Shown here piece after piece: positions 1 through 64,000 of a stretch of DNA of 64,000 bases. The stretch is from Diphasiastrum complanatum. Its lineage: Eukaryota > Streptophyta > Lycopodiopsida > Lycopodiales > Lycopodiaceae. Both the position numbers and the translations under genes were made by a program. Where the stretch lies: NCBI GenBank assembly GCA_029204225.1, contig CM055108.1, positions 14,639,684 through 14,703,683 on the forward strand, given 5' to 3'. Under the pieces are notes generated by a model. It was given only the letters and a program-made list of their open reading frames with translations. It searched no databases and was not told the origin of the DNA. The stretch's first letter is position 1, and each line of letters opens with the position of its first letter.

Positions 1-1780
1 ATGCAAATATTTGGAATGGGTGATGCCGATGTTCGAAAATAGTCGCAGCATAATCTAAACACAACTTTGATCAAGAAAAAAAAGAAAGTCAAGTAGAACA
101 CACGATATAAACATTGCAAAAAAGAATAAAAGCCAAAATTAGTAGCAAAAACAACAACAAAAAAATCTTAAAAATTGATGAGTCATAATCAACAACTTTC
201 CCAACAATGATGCCAAAATTTTATGTTATCCCTTTTCTCATCCTTGAAAGAGGCTATGGAGCTTGACATTTCGAAGCTAAAGAGGGAAATAGCGACAATC
301 TAATGGTGAGTAAAGTGTAGTACAAAATTGAACCTATGAAAAGGTGCAAAGAAAAGGTGAGCTAAAGACAGAAAACTAGTCACTAAACTAGAAGACGAGG
401 GAGGTGTTTAAAACTAGCTCCACCTTATCAATAATGTTATGCTATAGTGAAATATAAGCGAAATATTATGGATCTTGACTCATTAATCAATTACTAAGAT
501 TATTCATGCATTTGAGTCTGCACAATAATAAAATCATCAAGGACGAGCCTCATGTTTTGATTACAATCTCTCCAAGATTACAAGATTGGCAATTGCTCCT
601 AAATTCACTATGTTCACAAAGCAAAATGCATTCAACACAACATGGAGAACATGTGAGAAAACAAATAAACTTAATAACATTCTAATGATCATTTACATCA
701 TCCAAGCATAGATAGAACCTTCTACTTGGCCAAATTTTTGTGCCTCTAAGGTAGAAATACTAGCAAGAGCTAATCGCACCTCTAGTGTAGGGACACTGAG
801 AAGATTTACATATGCTTTTCAAATTTAAAATGGCTTGGAGTATAATGCAGAGTCACTTGCAATTGTTGGCATTCTTTTGAAGGTCAGTTAATGAATTGAC
901 TCAATCATTTACACAATGTGTATATATTCTGGAAGCTCTAAAGTAATGCACTTATTGAAACTAGCACATTTTCTCCAATTCTTTTGAAGGTAAACCTCAA
1001 AAAATTACTACAATCAAACATGAAATTCCTTGGGGTATTAGTATAGCGTTTTGGCTAAGAAATGATCTAGATAGTTTGTAGAACGATCAAACATGGAATG
1101 TGTAGGCACGCAAAAAAGCTAGTATATTTTAAGACAACATCTTTTTCCAATCGGGAAAAGATAAAAGCCAAAAGTTCTCATTTATTCTATGCACAAAACC
1201 CTATATATGAATTCAAAATTGTCTCATAAAGGTCATGACTTATATACATTTGAATGCCCCAAACCCCTCAAGATCATAAATAAGTTATGGGTTGCGTTCG
1301 GCCTACTGACCTCTAGCAGGATAATCAATCATAGATTAGTCATGGCATGACATCTTTGATCAAAACAATTTTTTTTTTTTGACCAATTAAACCCATAAAA
1401 AGAAAATAAATTTTAAAGAAGTACAAAACAATCAAACATTGGAAAATCAATAAAAGTAGCATAAATCTACACTGATATCAGTTTGGATGAATATGTGAGG
1501 TTGAAGTGCCTTGGATAGTATTTTTGGATGGATTTGTAGTCAACATAGATACATTGGTGAAATTCCAGTGCATGTTAATTGTTGCTTTTGAAATATCAAA
1601 AGCTCTAGAAGAAGAAACAATCAAAAGCCATAAAAATAGCATATGTCCGAACTAGCACAATCTTGACCAAAATAGAAAGCTATTGCGACAATTTTGATAT
1701 TGTTGAGGATCAATCTAAAAAGTGCTTTAAACTTTGCCTCATTGATATAACCATTGAATGGTAGTTCAACCTAGAGCCAC
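1..1780. other. AT-rich DNA without a recognisable gene
   Basis: Both strands are full of stops. I see no long open frame, no splice-bounded exon and no structural RNA. There is a short poly-T run near 1370-1380. Confidence 0.5.
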
Positions 1781-2317
1781 ACGAGAAACAAGATTGGAAT
1801 GCTTTGTGGATGACGTTTATCTTGATCTTCAAGACCCCACCCAACTAATGGAGGATCCCATCATATAGCTCGAACGAGTGTGTATCAAGAGTCACAAATC
1901 TATTAGAGACTACATAGAAAGGGTCAAGAAGTTAAAAAGTCAATGTTACGTCGCTATTACCCCAACATGGATGTTGTTTTGTGGCTTATGGTTGGACTAC
2001 CACATCACATTTAGAGCCACATAAAACACATAAGTGGATACGTAACCATTGGTGAGGTTTGTGTCAACACTACACTACACTAGAGGCAAATGAAAGTTTC
2101 AAATATGACTCCAACAACTCATCCGATCAACTTGAAGGAAACTATAAATGAAAATGAAAAGTTTTCCGATTCAACCACAGCCACACCTTCACCAAGGCCA
2201 TGGAGAGAATTAGGACTCAACAAGATGAATATATGCGAAAGTGAATCTCAAAGGTGTTCAATGAGTGGCACTCTTAAACTCTCGGCATGTATATATATCA
2301 TGTCATCAGAATCCTAG
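1781..2317 (+). pseudogene. Possible retrotransposon Gag relic
   Basis: Read forward, the stretch gives fragments such as DYIERVKKLKSQC (about 1900-1945), which resembles the helical part of plant retrotransposon Gag proteins, where a segment of the type (I)xxYI-x-RVKxLxxxL is common. The frame is broken by several stops, and a 75-codon open piece (2090-2317) has a Ser/Thr/Pro-rich composition. No zinc knuckle, protease or LTR is seen next to it. This is a weak call from motif flavour only. Confidence 0.25.
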
Positions 2318-3444
2318 ATCTTCGCATTGTCCAAGTTAAGGTTTCACTCCCTAGCTTCGTAGGGGGCTATTCCCACTTCCATAGAGAATCACCCTCAGAT
2401 TAAGCCACATTATTCTTAGCAATTTTAACACGAGGCTAATCTATATTAAGTCCAAATTTATGCCTTGTTATCCCCACCATCTGGATCTGCCCACGTGGTA
2501 TCTAAGATGAAAACGTGTCAAAATCTAAACGTTCATGAGAGCATCCACAACGGTAGCTCGCCTTCCGTACTATAGCGCCACTCAGATAGAAGTAATAATA
2601 TCCCTACTTTTATTAAAAATGATGAAAAACTCATGATCAAACAAGAAGATTAAAGTATTTAAAATAATAACGAAGAACGGCAAAAAATGAATTAAACTAT
2701 CCAAAAGCTAAGTAAAAATTAGAATATTAAGCTAATTACTTAAAACTAACTCATATAGAATGGTGTATATACATAAGTGGCGATAGCGAGAAACCGAGAG
2801 AGAGAGCGCGCACATCATACAGCACTGAAACATTTGTCAGCAAGATCTTGAGGAAGCGGGGTGGTGCTGCTGATTCTGTGCTGCGATTGCAATTCTTTGA
2901 ATCAAATTTGTATGTTATTGGTTATGATTTGGCATTAGAATTGGATTGTTAGCAGATTGATGCATGGGCAGTGTTGATTTTAGCTGCATTTGTGATGAAT
3001 TTACTACTGCCCACTTCTCAAAGTCTTGATCCAGCTCCTCTCGGCTTCTTTCTAGTTGCTGATTTCCCTAATCTTTTACATATCTATACGGTTTTGTCAG
3101 TCCAGCCATCTCTTTGATGTTCCCTTAAGGCCTAGCTTCTTCCAAGATACTCCTCCTTGTTGTTGCAACTATTTTTTGCAGAATAGCAAGTTAGGGGAGG
3201 TTTTCTTTCTGCTTCAAGGTTTTCCTTATACTGTCAACTTAATGCTTGCTTTTGTATCCTCATAAAGGGAGTCAATTTATTTTTAAAAACCCGATCACAC
3301 TATAAACTTAAGATTTTATGTGATGATAAGCGACAATGAACAATGCTGTATAAGTACAACTTTTCTATTTAGAGCATAGAGATTAATTTGATTGCTGAAG
3401 GGTAGTCTGTAACCGGTCCCTGAATGTCCATGTAGGGGGTAAAT
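2318..3444 (+). promoter_or_regulatory. Upstream region of cupin copy 1
   Basis: There is no coding feature here. Two blocks (about 2840-3010 and 3360-3444) are recognisably similar to the DNA upstream of cupin copy 2 (about 14335-14470 and 14620-14694), for example the shared stretch around tttgaatcaaatttgtatg. The duplication therefore took flanking DNA with the gene, and these blocks may hold promoter or 5' UTR signals. A short GA tract lies at about 2798-2808. I could not place a convincing TATA box. Confidence 0.45.
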
Positions 3445-4127
3445 ATGGATCAACTATCTTTCAGCGCGGATCAATTCCATGCCATTGCTGCACCGAACGT
3501 ATACATGATTGAAGCGGGTTTGCACTTTCTACGTTTCTGTGTAGCCGTTTGTTCAGCTTGTCTCTGATTTTCTGGGACAAATCTTTATTTTGCTTATTTC
3601 TGACTTTCCTTGCTAAAACTTTTAAGCAATTTACTTTTTCTGCATTCACAGGTGCAGGGCTCAGTGTATGGGTTCTAGGAGTGCTAGTGACGCTGAAGGT
3701 ACTTGGCAATGAAACTGGGGGATCGTATTCCTTGTTTGAGGTTCTTGTCCCTCCTGGATCAGGCCCTCCGCCTCATATCCACACACTTGAGGATGAGTCG
3801 TGGTACATGCTTGAAGGAGAGCTTATCTGGCTTGTGGGCGGCAAGAAATTCCACGCCAAGCCAGGATCTTTCATTCATCTGCCTCGTTTTGTTCCTCACA
3901 CATTCACAAATAGGTTCGACAAGACTTCAGTAATGGTGGTGACCAGCGCTCCAGGGGGATTTGAGAAGTGGTTCTTGCAGGTGGGAACGGAAGTGCAGGA
4001 TCCCACAGAAGACCCACCTCAGGTAAGCATGACAGAGATGCGGAAGGCAATGGAGTATTTGAAAGAGTATGGAATTATTCCCCATGAAAATCTTGAAGAG
4101 CAGCAACCAGCCACTGCAACCATCTAA
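3445..4127 (+). CDS. Cupin-domain protein, copy 1 (two exons, 182 aa)
   Basis: Small single-domain cupin, a beta-barrel metal-binding fold. Exon 1 is 3445-3517 and starts MDQLSFSADQF. The intron is 3518-3651 (gtttgc...ttcacag). Exon 2 is 3652-4127, ending in TAA; spliced length is 549 nt with no stop. Cupin motif 1 is perfect around residues 78-92 (HIH-x4-E-x6-G, in PPHIHTLEDESWYMLEGE). Motif 2 follows (PGSFIHLPRFVPHTFTN), with the third metal-ligand His and Phe where many cupins have Gly. Two His, Glu and the later His would hold Fe, Mn or another divalent metal. Domain size and the GPPPHIH context resemble bacterial stand-alone, quercetin-dioxygenase-like cupins rather than plant germins or vicilins. 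No signal peptide is visible, so it is probably cytosolic. The substrate is unknown. The start was chosen because the same ATG and 73-nt exon are conserved in copies 2 and 3. A longer unspliced frame from 3549 is an intron artefact. Confidence 0.85.
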
Positions 4128-5604
4128 AGCTACCACACTTTCTATCTCTCTCTTTCTCACACACACACTCACACACATTTCTATGTTTTGTTCCACATAG
4201 TCAAGACTGAAGATATATGCATGCAAAAGCCCATCCACATGTACATATTGAATTTCTTAAAGGATGTACAAACACATTAGCTTATTCATAGAATCAGAAC
4301 CACGAGCTAGGGGAAAATTATGGACTTTGCAATGTACTTGGATTTCTGTATGGAAATTAATCAAGGATTTCAGCTTGTTTGTACTTGGAGTGGTACATAA
4401 AGATTTATCAAGGGTTTCAATAGAAAATCAGCAATTAGATCTTTGTGTATGGTTTGAAATCCCCCAAGAAGTCACTTCACCAAAATCTAGATGAGAGAGA
4501 TCTCACTTACCACCCATCAACCATGGAGCAATCGGTGCCCACTCCCAAGGAGAACAAGATTGAGCTTTCTTGCATGTAGGCATCAATCAAGTTACCTCAA
4601 TTGATAGATATCAAATTTGAGCTTTCTCAAGTGATAAGGACTAATTCCATCAATAAGGGATCTAACTTGAGGAATCTGAAGGTATGAAGTTTAGTCAAGT
4701 TCAATCACTCGATGAACTATGTTCATTGACATCCACTATCAATTCATTAGATTGTAATGTTGATGTTTCACATCCACTATCAATCCATTAGATTGTAATG
4801 TTTGTGTTTCATACTATCAAGATCCATCTTATTCATGAGATGCCTTGTCATGTGAATGGAATTTTTGAAGTAGAATGAGGCCTAGTAAGCCCAAAAGTGT
4901 CCATAAACCTTAATAAAGGTAGATTTCTCTTTAAGCCTCTCTTAGCTATCAAGTGATTAACTAGTAGTAAGTGGTCATTGCAATGTCAATGTTAATTAGG
5001 ATTTGAATGATGTCTAAAAATAGTCTATTTATATAGTAGAATGTATCCTTTTTGCATTGTGAAAGAGTTGAATAATTCTCCACTGATTTGTGAATGTAAG
5101 CAATTGAGATTGTTTATGTTGTGCTTTAACCATGGTGCTTTGTACTTGAATCTCTTGAGAATTAATGATATCAATGGCTAATGTATTCTATTTTGATTCT
5201 ATCGTATTATCAATATAAATGTTGTTGTATTTTTCTATTTTTGGTATCTCTTTTATGTTTTGCTACAAAATTAAGATAGGCACATGATAATCGTGGCCTA
5301 GTATCAAGGCATTTATTTAAATTGAATGTACGCAAAAAATAAATAATTAAGTTATCTTGTTTTTGTCTAGCAAACTGACATTGTGGACAAAGCTTAAAAC
5401 ATCCTTCCATCATTTTATGAGAGTCATAAGGCCTCAACTTCAATGTTCAATCAAAAAATGATATCTGGTGGTTGGCAACATTTTAGGTATAGCAGTTCCT
5501 TCGCATTATCAATAGGCATAATCATTTTAATATGGATTTCATTTGAGAAATCTTCTCTGTGTTAATATATTGAGGCTAAATCACGTTTTTGTTTTCTCTT
5601 ATAG
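4128..5604. other. Intergenic DNA downstream of cupin copy 1
   Basis: It begins with a CT/CA-rich stretch (4138-4176) that is probably the 3' UTR of the cupin gene. The rest has no supported gene. It contains one tandem duplication, listed separately. Confidence 0.5.
4730..4811. repeat. 41-bp tandem duplication
   Basis: Two adjacent 41-bp copies (4730-4770 and 4771-4811), each starting catccactatcaat. They differ at only a few positions. Confidence 0.85.
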
Positions 5605-6690
5605 GTGATGAAAGACGACCATGACATTCTCTCATGGATATTTAATAGAACGTCATATCCTACCACCATAAAAAATAACATAGAGGAAATTCCACTCAAT
5701 ATTTTTGGAATTGGCACTTTCAACATAGAATGGCATTTAGTAGGAGATCTGAAGACATTAATACGTATATTCAATGTATCCCATGGCGCTAACTCTAAAC
5801 ACCCTTGTTTGTACTGCATGAAGACAACAAAAGACATGACAAGGAGTACATGAATATCAAGAGATCGAGAAGATCCTAATTGGAAACCCGTATTACCGAT
5901 TCCTCTTTAGATTGTTCATATCTGTACATTGCATGCAAAGGTGCATATAATAGAAAAAATAATATATCTTCACATCTTGTTTGCATGGAATTCTGAACCA
6001 AAGGCATCTGCAAAGGAAGCTATTTTCAGATTAGAGAATATGTTGTCTAAAGTAGGCTTACATAAAGGCCACGTTAAAATAAAAAGAGAGACAAGCTATC
6101 AGGTAAAACAAGAAATATTCCATGCAAGCCGAGCATTGGAGGATCCAAAGCTCGAAGATTTTTATCAAATTATTCAGGCAAACAATCCAAAATTCAATAT
6201 TCGGTTTGGAAAGAGATTATTGCTGCAACTCAAGATTTTGAAGAAGAAGGTTCTACTCGTATACACAAAAAAGAAGTTTAATAAAAATTAGACAACATGG
6301 TGAAATACTTGAGAAAAGATAAGTTATCAAATACTGATGTACAAATGATACTGAAAACAACCAGTAAATTTGTGGATGCAGTTTGAAGTGCATGGAGAGT
6401 TCATCATATAACACATTATATGGTAAGATTTCGATTTTACACTACTATAGACAAATATGTGCAATTAATTTAGATACTTTTGGTACTGATTTAAATTATG
6501 TTCTTATGATATGTAGCACATATTACGGCATCATTCGACATTCTTTGCAAGAAATAGTGGAAGTCTTAGCATATGGTCATCGCAAGGAATGGAAAAATCT
6601 CACTGGCAAGCAAGAGCGACATTTCATAAAAGCAACATGGTGGAACTAGCACAAAGAACAACTATATACTGCAACTTTTCTAATGGTTTT
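5605..6690 (+). pseudogene. Relic of an unusual DNA-transposon transposase
   Basis: One frame runs 5605-6291 with only two internal stops (5851-5853 and near 5908). Landmarks are EWHLVGDLKTLIRIFNVSHG, then HPCLYCMKT about 20 residues later, PVLPIPL, VHICTLHAKVHIIEKIIYLH, and KVGLHKGHVKI. The G-D-x-K-x-L ... C-x-x-C arrangement followed by a CTLHA-type helix recalls a DDE-like transposase family known from invertebrate, fungal and lower-plant repeats, but I cannot name it with certainty. A frame-shifted continuation (6291-6422) ends at a good donor (ATG|gtaaga), with a possible acceptor at 6516 (atgtag). Stops and shifts make it non-functional. No terminal inverted repeats were found. Confidence 0.45.
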
Positions 6691-6859
6691 ACAGGAGAAT
6701 TCAAATTCGTCATAATACAAAATCGACGGATTATAAAAAATTTCAAAAAGCATGCAAATTTATACAAGCCAATAGGCAATAGACACAAAAAGAGATTTTG
6801 TATATTAAATAAATTTTTTTACAAAGTACAATTTAACAATATCTACTCTGCTTCCGACA

Positions 6860-7590
6860 CTTTCTCTAATGAAATTTGCAACTTAGAATCATGCAACAAT
6901 TTCCTTCTTTCGTACGGATCCAAGAGCTCATAGTTTTCATGCTTACTCAGATCAACGTAGGCATCATATAATGAAAAAATGAGAGGATTTGAGCGTGGAG
7001 TTCACTGGTCCATATCCTGAAATTTTAAGTGCAATAGTTTTCTTTACAAAACCTATTTTATGCACCTTATTAAAATTATGTCCTCTAAGAAAATGAGAAA
7101 GTGCCTTGATTGCCATAATCATTGTCTCACCATGTTGATGAAACTTTGAATGGGTAACACTTATCTCATTATTTTTTGAAAAACAAATGCAGACTGAAAC
7201 TCAACAAATCTACATTTTTTTATTGTGAATTGGACAATCATCTACAGACTTGAAATCATTATGTAACTTAGTGAACATTCTATCAAGCTTAGCTTTATAG
7301 CTATGCTTGTCGAGTGCCACCAGGTCCTGATAATGAATCATGTCCTTATTCTGAGTCTGAACAAGAGAGGACTGAGCAGAGACTTAAATCTGAGATAAAT
7401 CTCAGAAAATGCTTCCACACTAGGACCCTCAGTAATTGAAGGAACAATACAAAGAAAAAGAAAAAAAAAAAATTTGAAATACTCTATATTATCACTAAAA
7501 CCAAATTCATGAAAAAAGGATAGCAAACTAGAATCAAAATTAGACATTTCAACCAAAAAAAATACAGAAAAAAGATTTTGAATATCGCTT
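6860..7590 (-). pseudogene. Unrecognised minus-strand gene pieces, divergent from the H3-like gene
   Basis: Read on the minus strand, an ATG at about 7548 opens MSNFDSSLLSFFHEFGFSDN. After a T-run where the frame may slip, other frames give ordinary-looking protein: TQNKDMIHYQDLVALDKHSY (about 7370-7310) and, near 6960-6860, SLYDAYVDLSKHENYELLDP followed by YERRKLLHDSKLQ. They are separated by frame changes, so introns or decay are needed to join them. I do not recognise the family. The pieces point away from the H3-like gene and begin just inside the left motif array, so the two look like a head-to-head pair. Confidence 0.3.
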
Positions 7591-7760
7591 TCAGGCGCAG
7601 AATGCAAGTTAGAACAAAACCTCAATGCCCTATGCACTCGAAAGAGATATCAGAAAACCGAGTATCGGATCCGAACGCGAGTACAAAGAGACAAGAATGA
7701 AAAAGTAAGACACGCTTGAGAACGGTATCGGAGTAGGCAGAATCGGTTCCAGGCGCAAGT
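7575..7760 (-). repeat. Left array of GCGCTCGAAA-type motifs
   Basis: Read on the minus strand there are about five variants of a roughly 20-nt motif close to GCGCTCGAAANCGATATTC, some in the reverse form (for example cgatatcgctttcaggcgc at the left edge). The array mirrors the one at 8185-8400 and lies immediately 5' of the minus-strand gene pieces. Confidence 0.6.
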
Positions 7761-7799
7761 AGGTAAACATATGCTAAAAACAGAGGCAAGTGTGAGCTT

Positions 7800-8160
7800 A
7801 AAATCAATATTCGGCGCAGAAATAAAAAAATTTACGTGAAAATCCGCGTCAAAAATGACCAATTTATAAAAAAATTTCTCACGTGTGAATGAGGTCCAAT
7901 AGAACATGTGTCGTTGTGTGATTTGTCAGGAATATTCTGTCGTACAGAAAATGATTGATCTGACATTTGTCATGTGCAGAATGCCATGTGTCATATTCTG
8001 ATTGGTACACATGTCCTACACCCACGTGGCCTCATTATTGAGTCATAATGACATGTACGGACTATACATGTGGACCACTTAGATGCCGCCATGTGTTCAC
8101 AACCGTTTTTCTTCACACGTGCAAAATCTATATATATATCCCCTCGAAATTTTCATTTTT
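7800..8160. promoter_or_regulatory. Candidate bidirectional promoter between facing motif arrays
   Basis: A spacer separates two facing motif arrays. It contains several ACGTG cores (cacgtg at 7880-7885, and further ACGTG near 8022 and 8117) and a TATA-like run, ctatatatatatcccc, at about 8129-8143 that would serve rightward transcription of the H3-like gene. Bidirectional use is inferred from the head-to-head arrangement. Confidence 0.35.
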
Positions 8161-8184
8161 TCTCGCAAACTTTTTGTATTTCAC

Positions 8185-8400
8185 TCCCAATATCGCTCTC
8201 AAGCGTACTCTTTGTATGTTCCGTGTCCGCCATCACTCCCTGCGCTCGAGACCGATACTGCTATACTGCCGATATCGCTTTCGAGCGCTGATCTTCTTGT
8301 TTCTTTGTTTCTCTTGTAATCTCGCGCTCGAAACCGATATTCAGTTCTTTGTTTCGCAAATTTTTTTGTTTTCATTCTCTGCGCTTGGTTTCGATATTCA
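8185..8400 (+). repeat. Right array of GCGCTCGAAA-type motifs
   Basis: About five motif copies: atatcgctctcaagcg, gcgctcgagaccgatactg, gatatcgctttcgagcgc, gcgctcgaaaccgatattc and gcgcttggtttcgatattc. One copy is a near palindrome. They lie in the presumed 5' leader of the H3-like gene and end about 45 bp before its ATG. Confidence 0.65.
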
Positions 8401-8444
8401 AACCACAAACTTTTTTTTCAAATTTACTTCTTTTGATTCTGAGA

Positions 8445-9130
8445 ATGATGGCTAGGATGAGATCCACTGCCCGTGCCATTACCTCTGTACAGCCCTCTTA
8501 TGCCTGTGTCCCCCCTGGTACTGGCCGTAGACGTGGCTGAATGCAGGTCTGGTTGAGGGAGATAAAAGAACTCCAGAGATCAACTGAATTTTTGATCCCT
8601 AGAGCTCCTTTCGGTTGATCTGTTAGGAATGTCACCCTATCACTTGGGCTTGATGTTCGTTTTGCCATGACAGCCATGTAGGCCTTACAAGGTGCTGCAG
8701 AAGACTTTCTGTCCTAGTTTTTTGAGGATTCTTGTCTTTGGCCATGCATGGTAAGCGTGTTACCATCATGCCTAAGGATTTCGTTATTCTCAGAAGACTT
8801 CGAGACCGTTATTCAGGTCTGCATGTGGATAACGCCAGCACCTCCAGAGACCTGCCTCTAGATAGAGATCAAACTTGCCAACTACCTCAAGGAAGAAAAG
8901 GAAGCAAGTTGTCTCTAAGAAAGCTGGATCTTGAAGGCCAGTTGCTTCCCTTCCTCCTAGAGTTATCCCTAGCAAGAGACCCCACATCTTCCTAAGCTCT
9001 GAATCAGATGCTGGAGAATCTGATTCAGACCCAAAATCATCCTCTCCTCCTCCTATTATTCGTCTAGCTCCTTAGAAGATCTCTTCACCAAAAGTGATGA
9101 TAACCCAAGAGGAACTTGACGGAATAACAA
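8445..9130 (+). pseudogene. Decayed histone H3-fold gene with a C-terminal extension
   Basis: From ATG 8445 (or 8448) the frame gives a short Arg-containing tail (ARMRSTARA) without the usual H3 Lys-4/Lys-9 context. It then gives clear H3 landmarks: LREIKELQRSTEFLIPRAPF (alpha-N/alpha-1), a loop-1 segment of canonical H3 length (LGLDVRF), ALQGAAEDFL and FFEDSCL (alpha-2), and after a 1-nt deletion near 8738 AMHGKRVTIMPKDF (L2/alpha-3). LIP...F, AAEDFL and KDF recall centromeric H3 (CENH3), but loop 1 lacks the usual CENH3 insertion. In-frame stops are at 8538 (TGA), 8616 (TGA), 8679 (TAG) and 8715 (TAG). In yet another frame from about 8884 a basic, then Ser/Asp/Glu-rich, extension follows (RKKRKQVVSKKAG ... 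SSESDAGESDSD). Canonical H3 ends soon after alpha-3. It is a pseudogene as written. Confidence 0.7.
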
Positions 9131-9305
9131 AAAATTTATAAATATTGTGTCTACATCTCTTTCTTTCCGTGTACATAATCTTTTTGTCAAAATTCCATAT
9201 GATCCTAATTAGGTTTATTTTGATTCTGACCATTGTAACCAATACGAGGCTTACTTAGTTAATAAAATTGATGCTCGACAATTATTTTGATTTCTTTCTT
9301 CTAGA

Positions 9306-9562
9306 TACTAATAGAAGCTATAGATCAGGTCACAAATATTGTGCAAAGTTAAAAGAGAAAACATCAGAGACTACAGATGTTATTGTAGAACCTGACAAAT
9401 TTTTTTTGCAGCATAGTATTAGTTCTGATTCTCAGGGAGTAGCTTTTGTTGTCAGTCCATTTTTTAAGGGAGCAGTGAAGAGAAAAGACGCCACATTTGA
9501 AAGGGCTGTATATTTCATCGACTGCAGTCCAATGGCGAAATTTTATTTGATTCCATATGAGA
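9306..9562 (+). CDS. Unrecognised exon-like ORF downstream of the H3-like gene
   Basis: An open segment is bounded by a plausible acceptor (tttctttcttctag, ending at 9305) and a strong donor-like gtaagg at about 9568. Its protein is well formed, with pieces such as SGHKYCAKLKEK, VIVEPDKFFLQHS, GVAFVVSPFFKGAVKRKD and AVYFIDCSPMAKF. No domain is recognised. It could be a later exon of the H3-like unit or part of a neighbouring mobile-element gene on the same strand. The upstream start is not visible. Confidence 0.4.
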
Positions 9563-9569
9563 ATAAGTA

Positions 9570-10235
9570 AGGATTGCTAGTTTGCTTTGGTTGCTTTAAT
9601 TTGGATGATTACTCTTGTTCAAATGAATTTCAATTTTTATTTTGATTATTACAGTCGGCATTGGAGCTTGAACATTCTTTAGGTAAAAATAAATAAGGAG
9701 AGAGTACCAAATTTTCTATGTGTAAAAGTAAACTCAACTGATAATACACAGAGAGAATTTGATTCTCTACTTCATGATGTCGTTTGAAAAATACTGACAA
9801 CGACGACCTCAATTGGAGAGATAACCATTAAATCTCTCAAGATATATATAATTTATCTCTGATATACATGTATTTTTTATAGTTTAAATCTATCATCATA
9901 GCATGAATAAATTTTATGTCATAATATTACTAATTTTCGTTCAATATATGCAATGTGTATAGCAAAGGGACGCTTTTAGTTGTGCATGGTTCGTGTTGTA
10001 CAATACAAAGCTCTTTTTTGAGTGGTATAATTTACAAGTCGATGTAGATATTGAAAAGGTAATATTTTGTTCATTTGTAGTTCCTTTCATTCTGATTCTT
10101 ATTTCTTTACTATCATTGTTAGCGATTTGCTCATTCACATGTTTTGTGATGACAATTCACTCTTGAGCCATACACTCTGCTGTCAATCTGACTGTTTTTA
10201 ATCCCATGCTTATCTTTAATGAATTTTTTACATCA
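9570..10235. other. Intergenic or intronic DNA, no supported gene
   Basis: AT-rich, with only short shadow frames. Acceptable as intron or spacer of the surrounding gene pieces. Confidence 0.4.
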
Positions 10236-10510
10236 TTAAAGCTTGCAACGAAATGATTCTGAAACTGCAGCATCTAGAGCAACCCATTCATCACTTTCAA
10301 AACTAGGTAATGGAATTGGGACTATTTGTCCAAAATCTCCTTTTGTATCAGGAATGTACATTGATTCATAAAAAAAGATCCCACTATCAGCTAGATCTTT
10401 TGCAGTTCTACCTTGATATTGTAGCTGTCCAATATCAGTGTGAATAGCATCTAACACACCTGCTAGAGATCCACTGAGCTCCCATTCATTTATGTTGGAT
10501 GGATATAAAT
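10236..10510 (-). CDS. Unrecognised terminal exon, minus strand
   Basis: A 275-nt open segment is preceded on the minus strand by a good acceptor (tttctcttgcag, 10511-10522) and ends in TAA. It reads LYPSNINEWELSGSLAGVLD, then AIHTDIGQLQYQGRTAKDLA, a segment with GIFFYESMYIPDTKGDFGQI, and ends SESFRCKL. This is ordinary protein composition with no stops, unlike the noise around it. I do not recognise the family. A possible upstream exon lies at about 10840-10589. Confidence 0.4.
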
Positions 10511-10588
10511 CTGCAAGAGAAAAATGATCAGATTGGCAAATCTACTAATATATATTAATAAATGACAAAAATCAAAGTATCGAAAATA

Positions 10589-10976
10589 TCAATACTCGTA
10601 GTTGTTTTTTTTGTGATCCTGACGATTGAATCCTTGCACATTTATCTCTGAATGCATATATACATGTTGGACTAGAATTTCAAAAATAGATTTTCCTCCT
10701 AATGATGTTCTGAAATCCAAAATTTTGGCCTTCCAATAAGATCGAAATGATAGTTTTGACCTTTTGGTTTTTTGAAATATTCCTCTTGATGATGGATGCA
10801 TCAAAACCCAAGAGTTTTTGAATATTTTCTTGGCACCCATAATCCATTATCATCTTTCTTGTTGAAGAGAAGCACATAATTGATTGAAGAGTACGACTTC
10901 CTTGATGGCACCATTCATTATGCGCAGGCAAAAATCTAAAACATTGAACTATGAATCTGAAAATATGTGTAGGCAA
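10589..10976 (-). CDS. Possible upstream exon(s) of the same unrecognised minus-strand gene
   Basis: Two overlapping minus-strand frames. The one at 10840-10589 has a plausible sequence (WVLMHPSSRGIFQKTKRSKL, then FRSYWKAKILDF, then FEILVQHVYMHSEINVQGF). It ends 78 bp before the acceptor of the exon at 10510-10236. No family is recognised and the start is not established. Confidence 0.25.
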
Positions 10977-10979
10977 AAA

Positions 10980-11376
10980 GCCATGAATCTAAAAATATGT
11001 GTTGGCAAAAATTTGAAACACTGAACTATTTGGCGCTATGAATTAACTCTAGTTAACCTTGTTAACCATGATTTGACAATGCATATACATTAATGGTACA
11101 TCGATTTTCTCATTTCAACCATTTGTCATATTCATTTTCAATATTTTTGGGTTTCTTCGGATTGTGATGAGCTGGAAGGGCAGGCCTCAATAACCAATAA
11201 CAATTTTCACATGTTGTCCGACGAAACAGTAATATATTTTTAAAAAAATTATATTTATATATGAGAAATTCTACGTTACGTAGAACTCTGATTTCAAGGT
11301 TTCAATTGGTCCACATGGCAACGAAAATAAGAAAAAATAAATAAACATCTTTTTTGTTGGGCTCTAAGTTTCTCTA
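10980..11376. other. Intergenic, no supported gene
   Basis: AT-rich. A 21-nt stretch containing aatctgaaaatatgtg is nearly repeated at 10956 and 10987. Nothing else was seen. Confidence 0.4.
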
Positions 11377-11740
11377 ATGTATTTGGAAGTTTTGGACACA
11401 TACACTTCACATGAAGTGAAATATGGAGGAGGCATGCAAGCATTTGTTATTCACTCACATAAATTGCTTGATTGTTGTTGTTTTCTAGAGATATCAAAGG
11501 TGGAAGCATGGAGGGATCACAATCTTTACATTCTATTTTGTTCACGTACTAGTTTCATCTTGACATGTAAATTTGATGTAAGAAATAGTGAGGCATTTAA
11601 CATGGACACTATTATCTATATCAATAATGAATGTTCCTATTTTGAGCATTACAAGACCGCATAGAGAAGGTCTATTCTTAGTATGGAGATTATTTTTAAG
11701 ATGGATCAAAGTTGTGTGGTAAAACTAGTTGAAGAGGGAG
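11377..11740 (+). pseudogene. Possible 3' end of a degraded copia-like element
   Basis: An open stretch (11377-11664) without recognisable domains leads into a purine run (gttgaagagggag, 11728-11740) that sits directly against an LTR-like TGTGAAAATTG. The position and the purine run are what one expects of a polypurine tract at the end of an LTR retrotransposon; the protein itself does not prove it. Confidence 0.3.
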
Positions 11741-12624
11741 TGTGAAAATTGTCAACTAGTTTAGTGGTCAATTTGGAGGCCAAAGTTAGATATAAAATTA
11801 GAGATACATTTCTTAATGTCAATACGACCTAAAAATAGTGTCTTTACTACTTTTATAAGTACATGAGAAGTTTTTACACTTGGTGTGTGTGGTCGAACCT
11901 AGGACCTCTCCCATTCCGGTGGGGTGCTCTACCACTGAGCTACACGTCCATTTGTGTTCCTAGAGTGTTTTGCAAGGGCTATAGCTTTGACACTTTCTAA
12001 CAGATTCCACACATGTGAAGTAAATAAAAAAACTAGTCAACAAATCTTGATCTAGATTGGCAATTTGACACACAACAGGCATTGATAATCATAAACAAAG
12101 ATCATAGACACAAATCCAAGACCATGTGCGAAGATCATCCTAATGTATGGATTTAGAATAGTGTTTGAAGTACTTGAAGTCTTGGTTTCATTTGGATAAA
12201 AGAAAATCAATGTACATGGGGAGCAAACTTGAGACTGCCAATGAGCTCCAAAAATAATCTATCTTATCACTATGGGAGCTTGGAATACATAGCAAAACTC
12301 ATTTCTTTTGTAAAGTTAGATGAATTTCCAACATGTGATAAGGAAGTTAACTCACCCTTTTTGCCCAAAAAGAAACCCCAATCTATTTCCTAGAGACTAG
12401 CTGGTCAAAATCTCATCACAAATCAAGGTGTGGGTCCTATAATGTAGGGATGACCACCAAATAGACATGGCCAACTCTCTTGACTCGACCTAGTCTACAT
12501 TAGGAGTGGATTTCCACGTGGCATCTTGACCTCACATGTGTGGAATCCACTTATTTACAATTTACATTATACTACATGGTTTTTAATCAAGCTAGATTTG
12601 CCATTTTTTTGGCAATTCTTCACA
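11741..12624. mobile_element. LTR (about 884 bp) with TGTGAA...TTCACA ends
   Basis: It starts tgtgaaaattg and ends caattcttcaca, so the ends are short imperfect inverted repeats of the TG..CA type. Read on the minus strand it is preceded by a clear polypurine tract (gaggaggag, 12633-12625), next to copia integrase relics on the minus strand. It is best read as the 3' LTR of that minus-strand element. A second purine tract abuts the other end. A tRNA-like segment lies inside. Confidence 0.6.
11887..11950 (-). repeat. tRNA-like segment (SINE head or tRNA pseudogene)
   Basis: On the minus strand there is an A-box (tagctcagtgg) followed by tagagc, and 30-35 nt later a B-box-like ggttcgaccac. These are internal RNA polymerase III promoter elements. 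The acceptor and T stems do not pair properly and no reliable anticodon can be assigned, so it is not a working tRNA gene. A tRNA-derived SINE head inserted into the surrounding LTR is the simplest explanation. Confidence 0.6.
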
Positions 12625-13660
12625 CTCCTCCTCAAATTTAGCTTGATCTATTTACAACTCTCTTGCTAGATGAATGAATGCTTTTAGAAGTGTCTAAAAA
12701 ATCTAGCTGCAAACAAGGAACTTTGAGACTCCATTAGAGAATGATGTCCATGAAGGATCTTTCACCACCTCTTAAAGGATTCCTTACAAGATGTTCCACA
12801 AATGTGTCTATTTACATGTAGCACACTTCAATAACTATACATCATTCCAAGCCATGGATTCCAAGGCATTTTGCGCACTTGAAGATACATCAATTAAACT
12901 ATTAAGTGCATACATAATATTGCCAAAGACAATTTGCCTTGCTTGATCCATATGATTGAGCCTTCATGGCTCCATCTTGATAATCAAGGTTCTTCTTGGA
13001 GTCCTCGGGTCTTGAGCTTGCTCCTTCACTTGACTTGACTCCAAAGCATCAATGAATTGAATATGGTGTTGATCCAAAGGTGCTTCTTCAAGTTTACAAA
13101 TCTTCCACTCTTGAAAGATCACATTTTCACCATTGACAAATTCTTTGGTGGAAAACAAGTAGATTCTACAATCTCTACTTGAAGAGCAAAACACTACCAT
13201 TTTTCCTATCATTGAAATAGGATAATCTTTGGTCCTTACATTGGAATGATCATGCTCCAAAAGCATGTGGACCCAAAGATTTCCAATACAAATGATGTTT
13301 CATATTTTATGACTCTATTCAAACTATCCAATGAAATTGCTTTATCAACAACAAATGTAGATTTCAAAGCATCCCATTTCATTGTCTTGTCATACAAAGT
13401 AATAAACACCACGAATCTTAAAGGTAAGAAATAAGTCACCTCATCTCTACTAATACTTTCCAAAAAGTATTCAAAGATAGTAGACTCTCCAACGCTCACC
13501 ACCCTTGCAAGATGCACACTTGAATGGACAATTTGTAGCACACTTGAATGGACAATTTGCATGCAATTTGATGAATCGGCCATTGTCATTGAGGACCTCC
13601 TTGGCACTCTCATGCTTTGAAGCTGATTCTCGAGATCTTCCTCTTTTTGATGATTCAAAT
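12625..13660 (-). mobile_element. Degenerate Ty1/copia relic (integrase region)
   Basis: Minus strand. A frame at 13658-13236 contains LQIVHSSV, matching the copia integrase landmark where LxLVHSDxxGP is usual, followed after a shift by FEYFLESISRDEVTYFLPL, which corresponds to the F-DD-x-SR-x-x-W-x-YFL region. The first catalytic Asp is Ser. A second frame (13266-12964) continues with copia-like polyprotein (YLFSTKEFVNGENVIFQEW). RT and RNase H are missing, so the element is internally deleted. A 26-27-bp tandem duplication (13514-13562) lies within. Confidence 0.55.
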
Positions 13661-14089
13661 CATGGAATTTTAGTGTCGGATTGTCCTCATTCTAAAAATT
13701 CAAGAAATGCCTTGCTCTTCTTTCTTCAAACTAAATAACCTCATTGACTGGAGGATTCAGAATTGTTTGTCCGCTGGCCAGAATATAGTGCTGATGTGGG
13801 TTTTGTTTTAGAATTTGAAAAACTATTACTTGTTTTGAATGCAGCAAGTTTATTGTTTGTTAGTTTCGTATGCATGAAACTCGTGTGTAGTAAAGTAGGT
13901 AGATCCATATAATGCTTAGGTTACATAGTAAATCAATGTAAATCTCTAGTATTTTGCTTGCAAGCAATTTGAGATGCAAGATCTAGAATGCATAAGTTTT
14001 AAAAGACCAATGACTCACAAAAAAAAAACAAGAAATTAGAGAGAAACCTCAAAGGTTTCCTAAACACTCTAAATTAAAATACATTTTAA
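13661..14089. other. Intergenic, no supported gene
   Basis: No coding potential or structured repeat was recognised. Confidence 0.4.
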
Positions 14090-15378
14090 AAACAAAGCCA
14101 TATTTTTGGATGAGCATATTCAACAGCACCACTTGAACAGTCCATTTTAAAGGGATGGTGATATATCCGCATCTCACCGAGATGGATATTCGCTCATCTA
14201 ATACTTTCTAGAACAGTGGATTAATACGATGACACGTTTCTTCCATTGCACATCAATAAAAGATAAAGATAAACAGTTGCAAAAGTCTAAACCAGGTATA
14301 CTAAGTCAGAACTAAGAGATAAGAGCAGCAAGTTTTGAGGAAGCTGGCTGCCATCACAATTTTTTGAATCAAATTTGTATGTTATTGGTTTTGATTTTGG
14401 GTTGTTGGCAGATTGATGTGATGCATCGGCTGTGTTGATTTCAGCTCCATTTTATTGCATCATATGAGAGATTTTTTTTCTGCTTCTCCTTTCCTTTAGA
14501 CTGTCTCCATAATGCTTGCTTATGTAGTCGTTGAAGTAATCCAATTACTGTACGAACTAGAGGTTTTTGTGTGCTTGTAGACGTCTATGAACACTCTTGG
14601 AAAGCACAAGTTGATCACTACTTAGAGCATACAGATTAATTTGATTGCTGAAGGGCGCTCTGTAACCAGTCACTGAATGTGCATGTAGGATAGTATGGAT
14701 CAAGTATCTTTCAGCGCAGATCAATTCCAAGCCATTGTTGCGCCAAAAGTGAACATGATTGAAGCGGGTCTCTACTCTCTGCGTAGACGTTTATTCCGCT
14801 TGTCACTGACTTTCTATGATAGATCTTTGTTTTGCTTATTCTGACATTCCTTTCAAATACATTCAGCAATCTCCTTGTTCTACTTTCACAGGTGGAGGGA
14901 TAAATCTATGGGTTCTGGGAGTGCTAGTGACGCTGAAGGCACTTGGCAATGAAACGGGGGGATCATATGCCGTATTTGAGGATCGTGTACCTCCTGGATC
15001 TGGCCCTCCACCTCATATTCACACACTGGAGGATGTGCCGTGGTACATGCTTGAAGGAGAGCTTATCTGGCTTGTGGGCGGCAATGAATTCCGCGCCAAG
15101 CCGGATCGTTTATTCATCTGCCTCGTTTTGTTCCTCACACTTTCGAAAATAGGTTCGACAAGACTGCAGTAATGGTACTGAACTACGCTCCGGGAGGACT
15201 TGAGAATTGGTTCTTGCAGGTGGGAAAGAGAGTGCAGGATCCTGCAGAAGCCCCACCTCAGGTGAGCAATGAAAAGAGGAAGAAGGCAGTGGAGTTGATG
15301 AAAGATTATGGAGTTATTTATGCTGGAAACCCTGAACAAAAGCAGCAATCATCCGGTGCAACCATCTAGAGCTCTCCC
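14090..15378 (+). repeat. Segmental inverted duplication, left copy
   Basis: This segment matches the reverse complement of 56786-58130. It includes upstream DNA, exon 1, intron and exon 2 of a cupin gene. By eye the exon-2 halves differ at roughly 20 of 480 positions. Homology starts near the acaaagccatatttttgg block at 14092 and ends just after the stop codon, where poly-C begins. Confidence 0.85.
14695..15369 (+). pseudogene. Cupin-domain gene, copy 2, frameshifted
   Basis: Exon 1 is 14695-14767 (MDQVSFSADQF), intron 14768-14891, exon 2 from 14892, with the same splice sites as copies 1 and 3. Compared with copy 3, one A is missing at about 15102-15103 (aagccggatcg against aaaccaggatcg). 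This shifts the frame just before cupin motif 2, so the predicted product ends at 15172 after a nonsense tail. The rest of the original frame is still open to TAG at 15369, so the break looks recent. Copy 2 also has Val where the motif-1 metal-ligand Glu should be (HIHTLEDVPWYM). The sequence encodes no intact product. Confidence 0.85.
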
Positions 15379-15500
15379 CTCTCCTCCTCCCCCCCCCCCC
15401 CCCCCCTATCACTCTCCCCCGGGGGGAGCACCGCGCACGCGCGGGAGGGGTTTGGCCCCGGTGCCCTCCTGCGGCCCTGTCAGCCGCGCAGTGCTCGTCA
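15370..15500. repeat. Poly-C tract and GC-rich island
   Basis: A run of about 20 C at about 15387-15407 is followed by an unusually GC- and CpG-rich 70-bp stretch (gcaccgcgcacgcgcgggag, then gtttggccccggtgccc) that stands out from the AT-rich surroundings. It sits exactly at the end of the cupin duplication. The corresponding position of copy 3 has a short G-run (56780-56792). Confidence 0.8.
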
Positions 15501-15654
15501 TATTTCTCAAACTTATCTACTTATGATGGACCTATCCGTTAATTTTTACAGCAAATGATTATGCTTGTAAAAATTTAAAATTTAAAATTATAAATATATA
15601 CATAGTCTATGTAGTAATAGATTGTTAGATTTATATTTATTTTGAACTAAGAAT

Positions 15655-15658
15655 GATA

Positions 15659-15696
<38 letters not shown>

Positions 15697-15755
15697 AGAG
15701 AGAGAATGTTTGTGAACATGTTTAGCAGTTTACATTGATTTAAGATTTAAGATTC

Positions 15756-15786
<31 letters not shown>

Positions 15787-15825
15787 AGGGAAGTGTGTGT
15801 GTTGTGTTTTGCATTTTGAATTTAA

Positions 15826-15864
<39 letters not shown>

Positions 15865-15959
15865 GTGTGTGTGTGTGTTTTGTATTATGCATTAGTTTAG
15901 GGTATTTAAGAATGAAAGATAAATAAATAATGTTTGATAAAAAATTTATATTAAATTTT

Positions 15960-15994
<35 letters not shown>

Positions 15995-16020
15995 TATGTG
16001 TGTGAGTGTGTTTTGATTAA
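15655..16020. repeat. Four GA microsatellites followed by GT/TTTTG blocks
   Basis: GA tracts at about 15661-15692, 15754-15779, 15830-15861 and 15967-15994. Most are followed by a TGTGTG run and tttt(g), with related short flanks such as ttaagat or agaatgatagat. The regular re-use of flanks suggests local duplication of a compound unit of roughly 90-130 bp. Confidence 0.8.
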
Positions 16021-16029
16021 AATTTAGAG

Positions 16030-16460
16030 TAGTAGATGACTAGATAGTGTTTGATGGTGATTGTATGTTTAAATTTGCTTATAATAATAGTTCAATTGTG
16101 TAATTTAGTGTTATTTTATTGCTTGTGCATGTGACAAAAATATTCAAAAAAAAGAGAGCAAGCGTTTAAAGAGCGAGCAATTGCACATTTGCACTTAAGC
16201 TTCGAGTGAGTTTACCGGTGATTTTGTGTTGTTTCAATTTGTTTTATTATTAGAATACGTTATCTAACATAGTAAGAAATTAAATGTAATTCATAATTTT
16301 CATTTTGTTCAAAGCAATATCATATTTTATCGCATACACTAGCAATTAATTAATATGCAAAGGTGAAATGTAGATAATTAAAATCCTCAATCCTAGGAAA
16401 GTGTGTAGCCCTTACTTTTCTCTCGTTGAAGGCGAGATTCTAATCTTTCCAACTTGCATG
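16030..16460. other. AT-rich spacer, left flank of the CACTA transposase gene
   Basis: No coding potential. If the CACTA element is complete its left terminus should lie here or in the microsatellite region, but I see no CACTA-type terminus or GACGTC array on this side. Confidence 0.35.
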
Positions 16461-16615
16461 AAAAAACCTACACGCCGTAGGGAGGGAATATGTCGTGACA
16501 TTCTGAAATAGGACATAACCGCAAGGTTCGAGTATTATAATTATCACATTCAACTCTATTTATAAAAGTATACATAAAAAGTATTGCGATGAATATAAAA
16601 AAAAATGATAGATAA

Positions 16616-19600
16616 TCATAGATCATTCTCATCATTAACATCATTTTCGTCATCACACAAGTCTTGACACTCATCTGAATCTAGGTCTAGGTATAATCGT
16701 AAATTTTGATGATGTGAGCTACCATCATATTCAATCTTCTCTTCTTCTAATTCTATCTCATCCAAACGTGGGGGCCTCAAATTAACTCCAATTTGGTCTT
16801 GTACGATCGTAGGAATCTCATCATTTTCATTTGTACCGTCTTCTCCCATCATTTCGACATCATTTGGAGTTTGGATGAGTGGTTCAGGTTCTTCCAAAAC
16901 GTCACCAAAATTGGGTGGTGGTTCGTCGTGTGTATCCAATTCAACAATATTTTTTCCTTCAAACACGCATCGTTTTCTTGCATTAAGTTGGATCACATAC
17001 CACCATCTTGGGTCTATTCGATCTGGATGGAATATAATCTGCCAAAGAATTAAAAAAAATTAAGTTAGTCTTATAAGATTGATACATAAATAATTGGGTT
17101 GCGAATATTAATGACATTGAAATTTTAGAGTCTCACTTGTTCCCAATGTCGTGGCAATACTAAAATGTCATGAGAGTCCATCAATATACATTTTGTTGAG
17201 TCAATTTGAAAAAAACTTTGAGTTATCATTTCTAATCGTGGCGTTGCTTTCACGAAAGATGACCTCAAACCATTTTACGTCAAAAATAAAGTATTTGCCG
17301 TTAGTCTCGTAATCGACTTCATAAATATGTTGCAATGTGCCGACATAGTCTAGGTCGCCCGAAATGACATTAGGGTCCCTCGCACTAGAACGACTCTCTT
17401 GTTGAAAGTTGGCCATTATACCACAATCATATGTACGTCGCTTGTTGTCAACTCTCTCAACACGATAATGGTGTCCATATGCCCACATGGCAGTGTATGA
17501 TCTATACTAAAACACAAAAAAAAACAAATGTGTGTAATTAGAAATACTATATTGAGTAGTACAAAAACAAAACTTCACAAAAACAATATTACACTAACCT
17601 TCCATCCACATCCACGAACAAATTTCCATTCTAATTCGATCACTTCTTCTCCGTTTTTGGATGCTTTTAGCATCGTATCAAAAACCCATTCACGAGAGTA
17701 TTTTGAAGGTAAAGGCTCCAAAGGTTTGTCGTTCTCCAACGCCTTTCTTCTTCTTCGATTGATATTTCTTCTTCGTTTCAATGTTATGTTTCTTTCCTTT
17801 TTGGCTTCTTCATACCTTGAAATCCACTTTTCCATTTGTCCACAATTATGTAATATGAATGTGTCAATTTTCTCATTTAATTGAGGTGAAAGTTTTTTTT
17901 GCATACCATTTCCTTGTGGTACTTCACCCTTAACACGTTCATCTTCTTCTTCACAGCACATTTTTGGACTTGCAGGATGCAACTGTAAGATTATTTCGGT
18001 GATATAAAACAAAGATTCCTGTACAAGCCAACTTTCTACAATGCTACCTTCTGGCCTTGCCTTTTGTTTCACAAAGCCCTTCAAAACTTTTATAAAGCGC
18101 TCAAGGTAAAACATCCATCTCGTGTGCACAGGTCCTGCAATTGATATTCTTCGACCAAATGCACTAGAATATGAACTTGTATATCCAAAAAGGAAACTGA
18201 AAAATCTCTATCCAACAAACATACCATTTCGATCATTTGGATTTTCATGGAATCCAATTCACTAATTTTTATTTCTTTTGAGGAAATCCACCTGCAAGAT
18301 TGATAGTACATTAGGTTGTTTAACACATTAAAAAATTGAAATAACACATATTTATACAAGTGCTTGAAAAAATATACAAACCTAATCATCGATGACAAAT
18401 TGTAAAGCATATTTCGTACGTCATCGTTGAAGAGACCTCGAATAGAAAGTGAAAGTATGAATTGCAACATCTTATGCCATTAATGTGATTTCAATCCACT
18501 TAATTTACCATCTTTGGTAAATGACTTGCATAAAGAATGTGCATAGCCTGTTGGAGTTCTCATTTGTTTTATGATATGTTTAACATATGAGAGTTGCTCT
18601 TTTGTAAGAATCCATGACACGCTAGGTAGAATCTCATCTCCACCTTCGGTGCATTGAATCCAATAGGGTCTCTTCACATCGGCCGCTTGTAGATCTTTAC
18701 GAGCTGCAAAGTTGTCTTTTATGCCAATGATGTGGTTCCATAAGGATTCACCAACGTTTTTGAATATGTGCATAGGATCCAATAGATGGTTTATTAATAA
18801 ATTTCTCCAATAGGATAATTTATGAAAAATAGACAACTGTTTCATACCATCAATGTATTCATTCCATGAAGAATTAACGTCGTGATGTTTAAGCCATTCA
18901 CCATGCCATTTTGATACTCCCATGCGTGGAGGTGGTGGTGTAGCTAGAGGATTATCTCCTTGTCCTCTAAAAAATCGCCTATTCGACCTTCAAAAAGGAT
19001 GATCAGGCGGCAAGTATTTGCGATTACTTTTGTACACCATTTTTTTAACATATTTGTGCTATGTCGACCCTCCAAAAATGGTCCACAAATATAACATGCG
19101 TTGTAACCTGATGTGGTTAAACCTGCATAGTTCATAAACCAAACTAAACATAAGATTAGTTAAATATACTCCAACGTTAAACCCTAAAACGAATTAGATT
19201 CATTATATAGATACTTGAACATTTGCTTAAACCAGGGTAGTCATGCATCGTCCACATTAGAATTCCACAAACAACGAATTTTCGTTGTTGTAAAGGTCTC
19301 GAGATGTCGTAAGCGTGAATACCATTCCAAAGAATGCACAATTCATCGACCAAAGGTGCAAGATACACATCCATGTTCTTGGCCTTGTACTTTTTTGGAA
19401 TCAATAAAGCCAATAACAAGTGTCCCGTTGTAATACTCAACCATGGAGGTATGTTATAATTAACAAGCACAACTGGCCATGTGGACCAAGTTGATGCTTG
19501 AACGCTAAAAGGATTTACGCCATCCATAGCAAGGCCAAATCTCAAATTACAAGGTTCATTTTTAAACTCGGGCCATTGGTCTTCAATATGTTTTCATGCA

Positions 19601-20459
19601 GGTGAATCACTTGGTACTCGTATTACATCATCCGTAGATCGATTTTTGACATGCCAATCCATTAATTGTGCCAAAGATTTACATCGAAATAAATGTTGCA
19701 ATCGTGGGATAATTAGAAAAGGTCGTAACACTTTTCGTGGCACTTTATCCCCTTGTACGTCATCTCGAAAACGTGAAGCGTTACACATTGGACATTGAAG
19801 CTTTTCTGAATGCTCACCTCTATATAGAACATGGTCTTCTGGACATGCATGTATTGTGTTGTAATCCATTCCAAGCATGGTCATCATCTTTCGTGCTTCT
19901 TTCGTGTTTTAGGTATCACATTTTCATTCGAAAGTATTCGATGCAACAACTTAAAAAAAGAGCAATGTGAGTTGTTAGAGAAGAAAAAAATTTAACTTAA
20001 TGTAAATACGCTATAAAGTATAATAGTTGTGTTATGCGTTAAGTACCCAAATAAAAATGTCATGCTACGATCACTCCATTTGTATGTTGCTTGAATGTTT
20101 AGAATAAGAATTGATGTAGCTAGTCTCAAAATGGATGCTCCAAGATATAAAGGAGCGTCTGCCTCCTTGTGCAATAGAATCTCGTCTTCATCAATCTCAA
20201 ATTGTTCGTGATCTCCGTTTTCATTAAAAGATGCATGCATATCATCATTCTCATTTGTTTCAAAGTAAGATTCAAACATGTTGTGCATTGCTCCATTATG
20301 TTGCACCTCATCATCATAATCATTAGAATCAAGTTGATTATTCTTTTTTTCAATTGTGTTTGTCTCTTCAATTTGTTTGATTCTTTGTTTTCTCATATCT
20401 ATCAAGACTTGACGTTGATTGTAACTAAATACGAATGGATCAACTTCGTGGAATGGCAT
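16616..20459 (-). pseudogene. CACTA (En/Spm) TNP2-type transposase gene, decayed
   Basis: Minus strand, N- to C-terminal. 20459-19992: acidic linker ending with ADAPLYLGAS and LQATYKWSD, the classic TNP2 start. 19887-19594: HACPEDHVLYRGEHSEKLQC and PMCN (Cys pairs). 19545-19177: FGLAMDGVNPF and LMWTMHDYPG. 19135-18944: GYNACYICGP. 18923-18480: LLDPMHIFKNVGESLW and GLKSH. 18470-18090: interrupted by an intron at about 18382-18295. 18129-17575: RWMFYLERFIKVLKGF, ARPEGSIVESWL (DUF4218-type). 17488-17201: DUF4216-type domain (IMANFQQESRSSARDPN). 16996-16616: acidic tail. GT..AG introns are plausible near 19240-19120 as well. In-frame stops occur where family residues are expected: TGA before KHIED, TGA after the PPDHPF segment, and TAA after KSH. 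This protein cuts and joins CACTA element ends; here it is inactive. Confidence 0.85.
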
Positions 20460-20479
20460 TCGATGTATAGGCTACACAC

Positions 20480-21148
20480 ATGAAACAAATTTCATAAGTG
20501 ACATATATAGATTGACGAAGATTATAATAAAAAACAATCATATAAAATTAACAAATCTTAACGTCTTCCAAATTCGATGGTTGACCTTCTTCTTTTCGTC
20601 CAAACTTTCACAAATGATTTTCAACAATGCGTCTTTCACGCATCTTTTGTCCATCACACTTGAGGCATGTGCACCATATTTTATTTTATTTCTCTACGAG
20701 AAACAAAAATCAAGTACATGTCACTTTAGCACAATATTTTAACTTATAATAACAAAGTTTTCATGAACAAAAAAACATGCATGTTTATTACTTACCTTGT
20801 TAACTTGAGTAGTGTCTTCATCGCTGGACTGATCTGAATGTAATTAATCTCGTTGTGATAAACTGCATATATGCACAGGTACAAAACACAAATGACATAA
20901 AATTATTGTATGATTCTAATGTTTTAATTTTTAGATAGTACTATTCTTATACATTGTCGCTTATATGATTTTTTTGCATCTTCGTGCAGGCTCGAGCTCT
21001 ATGTGCATATCTCTCTTCTTTTGTTAACACGGGTATGAAAGTCCCACTTCAACATGCATTGAAGTTCTATAATCGATTTCCTTTTCTACTTCATTTCAAT
21101 ATATTAGGGTTTATTGTAATGTATTGTATGTTTATGAATGTAGTAATC
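20480..21148. promoter_or_regulatory. Divergent intergenic region of the CACTA element
   Basis: It lies between the starts of the minus-strand TNP2 gene and the plus-strand small transposon gene. It is AT-rich with no ORF of its own. It probably holds promoters or 5' introns for both, inferred only from the head-to-head layout. Confidence 0.35.
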
Positions 21149-22130
21149 ATGTCAGGGTCAAACAGTGGTGAAAGCTCGAGAGACTATGTAAAAAATTTAT
21201 ATGAATCATTAACTCCTGAGCAAAAAACACAACTGCAAAGTATGCTTAACCGAGATGAGGGTGGTCCCTCACAAGCGGCCGCGACTCCCTCCCCCACCGA
21301 AGAGTCATCCACAAATCCTTATTATGACGTGGATTCTCAAGGCAATATAATTGCCAATAGAAAAAGGTGAGTGGTTTTGGACCGACTCTATTCTTTATGC
21401 CAACGCCATTTTGGCGACAGATTATTTAGTAAATGGTCCGAACAACTTGCCGCCGATAAACGACAGGTTATTGGTACCCTTCGTGACGAATTCCAACAAG
21501 AAGAGAAATTCGAGGAGAAGGAAATTCATAAGCATATGAGCTTATGGATTAGGCATCATCGTGATATGGCACGACGAGCTTATTTAAGCCCTCCTAGTGT
21601 TCAAGAAATGATTGGAACCGTGTAAAAGCGGATGAACGAACACCAGATAAATACAAGATTTAGAAAGATGTTGCGGCCGCTAGGATGCATGGGATAGGCG
21701 ATTCTAGGTTGGGCTCAAGCGGAAAGGCGGGATTGCAAGCAAGCATAGTAAGTGAACTTACACTACTCTTATAGTTTATCTTTGATTTCATATGCTTTTA
21801 TTTTTTAATATGCATTATGACTAGTTGCTTCAAAGTAGCCCTTAATTAATTTCAAATTAAATTGAATGCATGGATAGTTGGCGGACTATGGACGTCTGCC
21901 AACTAAGGAGGAATACGAATATGCCTACAGGGAATCGTACGACACATTAGTCGACAAACTAAAGAGCGAGGTTCATCTTCCAAATGTAAGTACTAGTTTT
22001 TGTATTCATACTAATGTGGTTTGTATTTTGACATCAATTTTATTTAATTTAATACTATCAAGTATAAAATATTAATGTAGTTTGTTTGCTTGTGTTCATG
22101 CAGACTGGACGTCACGACGACGACGAGTAG
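21149..22130 (+). pseudogene. CACTA second gene, TNPA/Transposase_24-like
   Basis: ATG 21149 (MSGSNSGESSRDYVKNLYES). The open frame continues to 21370, where a single TGA (21368-21370) interrupts it, then resumes with VVLDRLYSLCQRHFGDRLFS, KWSEQLAADKR and WIRHHRDMARRAYL. A frame change at about 21625 leads to AAARMHGIGDSRLGSSGKAG and a donor at 21748 (gtaagt). A middle exon (about 21878-21986) gives ADYGRLPTKEEYEYAYRESY and ends at gtaagt. The last exon (22104-22130) encodes TGRHDDDE and a stop. This layout matches the plant transposase that accompanies TNP2 and binds subterminal repeats. The TGA and frame break make it probably inactive. Confidence 0.7.
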
Positions 22131-22685
22131 ATTAGGTTTATAAATTTTAGTTGATGTTAGATCTAGAAAGACTCGTGCGACATTAAAGCATCAATTTTTT
22201 AATACATTGATTCATATTATGAAAATATCATTAATGCAAATGATTGTGCTATATTGCCATTGCTTTTATATGTGCAATGTTCTTTTCTTAAAAATTGCAA
22301 TGTCAAATTTAGAGATGTGGATTGACGTAATAACCAATTAAGAAATCAAAACCATGTGCAATGTTGGATTTCAAAATAACAATCAATATCATATATAGAA
22401 ATCTAAATGAAATTTATGATGTGCACAAAGCAATGCAATAAAGTATTGTCATTCATAATGGACATCAAGTAATACAATAAAGTATAAAATGAAAAGTAAT
22501 TTAAGAATGAAAAGTACCTCATGCTTAGTTTGTTGTTTGATCCAAATGTTGAATGCAACTCAAAAATATTGTTTTAAAAACAATTCACGACCATCGCTTC
22601 TCCAAGAACTCAACTCCAAGAACAACCCGATAAAAATGCGCGCGCTATTTTTTACGCATTTTTTATTTTTTTTACCTAATTTGGG
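22131..22685. other. AT-rich 3' flank inside the CACTA element
   Basis: No gene. It separates the small transposon gene from the GACGTC array. Confidence 0.4.
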
Positions 22686-23075
22686 ATGTCAGAATCTGAC
22701 GTCCAAACTCGTCGGATAGACGTCGGACACACGTTGGACCTTTTTTTTTATCATTTTGTTAACAGACGTCGGATTTCGACAACTATCTGGGACGTCGAAA
22801 TCCGACGTCCAAGTATACATCAGATGGACGTCGGATGGGCGTCGGACATCCGTCGGAAAAATTTTAGCATCATTCTGTGTTTACAAACGTCGAAATCCGA
22901 CATGATTTCAGGACGTCACAATTTTGGGACGTCCACATCATTTCTTTTGCGACGTCTTTGGACGTCGCAATGCGACGTCCACGTCGACGCGTCTTTCTGT
23001 CATCGGGATTTTTGTATTCAAAATTCGGCATGTTGTGCCTGTCGAACTGCGACGTATTTTGAAGTCGTCGGATTC
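22686..23075. repeat. Subterminal GACGTCGG/CCGACGTC array (right end of CACTA element)
   Basis: At least ten copies of gacgtc with cgg or ccg flanks occur in 390 bp in both orientations, for example gacgtcgg at 22719 and 22765, an inverted pair ggacgtcgaaatccgacgtcc-like at about 22790-22812 (arms shorter than 20 nt), and several more to 23060. Dense short inverted motifs just inside an end are typical of CACTA elements and are bound by the TNPA-type protein. No CACTA terminus was found at its edge; it stops where gypsy coding sequence begins. Confidence 0.7.
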
Positions 23076-23079
23076 TAAC

Positions 23080-25020
23080 GACCTTAATACCAGACATAAG
23101 ACTGAAACTAAGAGATTTGGGCTTCACGTTAGATTTGGTAGTGCTCGATATCCCTAGCAACGTCTATTCCTATGAATTACTCCTAGGTAGGCCATGGCTC
23201 TCTAACGCACGTGTAGTGCACGATTGGAATAGAGAGCGCGTTACATTTGACAATCGAGAAACATCAGTCACAATAGACTCTGCTGGTAAGATCAAACCTG
23301 CACGAATCACCGAATATGGATCCTCTATTACAAAGTCGATTCTTGAAAATTACCGTGACATTGAATAGAAGGGCCACTATACCAAAGCTACGGATATCAT
23401 CAACTAGAGCCACAGCTTGGCAACAATCGATTGTGTCAATGATGAACATTGTGAGCTCAATACACATCACATTGATAGTGATGAATCTACCGTTGAACCA
23501 ATTGATTTGGATACTCCTATCTTCAACGTCAGTTATGTTAACATTCAGCCCCACAACGAGGACTTGCTTCACGTTGCTTGGCTACCTTATGATGAATCAA
23601 TAACCTTGTATATCGATGATGAGAGTGTTTCAGGCTCTCAAGAATTTGATACTGACTCCGACATGGCTGATATTACAAATGTAGCTATTCTGCGCTTCAT
23701 GGACGCCATTCTCCCATGGCTACTCCCTGAGAAGGTCTGAGAGATAGAGCCTAAGGCTATCATTGCTGCAACCAAACTGGACCAAAGTAAACTATATCGT
23801 GTCGGTATACGAATGAGAGATATATGATACTCAATCTATCTACGTGATAGTTGACGCAATCTTAACCGAAATTCCTCAAGCGTCCAAGCCACAGAAAAAC
23901 ACCGTTCACAAGGTGCATGCGAAACCAACTAGGAAAGAAGCTATCCGCGAGAAAATGAAAAAGATTATAGAGGTGGAGCCTCCTCGTGATCTCACGGGTG
24001 AAGCACAATCCTCTAGGTCCACAAGCCACACAACTAGAATCCCTAAAGATCCACCTAAGGCCAGGACTAAGAAGCCCTACGCCCCTGATAAAATTGATGT
24101 GCCCAACCATGTCAAGGACTTCACCATTGAAGATGTAACTATCCACCTGCCTCAAGCTCAACAGGAGCCAAAAGGGAATGAGCCATATGATGGCACCGCT
24201 CAAACCATAAAGTTAAATCTTCAAGAGCCTGATGAGACAGAGGAAAAGCTTGTCCATATTGGAGCACAGCTCAACACCGAACAACGTCTGGCCTTAGAGA
24301 AGCTCCTTAGAAAATATCGTCATAACTTTGCATGGAATTACAAGGACATGAAGAGGGTAGATCCCTTGGTTGCCATGCATAGAATCCCATTAAAGACGGA
24401 TGCTACACCCCATGCCAGTAGACCTTATCGTTGTAATCTGATCTACAAAGCACGCATCAAAGAAGAACTCCAAAAGCTCTTGGAACAGGTTTCATCTACG
24501 AGGTGGAGCATACAGATTAAGTATCACCTATCGTTGTGGTCCCAAAGAAGAATGGGAAGCTTTGTATCTGTGTCGACTATCGCAAATTAAATGCTTCCAC
24601 ATAAAGAGATCATTTTCCAATCCCGTATGACGAATCCATATTGGAAAACCTAGTTGGGGATGAAGTTTACTCCTTCCTAGATGGCTTCAGTGGATACAAC
24701 TTAGTTGTTATCTTTGAAGAAGACCAACCCAAAATGGCTTTTGCTACGGAATGGGGTATCTTCTGCTAGCACATTATGCCATTCGGATAGTGTAATGTGC
24801 CATGTACCTTCCAACGTGTCATGCAAGCAGCATTTTATGATCTCATCGATGAGAACCTTGAGATCTATCTTGATGACCTTGGGGTGCACTCGGAAGAATC
24901 CACGCACCAGGTCGTACTCGAACATATTTTCATAAAATGCCAGAGGTATGGTATTTCTCTTAATCCTAAAAAATGTCAGATATGGGTCACGTACTTGGTC
25001 ACATTGTATCGCATCATATG
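23080..25020 (+). mobile_element. Degenerate Ty3/gypsy pol (protease and reverse transcriptase)
   Basis: Protease end at 23117-23368: YELLLGRPWL, the usual gypsy post-protease landmark. An acidic/Pro-rich linker follows. From about 24240 the frame gives LNTEQRLALEKLLRKYRHNF, YKARIKEELQKLLEQ, then in shifted frames VVVPKKNGKLC and VDYRKLNAS, YSFLDGFSGYN, MPFG, TFQRVMQAAFYDLI and the catalytic box YLDD (about 24870), and GHVLGHIV near the end. In-frame stops and shifts occur throughout. Sequence breaks off at about 25020 against a copia element on the opposite strand. RNase H, integrase and LTRs are absent. Confidence 0.8.
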
Positions 25021-27275
25021 TGAGCCTCCTTGGCTCAGATCCTGCTCGTGTAGATCTTCTTGGTGTGGTAGCTTGAATTTGCTCCTCCTCAAGCCTCGGC
25101 CTCACCACCTCTTGAGCAGCATCAAGATTGATGAATGATCTTGCATGAGACTCCTTGATCAGTGCATCATCCAGGTTAAACTTCTGATCTTCATGGAAGA
25201 TCACATCTCTACCAACAACATTCTTGTCAATAGAAGGAAGATATACTTTGTATGCTTTTTTAGTGGATGCATATCCTACAAAAATTCCTTTAACTGCACT
25301 AGGATCTTCCTTCTTCCTAGTTTCTAGAGGCACATGCACAAAACATACACATCCAAAAACCCTAAGATGATCTACCTTAGGCTTTTTCTTATACATCATC
25401 TCAAATGGTGTTTTTCCTCCAATTGCAAGATTTGGAAGCCTATTACAAAGATAGTTTGCACATGCAATTGCCTCTCCCCAAAATTCTTTAGGCAGAAAAG
25501 CTTCTAGCCTAATGGCTTTTGCACATTCACACAAAGTTCTATTTTTCTCTCAGCAACTCCATTTTGCTGAGGAGTATATGAACAAGAAAACTCTCTTTGA
25601 ATGCCCTCTCTCTCACAAAATTCTTTAAACTTATTGGAAGTGTATTCTCCTCCACTATCACTTCTCAAAGTTTTCAACTTGAAAGAAAACTGCTTTTCTA
25701 ATCAATTTTTGAAAGTAAGAAAAACATCATAGACCATGGCTTTTGAAGACAACATATAGATCCAAGAATATCTTGTATAATCATCTACAAAGGAAACAAA
25801 GCAGTTTGCTCCTCCTTTGCTCTTAGTTGATGAGAAATAAACATTAGAGTGCACTAGCTCAAATGGTTGCTTTGTTTTGATGCTTGATCTAGAAAAAGAC
25901 CTTCTGTGTGATTTTGCCAGCACACAAGCTTCACAAGGTAGAAGCTCCTTTGACAATGTCTTTGGTAGTCCAACAACTTTTCCTTCCTTGATCATAGATT
26001 GCATGGCTTTGAAATTGGGATGACCCAATCTCTTGTGCCACAGATCCTCCTGAAGAACCTTGGTCTCATAAGCAATATTTGAAATGTTAGCACTCTCCCT
26101 AGAATCTAGTTTGTATAGCTTACCAATTCTAGATCCTCTAGCAATAACTTCATTTTCTCTTGAGATTATACACTCGTCGACTTGAAACTTGACATCCAAT
26201 CCACTATCAAACAACTGTCCTACACTAATGAGATTCTTGGTCAATCTAGGTAGATAAAGTACATCATGTAAGCAAAATTTTTTTGATGATGATGCTGCAG
26301 TGGAATACTACCTATTCCTTCAATCCTACACTCTACATCATTAGCAGTATAGATTGATCTTTTTGCACCTAGATATGGCATGAGATTAGTGAAAGAGTTC
26401 CTAAAACTAGAACTAGTCCCACTATCTATCCACCAGAACTCTTCATTCTTAAAAGAAAAAGATGAAAAAGTAGACATCATTAATGAATCCTCTCTTAACT
26501 CTCAACACCCTCACACTCATCCTCATTAGTAAGGTTAGCTTGCTTAGATTGGTTCTTCTTCTTGAAACAGTTTGATGCATAGTGTCCTTTCTTGCCACAA
26601 AAAAAACACTGGTGCCTCTTGACTTGTCTCAGATGAAGAGTGCTTTCTCATCTCCGCCATCTTTCAATGAAAGTCTATTGATCCTCAACATCTTGTTCTC
26701 TTGCCTGCTTTCTTTAGCAATGAGAACACCTGGCAGTGTCTCCAAGGATGGAAGATCCTCCCTGACAGCATAAGTCTGCACAATATTGTATACTCATCTC
26801 TAAGTCCATTTAGGACTACTTGAACAAGTTCAGTGTTCTTAAGAGCATCACCAATACCACCTAACTCTTGATGAACGTCCTTAACTCTCATGACATATGA
26901 TGAAGCACTCTTATCTACTCTTTGATAACCTAGAAATATTTGATTTCTAAGTGTAAGCAATCTAGAAGTATTCTTGATTTCATAGATTGTTTTTAGAGTA
27001 TCCCAAGCTTCCTTGGCAGTGGTGCATGTACTGATCTCTCTTAACAGTTCATTAGTTACATTCATTTTTATAAAATGAAGAGCAATTTTGGTTCTTTTAT
27101 GAAATGTTGCAGCTTCATTAGGTGCAGCAGGTTCTTCTTCAGGTCCACTCACAATATCCATTACATCTTGAAGAATCAATAATGATTCCATTCTGATCTT
27201 CCACATTGCATGATTTGAAGATGTTAATCTCTCACTGTGCTCCAAGAAATGTCAATCAGATGAAGACATCTTCTC
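25021..27275 (-). mobile_element. Ty1/copia element A, Gag-protease-integrase part
   Basis: Minus strand. Gag from about 27270, with a stop shortly after the start and then MEHSERLTSSNHAMWKIRME and LGYQRVDKSASSYVMRVKD. Zinc knuckle CFFCGKKGHYASNC (about 26620-26575). Protease WWIDSGTSSSF (26440-26405). GAG-pre-integrase LWHKRLGHPNF and CEACVLAKSHR, then integrase core with VHSN (first catalytic Asp is Asn) and FVDDYTRYSWIYML. After a shift, the integrase C-terminal part 25534-25025 ([39 protein letters not shown]). The element stops before RT, joined to antisense gypsy RT at about 25020. It is inactive, lacking RT, RNase H and the 3' LTR. Confidence 0.85.
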
Positions 27276-28045
27276 AATGAGAAATTCTAGTAATGATAAA
27301 AAATGGAGTTGAAAGGATGTTGCTTACTATCTCAACCTATGATCTAACAGAAATGTTGATCCAGCCTATGAAATCTAGCAACAGATGTGAGAACAAATTT
27401 TCAACACAAAAAATCAATCTATCTTGAATTTGGATCTTGCTTCAATCACAAAAAAGAAGCACATGCAAGTAAGAAGTCTATCTCTCCCACGAGTTTCAAA
27501 GTACTGATAAACTCTCTAGGAACTTACTTTCAACTCAAACACAGTAATTTGTGTGAAATGAAAAGTCTAAGACCTCAGAGCACTTACTTCTATCCAATTC
27601 TACTTGATTGACAGTGAAAAATGATGAAAATGGTGAAAAGAACTAATGTGTGCTCACTTTGGCATATCCCACGAGTTGAGTACTCTCTCAAACTCTCTGA
27701 TTGCCTAAAACTCTTCTCAAAACAAATCAAATTGATTTAGAAACATGAGCAACACATTTTACTCTTCATATTTTACTCTTCAATACCTATCCAACAAGCT
27801 ATAGAAAATCAAATTTGAATCAAATCTAGAGAAGTAGCACTCAATTAATGAGGGCTGATTTCACACGTGTGAGCTCTATGTCTGTACAGGGCTCTGCTGG
27901 AGCAGATCAGACTCATTTTGATCCACTTATGATCCACATATAGCTTGTCTCTCAGCGAGTTTGAATCCTTCTCCCAAATCCGAGTTCTTGCAAGCAAAAG
28001 CACTAAAGATCTGATGTATACACCCTCACCTCTTCAAAGCATGAA

Positions 28046-28057
28046 GCTCTGATACCA
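28046..28057 (-). other. Primer-binding site of copia element A
   Basis: Minus strand tggtatcagagc, complementary to the 3' end of plant initiator-Met tRNA. It lies directly next to the inner end of the LTR. Confidence 0.85.
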
Positions 28058-28788
28058 TGTGAAGTTTTTAGCACGTGTCAACTTCACCACACACCCTACA
28101 GGATCTTATTGAGGTGTTGTGATTGCACAAGATCGATCAGAGAACAGTATACTTGAAAAAGCTATGACAAGAGCACAATGGCATACATCTGATGAAAAAA
28201 TCTAACTTCTCACTATGAGAATTGAATGTCAGAAATAAATCTAAGTGCTCAGTATGGGAAAAACAGCCCGTTCTTGGGTGGAGAGAGAAAATCAATGATG
28301 GAAAACTCGGGTAGAGAGAGAATGAGTCCAAAACACCAAAATCTCATTATTCACAATATGGCAAAACATGCCAAGCTTTTCTTACATGAGAGAGACTCGA
28401 ATTCCTACAGTGGAGTTGCATAGAAAGTCCACTTAACTGAAATAATTCACCTACCAGAGATCCACATGTGCAACTGCATGCATGGATGTTGCATGTACTG
28501 CATGTCAACTCATAAAACTGCCTAGACATGTGTAGATCACATAAACCACTTTGCATGTTGCATGCACTGATTGCATCTGGCTTGCATGCATGCAGTGTGA
28601 CATTTCATGCTATCTAAACTTCTGCATGTCATCAAAATTGAATCTACCTAACTCAAATCTGACCTATACTAGAAGGTTATATGCTCAATTCACATATCTT
28701 TTATGTATCGTCATGAAATTTAGTGGAAATAACCATGAACATGGCCCCAAACTTGAGATAGGAAGATAGTATTTTAATAATTTTCACA
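28058..28788 (-). mobile_element. 5' LTR of copia element A (731 bp)
   Basis: Minus strand. It starts tgtgaaaattatt at 28788 and ends aaaacttcaca at 28058, directly before the PBS. The terminal TGTGAA/TTCACA pair is typical. No matching LTR is present at the other end. It contains a cluster of tgcatgca-type motifs (28470-28600). Confidence 0.8.
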
Positions 28789-28939
28789 TTCCTTAGACAT
28801 GTACTGATTGATTGTGTGTTACGTGTGTGTGCATGCATGTTTGTAATTTCTGTCGTTTTGTGATAATGTTCATTTTTTACACCCTTTTCCGTGGAATTGC
28901 CTACATGTTTAACAATCAATACTTAGTATAGTTTAGGTT

Positions 28940-31900
28940 TGAATTCTCGCAAATCTACCTCACTTCTATCACTATTGTCCAGGTTTCAGGTAACAACATG
29001 CATGACCAGTGGCAATCATGTCCCAAAACAGTCATTATCTTTCGGGTTGGAGCTAGCATCACCTATTCTTGCAATCGATTGCAAGGAATTTATCTTTCTC
29101 TCAATAAAAAGAAAAAAAAAAAGAAGAATAGACCACTCGCATAAGCTATCAAGCAGCATATTATCTATATTGTGGAGTCCCAGAACTAAGCAAAGTGCTT
29201 TATCAGACATGAAACCTAGCAGGTACACTCAAGAAATTCACTTGGTCTCATTTACTGATTTTTCCAAGAAGCTAGCAGTGGCTCGTCCTTTCCTGAAGCG
29301 GCTACACTTCGACACACAACTTTTCTCAGGTGTGCAACATGAATGCTTGGTGCGTGCAGCTTATTCTACATTTGATGACGAGCTCCAGACATTCAAAATC
29401 CCTAGACGCAATGATGAGGATCCAATTCCTATATCACCACATATCCTAAGCCACTTGGGGTTCCCGAATGAAGGAGAGCCTATGCACGATAGAGGGCAAT
29501 CTTTCGATAGGAATTAATTGATGCATCTCTGTACGGAAGATGGTGACACCTCCATCCTCAACAATGATGGTTACGTTGTCAAACTCATCTTGGATCTAGG
29601 GCTTAGGGCAACAGCTAACCTTCTTGCATTACTCACTGAGATACAATCGTCAAGATTTGACAGGATTCCAAGCAACACTTTATTCGCCCTATCATTTGGC
29701 TTGGAGGAACCTGTTACACGCCACTTTATGTGGGCAGAAAAGATAAGTATCAAATTATGTGCAGCGCTCAAAGCAAGAAAACCTCTCACAAAGTGCGAAT
29801 ATCTCCTGCATATGCTCATAAGCAAACATTACTTGGGTGACTTCCCTAGCATTCTCGCTCGAGTGCAAGAGAAATATCCAAACGTGCCACATACCACCTC
29901 GACATGCGCTCAGCACCTCAAGAGGATAAAAGGGGAAGATGCAAAGGCAACAAGCAAGCCAGCACCCAAACGGCGCCACATCACTAGTAGAAAAACACCA
30001 GTGTCACTCACACGAGGCATAGAAGCAGAGTTGGAACACACAAAAGAACATTCAGAGAGCCACACACAAGATAAAGACTCATCCAGTAGCAGCAAACAAC
30101 ACTTGTGCAAATCCACCAGCCAAGGGCATGGAAATATTAACGAAATGGGAGACACAACACAATCACTTATCCAATGCCTAAAGACATCTCAATAGTGAAA
30201 ATCATGGAAGCCATTGAAGAAGAATTGACTGCAACATCAAATACTTCGACGAGACATTCTGAGGCAAAGGAGCCAGAACCTGGTGTCCAACCTGTGTTGT
30301 TCGTGGTAAGTGACCCACCAACCACCATCTCATCAACTCCCGTCACATCAACCATCACTGTCACACTACCCATCACACTCACCCTCACCACTACACCCCC
30401 TATTGTCTCCACAAACACACTCCCACTCTCCACCACACTAGTCACAACCACCTCTATGCAATCTCTAATGCATTTTTGAAATGTCTTTGACGCATCCTTC
30501 AACATTGAAGAATTCTCACTTTCACTGTTAAACATGCCACCTACTACCACCACACCATTTCCTACACCCACCACAATCGCCACCACCTCCACAATACTTT
30601 CCACTTCTCCGATCACAAATGCCGACACATCTCCAATACCTATCACCCTCACTCAAACATCACACCCTCCGTCTGCTCAATCCGTCCATCATGAACAATA
30701 CACCACATTGTATCAAAACATACAGTGTGGTGTACTGTTCATGATGGACGGATTGAGCAGACGGAGGGTGTGATGTTTGAGTGAGGGTGATAGGTATTGG
30801 AGATGCGACGGGCCATCAATGCTCAAAGTGATGCCATGCATTACCTCTACTCTTCCATCAATGAGTATCAGTATTGGTGCAACTTCTTGCAAGGGAAAAA
30901 CGTGCAGTTGACAAATAAGGTACAAGAATGGCAGATTTATTCCACGGAATTACAACAAAAGGTCACTCAATTAAAAAACAAAGAAAGAAAAGTCATGGCT
31001 GACCTCAAAGAGCTGCACCGAAATAACAAGGACGTTCAAGCATGCTTACAACGTAGGGATGATCTCATCAAGACCCTAGAAACATAGTTAGAAGGTGAAC
31101 GACGAAGCCACAGGAACTTACGGACCGCTATGATGGGCAATATTCAACGGATTGATTTCAACTAGTTCCAAGCCCACCAATCCCGGAGGGCACCGTAACA
31201 CCTCTCACTTCCTATCAGAAGTTAACTCAGGTACTGATGACGAACCAGACACAAACAAAATTGCAGCATGCCACTCTAGCAAATCAAACTGCGCTCAACA
31301 CACAGATTGAGGAGCTAGAAGGACAACTAAAAACATTACGCCAACAACTACCAACATTACACACAAAGCATGAAGAAACACACGCCAAGCACCATAGACA
31401 ACAGGATGTAGGAACTGATGATCCTGGACCTTCGCGCTACATATAGGACAACAACAAGATGATCCAAGGTATCACTCGGCAATGGTGGAACCTCAAAGCA
31501 CACAAGGGGGTACTACCACGAACCACAAATGAGGCATCTCAGTTGAAGAGCCTAACCCCACTGCCACTCAACTTGACACCACCTATCAAGCCTCATCACC
31601 CTCACTCGATGACACACCCCTCTCCCCACCACATGAACAATCACCTCACCACCTCAATACTCAACCTTATTCACCATCCACTATTGTACTCTGCAAGTAC
31701 CCAACCCTCCTCCGTGAAATTTTCACAACCATACCAAACCCTCCACCACCCACACTTACCACAACTACAGAGGTACGACACAGAATCACGCCGAAGAATC
31801 CAAGCCGATAGATATTAATGTCAGAGGAGTTTAATAAAGCATATCCAAATTGGGAGGACCGAGGTGGGTACACTCTTCCCGATTTCACGATATGTAAATC

Positions 31901-32581
31901 TCACAAGCAGAAAGTATTAGCATTGGAGCCGCAACCTCAGTGGCAACATGCTATGATGTTGGAAAATGCAATGCTTTCGAGCGCTATATCGCGAAACCAA
32001 CTTACATGCGTGTCAATCCAACATATTATCCCATAAGGCGCAGAGAAGTATTCGCACCAAAAAGGGTTCCTAATAAAATATATTGGCCAATGCTACCTAA
32101 AGAAGTTCAGACCAATGATCCAGCAGCCGATTTTGTAGCCAATTGCAACTATTTCTACCGGAGACATCATACAAATCCGGACCGCCATGTTAGGTACTTT
32201 GCAGATCATTGCAGCCTAATATCATTTCTTTCTACCTTAAATTGTTTCTGGGATAGAGACCTACCGCCAATAGTTTTGGATCTAAATAAGCCCCTAAGCA
32301 TACCCATGGATTACATCAATGTGGCAAGGCTTTACTATTGGGCGGCGATCACCAATGAACTTCACGTTGACATGGTTGAATCTTGGTACGTGTACGGATT
32401 TCTACAGAAGATGCTTGATTACTATCGGCCGCAACCATTTTTGGGCAAAATTCGATTTGAGAGAATGGAACAGATTGGCAGAGAAGTTCATAAAATCCGG
32501 GTCGCCATCAATGCAGAGCTACGGGAAGACCAGACAAGACAACAGGTAATGATAATTGGCGTGAGACCGCCAATCTTTTGA
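28940..32581 (+). pseudogene. Multi-part ORF of an LTR-bounded element, family not recognised
   Basis: Plus strand, nearly continuous coding in consecutive frames. 28939-29517 and 29518-30195 share one frame with a single TAA: FLKRLHFDTQLFSGVQHECL, GYVVKLILDLGLRATANLLA, SIKLCAALKARKPLTKCEYL, ending in a Lys/Ser-rich region. 30174-30773: Thr/Pro/Ser-rich low complexity with one TGA. 30797-31087 and 31237-31446: coiled coil (TELQQKVTQLKNKERKVMAD, IEELEGQLKTLRQQL). 31940-32581: a compact domain with WPMLPKEVQTNDPAADFVAN, NYFYRRHHTNPDRHVRYFAD, INVARLYYWAAITNELHVDM and YGFLQKMLDYYRP. A polypurine tract and LTR follow at once. No Gag knuckle, protease, RT or integrase signature is present, so it looks like a non-autonomous LTR element or an accessory ORF. 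Stops, shifts and an 80-bp inverted duplication show that it is decayed. Confidence 0.55.
30628..30805. repeat. 80-bp near-perfect inverted repeat with 18-bp spacer
   Basis: Arms 30628-30707 and 30726-30805 are reverse complements with one mismatch seen (tattgttc against tactgttc). The spacer is 30708-30725. It sits inside the low-complexity part of the unrecognised ORF and shifts its reading frame. Confidence 0.95.
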
Positions 32582-33100
32582 TGGAGGGGATAATGTAGGT
32601 TGATATTCTAAGGAATATTCGAGCCATCTTGAAAAAGATACAGACCTAAGCCTAAAACTAGATCAGTCAAGTTTAGGATGCTAAGGAATTTTTGAGACAT
32701 CTTGAAAAAGATACAGACTTAAGCCTAGAAGTAGATCAGTCAAGTTTAGGCCTTTGCGCCATGTTGTAACGACTTAAAGTTGTTTAGTTCTAAGCCTAAG
32801 TCTAGAAGATTGGAACTTAAACTAGTCAGAATAAGTTCAACTTAAGTTAGTTCAGTTGTTTATGGTCCAGTGGGGGTTTGTCCCATGGTACCAAGTTAAG
32901 CCTATGTGGTCTATTTGTCCCATAGTGCCTTTCTGTAAGTGACCATCACTCCAAGTATATATAGGACTGAAAGAGTCCATTTTGTTAAAAGAACCTCATT
33001 TGCAATATATGCCTATCTTTTCTCTCTAAGTATTCTCCCTTGTGTGGTTTCATGTATTGTGTTACTTCACATTGTATTGTACAGTATTGATCTTGCAACA
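32580..33100 (+). mobile_element. 3' LTR (about 505 bp) of the unrecognised element, with polypurine tract
   Basis: Polypurine tract gatggaggggataa at 32580-32593 is followed by TGTAGGTTGATATTC at 32594. Within it are a tandem duplication of about 73 bp (32608-32680 and 32681-32752) and a TATA-like gtatatatagg at about 32956, as expected of an LTR promoter. The end near 33098 (cttgcaaca) is uncertain. Confidence 0.6.
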
Positions 33101-33129
33101 AGTTAAGTTAATCCAGGCCCTTCATTCTC

Positions 33130-33320
33130 TTGGCGTGGAATTCCTTGTCGCCCACAAGCCAGATGAGCTCCTTCAAGCATGTACCACGACTCATTCTCAC
33201 GTGTGTGGATATGGGGTGGAGCGCCTGATCCAAGACGGACACGCTGCTCAAATAGGGTATATGATCCCCCGGTTTCATTGCCAAGTGCCTTCATGATCAG
33301 CGTCACTAGCACTCCCAGAA
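33130..33320 (-). pseudogene. Cupin-domain gene fragment, copy 4
   Basis: Minus strand match to the middle of cupin exon 2, from the LVTL/GNETGGSY region to HAK: cupin motif 1 is kept (PPHIHTRENESWYMLEG). A 6-bp insertion follows the LVTL-equivalent codons and a 2-bp deletion follows the motif (gaaggagctcatctgg). Exon 1, the intron, and motif 2 are absent. On one side it joins a 16-bp LTR stump of copia B; on the other it lies just beyond the LTR of the neighbouring element. Confidence 0.85.
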
Positions 33321-36300
33321 GGAGATAAATCCAACACCCCCTCTTAATCTGGATCCGTGAATGCCTTGATCTTCAGACTAAGCAATGCACAATATTTGTT
33401 GTGTGCATTGACACTTAATGCTTTCATGAATATACCTGCAACCATTTCCTATGCTCTGCAATACGTTAAGCTCACCTCTTTGTTGAGAACCTTGCCCCTG
33501 ATGTAGTGATATCTGATTTCAATGTGCTTACTCCTAGAGTGAAATCTAGGATTGGCAGATAAGGCAATAGCACTTTGATTATCACAAAATAAAATTCTGG
33601 GGTTGTACTGATACAGATTAATGTTTGATAGTAGATTTCTCAACCAAAATGCTTCCTTAATAGATTGAGTAGCAACAATGTATTCTGCTTCTGTAAAAGA
33701 AGGTGTGATAGAGGTTTGCTTACGACTGTTCAATGAGATAGGATCGTCGTTGAAGAAGAATGTCAATCCAGATGTGGACTTACGGTTATCTACATCTCCT
33801 CCCTAGCTTGCATCAGAATATCCACTAAGTTGATGAAGGTTGTCGTTGCTGACCCCTTCATAGCAGATGCACTAGTCCATGCTCGAATATACCTCATGAC
33901 TCTTATGAGAGCCTTCCAATGGGTAATTCCAGAATTAGCCATATATTGGCTGAGTGAGCTTACTGCAAAAGAGATATTTGGTCTTGTACAGACCATTGCG
34001 TACATGAGAGATCCAAGTATCGATCGATAAGAAGACTCTCATATCTACTTCTCTTCCTGCTTGGTCTGGGGACATTGGTCCTTTGACAAATGCAGGCCTG
34101 GATCCATCGGTGAGTGAGCTAATTTACAATTCATTAGATTGTATCTATTAAGAATATTGTGAAGATACATTTGTTGAGTGATGTAAATCAGTCGTCTCGC
34201 TCTGTCTCTATGGATCTGCGCTTCGCCCAGACCAGTCATGTCGAACTCTGAAAATAGCATATGTTTAGAATCCTTGAGTTGCTGAAGAGCAACGTATCAT
34301 CCACGTAGAAGGTGATGATAATGAAGGATTGCTGCACTGACTTGGAATAGATGTTGCAATTAGCAGTGCTTGGTTTGAATCCTTGTTCAATGAGGAATGT
34401 GATCCTCTGAAACCAAGCTCTGGCAGACTATTTCAAGTCATAAAGTGCTTGTGGAGTTTATAGACATGATTATTTATACCTTCCAGAACGTATCCTTTGG
34501 GCTGGATCATGTAGATGTCTTCTTGTATAACTCCATTCAGATAGGCTGTTTGCACATCAAGTTGATGTACTTCGAGGTCGACAACTGCAGCATAAGACAG
34601 GAGTGTTCAAATCGATGAATGCTTGACTATTGGAAAAGTCTCGTTGTAGTCGACGTTGGGAATCTGAGTGAATCCTCGTGCTACCAGTCTTGCCTTTCTT
34701 CGATCAATTGCTCTGTCGGGATTGTATTTGATCTTGAAGATCCATTTTCATTAAATGATATTGCAGCCAATAGGAGCTTCGACTAGTGATCACCTCTGGT
34801 TCTTGATTAGAGAGGAATACTCTCTGTCCATAGATTCTCTCCAGAGATCAGAGTCTGGTTGGCTGAGTGCCTCTTCAACTGTCGTCGGTTCCTGTATCAA
34901 AGCACATGCAGATCAGAAGTATACCTTGTGGGTTGTGTGCACACTTGGCTTGATCTTCTGGGAGGATTCGACTGATGAACCACTGTTGGAACTTGTTGCT
35001 AGGTAGCAACAACATCTTTGTCTGATTCGCTGTCAAAAAGTGGATCGACAATAGACATGCCTGAGCCAGAAGCTCAGACAGTCGTGTCAATGGCAGGTGA
35101 TGAAGGTTCTCTTGGAGCAATATCCTTGCCTTTGATGTCAATGAACTAATCCTCGATAAAGACTGTATCCCGACTATACAAGATTCGCTGGGTATCAGGA
35201 TCATACAGCTTGTATGCCTTGGCTTTGGCAGTACTCCTTAAAACTCAATAGAGATGTATTCTCCACCATTGTCTGACCTTAGGGCCTTGATCGCCCTTCT
35301 AGTCTCCTTCTTTGCACGCTCCAAAGATTCTGAAGCAGTCGAAGGCTTCTGATTTCTTCTTTATAAAGTACACCATAGTCCTTCTGGAAAATTCATCAAT
35401 AAAAGTTATAAAATACTTCACATCCTTTAGTGAAGGATTTTTCATTGAGCCACAAATGTCTGAATGTACTATGTCTAACAATCCTCAAGCAATATGTTGA
35501 TGGCTTGATTTAAATGGTTTTCTATTTTGTTTACCAATTAGACAATCTTGACAGACAGGTAACTCGACTTTATCATGAGGATAGTCGAGATCAAGAACAA
35601 TAAATTGTCTAGACATTTGTTGTACACAAGCATCAAGTGACCAAGTCTATAATGCCAAAGTAAACATTTATTTGCGTGAATAGAAGTATTGAGCGCCTGA
35701 CTAGAGGCAAAAAAACAATGACTTAATTTATACAAGTATCCATGTCTCTTTCCGAGTGCTAGGATCTTGTCTGTCCTATCAACTACTTTGCACTGATCAC
35801 ATTTGAATTCTACTCTATGTTCTAGATCTGTGATTCTGCTTACAAAGAGCAGATTCGTAGACAAATTTGGTATGTATAGGACTTTAGAAAGTAGGTTAGA
35901 TTGATCATTTGCAAAGCTTAATCTTATATTACCTTCACCTTTAATAGCTTGTGTGCTATTGTCAACAAGGTGAACATATTTCTTGGTTCTGTAAGGGGTA
36001 TAGGACTCGAAACAACCAATGAGACTAGTAGTGTGCCGAGTGGCTCCCGAATCTAGGAATCAAGAACTATCGACGGATGCTCTTTGATGGCTGGTCATGA
36101 AGGCATCATGAGCTATTTCTTGAATAGACTGTGTAGCTTCTGCAGCTACATTTGCCACTTGATTCGATTGCCCTTTACTATTGTTCTTTGCTTGCAGTAT
36201 CTGGCAGTCTTGAATTTCGTGGTTGTTTCACTTGTAGTATCTGCAAAATAGCTCCTTCTTCGTCTATGGATTCGACTGTTCTTTGTGTTGTGCTGGTTTT

Positions 36301-36480
36301 TGGTCTGGCTTTGATTGCTTCTGGCCTTTCTTCTTCTTCAGCTTAGTCGTGCTCTTGCTGGTGTATAAGGCATGAGAATCAACTAAGGAACTTGAGGCTA
36401 GTATAGTTTTCATCCTAAATTTTCACAGATGGTAATTGGCTCCATCAAGCTTGTCCATTATGGGACTGGCTTTCCCTTGG
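33321..36480 (-). mobile_element. Ty1/copia element B, degenerate polyprotein
   Basis: Minus strand. Truncated Gag start (MDKLDGANYHL, about 36465) running directly into a Lys/Gln-rich linker and a knuckle-like NNHEIQDC (about 36225), so much of Gag is deleted. GAG-pre-integrase at 35864-35538 (LLWHYRLGHL). Integrase at 35481-35299 (MLDIVHSDICGSM, FITFIDEFSRRTMVYFIKKK, with both expected Asp). Decayed RT follows (about 34790-34260). 34260-34045 gives IYITQQMYLHNILNRYN. 34005-33790 gives MYAMVCTRPNISFAVSSLSQ. RNase H is at 33766-33449 (TEAEYIVATQSIKEAFWL, CDNQSAIALSANPRFHSRSK). A polypurine tract (agaggggg, about 33344-33337) and only 16 bp of 3' LTR (TGTTGGATTTATC...) remain. It is inactive. 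Confidence 0.85.
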
Positions 36481-37310
36481 GAATCCATGTAGAAGATTAG
36501 TCTAAGTGATAGGAAAAACTATCAGTGACTTTAGTATGAAAATCTGGTACTGAATTATAGAACAAGAAGACATATTGTGGAGGCTTATCAGGCTACAAAA
36601 GTGGCTCTGGTGTTGGAGAAAGAGAGTGTGTGAGTGTGAGAAACTAAAATAGCTCGAAAAAGAAAATAAACATAAAAAGAAACAAACTCGAAACTCAAAC
36701 GAGAAACGAACTCGAACAAAAGGTGTTCGTGCGTAGCGGAATGAGCTATATTACTCTTTTCCTAAGCATGACTATGCCTATCAGAAATGAACAGAACATT
36801 AGTGATAGAAATCACAGGTGATCGGATTTTGTAGCCAAACATTAACAAAAATATCAGAAGAATAATTTGTTACGATCAACTAGACAAATAATTATTCACA
36901 AATGATTCGTGAATGATTCGCGAAGAGCTAGACTGAGCTCGACTGATAATCAGTCATGAATTAGTCGCAAAAGGCAAGACTAAATATTAGTCATCAACAG
37001 CTAGACTAATAATAATTTGCTAAGAACAGATCACCAGATTGAGCAACAAGAGAGAGTTAGACAAAATGAAAAAAAGCATAGCAATATCAACACAAATCTG
37101 GACGCTAAACATCAGAGCTGTTATCAGATTAAGTATAGTGAAATATACATGTCAATAATGTTGTGGAGCACAAGGCAATAGCGGACGAAACCACATGCTC
37201 TACAAAGCTAATTCAATCTATAAAAAGGGATGAACCTATTGCTAACAATACAAAGAATCAATGAGCAAGGCATCTACTTCGTCTATCTCTGATAAGCTTC
37301 TGATGCAATT
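36481..37310 (-). mobile_element. 5' untranslated leader of copia element B with PBS-like site
   Basis: A non-coding stretch upstream of the Gag start on the minus strand. At 37295-37308 the minus strand reads ttgcatcagaagct, close to the initiator-Met PBS form TGGTATCAGAAGC. If this is the PBS, the leader is about 800 nt and the 5' LTR would lie beyond 37309, but I cannot find its matching start. Confidence 0.35.
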
Positions 37311-38981
37311 ATTTTTACCCGTTGTTGTATGAATACGCAAAATGGTATTCGATATATACACAATTTGCAGGTGTGCAGATGAAGAAAGTACAAAGTGGAT
37401 GTGTTATTCTGTAGGAGATCATGGGTGGCTGTTGTTGTTGTCAAATCTGTTAGCACATTTGCATGGGAGGAGCATGAGATCAGTGATCACAAAATATTTT
37501 AAGTTGGACATTCGAAATGAGTAAAGATATATATTGAGTTTCGCAATAAAATATTAATAAATTATGTAAATTGGTGGATATATAAACAAACATATATATT
37601 ATTACGTGTGTGCGAGTAGTTTACTTTATACAATAAATTATATAATATAGTGTTAACGAACTGCCAATTATATATACCATCATATGTGCACAATAAAACT
37701 CATTTTTTTTGGTTTTGGTACAACGCAAATAGTAATAACAATGTGCACGTAACTAAGACATCCTGAATTTATGTTTAGGGGAATGAGCTAATTTGGATAT
37801 AATATAATATTCGCTATTAAAACTAGAAATCATGATGTATATAGACAAGTACTATAATATGTATTTGAGCATGATAGGAAATCAAGAGAACATGAAAAAA
37901 GGGGTTTTACAAATCTTAAACTTATAAAAACAAATATTGAACTTAGCATAATTCTTTCCACCATGGTCGTATGTCAAGTTCTTATGTAGATATTACAAAA
38001 TATACGAATTCACGTTAGCATTCAACATTTTGAATATCGAAATACCAGTTAGACAATACACGGATAAATGTCTAAAATTGTACGAAATATTTTTAAGTTC
38101 AAATTGGAACTAGATTGCGAATAACTAAACCAATACATGATTAAATTGTAAAAATATGAAGCAACTAATTTGGTTTCAAATATATGAAATGGAATTTTCA
38201 AAAAATACAAAAACATAGCTAGGCTATAAAAAATATTATGGCTCTTTCAACATTAATTTATTGTTTATAATTTATTTACTTATGTCTAAAACTTATATAT
38301 GTTTTTTATACATAAAATTATCAAACTAATAGTAGCTATACCACACATAGACAAGTGAATAATGCCATAATAACAAAATGACGTGAGCAACAAGTTTTCG
38401 AGATGTCACTTGTGCCTTGCCAATTGCAATCATTAACTTATCTGTAAACTGCGTTGCCGTAGACTTTATTTCTGAAATTAACTTCTTACTTACCCGTGCG
38501 TACATTCTTCAAATTTTGTTTTTAAAATTGTTGGTTAAATTGCATTTATTAGTGCACGTCCGTCTTCCTGCAGAACTTAACACTACTATCGTTATTGATT
38601 TGTGTATATTTGTATTGAACTGCATTTAATATGTACGTCCATGTCTATGTGAAACTTAACACTAACACGTTATTTTTATTTATGCAGATTCGTATTCACA
38701 ACTTGTTATCGTAACTTTGTTAAAGCTATCACATTATGAATACCACACAATTCATATGCGACCATGTGCCAAAAAAAGTTTATAACAGTGTTTCCAAATA
38801 ACAATGATATATTTGTTACATTTTTATACAGCAAATAAGGATCCTAAAACACTTGAAATGATGAGGGAAACAATAGATTATGATCTCATAAGATTAGCAC
38901 AATTTGAACTATCAAAATCCATCAAGAATCTATGCTTGAACCTCACTAAATGGCCCAAATCCTTGAAGAAGCCTTCACACG
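37311..38981. other. AT-rich DNA without a supported gene
   Basis: Only short random open frames. It may contain remains of the copia B LTR near 37310-37560. Confidence 0.4.
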
Positions 38982-40138
38982 TGTGAAAGTACAGCCCCCC
39001 ATAGTCTGAGTACTGTACACCAAACCCACATTCAATCCTATAATGATTAGGAATCACATGTACTCAAAGAATTAAGAACATAGAGAGCAATTGAACCATT
39101 ATGAGAGAAAAATCATGAAATTGCTTGATTGATTTTGGTGAGCTATCATCACTTATATATACATGATCCATCACAGTTTGGGAAGGTATGAGTAGCCCTA
39201 AACCTATCCCTAATGCTAATTTTGGTGGATCTTTCATCTCTACCAAGTTAGGGTTGGAATCTTGGAGATCCCTCAACAATGTAAAAACTACCAAAAATAG
39301 CTCCTACTTTTTCTCTCTTGTATCTAAGCATGATTTGGACTCATTCCAAAGGTTCTATCACTTAGGTCTACTTGAGAACATCCTTATGAATGGAATCCTA
39401 TGCTATTTGGCACGTGTGGCAAGCCACATCATGACCATCTAACTATTTACAAGTCATATGACCAAAACTAGTCAAGCTAGAATTGTGAATTTTTAACACT
39501 CCTCCTCACTATCTAGCTTGGCTCAACCATTGCTTTACTAATCACTCCAAGTGATGATCTGAACTTCATAAAAGGTGTCTTTTGAAGTGGTTTAGTAAGT
39601 AGATCAACTACACATTCATTACTTGGAACATGCTCCAAAGCAATCTCCTTGGCTTGCACCATTTCTCTCAAAGTGATGGCATATCTCAATGTGCTTAGAT
39701 CTTGCATGGAAGATTGGGTTAGATGCAAGGTGTTGGGTTGATATATTGTCATTGTAGATGATTGGTGCCTCCTCTGAATCCATGATCTTTAGCTCCACCA
39801 ATAATCTCTTGATCCAAAGTACCTCCTTTGTAGTGGTTGTCAAAGCTTTGTACTCGGATTTTGGTGGATCTTTCATCCCTACCAAGTTAGGGTTGGAATC
39901 TTGGAGATCCCTCAACAATGTAAAAACTACCAAAAATAGCTCCTACTTTTTCTCTCTTGTATCTAAGCATGATTTGGACTCATTCCAAAGGTTCTATCAC
40001 TTAGGTCTACTTGAGAACATCCTTATGAATGGAATCCTATGCTATTTGGCACGTGTGACAAGCCACATCATGACCATCTAACTATTTACAAGTCATATGA
40101 CCAAAACTAGTCAAGCTAGAATTGTGAATTTTCAGACA
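38982..40138 (-). mobile_element. Copia-type LTR element reduced to LTR, RNase H tail, LTR
   Basis: Minus strand. The first 280 bp of an LTR (40138-39858) joins directly into copia RNase H (EYKALTTTTKEVLWIKRLLV, then HIEICHHF after SNPIFHARSK; 39857-39620) and the polyprotein end (VDLLTKPLQKTPFMKFRSSL, 39620-39513). A polypurine tract gtgaggaggag (39509-39499) and a full LTR of about 517 bp (39498-38982) follow. The two LTR copies (39858-40138 and 39218-39498) differ at only a few positions, so the element is young, but a single internal deletion removed the rest of the 5' LTR, Gag, protease, integrase and RT. Confidence 0.8.
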
Positions 40139-42230
40139 TTACAAATTCTCAAATATCTACAACCGAATTAAGAAATGCTACCTATCATGTTTAATAGTTT
40201 TCCTTCGACTGGTTTTTTCGTGTCATATTATTAAGTTTATGTACGATCATACCTCCTCATACATGCACAAATATATGTAATTGTTAGTAGTTTAATAACC
40301 ATGAGCATTTTTGTATGAGTTTTTTGCATTTGTAACATTTCGTATGTTGGTTAGTGAATTGTGTTACGACACAATATCGACATGTAGTCATAGATCCTTA
40401 TATGCAACGAATTAATTTATGCTACTCGTATCATTATAGCTAATTTTTTCATAAATATTACTACGCAATTAGGTATAGGATTTTATTCAATTTTGCTTTG
40501 TTTGTTATGTGACTATTTAATATTGTGTTACAGATTTATGTCTAAAATCGAAAATATTTTCATAGATCTATGTATGTTCATGAACGATGTACGTAGTTTT
40601 TAGATAATTAGTAAAAAAAACCAATTTTTGTATAAGGTGGAAGACCTTCATGCATATGATATTACGTATGTATATTGGTGGAAAATCCAATAAATGTACG
40701 TAATTTACAAGGAATGTATAGAAGAACATACTTGACAAGACAATACATTGTTATTCATATTTTGTTCCATGGTTTTATATATGTGAATCTATTTTTTTGA
40801 TTTGGTAATAGATAAACAACAAATATATTTCAATCTAAATAAGCAAGTACCAAACAAAAAAATGAAGTTTTGTATATAAAAACAAAATCTTTTGTGCATG
40901 TAATAATACATGCAATAATTAGTTGTTAATATAAAAGTAATATCTAGTTTGTTTAAATGTGTGACTTTGTTGTTTCAATAATATAGTAATTAAATGGACG
41001 TTTTATATATACATAAAAATACAAAAATTCGTGTTTTGTTTGATTATCTTATATTTTATCTGCGTCTTTGTAATTCAGAAATTATTTACGTGTTTTGGAA
41101 ATTGAATTCTAGAAATTACAAACTAATTACCTACTAAAAATTTTCATGATTTTGAAATCGAAAATTATTTGTAGCATACATTATTTGTTTATATTTCGTT
41201 ATATAATTTTTTATGTTTAAATTCGTTTCGATATGATGATGGGATTGTTTTTTGGTATAAATTTGTATGTCTAGAATTAAAACCACGTAATATTATACAT
41301 TTTTTTTTTGGAAGGGGTAGAAAATCCTTGTGCATACAATATTGCATATGTATGTTGGTGGAAAAACTAACAAATGTACATAGTTTACTCATTTTCTATC
41401 TTAGTTTCATATATTCGAACTTAGTGACATACTACAATTGTAAATAAAAAAAGATATAATCTGTATAACTAAACGTTTAAAATTTTTTTACCACATGGTA
41501 CATATGATCAACTAGTACATGGTTATTTATATTTTGTTGCCCGGTTTTCTATATTTCAATCTATTTTGTTGAAATAGTTGCAGATAAATAAAAAATATAC
41601 TTTAATCTAAATAATTAAGTACCCAAAAATAAAGGACCTGCTTCGTAAATGTAATAGTATATGCATTACTTGGTCATTGATAAAAATAATATGTGATTTG
41701 TTTAGATACTCGAACAATATATGGTACACGTAGAAATGAAATTTTCGTATTAGTTACTAATATGTATTATTTATTATATATTGCAAATATTGTGGAAAAC
41801 ATCTAGCCAGTTTATATCTACCAGTTCTACGTGTTATTATTTATTTTTTGAAATCATGTTATGTTGGGTGTATTTCATTTGTGTTATCAATAATTTAATA
41901 TAATTTTTTTATAATTCCAATATTGTGTAAACTTGATCATAAATAATTTAATATCAATCGTAGTATTGTGTCCGGATAAAATTGCTATATGTGTACAAAG
42001 TACGGTCTTCAGTTCCAACCGTTGTATAGTGACATCTTGGAAGCTTGTTGTTCACGTAACTTTAACAAGTCGTGCATGGTGTATATGGCTACCATATGCG
42101 TAATATTATGGAAAAAAAATTCAATCATCGTATATATGTTTTTATTACTTAAAGATGTTGATTTTAGAAACTGTTTAAATGATACAGTAGTTAAAAAAAA
42201 TAGACACAATATATATCATATATATTAGAA
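40139..42230 (+). repeat. AT-rich dispersed repeat, two diverged tandem units
   Basis: No gene. A block at about 40625-40870 (ggtggaagaccttcatgcat ... caagtaccaaacaaaa) recurs, diverged, at about 41315-41630 (gtagaaaatccttgtgcata ... agtacccaaaaataaagg), giving a spacing of about 690 bp. Parts of the same sequence are found in reverse orientation at 50440-51500. No coding capacity or LTR ends are recognised. Confidence 0.6.
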
Positions 42231-42239
42231 CTATTTTAG

Positions 42240-43507
42240 AGAGAAAATGTCGCCATGTCGTAAAAAATGTCACGCTCTGCCTGCAACAAAATGTCATGCT
42301 TTTTACAACGCGAAAAGCTAAAAAACGTGAGAAAGGTCCTATGCGTGTGAAAAATAACACGTAGAAAAAAAAAATTGGACGCACGCTCTCTCTTTTCAAA
42401 TTCTTTTCTCCTAGAGCGCGCGCGCTCTCTCTTTATCTTAATCGGTTCTCTCTCTCTTTCTCTCAATCATGAGCAGGCGGGATGCAAGCCTCTCTCTCCA
42501 TCGTCTTCTTGCTCTCTTTTTTCTGATTGCATCCGCCAATTGCAATATCCATAGCATGGCCAGGTCTCTCTCTCCATCGTCTTCTTGCTCTCTTTTTGAT
42601 TGCATCCGCCAACTGCAATATCCATATCCATATCCATGCTACAAGATAAAGTTTGTAACCTAAGAAGCTTGAATCCTTTTGTTTATGGTTACCTTTACAT
42701 AATTTCACTCTGCTTTGAATTTGTTTACTATTTGTCACATTCTTCAGCATCGTCAAGGAAGGAGTATTTCAGATTGTCCCCTTTCCATTAACTTCCATGC
42801 TTCCTCAACGGCCGCTTTGGCAATATCCATCATTTCTATCAAGCATGAGGGAGCTTCACCAGGCAAGGAAGCCCACTAATCTTCACCACCATCGCGGCTG
42901 AGGTTGTTCCATTGTTGCATCCGCTAGCCATTTGGAGCGTTGAACATGGGGTCTACTGGCAGCAACCTTCAATGCTAGGACAAGAGACCAGAATCATTTG
43001 CATTGCTGATGCAGCTACGATCTGATGCGATGGATCGTTGTTGCCATTACAAAGTATCATCAACATGCCATTCCAAATCAAATGCAGAGTTGTCATATGT
43101 TTTTAAGATTATGTGTTGTTGTATGTACATTTTTTTTTATGACATTTTTGGTGTTGTTGCAGATGTCGAAGATCTACATAAATTGCAGGACTTTTGTGCG
43201 AGACCTGATGGAGTTATTTTGTTTCAGTGATGAGGTGTCTCGCTGCTCCATTTTGTGGTTGATAGAAAGCTTATGCGAAGTCCATATTCCAGCAACAAAG
43301 GAGAAGATGTTTTCTTCCGAGAGAATATTGATTTATATAGATGTAGATAAGTTACTTAGGAATGTGGCATATGTTTGGAGTCATGTTAGTATTGTTAAAC
43401 TTAGTGACTTTGAGCCAATGTTAGAAAACCTGGTGTATGCCCAGGTATTGGTTTCTGAATTATCAGATGACATGATGTCTATTTCCTTAAAAATTGTTGC
43501 TGTTTGA
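42240..43507 (+). CDS. Possible unrecognised gene (low confidence)
   Basis: CT-rich leader-like DNA (42390-42465) precedes an ATG at 42469. Downstream, after a plausible acceptor (ttgttgcag at 43163), an open frame runs to TGA at 43507 with MSKIYINCRTFVRDLMELFC, VSRCSILWLIESLCEVHIPA, KMFSSERILIYIDVDKLLRN and FEPMLENLVYAQVLVSELSD. The composition is protein-like and the length unusual for this AT-rich DNA, but I recognise no domain. The exon structure is not settled. Either a host gene fragment or chance. Confidence 0.3.
42486..42630. repeat. Tandem duplication of about 75 bp in a CT-rich leader
   Basis: Block ctctctctccatcgtcttct through gcatccgccaattgcaatat-type sequence occurs at about 42488-42550 and again at 42566-42624, separated by atagcatggccagg. 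The second copy lacks a few bases. Read from 42469 the first copy would encode a signal-peptide-like stretch (LLALFFLIASANC), but the duplication changes frame. Confidence 0.8.
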
Positions 43508-43608
43508 ATTTTTTATAACAGTTTGGATTTTTGTGATGAATGTTTTTGAAACCCACACATTGAATACACACACAGACATACAGGCACACACATCGCTAAA
43601 TAAAAGTA

Positions 43609-43610
<2 letters not shown>

Positions 43611-43648
<38 letters not shown>
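43611..43648. repeat. (CA)n microsatellite
   Basis: About 19 CA units, preceded by a looser ACACA-rich stretch from 43552. Confidence 0.95.
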
Positions 43649-43650
<2 letters not shown>

Positions 43651-43915
43651 GAGACCATATACAATCTTTGGTTTGTGTCTCAAACAACACCATTTCAATA
43701 TTGCACAGAACTCATTGCCACCCCACCTTTAGACTTTTGGAACAAATGCTATATAAATACAAAATCATAGTTTTCTGGCATTTAGAAAGATATCATTCTA
43801 GATGCTCTACATAATGTCTCTCTGTATATCATCCACAAAATAATACATGCACCACTCTAAATTCTCCAAGCCAGGTTCTGTTTAAATCCAGTTCTATCCA
43901 CATCTACAATTCCAC

Positions 43916-44225
<310 letters not shown>

Positions 44226-44599
44226 GGACTCTTCTTTATCAGAAACCACCACCCTTGATCATGCTAAAAACAAACATATATGGTTTGAGGGTCCTAAATT
44301 TTTTTTACAAACCCAACTTTTCTTCATACTTTTCAAAAATATTTTCCCACCTTTTTTGGCTGGAAGGGAGCTTCCACGATACTTCCTATGAAACCACTAT
44401 ATGTAGCCTGTTTTCAAAGGAGTTTCTTCTACTATAGAGTGAGAAGAAGGTTGGAAGAGAGGGTGCCCTCCCTAGTTTGAAATTATCTGCTTTAACTATA
44501 TGGTATGTGGTTCCGCTCGTTTTATATATGTGCATTCATCCCATGAATACGTATGATGGTTATCAACTGTTCTAAATGTTGAATGGGAATGTATGAACC

Positions 44600-44830
44600 C
44601 GTTGTCCAACGATGGATCAATGTGGATTCATACACCTTGTGTTTGGCTTGATATATACTTCATATACCTTCCGCTGTCCAACAATGGACCAGTGATGAAG
44701 CATACTCATTTCTGGAGTGCTTATTGAAGGTAGACTTGTTGTTGTCCAGTGATGGACCTGCAGCGGTCTATCATTAGCAAGAGAATAAAAATGTTGATAT
44801 ATATGGTAGGCTGTCCAGCGATGATCCAGT
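44600..44830. repeat. Regularly spaced TGTCCA(R)YGATGGACC dyads
   Basis: Four copies of a short dyad at 44603, 44675, 44743 and 44812 (tgtccaacgatggatc, tgtccaacaatggacc, tgtccagtgatggacc, tgtccagcgatgatcc), about 68-72 bp apart. The sequence between copies is not obviously repeated. Related half-motifs (atggacagcatgg) recur near 45038, 45778 and 46036. Confidence 0.65.
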
Positions 44831-46309
44831 ATTACCTTCCACATACTTCAGAATGCATGTTAATGATAGTTTTACATCATATGTGATAAGTTGAGACAGA
44901 AGCTTCATAATGACCGGCGATGAAGCACTTCCTAACTCATGAATGGTTGTTTGGTTTCAAGCTCCTTATCATGGTTATGAATGGATGATATCTTGGTGTG
45001 ATAACTACAGTTTACATTATACGTTACTATCCTTCAATGGACAGCATGGATATGTGATTGTTCCTTAAGTAAATAAGGGTTTTGTACGTACTCCAAAAAC
45101 GATGCTATGGTGTTCTCATACTTTTATCAGAACATACAACTGAGTTGTTGGCACATTCTGTTTATGATTACTATACCTCATGCTTTAACCAGTTTCGTTA
45201 TCATACTTGTGAATGACTGCTCTTGCAAAGGGAATACTACTGTATATTAGCACTAACAAATGGAACTTGCGCTCTTTGTAGCATCGAATATTACTACTAG
45301 CTTCATTTTCGGTTAGGTTCGACTTCGAGCCATAAAGCTATAAGCATCTGCACAGGTATGCACATTAAACCATTCGTTTCAGATTTGTATAAGCAGTGAA
45401 TGGTAGGCCCTCCATAAAGTATTTACTTTCTCTTTCAAAAAGGCTAAAAATAATGTTATAAACGGTTTAATACTAAGGAAGGCAAAGAGCACTCGAGGGG
45501 ACTAAAACATGGCATACTCACAAGATACCATTGCTACAATCATCCAGGTAAGAATTTTTCAAACAGTTTTCAAAATTTGAAAGCATCACATATGCTCGAA
45601 AGGTAAGGTGTCTCTTCACAAATGTATGCCATTCTAGGTGACTGTTAAAGACCCTAAGTACAGAAACTACTTGGTTTCTACTCAGTTCGACTATGTAACT
45701 TCATAAGTAGTATAATTTCTTTCTGCGTTTAATAACACCCACGCTGTCCTGAAGTAAGGGTTCTCCTCATGTTATCTTGGACAGCATGGATTTGCGTAAG
45801 ATAAACGGTTCTTACATAAGGATAAGAATGGCACGGATCTGCCCTGATACCTTGTAAAAACCATGAGAACCTCATCAATAAAATAAAACCTATCCGATAC
45901 AAGGGTCCAAAAAACCAAGGGGTGGATATGGGGCTATGATAGACGAAAGTTTAATCGTAGCTACACTATTCAAACATGGCTTGTGATAATTTATTACCCA
46001 TTCGGTTGTCATATCGGTTTATGGTGAGATACGACTGGAAAGCATGGATATGCTCAGGAGTATGGACAGTAGTGCGTGACGTTTCTTAAGTCACACGGGT
46101 TAGAATAGCATGGATTTGCTTTGACACCGACACACGTGTTCACACCATGGTTTTTAGCGATAAGCAATATATATGGTGAAAACTTTTCATACTTGTGCTA
46201 TCAACAAATTAAACTGATACGGACCAATGCCGAAAAAGTGATCAGCATGGCACTCACCCTAATACGGTAATGGAGGGGCTTGGCCTATCACTATAAAATC
46301 AACTTTGTG
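44830..46309. other. Intergenic DNA with scattered agcatggatatg-type words
   Basis: No gene found. The word agcatggat(a/t)tg occurs several times (about 45044, 45785, 46038, 46105). Otherwise featureless. Confidence 0.4.
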
Positions 46310-46590
46310 TTTGGGAAGACTGGACTGTGTTTTAAAATTCTATTTACGCTAATGAGTAGTATAACTTCTTTTGGACATGGATAACAACTAACGCTCAGCT
46401 ATGACACCTGTCTTTCCCACTGTACTAACTCGTGCGGTTTTGTGTTGTGGGATGGTGGCAGGTATCAACTGGACGTTTTGAGAGTGGTTATGCTATATGG
46501 TGCTTTACTGTACTGTATTTTACTTTTCAGCTTTACTGTACCCTGTTGGTTTATGAATAAAGGCTTCAAAGGGTTTGGTCTTGCTTTGTC
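46310..46590 (+). repeat. Dispersed direct repeat, copy 1
   Basis: Similar to 50165-50437 in the same orientation: shared blocks include acatggataacaactgac-like, tgtgttgtgggatggtggca, atggtgctttact and ttcaaagggtttggtcttgc. The ends were not resolved. Copy 1 runs directly into the CT satellite, copy 2 directly into the AT-rich repeat family. Confidence 0.8.
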
Positions 46591-46611
46591 AAGAGGAACT
46601 ATGTGAAATTG

Positions 46612-47962
<1,351 letters not shown>

Positions 47963-49615
47963 GTCTCAAAAAATCATCGCCCGTCAACTATTTTAGCGAG
48001 AGAATGTCCCGTGCCTATAGCCTACAAACTTAGCTTAAAAAGTTTAGTCACCACCAAAAAAAATTAAATTTTCCTTGACCGGGTACTGTTTTGGAAAAAG
48101 CAACTCACGAGATGGTTGTTCGGGTTCCTCCTTCCCTGCAACCGCAGGTCTCACACTCCAACAGGCCTTTGATGGAGCTATTATGCAAGCAAATGATGCA
48201 CTACCCTCTTAAAGGAAACCCCCATCATGCATGAACCAAAAGTTTACTCATGCAAAAGGCAACAACCTTCTAGGTTATGCAAACCCTAAAAGGGTTTTTT
48301 CCAAGCAAGTCCTCAGAAAATCTTTAGCCTCATTCTACTATTTCTCCAGTCACCGCACAGCCACATCCGCCGCTCTCTTCCACACAATACCATCGAGGGA
48401 AAACCGAGCTGCCACACTGGATCTCTCATCCAACTACTGCCAGTCCATGAAGAACTATACCGACATGACAGGATGAATCCATGATTTTCACCGGCAGCTT
48501 TCCAATGCATTTATGCAGGTGCTTTCAGGGAACAGAAAAGGTGCAATGAAGCTTTCAACAGTCCACTGAATCAGCGAACAGCTAGTGTGCCAGCAGCGAG
48601 TATTGACAGCAAGTATTCTGCCAACGTTTTCACTAATCAAGCTATGTTGATCCCTACAGCAGCCTCTGATCTTAGAGCATCAGCTAGCAGCAATCACTTT
48701 CATGATTTCCAACCAGGGGTTTTCAAAGAGTGTTCCAATTTCCATTCCATAGTACCTCCTCACTACGACCTTTACTGGGAAGACCAATTTGCTTCCAAGC
48801 AGCAATGGATGGCCTCATTGGATGAACTCACATCTCCCCCCCTACGATGTTGTTCCATGCCCAAATAGAGAGGTAACAGGATTGCTCTTTCATGCAAAAC
48901 ATCCAGGAAAACTTAGCTCTCACTGGGTTCCATGCAGGCGTAGGCCAACAATTATCTGGACCAGTTTGCTCTTAAACTGGGTTCTTTCAACCAGGAACAA
49001 TCCATGCTTTCACCAAGGCTTCACAATTCTAAATTATTAGCTTTAACAAGGTAATGGTTGCTTTACTAACCAAACATGCTACTCTAAAATTAAAGAATTA
49101 GACTGTTGCTCTCCCAATCAATGTTCCAATCTTGCAGATTCTCTGGAGGGTTCACATAAGGGAAAGAAAACTTTCCATCCTCATCATGCAATCATCTGAA
49201 TCATGTATTTTTGTCGCAAACAGTCCATACGGCCGGATAAATCGAATTACAGCCAATTTATCTATGAACTCAAAACAAAATTACATGCTCTAGGACATAT
49301 GAATTGGTGCAAACAATCTAAACCTCTAACTAATTAGAATAAGCAATCTGATCAGCCATCATTGAAAGTTTTCTCAAAAAACAGAGAATTAGAATGAATT
49401 CAAATAATTCTTAGCATCTTTACCAAACGTGATCATGTAGAAGAGCACTCTACCATCATATTGGACAAGCATGCTTTACCACGGAATTTGTGAATCCAAC
49501 TCCATGATTTCCTTGAGAAAATAGCACTCCAACTGGGATGTAAATCCAAGTGCTCCGAACTTCCAAATTTGATGTAGAGCTTGCCTCCACTCCTATCCAA
49601 GATCGCATCTTAGCC
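47963..49615. other. Region with only weak coding signals
   Basis: Open stretches at 48231-48476 and 48587-48868 (plus) show no recognisable domain. The composition (48587: Ser/Ala-rich with HFHDFQPGVFKECSNFH) is not convincing. If the minus-strand LTR element whose 5' end is at 50109 was once complete, its interior would lie here, but I find no Gag or pol signature. Confidence 0.35.
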
Positions 49616-49629
49616 GGGCTCTGATACCA
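49616..49629 (-). other. Primer-binding site (initiator-Met type)
   Basis: Minus strand tggtatcagagccc, one nucleotide inside the LTR end. Confidence 0.8.
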
Positions 49630-49630
49630 A

Positions 49631-50109
49631 TGTAAAGACCATAAGGGATAACCCCCTAAGATGAGGATAGGAGAACACAATAAGAGAGACAATGGAGCCA
49701 AACCGCCCAACCAATCCTAGATCAAACCTGGATCTAGCCCCCAAGCCATGTCATGTGAAGCAAGAGGAGAAGAGAGAAACTGGTGACCTAAACCCAATAT
49801 GTCGACGAGAGAATCCCTACCTCATCATATAAAGAGTAGAGTCCTGTGCATGAAACCATGCAGCCCCCATGCAGGTCAACCATAAATAGATCACATCTCT
49901 TCATGCAGTCCTCCTGCCTATATCCGTCACACAGACATGCAATACTCCATATGTCTCAATTAGAGTGTCTGGGTCCTCTCAAGGTTATTAGTCACAAACT
50001 GGCCTTGACATGGAATTAAATCATGGCGTGACCAACAATCTCGAATACTGGAGGTCCGGTCTACTATATTAGGACTTTTCTAGGTCCTTAACTGAATATG
50101 GCCATAACA
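49631..50109 (-). mobile_element. 5' LTR (479 bp) of an otherwise missing retrotransposon
   Basis: Minus strand. It starts tgttatggccat at 50109 and ends gtctttaca at 49631, followed by the PBS. No second LTR with the same start and no recognisable polyprotein were found in the window, so the element is truncated. Confidence 0.7.
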
Positions 50110-50164
50110 ATAAGGATCTTCCACCTTATACAAAAATTGGTTTTTCTACTAGTATCACAAATGA

Positions 50165-50437
50165 ATGGGAAGATTGGACTATGTTTTTCAATCTAACCAA
50201 GCTATTAAGTAGCAATGCTTATTTTGTACATGGATAACAACTGACATTCAGCTTTGACACATGTCTTCCTCACATACTAACTCACATGGTTCTGTGTTGT
50301 GGGATGGTGGCAGGTCTGGATGTCTTGAAATAAGTTTTGCTTTATGGTGCTTTACTATATTGTATTTTACTTCTTAGCTATATTTTATCTTGTTGGCATA
50401 TGAATACAGGTTTCAAAGGGTTTGGTCTTGCTTAAGC
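50165..50437 (+). repeat. Dispersed direct repeat, copy 2
   Basis: Counterpart of 46310-46590; see there for the shared words. More diverged at its 5' end. Confidence 0.8.
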
Positions 50438-50439
50438 AA

Positions 50440-51520
50440 AAACTACATACGTCGTTCATGAACATGCATACATCTATAAAAATATTTTTGTTTCTAGACA
50501 TAAATTTGTAAGACGATATTGAATAGTTACATAACAAACAAAACAAAATTGAATAAAATCCTTTGCGTAATAATATTTATGAACAAATCAGTTGTGCTGG
50601 TATGAGTAGTCATAACACAATTCACTAACCAATATACAAAATGTTACAAATGCAAAAAGTTTTCAACTCATACAGAAATGCTCATGGTTAATAAACTACT
50701 AACAATTAAATATATTTGTGCATGTACGAGGAGGTATGATCATACATAAACTTAATAACATGACACGGAAAAACCAGTCGAAGGAAAACTATTAAACATG
50801 GTAGGTAGCATTTCTTAATCAATAACAAAGACCAAGACAAAATTAAGATAATCAAACGGAACATCAAATAGAAAAAATACTTATTATTAACTAATCTAAA
50901 TTGTTCCATTTCTATGTATACATAAAAATGTCTATTTACTTACTATGATATTGAGACAACAAAGTCACATATTTAAACAAACCACATATTACTAATTTTA
51001 CATCAGTAACTAACTATTGCATGTATTATTACATGTACAACAGATCTTGTTCCTTTATACAAAATTTCATTTTCTTGTTTGGTACTTGATTATTTGAATT
51101 GAAATATAATTGGTTTCTATCTATCACCAGATAAAAAAAAAACAGGTTCAAATATACAAAACCATGGAACAAAATATGAATGACCATGTACTGTTTTATA
51201 AAGTATGTTTTTCTGTACATTTCTTGTTAATTACGTACGTTTGTTGGATTTTCCACCAATATACATACGTAATATTACATGCATAAGGGTTTTCCACCTC
51301 ATACAAAAGATTTGTTTTTCTATTATCAATTAAAACCTACGTACGATGTTCATGCATACATCCAAGAAAATACTTTTGATTCTTGACATGAATTCATAAC
51401 ATGATATTCAATAGTTACATAACAAACAAAACAAAACTGAATAAAATCTTATTCTCAATTGCGTAATAATATTTATGAACTTACTATATTACTAATATTT
51501 GTAAATCTTCAATATCCAAA
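50440..51520 (-). repeat. AT-rich dispersed repeat, inverted copies
   Basis: Reverse-complement similarity to 40200-40800. Two related blocks occur here themselves, at about 50450-50600 and 51330-51480 (both carry acataacaaacaaaacaaaa followed by tgaataaaat and gcgtaataatatttatgaac). The ttttccaccaatatacatacg block (51250-51270) matches the tgtatattggtggaaaatcc block at 40670-40690. No coding capacity. Confidence 0.65.
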
Positions 51521-52059
51521 AGATACATTCTCTTCAATGAAATCTGTAACTCGTTCATTAGCACGGTAAGTGAACAAAATTGCAATTACATGTATTGAAC
51601 TTTTTAAATCATATCGGTTAACATAGCACATGAACAAAGACGAGATATTTAAAACGTTGACGATCGTAAATATTAAAATTAATAACTATTCATGAAACAA
51701 AATTTCCATGAATTTTTTTTTATAGTCGATAATAAGTTATCAAGTACCTTTTTACTTCCTTGGTATTATACTAAGACCACAAATTTAAATACACAAATCT
51801 ATCTATCAAAATGTACATATTATTACATAAAGATTTCTTATAACATACCTAATTATGCACAAAGTACTTTGTAACATACTAACATTTGATAACCAATAAT
51901 TACAATAAAACCCCAAAAAATAACATAAAGTGCAAACTGATTTGTACGTAAAGTTCAACCAACAACCACAAACATACCTTATAGAAGCACGCGTACAATC
52001 AACAAGTCCAGAATACAAGCTGCAAATTCCATCATTTGAAATAAAAAGTATATTATTAA

Positions 52060-52092
52060 AACTTTGTCTCTCTCGCTATCTCTCTCTCTCTG
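52060..52092. repeat. Short CT-rich microsatellite
   Basis: Imperfect TCTC run, 52063-52092, followed by a TA run. Confidence 0.8.
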
Positions 52093-52126
52093 ATATATAT
52101 ATTTGTGTGTCACATTTGTGCCTATG

Positions 52127-52178
52127 CATGGGCTAGGAGGATGCATGGGTCTTAACCCATGTATCCTCCTACCCCATG
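52127..52178. repeat. Hairpin, 24-bp arms with a 4-nt loop
   Basis: Arms 52127-52150 and 52155-52178 pair with two mismatches around loop ctta. The core words are taggaggatgcatgggt and acccatgtatcctccta. It is followed by a second small dyad (gtatgcatg/catgcatac, about 52234-52258). No poly-T run follows on the plus strand. Confidence 0.9.
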
Positions 52179-52498
52179 TACTTTTTCAAAAAAAACTAAC
52201 TAAAATTCTTACATGCATGCAAGGGGAAGAGGATGTATGCATGCTGGCCCATGCATACAGCTTGCCACATCATCAACCAGCAATAGAAGCGTACCCCTCG
52301 CATCAGGATCACCACATGCGCAACACTATCGATCTAGATCGAAAGATCCAACGAGGTGGATTCATTCTAGCTCGCACGTGGTCTTCTCCTCTTTTAGCCC
52401 GCTCAAAGCACTTCAAATTGTCCACCTCTCCATTCTTCCCCCTTCCCCCGTCGTCGCTTGTCTACCATATCCAACAAGCTTTCATCCCACCCGCAATC

Positions 52499-52575
52499 GG
52501 GAGGTTGCATTGTCGCAGGATCAGGTGACGGCATCCTGCCACAATGCGATCGGGAGGTCACATTGTGGCAGGATG
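52499..52575. repeat. Direct and inverted repeat cluster
   Basis: A 15-bp perfect inverted repeat (catcctgccacaatg at 52532-52546 and cattgtggcaggatg at 52561-52575) has a 14-nt loop. The right arm is also part of a direct repeat with 52499-52520 (gggaggttgcattgtcgcag against gggaggtcacattgtggcag). Confidence 0.9.
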
Positions 52576-52799
52576 TGATCTTGGCTAAAAATAGAAAATG
52601 AGAGCCTGCAATCTCGATTGAAGCTTCTGGAGGTGCCACGTTTGCTCCTGAAGACACTCAGATAAATGCGAGATTGGCTACGATGTTTCTACAAGAAAGA
52701 AACAGTAGCTATTGTGGGCAAGGCCGATATTCAGAGCTCTTTCATAATGGCATAACAAATTTTGTACTCTCATCTGTGGACAGACACATCAGAGGCGTG

Positions 52800-52910
52800 C
52801 AAACTTCTCAAGGGTCTACCTCTAGCAGAAGATGGATCTACCTCTAGTAGAAGATGGGTCTACCTCCAATAGAAGATGGGTCTACCTCCAGCAGGAGGAG
52901 GAAGAGCATG
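52800..52910 (+). repeat. Minisatellite of about 24 bp, four copies
   Basis: Repeats of gtctacctctagtagaagatgg type (tctacctc-x-agYagaagatg). The last copy grades into gcaggaggaggaag. Confidence 0.85.
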
Positions 52911-53049
52911 AGGAAGTCTAGGTCCATGGAGCGTCACCAGCGATCTTCTACCAGCAGCATAGGTGAAAGAGATGATCCACATCTGTGAGTAAGCTCCACA
53001 AATTTCTCTAGAAATGAATTTCTCTGAACACAAATTTCGCTAGAAACGA

Positions 53050-53100
53050 ATTGTTATTATTATTATTATTGCTGGAATTATTATCGTTGTTATTATGGGA
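53050..53100. repeat. ATT microsatellite
   Basis: ttattattattattattg followed by an imperfect continuation to about 53098. Read on the minus strand it gives Asn-rich frames, which are artefacts. Confidence 0.85.
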
Positions 53101-53324
53101 TTGATGCCTTCTAATAGTAGATTGGAAGATGGCTAATCTGCCTGCACGATTTAAGCAAGGAGTAGTATTATAAAGAGAATAGCGACTAAGAAGAAATGAC
53201 GTCATGCCCATGCTCATCTTAGAAATGCTTTTCACCTCCAATGGAAGCTGCCCTCAGTAATATTCATACCCCACTCTACACTTATCAATTTCTGATCATC
53301 TTTTCACTACATGGAAACATCTAA

Positions 53325-53485
53325 TAATTATCAGTGCTTTCACAAATCTGAACTGAAAATGCATCAAAGAATCTGATAATAACTGCTGCTTTCACAAATC
53401 TGAACATAAAATGCATCAAAGCTTCTAATGATTACTTAGTATTGATGCTTTGATAGATCTGAACTCCTGAAGGCATGAAAGTAGC
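53325..53485. repeat. Minisatellite of about 60 bp, two to three copies
   Basis: Block gctttcacaaatctgaac...aaaatgcatcaaag occurs at about 53334 and 53388, with a diverged third copy (tgctttgatagatctgaac) at 53446. Confidence 0.8.
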
Positions 53486-54870
53486 TCCAACCATTATGTT
53501 CGGCAATGCACAACACATTTTGGCCCAAATGGAAATGGAAAACTAAATTCTAACAAACCAAAACAAAAAAATAAAAATAAAAAAATTACCCAAAAGCTTG
53601 ATGAACTACCCAAACTTAAGCCCTTGAAAAGATAGAATGCAAACTTTTGCATGGATTGAGACAACACAACCGATGAATTCAAAATTAGATTCAGAGTCTA
53701 AACATTAAATAATAGAAATACAATGGAACCAATTACAGGTAGATTCGCTTCACATTCATGTTTTAACAAATAAATGCCCTACCCACCTACAATACATCCC
53801 TTTAATCAACACATAACAAATATACAACATAGAATCGTCAAATCAAAAGAAATGCTCTCACTCAAACATCCAACTTAAATCTTGTATATATAACAATGAA
53901 AAATGTCGAATTTGTTCTGAAAACTTAAGAACTAAAGGCATTATGTAAAAATATCAAAAGCAAAACCACTGTAAAACTGCTGGATTTGAGTGTAAAATCG
54001 CTCTGAAAATGTTGGCTCTGAATATTGCATATCAAATTGCTCTAGAAAATGTTAGATTGAAAATCGCTCTAACACCAAAAATGTCATGTATGCGCATGAA
54101 ACACCTCTTCTGATGATGAATGCACTAGTAACAGGGCCAAAATGTGAAAATTGGCAAATATTAGTCTGATAAACATATAGTCGATTGTACATTTTGTAAT
54201 CCACGTGTGAGGAATAGGCCTAGGGTAGTTAAGTCCTAATCATAGGAGTAATATAGGAAGTTTGGTCAAGTTTCCTAAAATTTAAGAGCTAGCCCCAAAA
54301 ATCAAGGAAGTTGGTGTTGATCTAACTACCATAGATGGTATACCTAATGGTTAGGTCAAATTGACTTGAGTAGGTCAACCTGACTTTTTGGTACTTGAAC
54401 ACGCGCTATACCTGCGTAGCCAGCCAAGGATAAGATCCTCTTTGTATTTGCAAATCATTCAATCAATGTGGGAGTGATCACGATTTTGGAGCACTTGACA
54501 ATTTTGAGTTTTTTAGATCAAAATTTGGCAAGGGATTGATTAACCAAGTATCCCATCACTCTTGAGGATTTTTTGTAGATCCATTAAGGATCCTAAACAC
54601 TAATTTTAAATACAAAAAATTGTTATTATTTTTTGTTGATATCCATATTCCATCTCTTCTATGAAATTGATGGACACCTTGTGAATATTATGCCCATTTT
54701 TAAACGGGTTAAAAAGCAGAAAATATATGTGCTTTTTTTCGAACGCAAGTTTTGCGCTTTTCTGCTACCTATCCGTACGACGTCCACGTGCCACGTTCAT
54801 AGTGGTTGGTGAAAGTCAAACTGCCTATTATGCTTCATAATGTACGTGTGAAAAAGTTTAAGGTACCCAT
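53486..54870. other. Intergenic, no supported gene
   Basis: AT-rich, short frames only. Confidence 0.4.
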
Positions 54871-54877
54871 TACGCAA

Positions 54878-55013
54878 TGGAAGGCGCTCGGGCACAAGCC
54901 ATTCTGCCCAATTCGGCTTTCCAAAAAAGTTTAGGCTTGGCCCCTTAGGGCCTCGCCCAAAAAATTCTGGAAATCCTTACTTGGCAGAATGGCATGTGCC
55001 CGGCTCCTTCCAT
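54878..55013. mobile_element. 136-bp fold-back element (MITE-like)
   Basis: The outer arms pair over about 32 bp with few mismatches (starts atggaaggcgctcgggcaca; the right arm is the complement of atggaaggagccgggcacat). The inner part also pairs, imperfectly (ggctttccaaaaaagttt against the complement of ttctggaaatcc). The whole segment therefore folds as one long imperfect hairpin with a GC-rich loop (ggccccttagggcc). No clear target-site duplication. Confidence 0.75.
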
Positions 55014-55883
55014 AGTACGTTTTGTAAGTGGTTTGTAAACATTAAACATTGAGGGAGAGTTAAAAGTGCAATGTTTAATCATTTTTCGATAGTTCTTCCC
55101 TCTCACTAGACTGCTAGACTAAGAGCTAGTACCTAATAATTGCTTCAATTGATATTTAGCTTTAATTATTACTTTGCTTAACATTGTTGCCTATAATGCT
55201 TGTGTGGAGAGTTTCTCCTACATTTTCTTTTTTTTGATTCCGTTAATCCAAGGGAATTGCAGATTTCATTATCTATTTTGTGACTAGAACAAGGAACCTA
55301 TATAAAGTCCATCTTATGTTTAACTGATTCTTGTAGAGCGACATGCACTAGTTCTATTTTTAAGAGCATTTGCTTTACTAGACATGTAAATTTTGTTAGT
55401 TTTATATTTTCTTAAAAAGAACAATGGTCTTGACCACATTAATGAAAATGTAAAATGTATGAATTTAGAAAATAAGGGTGATTCTAACTTATCTACAAAC
55501 TAGACATCTGAATGAATTATTTAGTATGACAACATGGACACCACTTATGTAAATAAATGAAGCCATTGGGTTGAGCCATTTTTATGGCGAAATGACCCAT
55601 GGAAAGGTCACTAAAATATTCAAACACTTATGTAAAAGATGAGTGATGCCACCCAAAATGGCAAGTTAAACTCAATCTCTCTCTACATGGTGACCACCTA
55701 TGACCCACTCCATGTTTTCTCTCTTTAAAAGAGTGGGGACATATCACTTGCCTCTTTCCCTCTCTCTTCCCAAGTGTAGGGATTCTCTCCATGTGGGAAC
55801 CCTCGTCACTTATTGGGACGAAGGGGATCCCCATGTGTCCCAGGTGTAATTCGCTCCTACCCGGTTTTTTTTTTTAATATTGG

Positions 55884-55914
55884 TTGCCCGGGCGCCACGT
55901 GTCCGGGCAACCAG
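55884..55914. repeat. GC-rich hairpin with 10-bp perfect stem
   Basis: ggttgcccgg, then gcgccacgtgt as loop (containing CACGTG), then ccgggcaacc. A T-run precedes it (55865-55876). Confidence 0.85.
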
Positions 55915-56785
55915 AATTTATTCCATAAGCGTTCTTAAAGTAAATATGGACAACTTTACATCCTAACTAATCTTGAAAGCCACTGACTACTCATCTACAT
56001 TTATTTACAAAGGCTAATCCTTTTGGGCCCTATGAAGCTTCAAAAGGCCTTTTTCAATAAATAACAAGATATCTCTTCAATGGGATAGATCTTGATGGTA
56101 TGGTGCCAAGATTACAATCTGGTGGATTGATAAAGAATGCCAATGTGGACTTCCCTACTTGGGAGTGAGCATGGAACTCTCACGTTGAGTCAAATGTACA
56201 TACTAAAGTTTTATATGTTGCTCAAGATAATGAAGTGCAAAAAATTGTCACAATATTGTTAGATTGACTTAATCAAAAAATCAAAGGCATAATTTTAACA
56301 TTGAAAATTCACCATTAACATAAAGGATTATATTCAACTAGATAGGTATTACAATACATGGTTTTGAACATCATACCATCAATAGCCAATTATAACATAG
56401 TGCCAAATAAAACAAAATTATCCTTTAATAGGCCGAGCATAGTGATCCATACCCACAACTATCTTGTAAACATTTCATTCTCTCCATGCATTAGGCTTTG
56501 GATGTATAAGAGCTTGGTCCTTCCTCATTTCCAATTTATAAAAAGTCTAATGTGATTCATCATCCTTCAACACAGATAGGCTCACATTTGCATGCAAATG
56601 TGCTTACACTTTACAACATACAAACATAAAAATGTGTGTGCTTTTCTTCTTTTTCAGAGAGAGAGAGAGAGAGAGAGTGTGTGTGTGTGTGTGTTTTGCA
56701 TGTTCTCATTGGTCCACATTTGCCCTAATTTTCTACAAAGAGGCTGATGCTATAAAATCATGAAGATCTGACAGAGAGGGGGGGG
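55915..56785. other. Intergenic, no supported gene
   Basis: Contains a GA then GT microsatellite at 56659-56694 and, at its right end, the presumed 3' UTR of cupin copy 3 (minus strand). Confidence 0.45.
56659..56694. repeat. (GA)n(GT)n microsatellite
   Basis: About 10 GA units followed by about 9 GT units and ttttgcat, the same order and tail seen in the cluster at 15655-16020 next to cupin copy 2. Confidence 0.95.
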
Positions 56786-58130
56786 TGGGGGAGAGCTCTA
56801 GATGGTTGCACTGGACGATTGCTGCTTTTGTTCAGGGTTTCCAGCATAAATAACTCCATATTCTTTCATCAATTCCACTGCCTTCTTCCTCTCTTCATTG
56901 CTCACTCGAGGTGGGGCTTCTGCAGGATCCTGCACTCTCTTTCCCACCTGCAAGAACCAATTCTCAAGTCCTCCCGGAGCGTAGTTCAGTACCATTACTG
57001 CAGTCTTGTCGAACCTATTTTCGAAAGTGTGAGGAACAAAACGAGGCAGATGAATAAACGATCCTGGTTTGGCGTGGAATTCCTTGCCGCCCACAAGCCA
57101 GATAAGCTCTCCTTCAAGCATGTACCACGACTCATCCTCCAGTGTGTGGATATGAGGTGGAGGGCCAGATCCAGGAGGGACACGATCCTCAAATACGGCA
57201 TATGTTCCCCCCGTTTCATTGCCAAGTGCCTTCAGCGTCACTAGCACTCCCAGAACCCATAGATTTATCCCTCCACCTGTGAAAGTAGAACAAAGAGATT
57301 GCTGAATGTATTAGAAAGGAATGTCAGAATACCCAAAACAAAGAGCTATCATAGAAAGTCAGTGACAAGCTGAATAAACGTGTACGCAGAGACGTAGAGA
57401 GTGCAAACCCGCTTCAATCATGTTCACTTTTGGTGCAACAATGGCATGGAATTGATCTGCGCTGAAAGATACTTGATCCATACTTTCCTACATGCACATT
57501 CAGTGACTGGTTACAGAGTTCCCTTCAGCAATCAAATTAATGTTTATGCTCTAAGTAGTCAAGTTGTGCTTTCCAAGACTGTTCATAGACGTCTAAAAGC
57601 ACACAAAAACTTCTAGTTCGTACAGTAATTACATTACTTCAAAGTTCAGAGTAGAACGACTACATAAGCAAGCATTATGGAGACAGTCCAAAGGAAAGTA
57701 GAAGCAGAAAAAAAATCTCTCATATGATGCAACAAAATGGAGCTGAAATCAACACAGCCGATGCATCACATCAATCTGCCAACAACCCAAAATCAAAACC
57801 AATAACATACAAATTTGATTCAAAAAATTGTGATGGCAGCCAGCTTCCTCAAAACTTGCTGCTCTTATCTCTTAGTTCTGACTTAGTATACCTGGTTTAG
57901 ACTTTTGCAACTGTTTATCTTTATCTTTTATTGATGTGCAATGGAAGAAACGTGTCATCGTATTAATTCATTGATCTAGAAAGTATTAGATGAGCGAATA
58001 TCCATCTCTGTGAGATGGGGATATATCACCATCTCTTTAAAATGGACCGTTGGAGTGGTGGTGTTGAATATGCTCAACCAAAAATATCGCTTTGTGTTGA
58101 ATATGCTCATCCAAAAATATCGCCCTGCCA
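56786..58130 (-). repeat. Segmental inverted duplication, right copy
   Basis: Reverse-complement partner of 14090-15378. It extends through the upstream region of cupin copy 3. Near its outer end a unit of about 32 bp (gttgaatatgctcaaccaaa...) is tandemly doubled (58063-58128), whereas copy 2 has it once. Confidence 0.85.
56798..57481 (-). CDS. Cupin-domain protein, copy 3 (two exons, 183 aa)
   Basis: Minus strand. Exon 1 57481-57409 (MDQVSFSADQFHAIVAPKVN), intron 57408-57277 (gtttgc...tttcacag), exon 2 57276-56798 ending in TAG; spliced 552 nt, no stops. Cupin motif 1 is perfect (PPHIHTLEDESWYMLEGE: His, His, Glu ligands). Motif 2 PGSFIHLPRFVPHTFEN supplies the last His, again with Phe in place of the usual Gly. 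The C-terminal helix-like tail is KKAVELMKEYGVIYAGN, followed by a Gln/Ser-rich end. A shorter start inside exon 2 (57247) would lack the conserved N-terminus. Likely a cytosolic metal-dependent enzyme or small-molecule binder of unknown substrate. It is the best-preserved relative of pseudogene copy 2, and with copy 1 one of two apparently functional members. Confidence 0.87.
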
Positions 58131-58140
58131 TAGGCTGGGG
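57482..58140 (-). promoter_or_regulatory. Upstream region of cupin copy 3
   Basis: Non-coding. It is conserved with the region upstream of copy 2 (14090-14694), including the block around gaagaaacgtgtcatcgtatt. Conservation over 600 bp reflects the shared duplication, so it does not by itself prove regulatory function. Confidence 0.45.
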
Positions 58141-60020
58141 CTTATTGTTTTCATGTTTGGTTTTAACCTGCTTGCGATCTTTTTCTTTTTTTTTTTCTTT
58201 TTTTTAAAAATATTTTTTATATATTTTGAGGGGCCTTACGATTATTGCGACGTCGACACGTATTAGTGTTTTTAGTTTTTTAAAAACATTGTATTTTGAA
58301 GTTTTTAAAGCCTTCACGCTATCACGAATCAGTGTGGACGGAGACAATTTGAAGTTTTGTTATTTCTCTGTCACGTTCCTTGCTTTTTTGGAGCTTCTCG
58401 TTGGTCTGCATGCAGGCGCGGGTGTGAATGTCTACGTGCCACCTACGTCATCTGATTTACGCGATCTGATCTGATGGCATAAAAACCATTTCAAACTATT
58501 TCAATCGTAGTCTTCTCCAGGAATCGTACGTGATTTACATCCTGTGAATTATAGAGAAGCGATTTTGAAAAGAGAGAGTGAATATCAGACAGATAGAAAC
58601 TGAAAGTGCGTAATTTTGAAAGAAAAAAGCTGGGTATCAGATTCGTAGAAACAAACGGAAAGCAATATAGCACACGGTTCTTAAGTTTGCCAGGTTCAAA
58701 TTTCTGGTAAGATGCTCATAGTTTTGCGTACGGTTTGTGGTGGTGTATAGGCGATGATACAAACTTGTAATTGTTTTACCAAGAGCTTGTACCATTTCTA
58801 CAGTCAGGTCTCTTTTTTTAAGTGCGAGTTGTATTGTAATCATGTGTTTGCGTAAGAATTTGCTTCGAACTAGAAGAAATACATTGAATTGATTTCGTTG
58901 TCCGCCATCTACAGTCTAGAGTATGACACGATTCTAAATTTGTGAGATATACTTTTTGAAGGACCAGAGGCTTACGTTGAAAGATAAGCTTGCCAAGTTA
59001 TACTCTGACATGGTTGTTAAAAAGTTAGATCGAAAGTCCTCGGACACACCAAATATTTAAAAAGTTCTCTGAACTTTTTCTAAAGAGTCTGAGACTTTGT
59101 GTGGCAGTTTACTAATCATCTTATAAAGGAATTAAAATTCTGCAAATCACGCATTGAAGAGTATGGCCTTTGTGTTGGAATCCATCACCTCACCTAAATG
59201 ACGCCTTTGATATTCTGAATCGAGCCCGATTATCACGTCGATTATTTGCTTACCATCTACGTCGATCCAACTTCTTCTATAGGTACAGTAAGCAAGTTTA
59301 TCTTAGGTAATATTGAACCCTTCCACTCATGCACTGAGAATTTGGTAGCCCGCCCAGTTGCCCCTTATTAACTTTTCATAAATAACATAATTGTATTTGC
59401 ACCTTACACAATTTCTCAGCCTTCTTCACTTTTTTAATTACGGTGTTAGTGAAGCAAAAACTTGTATTAGATTGTAATAATATTTGTCTTTTCCTAGAAT
59501 TCACAACACACTTCACATTTCGACTTTGAAACATATCTACCTAGTGTTCTCGATGGTCACCCTTCATTCCCTTCGCAAACATCCTTGTTTCAATAATCTT
59601 CATGATAAGGACATTGATTCTGCAACAAGTGTTGAATATTCTATCTAGCGGAAGCTGAACATGCGATCCCACACTTTCTTTTATCACTAGAGCCGATCCG
59701 AACCACTTCAACTGTAAAATGTGGCATTTATAAAGAAAAGACACACCAAGTAAATATGCGACCATTCTCCAATCTTTTGCATCTTTTATATCCTTGTTGG
59801 AGATAAAACATGCCCTTTCCTCTCCTCTCCGTATTTGTTCTTAGTCCATTCAATAGAGAATTTATTCGTATATTACTTTTCTTCTTTCATAGTAAAAATC
59901 CTCCTTTTATTTCTCGTTTATGACAGTAATCTATCATCACGCGTAGGATTGTATCCTATCTCGAGATGTTGTGTGCAATAATTTATGTTTCTTGGCCTAG
60001 TCAGGGCTTCAATAGGAGAT
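58141..60020. other. Intergenic, no supported gene
   Basis: Poly-T/pyrimidine run at 58180-58215. An ACGT-core-rich stretch (ctacgtgccacctacgtcat, 58431-58450) could be a promoter fragment, but no downstream gene is recognised. Otherwise featureless. Confidence 0.4.
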
Positions 60021-60025
60021 CTTTG

Positions 60026-60120
60026 CAATACTTTGGTAGGGTCTCAGCAGTACTTCGGTAGCAGAGCTCGACAGTACTTTGGTAGGACGCCTTGACAATA
60101 CTTCGATAGGAAGCCTTGGC
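60026..60120 (+). repeat. 24-bp minisatellite, four copies
   Basis: Copies of CARTACTTYGRTAGGA-type units start at 60026, 60048, 60072 and 60096. Confidence 0.85.
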
Positions 60121-60544
60121 AGGACTCAGCAGGAAACCTTAGCTGGAGGATTTATTTGCTAACCCCTGCAAAAGATTTAGTAACGCTTCGGGGAAGAAAA
60201 ACATCAGTATTGGCAAAAAGGCAAAATTCAATCAAAGTCAAATCATCGAAGTCATTTTGAGGGTATTTTCTTTTCTTTAGCTAGGAGATTCAATTTTTCC
60301 TTAGCCGGTAGACAAATATATCATCGAGGAACGACGGTTTATTACCATAAAAAGTCATCGGTACAAAGACTTGGCCTAAGCGACGTTAAGGACTAAGGAG
60401 TGTGGCTTAGACCTAGTGTGTGAGGTGAAGTAACTTTCATCGCTCGACTCAACTCGCCCGTAGGAGTAGGAAGATAATGAGGGCTGGCCCCTACTAATTG
60501 AAAAACAGGTTTTTCAAGTTTCAGACTAACCTGAAAAAGGGTCA

Positions 60545-61210
60545 CAAAAATTTTGAGTTTTGAGTCTCGAAAAGTTTCGAGTTTCGAGTCTCGAAAATTT
60601 TCGAGACTCAAAACTTCGTCTCTCCACAAATTGTCTTGAAAATTTGGAGACTCTAGAAATTCGAGTTTCGAGTCTCAAAAATTTTGTGTCTCAAAGCTTT
60701 TGAGACTCAAAATATTAAAGTCTCAAAAAATTCTAGTTTCGAGTCTCAAAAATTTCGTCTCTCCACAAATTGTCTCAAAAATTTGGACACTCCAAAAATT
60801 CGAGTTTTGAGTCTCGAAAAATTCGTGTCTCAAAAATTTTGAGACTCAAAATATTGAAGTCTCCAAAAATTTGTGTTTCGAGTCTCGAAAATTTCGTGTC
60901 CTTAAAAATTGAAACCTCGAAATATACCTCGAAAATGTCTCCAAAAATTCATGTCTTGAGTCTCCATAAATTTGTTCTCCACATGAGTCTCGACAATTTG
61001 GAGTCTCCAAAAGTTGAGTCCTAAAAATTTGGAGACTCCAAAAATTCGAGTCTAGAAAAATTCGTGTTTTGAGTCTCAAAAATTTCGAGACTCCAAAAAT
61101 TTAAATCTCCAACAATTTGAGTTTCGAGTCTAGAAAAATTCATGTCCGAGTCGAGTTCATGTCCAATTCGTGTCGAGTGTGTGTTTAGTCTAATTCGTGT
61201 CTAGAAAAAT
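60545..61210. repeat. Degenerate minisatellite built on GAGTCTC/TTCGAG words
   Basis: About 660 bp of irregular repetition of units close to aaaattcgagtttcgagtct. Words gagtctcgaaaa, gagactc(c)aaaa and ttcgtgtct recur dozens of times in both orientations because GAGNCTC is palindromic. A higher-order period of about 135 bp is visible (cgtctctccacaaattgtct at 60617 and 60752). Confidence 0.9.
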
Positions 61211-61224
61211 TCTCTGAATTCGAG

Positions 61225-61225
61225 T

Positions 61226-61298
<73 letters not shown>

Positions 61299-61340
61299 TG
61301 AGATTTTTTTAGAGTTTTATGTGTGTGTGTGTGTGTGCAC
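61225..61340. repeat. (GT)n(GA)n microsatellite with poly-G
   Basis: GT run 61229-61261, GA run to about 61286, then about 11 G, then a second GT run 61320-61337. Confidence 0.95.
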
Positions 61341-61949
61341 GCGCTCCCGCAGATTTGACAAAAAAAATTTAGAGTTTTTTCATAGCTTGGGATTTTAAGG
61401 TTTTGAAATAATAAAAAAATAGCTGCTTAAATGATTGATTCTTTTGTGTAAAGAAAACTTGAAAATTCAGATTTTATCTTGTCATAACTATCATGGTCGC
61501 CTTATCCATCATGTAAATTTTGAACTGGTCGGGATCTCGACATGGATTAGATGCATGAAATTTATCACCACTTATCAATCAATAGGTATGTAAGGACACT
61601 CATCCCAGCTTCGCAGTTTCAAGTGGCTTTGTTCCTGTCAATCAGTGTCCAAGATTCTTACAACGTTCTGACGATATCAAGACGGTAAAGAACAACCATA
61701 CTATGTATAGAGATCGTCTTCTCTAGCGGGATAATAATGTCTACTCCGCAATTTCGACTGGTGAATATATAATAAATGAAGTTAATACTAAGTAGGTGGA
61801 TGAACCTCTCAGGTGGTCCTCAACAAGACAGGGTCTGCTGCTATAGAAAATTTGTACACAAGATTTCATTTGGTGGGGCACATAGCCTTTAAGTTTGGAC
61901 TACGACCTGCATTCAATGCTTGGCTAAAGTGAAGCAAGAACATAGCTAA
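61341..61949. other. Spacer before gypsy relic, no supported gene
   Basis: Probably more of the decayed gypsy element, but no diagnostic motif could be read. Confidence 0.35.
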
Positions 61950-62900
61950 TTAGTTCACCAAGATAGATCTAAAAATAAGATATCATGATATTAGACTTTG
62001 CTCATAAAATGTTCAAAAGACAAGGTCCAAGCTCAATATGGGCATCACAAGTTCTTTGTCTTAGCTTTTGATTGGAGTAATGCATTTTTTACAATTCAAT
62101 AGATGACAAACGATCTGTTTCATCCATATCTTAGAAAATTTGTAATGATTTTAGATGATTTTCTCGTTTTCAATAAAATACTAGAGGAGCACATTGAGCA
62201 CCTTAGGTTTCTAAGACGAGCAACTTAGAGCTGGAGAACCTAAATGTTATTATCTTAAGCAAGTGTTTTATCTAGAATATGTCATAACAATTCATAATAT
62301 GAAAAAGGACTACAATATGATATAGTTGTGGAGTGGCTCATTATTGAGTCTAATATGATATAGTTGTGGAGTGGCTCATTATTGAGTATGGTATACATTT
62401 GAATCCTTTTTTAAGGTTTAGAGTATTATTCCTATAAAGTTAATGCCAAAGTGGTAGCATCTTTGAGCAATGAACTAATTGTGGTGACCATGAAGAAGAA
62501 ATAAGAAATCCTCATAATTCTAGCTAGTGAATTGCCTAAATTGGATGAGAGTTTTTGAGCTCTCAATAATCTAGTTTTGTGCTTATGCATTGCAAAATGT
62601 TACTCCTTATAAACCTTATGCTTTTTAAGGTAGATGCAACAGACTACGAAGTAGGTGCAATGTTGCTCTATCATGCAAGGCCGGTAGCCTATGAGGGTGA
62701 GAAGTTGAGATAGGCACACCTATGTACACCATTTTTTGCTTTGAAATCATGAAGACTGTATGTCTATTGTTGAATAATTTTGCCAAATGATCTTCTATTT
62801 CGAAAAAAAATTGCCCCTTTCGTGCAAAGAATAACAAACCCAACAGCACACCATGAAGACCCATTGGACACACCCATGCTTGCTTTTTAGTCAAACATAA
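61950..62900 (+). mobile_element. Degenerate Ty3/gypsy relic (RT to RNase H)
   Basis: Plus strand, frames switching. RT: FTKIDLK at about 61955, an ALDF/LAFDWSNAF-type segment near 62065, and DDFLVFNKILEEHIEHLRF at about 62155-62212, the gypsy region just after the catalytic Asp pair. RNase H start: FKVDATDYEVGAMLL with PVAYEGEKLR (about 62625-62715) and FFALKS. Many stops. A 36-bp tandem duplication (aatatgatatagttgtggag...) lies at 62315-62386. No LTRs found. Confidence 0.65.
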
Positions 62901-63700
62901 TTTGTGTGCCTCCAATCTATGTAGAATAGATCTTGCTTGGCCACATTATTTATTATCTGATAAGGTGCTAAATCATTTACACATATGGTAGGGCCCAGCC
63001 TGGGGGCTTAGCAGTGCTAGCTCCAGTGCATTGAATAGGAACTATGGACCTTTACATAAAGTACTAAATTTAAGCGATCTCTAGAGACCCTATCCTTGCA
63101 GCAAGCTAAAAGTCAAATATGTTTGGAAATTATTTACAAGAAAAATCAACCACAATACTCTAAATATCAATGTGTACAGCTTTTTTCCATTTCACTTCTA
63201 ATGCCCAATCAATCAAAACAGTTGTTTTGTGAGGGTTCCTGCAAGATACTGAATTCATGGACGTTTACTTCTGTTTTGTCTGCAAAATCTTGGTTACAAA
63301 AAATAACATGCGATTCTGTGAATACATGCATTAGCCAGCCAGTTCTTTCTAGCTAAAAAAATCAGACAGCACCACGTCTTTGATGCATTCATACTTCATT
63401 ATGGATTGCCAGATGCAAATATCTGGTATAGCAAATAATTTTTGAAACTGAATAGCTTCAAACACTTTATGCTAAGCCAAAAGGGTACTGTAATTTATCT
63501 GTAATAGCTGTTACTCCTCAAAGACGAGCACAATTACAGCAAAAAATGAGTTATTATTGGTTAGAAACAAATGCCATCGCCTTGCTTAGAAATAGCAGTG
63601 ATCCCCCGCAGATTGGCCTAAGTTTTCAAAAGGGGAGATCACGGTGATGGTGATAAGGATTATATGCTTCATATGTACAAAATGCTCTAGAAGCTTCAGC
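62901..63700. other. Intergenic, no supported gene
   Basis: Short frames only, no repeat structure recognised. Confidence 0.4.
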
Positions 63701-63725
63701 CTATTACCTTCATATTGGTCTGCAG

Positions 63726-63897
63726 CCAGTTTGGATCTCGTTGGGGAAGAGATTGCGACAGTGTTCTTGATGCAAAAGTTGAATTGCTCAAGCGCCTTGA
63801 TAGCTATGCCCCCAGTTTGGATCTCGTTGGGGAAGAGATTGCGACATTGTTCTTGATGCAAAAGTTGAATTGCTCAAGCGCCTTGATAGCTATGCTC
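63726..63897 (+). repeat. 86-bp tandem duplication
   Basis: Two nearly identical 86-bp units (offset between the a of agtttgg at 63728 and 63814). They differ at a handful of sites such as acagtgttc against acattgttc. 86 is not a multiple of 3, so any reading frame is shifted from one copy to the next. Confidence 0.95.
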
Positions 63898-63955
63898 CTT
63901 CGAAGGCTTTTGTGAATGATGAATTTTTGAGAAAATCGGTTGCATATGAGGTGTA
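63818..63955 (+). CDS. Possible exon of an unrecognised gene
   Basis: The second repeat unit and the DNA after it read GRDCDIVLDAKVELLKRLDS, then YAPSKAFVNDEFLRKSVAYE and V, then TAG at 63954-63956, a well-formed protein segment. The duplication breaks this frame upstream, so the gene is either spliced or damaged. Nothing in the sequence names the family. Confidence 0.3.
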
Positions 63956-64000
63956 GCATCAACAGAATAATCGTGGTATGAGTTTTGATGCCTGACGCTT

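Follow-up and report, generated by a model that had tools for sequence, protein, structure and literature searches.

The H3-fold gene and the transposon copy around it

The window, by which we mean the whole stretch of 64,000 nucleotides analyzed (C17:14639684-14703683 in the 1.74-Gb genome of Diphasiastrum complanatum), carries on its plus strand a truncated and decayed copy of an H3-bearing DNA transposon, here called TE1, which runs from a breakpoint at position 5420 to a sharp 3' end at 11379 shared with the other copies aligned to it. About 1.8 kb is missing on the 5' side, the 5' inverted repeat included. The first gene remnant (5605 to 6288, plus strand) is transposase-like and preserves the motifs GDLKT (taken as the second D), PCLYC, i.e., C(2)C, and HICTLH, i.e., H(4)H; related frames were found in loci L057, L058, and L064. 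Comparison with other copies located an internal deletion of ca. 0.8 kb, with a 6-bp overlap at the junction (7179 to 7184). Exon 1 of the H3 fusion gene follows on the plus strand (8445 to 9566), broken by stops and frame changes in the window, open in L084 and L085, and open for 295 codons in another copy, region A2. By frame and alignment, it starts with an N-terminal tail (8445 to 8546, MMARMRSTAR...), followed by the H3 histone fold (ca. 8547 to 8819), a linker, first basic and then Ser/acidic, that leads into a C-terminal domain (8820 to 9258, from the frames and the open copies), and the N-terminal half of this domain (9259 to 9566), with 103 open codons. Two more exons are predicted on the same strand, exon 2 with an HWSL motif (9655 to 9842, behind the acceptor TTACAG at 9649 to 9654, its intron position being common with the sister family TE3, see below) and exon 3 with the cysteine-protease-like motif QRDAFSC (9963 to 10058, by comparison with other copies). 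The same comparison indicated that a predicted exon 4 was removed by a second internal deletion of ca. 1.1 kb (junction at 10177 to 10183). The element also has a minus-strand gene (10239 to 10541), an open frame with no assigned family, and the related frame of copy A gave no Pfam match. What remains of the 3' terminal inverted repeat (11359 to 11379, plus strand) reads GGGCTCTAAGTTTCTCTAATG and has lost one hairpin arm, the intact form being found in other copies. Elsewhere in the window (43921 to 47903 and 60546 to 61201), TC dinucleotides form long arrays, and units of the GAGTCTCAAAAATTT type are arranged in a nested tandem array.

The reading frames confirmed that positions 8445 to 9130 hold an H3-fold gene, now decayed, with a charged extension. 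A single-frame translation of the window, with X for each stop, matched the Pfam Histone model (PF00125) with an E value of 3e-10 over profile positions 30 to 100, and the motifs quoted as H3 landmarks in a preliminary description of this DNA are all present. When the pieces were run separately, two fold segments matched the same model at 0.0045 and 0.0086, below the model cutoff, and the middle fold piece of 20 residues, run alone, gave no match to it. Measured against the open copy L085, the window stays in frame 1 to ca. 8737 with four stops (TGA, TGA, TAG, and TAG), continues in frame 3 at 8738 to 8866, and then moves to frame 2, where further stops lie near 8932 and 9073; two more frame changes follow between ca. 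9128 and ca. 9280. The tail had been described as devoid of the usual modified lysines, and no lysine is indeed found among the first 31 residues of the window tail (MMARMRSTARAIT...). We aligned region A2 with 21 nonredundant copies, that of the window among them. Of these 22 rows, 21 have K at the K4 position and the window copy has R, and all 22 have A at the K9 position. In the majority sequence, which begins MMARTKSTAR..., lysine is absent between codons 7 and 32. Such a histone could not be methylated at K9 or K27.

Copy number and ends of TE1

Our analysis covers one genome and the best-scoring copies in it. Using the 686-base H3 region as a query, all 40 scored matches (the best of 1852 candidates) were 85 to 100% identical over most or all of its length, and comparing 30 matched loci with the window and among themselves revealed a larger repeat unit. 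The ends of this unit were reached by walking outward with queries from copies A (L031 plus L032) and B (L033 plus L034). A sharp 3' end, equivalent to window position 11379, was found in eight loci (L047 to L054) and a 5' end in three (L057:203, L064:240, and L061:1051). They are imperfect inverted repeats of ca. 33 bp, CATTAGAG...CTCTAATG, with 5'-CA..TG-3' termini and a short GC hairpin in each (the full sequences are 5'-CATTAGAGAAAATATGGGCCCAAAGAGGGCCC and, for the 3' end, GGCCCTCKTCGGGCTCTAAGTTTCTCTAATG). Allowing two mismatches at most, the 5' pattern occurs 1187 times and the 3' pattern 1115 times in the genome, and the same patterns read backward do not occur at all.

The position of the H3 gene between these ends was examined at 26 H3-fusion loci on contigs C1 to C4, searching within 12 kb on the proper side and strand. 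Five of them have a 5' end 4.6 to 10.2 kb upstream, in the right order and strand (among the 100 listed 5' ends), and five have a 3' end 3.0 to 3.4 kb downstream on the right strand (among the 81 listed 3' ends). Random placement would give 0.048 and 0.033, respectively, and the opposite-strand control gave none for either end. A copy free of stops (C2:45470269) is enclosed by both ends within one 8.5-kb stretch. That the H3 gene belongs to the element, at fixed distances from its ends, is thus well supported. A full-length element was also sought in copies C and D, both of which turned out to be interrupted by other repeats. Five pairs of ends lie 6.5 to 10.7 kb apart on one strand, and none of these five, paired by distance and strand, is flanked by a target-site duplication; for this reason, we have not filed the element in any known superfamily. 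The missing duplication also made us consider a Helitron end, but this reading, like that of an LTR element, was rejected because both ends mirror each other.

The flanks of copy B (L033:7045-7926 and L034:4104-5203) form long inverted repeats, 85% identical over ca. 585 bases and 68% further in. We tried them as the ends of TE1 and discarded them, since the 39 other matches of the 40 listed start at B 7927 to 7931, the place where the repeat of B ends, and several of them continue with other shared sequence. These flanking repeats also match window positions 21075 to 22832 and apparently belong to another, foldback-like element. On C1, 16 of the 37 listed 3' ends fall in a 1.8-Mb stretch close to the midpoint of the contig (C1:48431025-50241424), 14 of them on the plus strand, which looks like the local amplification of a part of the element.

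The transposase-like gene and the class of element

Upstream of the H3 gene, and on the same strand, is the gene with the motifs KLDES, GDLKT, PCLYC, and HICTLH, the last three appearing in this order in the window and in L057/L058. The set C(2)C plus H(4)H was judged by the definition in the available text of PMC12730594, which describes fungal TET/JBP-encoding DNA transposons of the CMCT clade as having C(2)C and H(3-4)H motifs, mostly CA..TG ends, and duplications of 2 to 5 bp. The last E of a transposase motif set was not located in this gene, and Pfam transposase models gave no match with the pieces used, which are decayed or partial. Six-frame Pfam scans of window positions 5000 to 12700 and of part of copy B, decayed or truncated as these copies are, gave no hAT match either. 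By its motifs and ends, the element would fit the CMCT clade, but the duplication of 2 to 5 bp is absent from the five pairs of ends, so we call it only "CMCT-like."

The fusion gene in open copies

Exon 1 of L084 and L085 reads without interruption from MMAR to a stop at the GT splice donor (377 and 376 codons, respectively) and encodes, in this order, the tail, the H3 fold, the linker with its basic and Ser/acidic parts, and the N-terminal half of the C-terminal domain; further predicted exons carry HWSLN and QxDxFSC. The extension beyond the fold had been put at ca. 70 codons, which proved wrong, as exon 1 of the open copies reaches codon ca. 376 and the predicted exons come after it. These sister copies, open over exon 1, carry the same extension, and an intact paralogue with it had been named as support for a real gene family. 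Among the 133 copies scored (the best of 8825 candidates, and so not the average), 19 are stop free over ca. 285 to 295 codons, the query included, and most of the 30 copies that were read are broken. Region A2 matched the Pfam Histone model with an E value of 5e-21.

For the C-terminal domain, Pfam listed Peptidase_C48 with the joined exons of three out of seven copies, L009, L084, and L085 (E values of 0.0066, 0.069, and 0.1; 16.7, 13.4, and 12.9 bits against a cutoff of 20.7), being the sole family listed for this domain in L009. The four others, copy C, L025, region A2, and the window, gave no such listing. Two PDB searches with the domain gave no support for C48, and neither did hhalign against SENP1/2, which returned a probability of 0.2 over 18 columns around HWSL (0.1 for the H3 control). 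The catalytic residues of ULP1/C48 proteases are His, Asp, Gln, and Cys. Alignment A2 has five rows, all of which keep the H of HW(S)L and the Q and C of Q..D..SC, and all five show N at the position of the catalytic Asp. The domain may thus weakly resemble the ULP1/C48 SUMO proteases, a similarity that we take as a lead.

Relationship to host H3 and CENH3

The host has 13 near-canonical H3 genes, 97 to 99% identical to the query. Nine of them are on C11, in two groups at 30.7 to 31.0 and 50.4 to 51.8 Mb. The Ty3 integrase and the H3 of this genome are of the plant type, as expected of a land plant. The fold of three element copies is only 41 to 46% identical to host canonical H3, and this value, together with the extension recurring in the copies read, rules out a canonical processed H3 pseudogene. 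The outcomes that would have spoken against the preliminary description, i.e., no histone match or a canonical H3 retrocopy with an extension absent from its relatives, did not appear.

The fold of TE1 resembles plant CENH3 and animal CENP-A in being a divergent H3 fold with LIP, AEDF(L/Y), and KDF residues. When L019 was searched against the PDB, CENP-A came first (1.7e-18) with H3 just behind (1e-17), and a tree of 13 sequences placed TE1 and TE3 near Arabidopsis CENH3 with weak support (0.845). The defining feature of CENH3/CENP-A is a loop 1 longer than that of canonical H3. TE1 differs from them in that loop 1 is not lengthened, in being multicopy, and in the fused C-terminal domain. The CENH3-like residues and the loop 1 of canonical length had both been noted before, and both were verified. 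The preliminary description had also suggested a centromeric or element-borne H3, of which the second part is well supported (given the copy number, the inverted-repeat ends, and the open sister copies) and the first is not supported, since loop 1 is not lengthened and the gene copies are found on many contigs. A distant CENH3 ancestry of the element H3 is possible, and the sequence comparisons would support it weakly.

No single candidate for the host CENH3, and no multi-exon gene of this kind, stood out among the 150 best of 5403 candidates retrieved with Arabidopsis CENH3. Multicopy families with long open frames prevailed among the scored H3-fold matches. A second, different multicopy H3 family is represented by L080 to L083 (C10:47288780, C156:46850, C10:2473000, and C17:36125700), of ordinary length, with AKWLQDIRSYQKSV...LARRLRRERN, a proline-rich tail, and no C-terminal extension. 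Its DNA is 89 to 91% identical between the copies compared, and its fold is 53 to 54% identical to host H3. All four loci that we read among the many 44 to 57% matches to the H3 query are of this type.

A diverged sister family, TE3

Two loci, L086 and L087, were read from the H3-fold matches found with Arabidopsis CENH3 (the best 150 of 5403 candidates were scored). They carry an H3 fold followed by a linker similar to that of TE1, with VDRTDLPTK or VDRTHLPTK (LDRTDLPTT in TE1), the same splice place as TE1, and then HWILNLISIK or HWSLNLISIK. In L087, a transposase-like fragment lies upstream in the same open frame (YNSSNNLFVDLNYLLRSIVTFYDIT versus YNNSNNLFIDINQLLTFIINFYGIT of TE1). The fold of L086, which has one stop, is 59 to 64% identical to that of five TE1 copies, with pS of 0.74 to 0.84 and pN of 0.28 to 0.32; synonymous sites are saturated between TE1 and TE3. 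The H3-like tail of TE1 is not shared by TE3, and loop 1 has one residue more than in TE1 (two more in Arabidopsis CENH3). TE3 is a deeply diverged sister family with the same architecture and first intron.

Selection on the H3 fold

We counted changes at the fold codons by parsimony on a tree of 21 copies and region A2, with expectations derived from the same mutation types. The tree used 22 of 31 sequences, the other 9 being near-duplicate or redundant. On the branch separating A2 from the ingroup, there were 17 synonymous and 8 nonsynonymous changes compared with a neutral expectation of 7.2 and 17.8 (dN/dS of 0.19). Terminal branches showed 92 and 227 (93.4 and 225.6 expected), an omega of about 1.0, and internal branches within TE1 showed 36 and 53 (25.8 and 63.2 expected), i.e., a mild constraint with a fold omega of 0.60. 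The A2 branch differs from the terminal branches with a P value of 1.7e-4, and the internal branches differ from the terminal ones with a P value of 0.04 (Fisher tests). With all 31 sequences, near-duplicates included, the signal was blurred (fold omega of 0.74 for internal and 0.88 for terminal branches). For the TE3 pair, L086 and L087, dN/dS was 0.11 in the fold and 0.52 in the rest, and in pairs within the A2 group it was 0.27 to 0.48 in the fold, 0.65 to 1.27 in the linker, and 0.54 to 0.96 in the portion of the C-terminal domain encoded by exon 1. Simple codon-position counts gave no third-position excess among 22 copies (8 of 30 having been dropped as near-duplicates), which made sense only after splitting the branches. 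C>T and G>A changes prevail, as one would expect of methylated copies.

Altogether, there is strong evidence that the fold has been under purifying selection between element lineages, at a dN/dS of about 0.1 to 0.2, the strongest values resting on few sequences. The case for constraint on the linker and the C-terminal domain is weak, and single copies decay neutrally, at about 1.0. Constraint between lineages together with neutral terminal branches indicates that the fold mattered while the elements moved and that each insert decays afterward. The H3 gene thus looks like a working transposon gene and not like a passenger.

Comparison with known systems

The closest precedent is in fungi. In Pyrenophora tritici-repentis, as described in the available text of PMC3538342, a hAT element has an H3-like gene (H3L) between its terminal inverted repeats and is found in 26 near-identical copies in the reference genome; H3L is divergent, fully matches neither H3 nor CenH3, and has ESTs. 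Pseudocercospora fijiensis has an H3-carrying hAT of ca. 9.5 kb with an 8-bp target-site duplication and hundreds of copies inactivated by RIP (PMC6710886, available text). They resemble TE1 in being amplified DNA transposons with terminal inverted repeats, a transposase, and an H3-like gene. However, the transposase there is of the hAT type, while TE1 showed no hAT match and no duplication in five pairs, and their copies are recent, being near-identical or inactivated by RIP. The fungal chimeric protein, as far as those texts describe it, joins the central open reading frame and the transposase, not H3, whereas TE1 fuses H3 to a linker and a C-terminal domain. For TE1, moreover, selection on the fold was tested, there is a diverged sister family, and the number of copies is larger. 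The fungal hAT elements are thus a close precedent, and the fusion, the selection, the type of element, the divergence, and the scale set TE1 apart. A comparable H3-carrying transposon of plants was not found in our literature searches.

Two other systems are similar in part. The VANDAL/KIU MULEs are plant DNA transposons with an accessory gene, VANC, which acts against the epigenetic silencing of their own family, and one group of them has an ULP1 domain (PMC13317346, in the portion available). The word "histone" is absent from the main text of that review, and TE1 differs from these elements by having no match to a MULE transposase in the decayed or partial pieces searched. The CMCT elements are likewise transposons with a chromatin or epigenetic protein, and TE1 shares their motif set and CA..TG ends, but it lacks a duplication in the five pairs of ends, and its accessory protein is a histone instead of a dioxygenase.

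Possible role of the element histone

Transposons are largely silenced via marks on histone tails and DNA. Our preferred interpretation, which we consider probable, is that the copy in the window is the dead remnant of a large DNA transposon, which encoded a transposase-like protein and an H3-fold fusion used on chromatin. The fusion protein would have been made while the element was active, its H3 fold would pair with host H4 or with H3 chaperones, and this pairing would place the fused C-terminal domain in or on chromatin. Its most likely use may have been to counter the silencing of the element by means of a histone without K9 and K27 methylation sites, possibly helped by a deSUMOylase. We put anti-silencing first because plant and fungal transposons carry genes of this kind (PMC13317346 and PMC12730594, as far as their available text goes). 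The TE1-type tail being absent from TE3, the fold is a firmer basis for the idea than the tail. More tentatively, and with less confidence than in the interpretation as a whole, we can propose an old superfamily of DNA transposons with a selected H3-protease-like fusion that builds or edits chromatin on its own copies and so escapes H3K9/H3K27 silencing. If true, an element's own histone, in TE1 one without the two main silencing lysines, fused to another domain, would be a direct counter-move at the level of the nucleosome, and H3-like genes in large genomes might be transposon genes instead of CENH3 or H3 paralogues, a warning for their annotation. The open copies and the two diverged families make the anti-silencing idea testable.

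Tethering of transposition complexes would be a close alternative use, and one that we regard as a serious competitor, if a somewhat unlikely one. Here, the H3 fold would dock the element proteins on nucleosomes or H3 chaperones and aid transposition with no role against silencing. Conservation of the fold together with variation in the tail is more in keeping with docking than with signaling, and the facts behind the use of the fusion on chromatin apply equally, but the listed 5' ends (a partial list) are spread along the contigs with no visible target bias.

Less probable than tethering is that a host H3 or CENH3 gene was captured passively by a transposon and multiplied as a passenger with no function for the element. 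The amplification of H3 by fungal hAT elements is published (PMC6710886 and PMC3538342), the authors of the latter suggesting, in the text available, that the H3-like genes may have drifted. The broken state of most of the 30 copies, the terminal omega of about 1.0, and the lack of third-position excess in 22 copies would agree with passive capture. Against it are the dN/dS of the fold (0.19 between A2 and the ingroup and 0.11 in the TE3 pair) and, between TE1 and TE3, the saturated synonymous sites at a fold identity of 59 to 64% and the shared intron place, and the 41 to 46% identity of three copies to host H3 is far from that of a recent capture.

A decoy histone, i.e., a protein that titrates H4 or H3 chaperones away and disturbs the chromatin of the host as a whole, seems to us slightly less plausible still. 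Read by eye on the 22-row alignment, the majority sequence keeps the key fold residues known from H3 structures, and the long extension might be hard to accommodate in ordinary nucleosome packing; the present data, however, do not separate a decoy from the other readings. Finally, a host multigene family or retrocopied CENH3 pseudogenes in an accidental repeat context would agree with the weak grouping of TE1 and TE3 with Arabidopsis CENH3 (0.845, 13 sequences) but is very improbable in view of the shared ends, a fixed geometry far above chance, and an element with several genes.
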